The position numbers and the translations under genes were made by a program. Shown in pieces: positions 1 to 5,030 of a DNA stretch of 5,030 nucleotides. The notes under the pieces were generated by a model. That model had not been told where the DNA came from. It was given only the letters and a program-made list of their open reading frames with translations, and searched no databases. Source of the stretch: Lachnospiraceae bacterium (lineage in GTDB: Bacteria; Bacillota_A; Clostridia; Lachnospirales; Lachnospiraceae); the NCBI GenBank assembly GCA_017464045.1, contig JAFUEG010000210.1, forward strand, positions 1 to 5,030, in the 5' to 3' direction. How positions within the stretch are numbered: the first letter of the stretch is position 1; every line of letters begins with the position of its first letter.

Positions 1-190
1 AAACATCTTTAAAATCGCGCGCAAATATTTCATGTTTTAATTTTACTATACCACGAGCTGGATCCATTATCTTAACATATTTAGAAGTAATCTTATAAAT
101 AACTACATAATGTGTTAACCCATTTTGTAATTCTAAATAAGCAATTGATGGAAACATAACATGTCCACTTTTCAATTCATCAAAAGATAT
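1..190 (-). other. C39-peptidase-like C-terminal half domain within the LRR-kinase reading frame
   Basis: Residues 484-546 of the kinase frame read FDEL, then FPSIAYLELQNG, THYVVIYKI, YVKIMDPARG and VKL. This order matches the second half of the C39 cysteine-peptidase domain at the N-terminus of peptidase-containing ABC exporters ('lPaIAHv...HYVVIykI...i.DPa.G..k'), including the positions of the catalytic His (H510) and Asp (D526). The N-terminal half of that domain, with the QxDxxDCG motif and catalytic Cys, is absent; LRR sequence stands in its place. By hand count this stretch is about 27% GC over 1-180, against about 41% over 241-420. What follows beyond the edge is unknown: exporter membrane and ATPase domains, or a short tail. 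It could be a true fusion, a recombination scar or an assembly chimera. Confidence 0.62.
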
Positions 191-1639
191 TCCATCTATA
201 TAATTATAAGCATCCGTATCCGCAGAAACTATATCAAGAAAATTCAGCTTTTTCAGATTGGCAACAGGACTTCCGTCAAAGCTTCCTGCACCGTTTAGAT
301 CCAAGAACCTTAATTCACTGCAGCTGCCAAGTGCATCTATACTCTTTAACTTATTGTCATTTAGAGATACCCTCACCAGATTATCCTTATCAGAAAGGGC
401 TGATATATCCTCTATACGATTACACTGAAGATCCACATATTCAAGCTTATCCAGGTTTTCAAGCGGAGAAATGTCCTGAATTTGCTCACCTACGATAATT
501 AATTCCTCAAGATTAGGCATATTTTTAAGGTCCGACAGATCTTTCAAATCTCCTATTTTCCCATTATTTGAAAAATCTTCCTTTGCCGAATCAACCTCAT
601 AATAATTCGGATAGACCGTATCAACAATTATATATATACCGATTACCTCCTCCAAATCATCATAGGTAATGCCGCCGTATGGTTTATCTAAAGATGCCCT
701 TACAGCGTCTTCTATAATAGGATCCGAAAACTCATATACCCACTTTTTCTTTAAAAATGCCATTATACAGGTGGCAATTATGCATATAGTCACCACAGAT
801 ATCAAAAGACTAATTGCAAATACCCTTATAGTTCTTCTTTTCCTTCCTATTTCATCATATGGTTCATACAGCTTTTTTAAATCAGAAATAAGTGCATCAT
901 CATTTTTATATCGTTTGTCCGGCAGAAATTCCGTACACTTCCTTGAAATCTTTTCCAAACCTTTATCTGCATCTTTAAGCGGCTCTGCCCTGCCTTTCAG
1001 CATCCACGCAAGAACAATACCATAGGAATAAATATCAGAGCGAATATCTGTCTGCATAAAACCATACTGCTCAGGTGCAGCATATCCGGCAGTTCCGCCT
1101 ATGGTTGTATCCATCTGCTCTCCCTGCTTATATATTCTGCTTATCTCAAAGTCAATAAAAGCAATATTTCCATCATTTTTAACTATTATATTTTGTGGTT
1201 TGATATCTCTATGAATTATAGCCGGATTGAGTGAGTGAAGTTCCCGCATAGCCCGTGCCAGCCTGATAGCCAGTTCAAGCTTACTTTTATAATCCAATTT
1301 TTGCGCACGCATATACTCATCAAGAGAAATCCCCTCAACGTACTCACGCAACACTATGTAATAATTGTCATTTTTAAATTCTTCTACGAACCTTGGAATT
1401 TGTGAACTGTCTGTATCCTTTAATATGTTGAATTCATTGTTTTCATATAAAAAATTGGTATTTGAAAAGCATTTTGCCACTACTTTTTTATGACTATCCT
1501 TATCTTCTGCAAGCAGGGCATATGATTTTTCAGTATAATTAAAGCACTCTATAATTGTATATTTTTTTAAAAATTCTTTAGGAAGAGTCCTTTCAAATTC
1601 AAGGTCAAAGTTTTCTAAAAATCTTTCTTTATCTTCCAC
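1..1639 (-). CDS. Membrane Ser/Thr protein kinase with leucine-rich repeats, in-frame with a C39-peptidase-like segment (partial, 3' end outside window)
   Basis: At least 546 residues, with no stop before the window edge. Seen: a Hanks-type kinase domain at about residues 27-258, with candidate ATP lysine K56 in VVAK, the HRDIKPQN catalytic loop (D145, K147, N150), DFE at 163-165 in place of DFG, and GTAGYAAPEQ at 182-191. A basic KRR stretch and one membrane helix follow (about 270-296). Residues 300-350 are a linker; LRRs of the 'L..L..I.DIS.L..L' type span about 360-470. Residues 484-546 resemble the second half of C39 peptidases (see separate entry). Inferred topology: kinase in the cytoplasm, LRRs outside. 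The glycine-rich loop is not recognisable. The start is GTG at 1639: the frame is closed upstream by TAA at 1646-1648 and the next in-frame ATG lies inside the kinase fold. It sits 27 bp behind the HTH gene, so co-transcription is likely. Target unknown. Confidence 0.88.
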   Translation of the reverse strand, partial: MEDKERFLENFDLEFERTLPKEFLKKYTIIECFNYTEKSYALLAEDKDSHKKVVAKCFSNTNFLYENNEFNILKDTDSSQIPRFVEEFKNDNYYIVLREYVEGISLDEYMRAQKLDYKSKLELAIRLARAMRELHSLNPAIIHRDIKPQNIIVKNDGNIAFIDFEISRIYKQGEQMDTTIGGTAGYAAPEQYGFMQTDIRSDIYSYGIVLAWMLKGRAEPLKDADKGLEKISRKCTEFLPDKRYKNDDALISDLKKLYEPYDEIGRKRRTIRVFAISLLISVVTICIIATCIMAFLKKKWVYEFSDPIIEDAVRASLDKPYGGITYDDLEEVIGIYIIVDTVYPNYYEVDSAKEDFSNNGKIGDLKDLSDLKNMPNLEELIIVGEQIQDISPLENLDKLEYVDLQCNRIEDISALSDKDNLVRVSLNDNKLKSIDALGSCSELRFLDLNGAGSFDGSPVANLKKLNFLDIVSADTDAYNYIDGISFDELKSGHVMFPSIAYLELQNGLTHYVVIYKITSKYVKIMDPARGIVKLKHEIFARDFKDV

Positions 1640-1666
1640 CGCTGCTTACCCCATTACCCAAAAAAG
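1637..1666 (-). promoter_or_regulatory. HTH-kinase intergenic spacer with weak start signals and an ATG-GGG-TAA mini-frame
   Basis: The 27-base spacer between the HTH stop codon and the kinase GTG start lacks a strong Shine-Dalgarno sequence; only G-rich runs such as GGGG lie upstream. It contains ATG at 1652-1654, followed by GGG and TAA in the same frame as the kinase, ending 6 bases before the GTG. This suggests the kinase is translated weakly, or by coupling to the HTH gene. The GTG is the only plausible start in the frame, so the kinase start carries moderate certainty. Confidence 0.45.
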
Positions 1667-2092
1667 CTATGTACCAAGCATAGGCAACTCATTATCGCAA
1701 AGCAAATCCTGTGTTTCCAAAACATTCATTTCATGAGATATTGCATATATAATAATTGCATCCCTTTTTATCTTTGGATAAAGCACACTTTTGCCTGCAA
1801 CATTTAGCATTCTCTGTGTCTCTTCAAGCGAGAGTCCAAACCCAAATGCAATCTGTAAAAGCTTATCTCTTGAAGGAGTCCTTGTGCCATTGAAAATCTG
1901 ATGTCCGTAGGTTCTTTCTATCTGCGCTTTATTTATAACTCTTTCAGGAACTGTATTCCTTTCTTCACAGAGTTTCATAAGGTATTCCGCTATAGTACAA
2001 TCATAAAAATCCGTCTCATGTTTATCCAAAACAGTGTTTATATTCTTTCCCTTTGTAAGCTTATTTAATAACGAGTTTGTCGAAACACCCAT
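1667..2092 (-). CDS. Xre/Cro-type helix-turn-helix protein, partner of the LRR kinase
   Basis: 141 residues. Residues about 34-95 form a Cro/C1-like five-helix HTH fold, with the recognition region around INKAQIERTYGHQIFNGTRTPSRDKL, followed by FGFGLSLEETQRML. A C-terminal extension (about 96-141) carries LYPKIKRDAIIIYAI and ends ETQDLLCDNELP. The gene at 3604-4044 encodes a paralog sharing IERTY, RD..L, GLSLEET/GLKLEET, the LY.K.KRD.IIIY core and the ELP ending. The ATG at 2092 has a strong ribosome binding site, GAAGGAG at 2100-2106, 7 bases upstream. It is the first gene of an apparent two-gene operon with the kinase. The role as a DNA-binding regulator comes from the fold; regulation of its own promoter or modification by the adjacent kinase is inferred. 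No membrane segment or enzyme motif is visible. Confidence 0.9.
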   Translation of the reverse strand: MGVSTNSLLNKLTKGKNINTVLDKHETDFYDCTIAEYLMKLCEERNTVPERVINKAQIERTYGHQIFNGTRTPSRDKLLQIAFGFGLSLEETQRMLNVAGKSVLYPKIKRDAIIIYAISHEMNVLETQDLLCDNELPMLGT

Positions 2093-2109
2093 AAATTAAC
2101 TCCTTCGTA

Positions 2110-2151
2110 AAAAAATGATATAAAAGTTCATAATATTATATATCATTTTTT
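2110..2151. repeat. 13-bp perfect inverted repeat in the HTH-gene leader
   Basis: AAAAAATGATATA at 2110-2122 is the exact reverse complement of TATATCATTTTTT at 2139-2151, with a 16-base spacer. It lies just upstream of the ribosome binding site of the 1667-2092 HTH gene and covers a TATAAT (2135-2140, minus strand). It could be a palindromic operator for the HTH protein, or an AU-rich hairpin in the messenger leader. A weak terminator is also possible, but the stem has very few GC pairs. Confidence 0.55.
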
Positions 2152-2154
2152 ATT

Positions 2155-2177
2155 AAAAAGGTGTGCGCTATGCACAC
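2155..2177 (-). terminator. Candidate rho-independent terminator downstream of the second kinase gene
   Basis: Read on the minus strand, GTGTGC, a 5-base loop (ATAGC) and GCACAC form a 6-bp stem with four GC pairs, followed by C and TTTTT. It lies about 120 bases beyond the stop codon of the 2299-3513 kinase gene and upstream of the next minus-strand gene. That placement fits termination of the kinase transcript. The same GTGTGC/GCACAC palindrome could instead be a protein-binding site. Confidence 0.5.
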
Positions 2178-2225
2178 GTTAATTATATAATATCAAAAGA
2201 TCAAATATAATAGTACGCAAGATAA

Positions 2226-2254
2226 ATTATGGCATATAATTCAATAGTGTGCAA
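2226..2254 (-). promoter_or_regulatory. Candidate sigma-A-type promoter for the HTH-LRR kinase operon
   Basis: On the minus strand TTGCAC (2249-2254) is separated by 17 bases from CATAAT (2226-2231). The -35 matches the consensus only in TTG; the -10 matches five of six. A transcript from here would have a leader of about 127 bases passing through both the terminator-like hairpin (2155-2177) and the 13-bp inverted repeat (2110-2151). Competing -10-like TATAAT hexamers at 2182-2187 and 2135-2140 have no good -35. The rest of the 206-bp gap at 2093-2298 is AT-rich and shows no gene. Confidence 0.33.
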
Positions 2255-2298
2255 AGGTTTTTTCGTATAATTAATAAAGCGGAAGATCTTTATCATTA

Positions 2299-3513
2299 TC
2301 ATACAAGCACAACAAGAATCGATACAATTAATGCTGTAATCAATATGAGCAAAATATCAATTATTACTATACCCACTATTCTTTTTATCCCTGATAGTCT
2401 TTCAAGCCATTTAATCTTATTTTGGCAATTCAGATAATTACATGAGAATAAAAAGGCTGCAAAAAGTGCAAGGGAAAAGCCTATTCTGTTTGCATTTAAT
2501 TCAAAAGCTTTATTGTCACTTATATAGTTATCAAGTTTATATGTTATCGTGCAATACAATAAAAATGCATATATAAAAACACCCACCAGCATATGAAGCG
2601 GATTTTTACTTCTAAATCCTGGAAGAGCATATGATTTTATATTTAATTTAGCATCATGTGAATTACTTATATCACCATTTCGTGATTCATATATGTCCTT
2701 ATCTTTATTTTTAACATTTAATTTATCAACTATAAATTTTCTTAATTCATCCGCATTTTGAAATCTGTCATCAGGGCTTAATTTTGTAGCTTTATCAACC
2801 ATCTCCGCTAATCGATCAGATTTTATTTCGCATTTATCCATTATATATTTTACAGTTGCACCAAGTCCATAGATGTCCGTTCTGGCATCACTTTCACAAA
2901 ATCCAAATTGTTCCGGTGCCGCAAATCCGGCGGTACCCATAATAACAGTATCCTTGCTTTTAACTCCGGTATAGTTCCTTGAAATATTAAAATCTATCAG
3001 ATACGTTTTACCGATATCACTTAAAATAATATTATCCGGTTTAATATCCCTATGTATGACCGGCGGATTGAGATTATGCAGCTTTTCCAATATATCAGTA
3101 AGTTTGATAATAATACTGACAAGTTTTTCTTCGGTCACATCATTTTTCTCAATATATTCCGTCAAAGTGACTCCCTTTATGTATTCTTCTATTATAACCA
3201 GGCTATCATCTTTATCCGTATTCCCTTTATCCGAATTATCTCTATCCGAGTTTTCTTTATCCGAATTCAAAGGATATATCTCATATACCTGCGGGACACC
3301 GTTTATATTCATATTTTTTAATGTCACATATATGTTTTCATCAAACCTTTTTAGCTGCTTTAAAATGTATTTTCTTTTATTCAGTTTATCCAAAACAATA
3401 TATGAATTTCCCTGACCGGTTAGATTTTCCATATACTCATATGTATTGGAAATGTAATCATCCAACCATAAATCAGGCAGATTATTATCTGTTTTTTCGT
3501 ACTTTTCAGGCAT
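2299..3513 (-). CDS. Membrane Ser/Thr protein kinase with three C-terminal transmembrane helices
   Basis: 404 residues. The Hanks-type kinase domain spans about residues 27-265: a glycine-containing loop (TGQGNSY, 32-38), ATP lysine K52 in ILK, hinge IIEEY (107-111), HRDIKPDN (D156, K158, N161), DFN at 174-176 instead of DFG, and GTAGFAAPEQFGF from 193. A low-complexity N/S/D/K stretch (83-104) sits in the loop before the hinge strand. After a polar linker come three hydrophobic segments at about 305-325, 344-361 and 378-403, ending almost at the C-terminus with no sizeable outer domain. The ATG at 3513 has AAAGGA upstream (TGCCTG follows the ATG). It is divergent from the HTH gene at 3604 across 90 bp. 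It resembles the LRR kinase in its catalytic and activation motifs, so I take them as homologs with different sensor parts. Signal and substrate are unknown. Confidence 0.93.
   Translation of the reverse strand: MPEKYEKTDNNLPDLWLDDYISNTYEYMENLTGQGNSYIVLDKLNKRKYILKQLKRFDENIYVTLKNMNINGVPQVYEIYPLNSDKENSDRDNSDKGNTDKDDSLVIIEEYIKGVTLTEYIEKNDVTEEKLVSIIIKLTDILEKLHNLNPPVIHRDIKPDNIILSDIGKTYLIDFNISRNYTGVKSKDTVIMGTAGFAAPEQFGFCESDARTDIYGLGATVKYIMDKCEIKSDRLAEMVDKATKLSPDDRFQNADELRKFIVDKLNVKNKDKDIYESRNGDISNSHDAKLNIKSYALPGFRSKNPLHMLVGVFIYAFLLYCTITYKLDNYISDNKAFELNANRIGFSLALFAAFLFSCNYLNCQNKIKWLERLSGIKRIVGIVIIDILLILITALIVSILVVLV
3210..3269 (-). repeat. Four in-frame 15-bp tandem repeats within the kinase gene
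   Basis: Four consecutive 15-bp units (3210-3224, 3225-3239, 3240-3254, 3255-3269) share the plus-strand core CTTTATCCG with small changes (CTCTATCCG in the third). They encode degenerate pentapeptides of the form N-S/T-D-K/R-x, giving a flexible charged loop at kinase residues 83-104. Because each unit is a multiple of three, a change in copy number would keep the frame, so length variation between strains is plausible. Confidence 0.85.
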
Positions 3514-3543
3514 AGTTTTATCCTTTATATTTATTTAAAAATC

Positions 3544-3572
3544 TTGCTTTTTTTATATCTATAGGATATGAT
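3544..3572 (+). promoter_or_regulatory. Candidate promoter for the second HTH gene
   Basis: TTGCTT (3544-3549), a 17-base spacer and TATGAT (3567-3572) sit about 30 bases ahead of the HTH start codon, with GGAGG at 3589-3593 and ATG at 3604. The -10 matches five of six consensus bases; the -35 matches only TTG. A short inverted repeat (ATATC at 3555-3559, GATAT at 3565-3569) overlaps the -10 and could be an operator half-site pair. Confidence 0.4.
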
Positions 3573-3575
3573 TTG

Positions 3576-3604
3576 ATTATAACACTACGGAGGAATTACA
3601 GCAA
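3576..3604 (-). promoter_or_regulatory. Candidate promoter for the second kinase gene, overlapping the HTH gene start
   Basis: On the minus strand TTGCTG (3599-3604), a 17-base spacer and a perfect TATAAT (3576-3581) give a good sigma-A-type match. Its -35 touches the ATG of the divergent HTH gene, and its spacer contains that gene's ribosome binding site. Transcription would start near 3569, within the -10 of the opposing promoter, leaving a leader of about 55 bases for the kinase message. Confidence 0.45.
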
Positions 3605-4044
3605 TGAAAGATGTTAATAATAAAAAGACTGTAGAGCTTCTTGAAATCTTAAATCAGGCTGAAAATTCAGAGGCCTTGAAAAAATATTTAGAGGACACCG
3701 GTGATTACAAATCACTTAATTTTACTGATTATTTTTATGAGCTTTTATCCAAAAAAGGCATAAGTAAATCTGATATGGTAACCCGCTCCGGCATAGAAAG
3801 AACATATCTTTATCATATACTTAGCGGTGACAGGGCTCCGGGCAGAGATAATGCCCTGCGTCTTTGTATAGGAGCAGGGCTTAAGCTTGAAGAAACCATG
3901 CGCTGTCTTGAACTTTTATCAGTAGGTATTCTTTATGCAAAAAACAAGCGCGATTCCATAATCATTTATTCAATTAATCGTGGATTATCCGTTGATGAAA
4001 CCAACTCTCTTCTTTATGAACATGATGAGCTTCCACTAAAGTAA
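3604..4044 (+). CDS. Xre/Cro-type helix-turn-helix protein, paralog of the 1667-2092 product
   Basis: 146 residues. An N-terminal helical stretch (about 1-38) precedes a Cro/C1-like HTH at about 39-103, with the recognition region SDMVTRSGIERTYLYHILSG and then RAPGRDNALRLCIGAGLKLEET. The C-terminal extension contains LYAKNKRDSIIIYSI and DETNSLLYEHDELP, matching the extension of the other HTH protein. The ATG at 3604 follows GGAGG by 10 bases. The gene is divergent from the three-helix kinase and convergent with the repeat protein, whose stop lies 7 bases beyond its own. The fold supports DNA binding; the target is unknown. Placement suggests autoregulation and control of the divergent kinase promoter, which is inference. 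The pairing of each HTH with a kinase makes a functional partnership likely. Confidence 0.91.
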   Translation: MKDVNNKKTVELLEILNQAENSEALKKYLEDTGDYKSLNFTDYFYELLSKKGISKSDMVTRSGIERTYLYHILSGDRAPGRDNALRLCIGAGLKLEETMRCLELLSVGILYAKNKRDSIIIYSINRGLSVDETNSLLYEHDELPLK

Positions 4045-4057
4045 ATATGTTTTACTT
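4039..4057. terminator. Weak inverted repeat across two convergent stop codons
   Basis: AAGTAAA (4039-4045) and TTTACTT (4051-4057) form a 7-bp stem around a 5-base loop, covering both the TAA of the plus-strand HTH gene and the TAA of the minus-strand repeat protein. A shared bidirectional terminator would fit the convergent layout with only 7 bases between stops. The stem has just one GC pair and no long flanking T-run, so this is tentative. Confidence 0.25.
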
Positions 4058-4954
4058 GGTTGAAAAGCTTATCGGTTCAGATGTTTCTATTCTGCTATAG
4101 CTGTCCGCATCAATTATCTTAAATACCAGTTCTATATCATCGACGCTTGTAATATTATTGTCCTCAAGGTCGCTTGACAAAATTGTTATCTCATCTATAG
4201 CCTTCTTACCATCATATACATTTGCTGAAAAATAAGGAGTAACCATAAATCCGTTTATCGACATATCATCGCACTGAACTATAACATTTTGTCCGCTTGT
4301 ATTTTCTATATAAAGTAAAACTCCCGCTCCCCAGAAGGATTTTTCATCAACATACTTTCCGACAATCCTTATACCATTGCTGTTAAACAGCTCCTGACCC
4401 GCATCATTTGGGGTAGTGTCGATTTCATTTATTGCAGAGGTTTCTATCGTCACGCAATCAAAATCCTCTATAGTCATATATGTATCCGGATCAAAGGTAT
4501 GAAAATATATTTCCACCTTTCCAACATTATCTATACCGGCAGCCTCAAGCTCGGAGCTTGAAAGATACATCATCTCATTTGACTTTTTACCGGCAGCAAC
4601 TGTCGATGTAAATAAATCAAATATCATATAATCATTTACGATAAGTGCTGTACATCCAAGACCGATTGACTTATCCGAATCATTTTCTATCAAAAGATTG
4701 ATTCCGTCACCCCATATACTATCTGTCTTATATTCGGTAGCGGTAACCTTAAGTCCGTCCTTTTCAAAAAGAAGCTGTTCCTCAATCGTTACCTTTTCTG
4801 ATGTCTGTCCGGTTTTATCAGAAGCTTCTTCGTTATTATCAGAATCATTATTATTTTCCTTATCAGATGTATCCCCTGCCACTATATCCTTTTTTCCTGA
4901 ATCTTCTTTATCTTTTTTTCCTGCCGATGCTATGGCACCTAATACAATAATCAC
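4052..4954 (-). CDS. Membrane-anchored or secreted protein with two tandem ~110-residue repeats; 5' end disrupted by TAA
   Basis: 300 residues if read from GTG at 4954, but the natural N-terminus lies further upstream. The frame continues to ATG at 4996, whose second codon is TAA, then KKKKKTWLVVLIVIIVLGAIASAG: a basic region plus membrane helix or signal peptide, with no lipobox cysteine. Numbered from the GTG, residues 12-56 are a polar Lys/Asp/Ser/Asn linker. Residues about 62-171 and 189-298 are tandem copies sharing 'F...G(L/I)', 'WG.G..L.IEN', a hydrophobic core with 'N(D/G)(Y/F)M', 'A.GKK', 'SS(D/E)LE' and 'I..V..IE..F...D.D(T/S)Y..IE'. I recall similar repeat proteins from Lachnospiraceae but know no function; a beta-rich outer domain is likely. 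Starting at GTG would cut the charged region and most of the helix, so I think this is a nonsense-mutated gene, a sequence error or an unusual start. Convergent with the HTH gene. Confidence 0.8.
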   Translation of the reverse strand: MIIVLGAIASAGKKDKEDSGKKDIVAGDTSDKENNNDSDNNEEASDKTGQTSEKVTIEEQLLFEKDGLKVTATEYKTDSIWGDGINLLIENDSDKSIGLGCTALIVNDYMIFDLFTSTVAAGKKSNEMMYLSSSELEAAGIDNVGKVEIYFHTFDPDTYMTIEDFDCVTIETSAINEIDTTPNDAGQELFNSNGIRIVGKYVDEKSFWGAGVLLYIENTSGQNVIVQCDDMSINGFMVTPYFSANVYDGKKAIDEITILSSDLEDNNITSVDDIELVFKIIDADSYSRIETSEPISFSTK

Positions 4955-4990
4955 AATCAGTACGACAAGCCATGTTTTTTTCTTCTTTTT

Positions 4991-5012
4991 TTACATAATA
5001 AAATCCCTCTCT
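4991..5012 (-). promoter_or_regulatory. Strong ribosome binding site followed by ATG-TAA start-stop pair
   Basis: On the minus strand AGAGAGGG (5005-5012) lies 8 bases before ATG (4994-4996), the expected start of the repeat protein. The very next codon is TAA (4991-4993), and the frame then continues as five lysines and a membrane helix. The frame is also open upstream of the ATG to the window edge (about 11 codons), so TAA could instead end another reading frame, but the spacing and the lysine-rich start favour a broken or special start. The promoter is outside the window. Confidence 0.7.
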
Positions 5013-5030
5013 TTCGATATATTTTTATAA

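Follow-up and report, generated by a model that had tools for sequence, protein, structure and literature searches.

An Apparent Kinase–LRR–C39 Peptidase Fusion at the End of a Lachnospiraceae Contig Is Probably an Assembly Chimera

Introduction

The closest described systems for the protein considered here are the kinase-LRR proteins of the Lachnospiraceae and the ABC exporters that carry a peptidase C39 domain (PF03412). In the passages of PMC6363468 that deal with C39 domains, helix 1 of LahT is described as holding the Cys and bordering the substrate groove, and the C39-like domain (CLD) of HlyB is described as related to C39 and without the Cys.

In this report, we analyze a 5,030-nucleotide stretch of DNA from a Lachnospiraceae bacterium (GenBank assembly GCA_017464045.1, contig JAFUEG010000210.1), hereafter the window. 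A preliminary description had noted a reading frame in which a kinase with LRRs passes into half of a C39 domain. It proposed a genuine kinase-LRR-C39 architecture, perhaps with a Cys-less, substrate-binding C39-like domain, and named a recombination scar or an assembly chimera as the alternative. Our comparison of the two parts with their relatives suggests, with a probability of roughly 87%, that the left end of the window is an assembly chimera formed at a short shared stretch.

Results

Domains of the Window Protein

The frame runs from position 1639 to position 2 on the minus strand, begins with GTG, encodes 546 residues with zero internal stops, and is open at the left edge of the window. 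The best Pfam stretch for Pkinase covers residues 43–234 (106.3 bits), and those for LRR_4 and LRR_8 cover residues 375–416 and 398–450, respectively; a membrane helix between the kinase and the LRRs was judged by eye only. Peptidase_C39 was matched at residues 487–545, corresponding to profile positions 69–123 of 133, with 40.9 bits against a cut-off of 22. When the last 79 residues were scored alone, the match rose to 45.2 bits over profile positions 68–123 (cut-off 22), and the assignment is thus well above chance. The NCBIfam model for a peptidase-domain ABC transporter aligned at its positions 63–124 with residues 485–546, giving 33.9 bits, far under the whole-protein cut-off of 500 for that model. 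The putative catalytic residues His510 and Asp526 lie inside the PF03412 match and are 16 residues apart, a spacing equal to that of His101 and Asp117 in the account of LahT in PMC6363468. No Cys is present in residues 491–546, and the Cys-bearing N-terminal half of C39 is absent, the profile match starting at position 68. The preliminary description was therefore correct about the open frame, the C39 character of residues 484–546, the presence of the His and Asp, and the missing Cys half. The membrane and ATPase parts of an exporter, if any, would lie outside the window, past residue 546. The features of the frame are collected in Table 1.

Table 1. Features of the Kinase-LRR-C39 Reading Frame
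Feature	Window positions	Strand	Evidence
Lachnospiraceae-type Ser/Thr kinase-LRR gene, residues 1–490, truncated by the join	170..1639	-	Identity to P0001; Pkinase and LRR_4/LRR_8; DNA alignment with L001
Join zone, word ISFDELK	170..190	-	Common to kinase P0001 (484–490) and exporter P0135 (68–74)
Foreign tip, second half of an exporter C39 domain, no Cys half	2..169	-	PF03412, 45.2 bits; identity to exporters; relatives' genomes without PF03412

The Kinase-LRR Parent

The window protein was compared with about 5.8 billion clustered proteins, and the best 120 of 5957 homologues under the threshold were examined. The best match was P0001, a protein of 583 residues whose longest contig has 10,607 bases. 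Up to the join, P0001 and the window protein are identical at 489 of 490 residues; over residues 491–546, they agree at only 4 of 56 positions. Contrary to what had been supposed, the kinase-LRR part extends beyond residue 470: the identity to P0001 continues through residue 490 (window 170), and the switch falls at residues 484–490 (window 190–170). Past the join, P0001 keeps going in what is, by eye, LRR-like sequence, as do P0002–P0006, and the window protein is without the LRR-like C-terminus that P0001 carries to about residue 583. P0001 represents a cluster of 5 member sequences, another of which could conceivably share the join. The sole difference before the join is at residue 425 (window 365–367, minus strand), which is Ser (TCT) in the window and Cys in P0001; among the relatives, this residue is Cys in P0002–P0004 and P0006 and Ser in P0005.

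At the DNA level, the window aligned with L001, a locus in a Lachnospiraceae metagenome-assembled genome (MAG), with 92.5% identity over 2028 columns, and the alignment stops at window position 169. A tblastn match carried L001 as far as residue 522 of the window protein, but L001 reads LRR-like there and is without HYVV or MDPA. Among those of the 53 tblastn loci that match the kinase part, L001 extends furthest past the join, followed by L010 and L018 (to residue 494), and all others reach residue 492 at most. The five closest loci (L001–L005) are all titled as Lachnospiraceae MAGs. The kinase of L006, on a MAG contig titled Candidatus Gastranaerophilales and perhaps mis-binned, is 46% identical to that of the window; unlike L006, the other loci down to L018 are titled Lachnospiraceae, Clostridiales, Butyrivibrio, or plain "bacterium".

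The C39 Tip and Its Exporter Parent

Residues 466–546 were used alone as a query, and 13 proteins were retrieved: 11 were ABC exporters carrying PF03412, and the other two were the kinase-LRR proteins P0001 and P0006, each with an LRR-like end. The six best exporters, in which C39, ABC membrane, and ATPase domains are present, are 79–83% identical to the window over 63 residues (484–546). These residues align in register with exporter residues 68–130, with at most 52 of 63 identical (P0123 and P0125). For closer comparison, 40 exporters were taken (P0121–P0126 and P0132–P0165, of which P0164 is without a C39 domain; P0127–P0131 and P0166–P0245 were left out). Before the join, the ten closest of these agree with the window at only 3–5 of 63 positions, and the Cys motif DCGAAC is carried by all of the 16 closest. 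Low GC content was considered as a sign of the foreign tip and was rejected: positions 1–165 have 27% GC versus 34% for the rest, and the GC content is equally low in 13% of window stretches of that size.

Named relatives in the wider exporter family, from the search with P0123, were "Bacilli bacterium" (67%), "Firmicutes bacterium" (63%), and Candidatus Coprovivens (43%), the last of which belongs to the class Bacilli. L052 (54% identity across 46 residues) and L053 (49% across 50), both titled Flavobacteriaceae, are the two tblastn loci whose match is confined to the tip. Judged from the named exporter relatives, the donor is probably of the Bacilli type. The class is only probable because a weaker exporter match, P0129, carries the name Clostridiales (61% across 54% of the query), and because C39 relatives of the P0124 domain occur in 31 of 398 genomes from the phylum of genome G001, which is that of the kinase host (E 1e-12; identity at most 48%, best-scoring 44%). 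DNA of the exporter parent itself was not found among these 398 genomes using the P0124 C39 domain as the query. P0123 was found in 0 of 24 genomes from the order of genome G258 at E 1e-120, a search that lacked a positive control and shows little. In viral contigs, P0124 gave 23 pattern matches with no relative among them, and window positions 1–400 had no match in plasmids and phages.

The five genomes that hold the closest kinase relatives (L001–L005) gave no PF03412 match (0 of 5; MAGs may be incomplete), in a search for which 8 of 14 control genomes were positive. With a whole exporter as the query, by contrast, matches were obtained in all five genomes (best E value 1.4e-36). The matches listed are 22–34% identical and begin at query residue 156 or later, apart from one in G002 that begins at residue 93 and whose frame contains two stops. 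They resemble what general ABC transporters would give.

The Join at ISFDELK

The word ISFDELK occupies residues 484–490 of P0001 and residues 68–74 of exporter P0135, in register, and is the longest word that P0001 has in common with any of the 40 compared exporters. Only P0145 besides P0135 shares a word of at least six residues with P0001, at the same place; the longest common word was four residues for 24 of the 40 exporters and five residues for 14. By itself, a common word of 7 residues is no rarity: shuffled versions of P0001 had one in common with P0135 in 5 of 2000 trials, and 16 of 300 trials gave one for at least one of the 40 exporters. What counts is that ISFDELK coincides exactly with the switch and is in register in both proteins. 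Because the two genes read ISFDELK in one common frame, the join leaves the reading frame open. The foreign tip that follows measures about 170 bases and extends to the window's edge, a length that would correspond to about one short read plus a k-mer.

Short shared sequences can guide recombination in cells too, and a natural origin has to be weighed. A fragment of an exporter gene from another bacterium might have recombined into the kinase gene at the short shared sequence in one strain, with the kinase gene left broken or altered. The open frame without a stop is consistent with such an event, as is a shared sequence able to guide cellular recombination, and the C39 relatives in 31 of 398 same-phylum genomes would make the donor possibly not a distant one. 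Against it, PF03412 was found in 0 of the 5 relative genomes, no second example was met among the proteins examined from the kinase, tip, and P0123 searches or among the 53 loci, and the foreign part runs to the edge of the window with no return into Lachnospiraceae sequence seen. We regard natural recombination as unlikely.

Search for a Second Kinase–C39 Fusion

Neither PF03412 (precomputed domains) nor the motifs MDPAKG, MDPARG, and HYVV were found in the best 120 of the 5957 kinase homologues, and no protein joining a kinase to C39 was present among the 13 proteins of the tip search. The kinase motif HRDIKP occurs in 0 of the 125 retrieved exporters, and a kinase or LRR domain is absent from the best 120 of 272 exporter relatives of P0123. 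The same junction was met neither among the 53 tblastn loci nor among the proteins examined from the kinase, tip, and P0123 searches.

These results bear on a functional receptor kinase, the LRR part of which would end in a Cys-less C39-like substrate-binding domain as in the hemolysin exporters. The open frame, the C39 score well above the cut-off, and the presence of the His and Asp would all suit such a protein, but the match to the C39 profile starts only at position 68 of 133 and covers no more than its second half. The helix-1 part, where LahT has the Cys and a border of the substrate groove, is therefore missing, and the remainder is not a whole C39-like domain. Moreover, no retrieved homologue is a C39-tipped kinase, and the near-identical P0001 has LRR-like sequence in place of the C39 tip. 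A functional fusion of this kind is very improbable.

The kinase homologue and tip searches admit candidates of at most 1.75 times the query length (about 955 residues), so that a kinase fused to a complete exporter, at about 1100 residues, is outside the reach of both. The search with the 683-residue exporter P0123 could reach such fusions, and the longest of the 125 retrieved exporters has 961 residues. A real in-frame fusion in one Lachnospiraceae strain, in which the exporter C39 half replaces the LRR end of the receptor kinase and a whole exporter possibly follows, would give a protein of about 1100 residues with kinase, LRR, and ABC exporter parts. We give this reading next to no weight.

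Neighboring Genes

The window encodes two small HTH-like proteins, at 1667–2092 (minus strand) and 3604–4044 (plus strand), which are identical at 43 of 112 positions and have weak HTH matches, under the Pfam cut-offs. Each adjoins a Ser/Thr kinase, the first that at 2–1639 and the second that at 2299–3513 (both minus strand); the kinases are identical at 63 of 160 positions. Two similar HTH-like genes, each beside a similar kinase, thus form a duplicated HTH-kinase pair, and the gene order of the pairs is the same in L002 and L004. The names that PADLOC gave to both kinases (mad6, PD-T4-6, and others) were set aside, as the best stretches, at residues 22–287 and 25–274 (25 families each, the best of 32 and 35), map to the kinase region and just after it.

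In L001, at 9402–9447, the match to window 4986–5030 (the last 45 bases) directly adjoins the match to window 2193. About 2.8 kb, holding the second HTH-kinase pair and a gene of 300 codons (4052–4954, minus strand), is absent from L001 and kept in L002 and L004; this gap reflects either a deletion or a wrong join in L001. Window 4991–4996 (minus strand) holds an ATG that shares the frame of the 300-residue gene and, immediately after it, TAA; the relatives in L002 and L004 have 312 residues and a lysine-rich start.

Discussion

Near protein-level relatives of both parents were found, P0001 and P0135 share a word in register, and no second example of the fusion appeared in the searches made. 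Most likely, the apparent kinase-protease fusion arose when two genes, ordinary in themselves and from different bacteria, were misjoined at a short stretch common to both, and it is probably not a new architecture. In the proposed course of events, the starting parent would be a Lachnospiraceae contig with an ordinary kinase-LRR gene, which would have been extended wrongly at the short stretch coding for ISFDELK. The extension would enter the C39-coding part of an ABC exporter gene, the donor probably being one of the Bacilli present in the same sample, and the shared stretch, in the same frame in both genes, would keep the frame open. We infer that the assembler rather than a cell made the join, as we do the class of the donor and its presence in the same sample.

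At a short common stretch about 170 bases from the edge, two genes meet that are unrelated and that are normal in their respective relatives, which fits a short-read interspecies misjoin. The closest named exporter relatives are Bacilli or Firmicutes, versus Lachnospiraceae for the five closest kinase loci, which also argues for an assembly chimera. In the portion of PMC9795473 concerned with chimeric contigs, these are suggested above all where a sample contains species that are closely related, whereas the two parents of the window look distant, which speaks against this explanation.

The preliminary description thus stands in its C39 assignment, in the missing Cys half, and in its alternative of a recombination scar or an assembly chimera, which the evidence favors. 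The proposed new architecture is not supported: 0 of the 120 homologues examined have C39, P0001 ends LRR-like, HRDIKP is absent from the 125 exporters, and no relative with the same junction was found among those homologues or the 53 loci. Nor is the Cys-less substrate-binding domain, as DCGAAC in all 16 of the closest exporters makes it appear that the Cys half was simply dropped by the join.

The assembly-chimera reading likely removes a false new architecture. A short in-frame word shared at a misjoin can give an open and plausible fusion frame, and profile searches alone would have passed the window as a fusion; the telling evidence is the near-identical homologue with a normal end.

The CLD of HlyB retains the whole fold, whereas half of the C39 profile is unmatched in the window, as judged by the profile alignment. 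The Ser/Thr kinase-LRR proteins of the Lachnospiraceae (P0001 and relatives, about 580 residues) have the same kinase followed by LRRs, and residues 1–490 match P0001 at all positions but one; P0001–P0006 carry about 90 further LRR-like residues that the window protein is without. The PCAT/AMS exporters (peptidase C39, PF03412, about 685 residues), probably those of the Bacilli type, are alike over window residues 484–546, with the His and Asp in place. In the window protein, kinase sequence stands in place of the Cys half of the domain.
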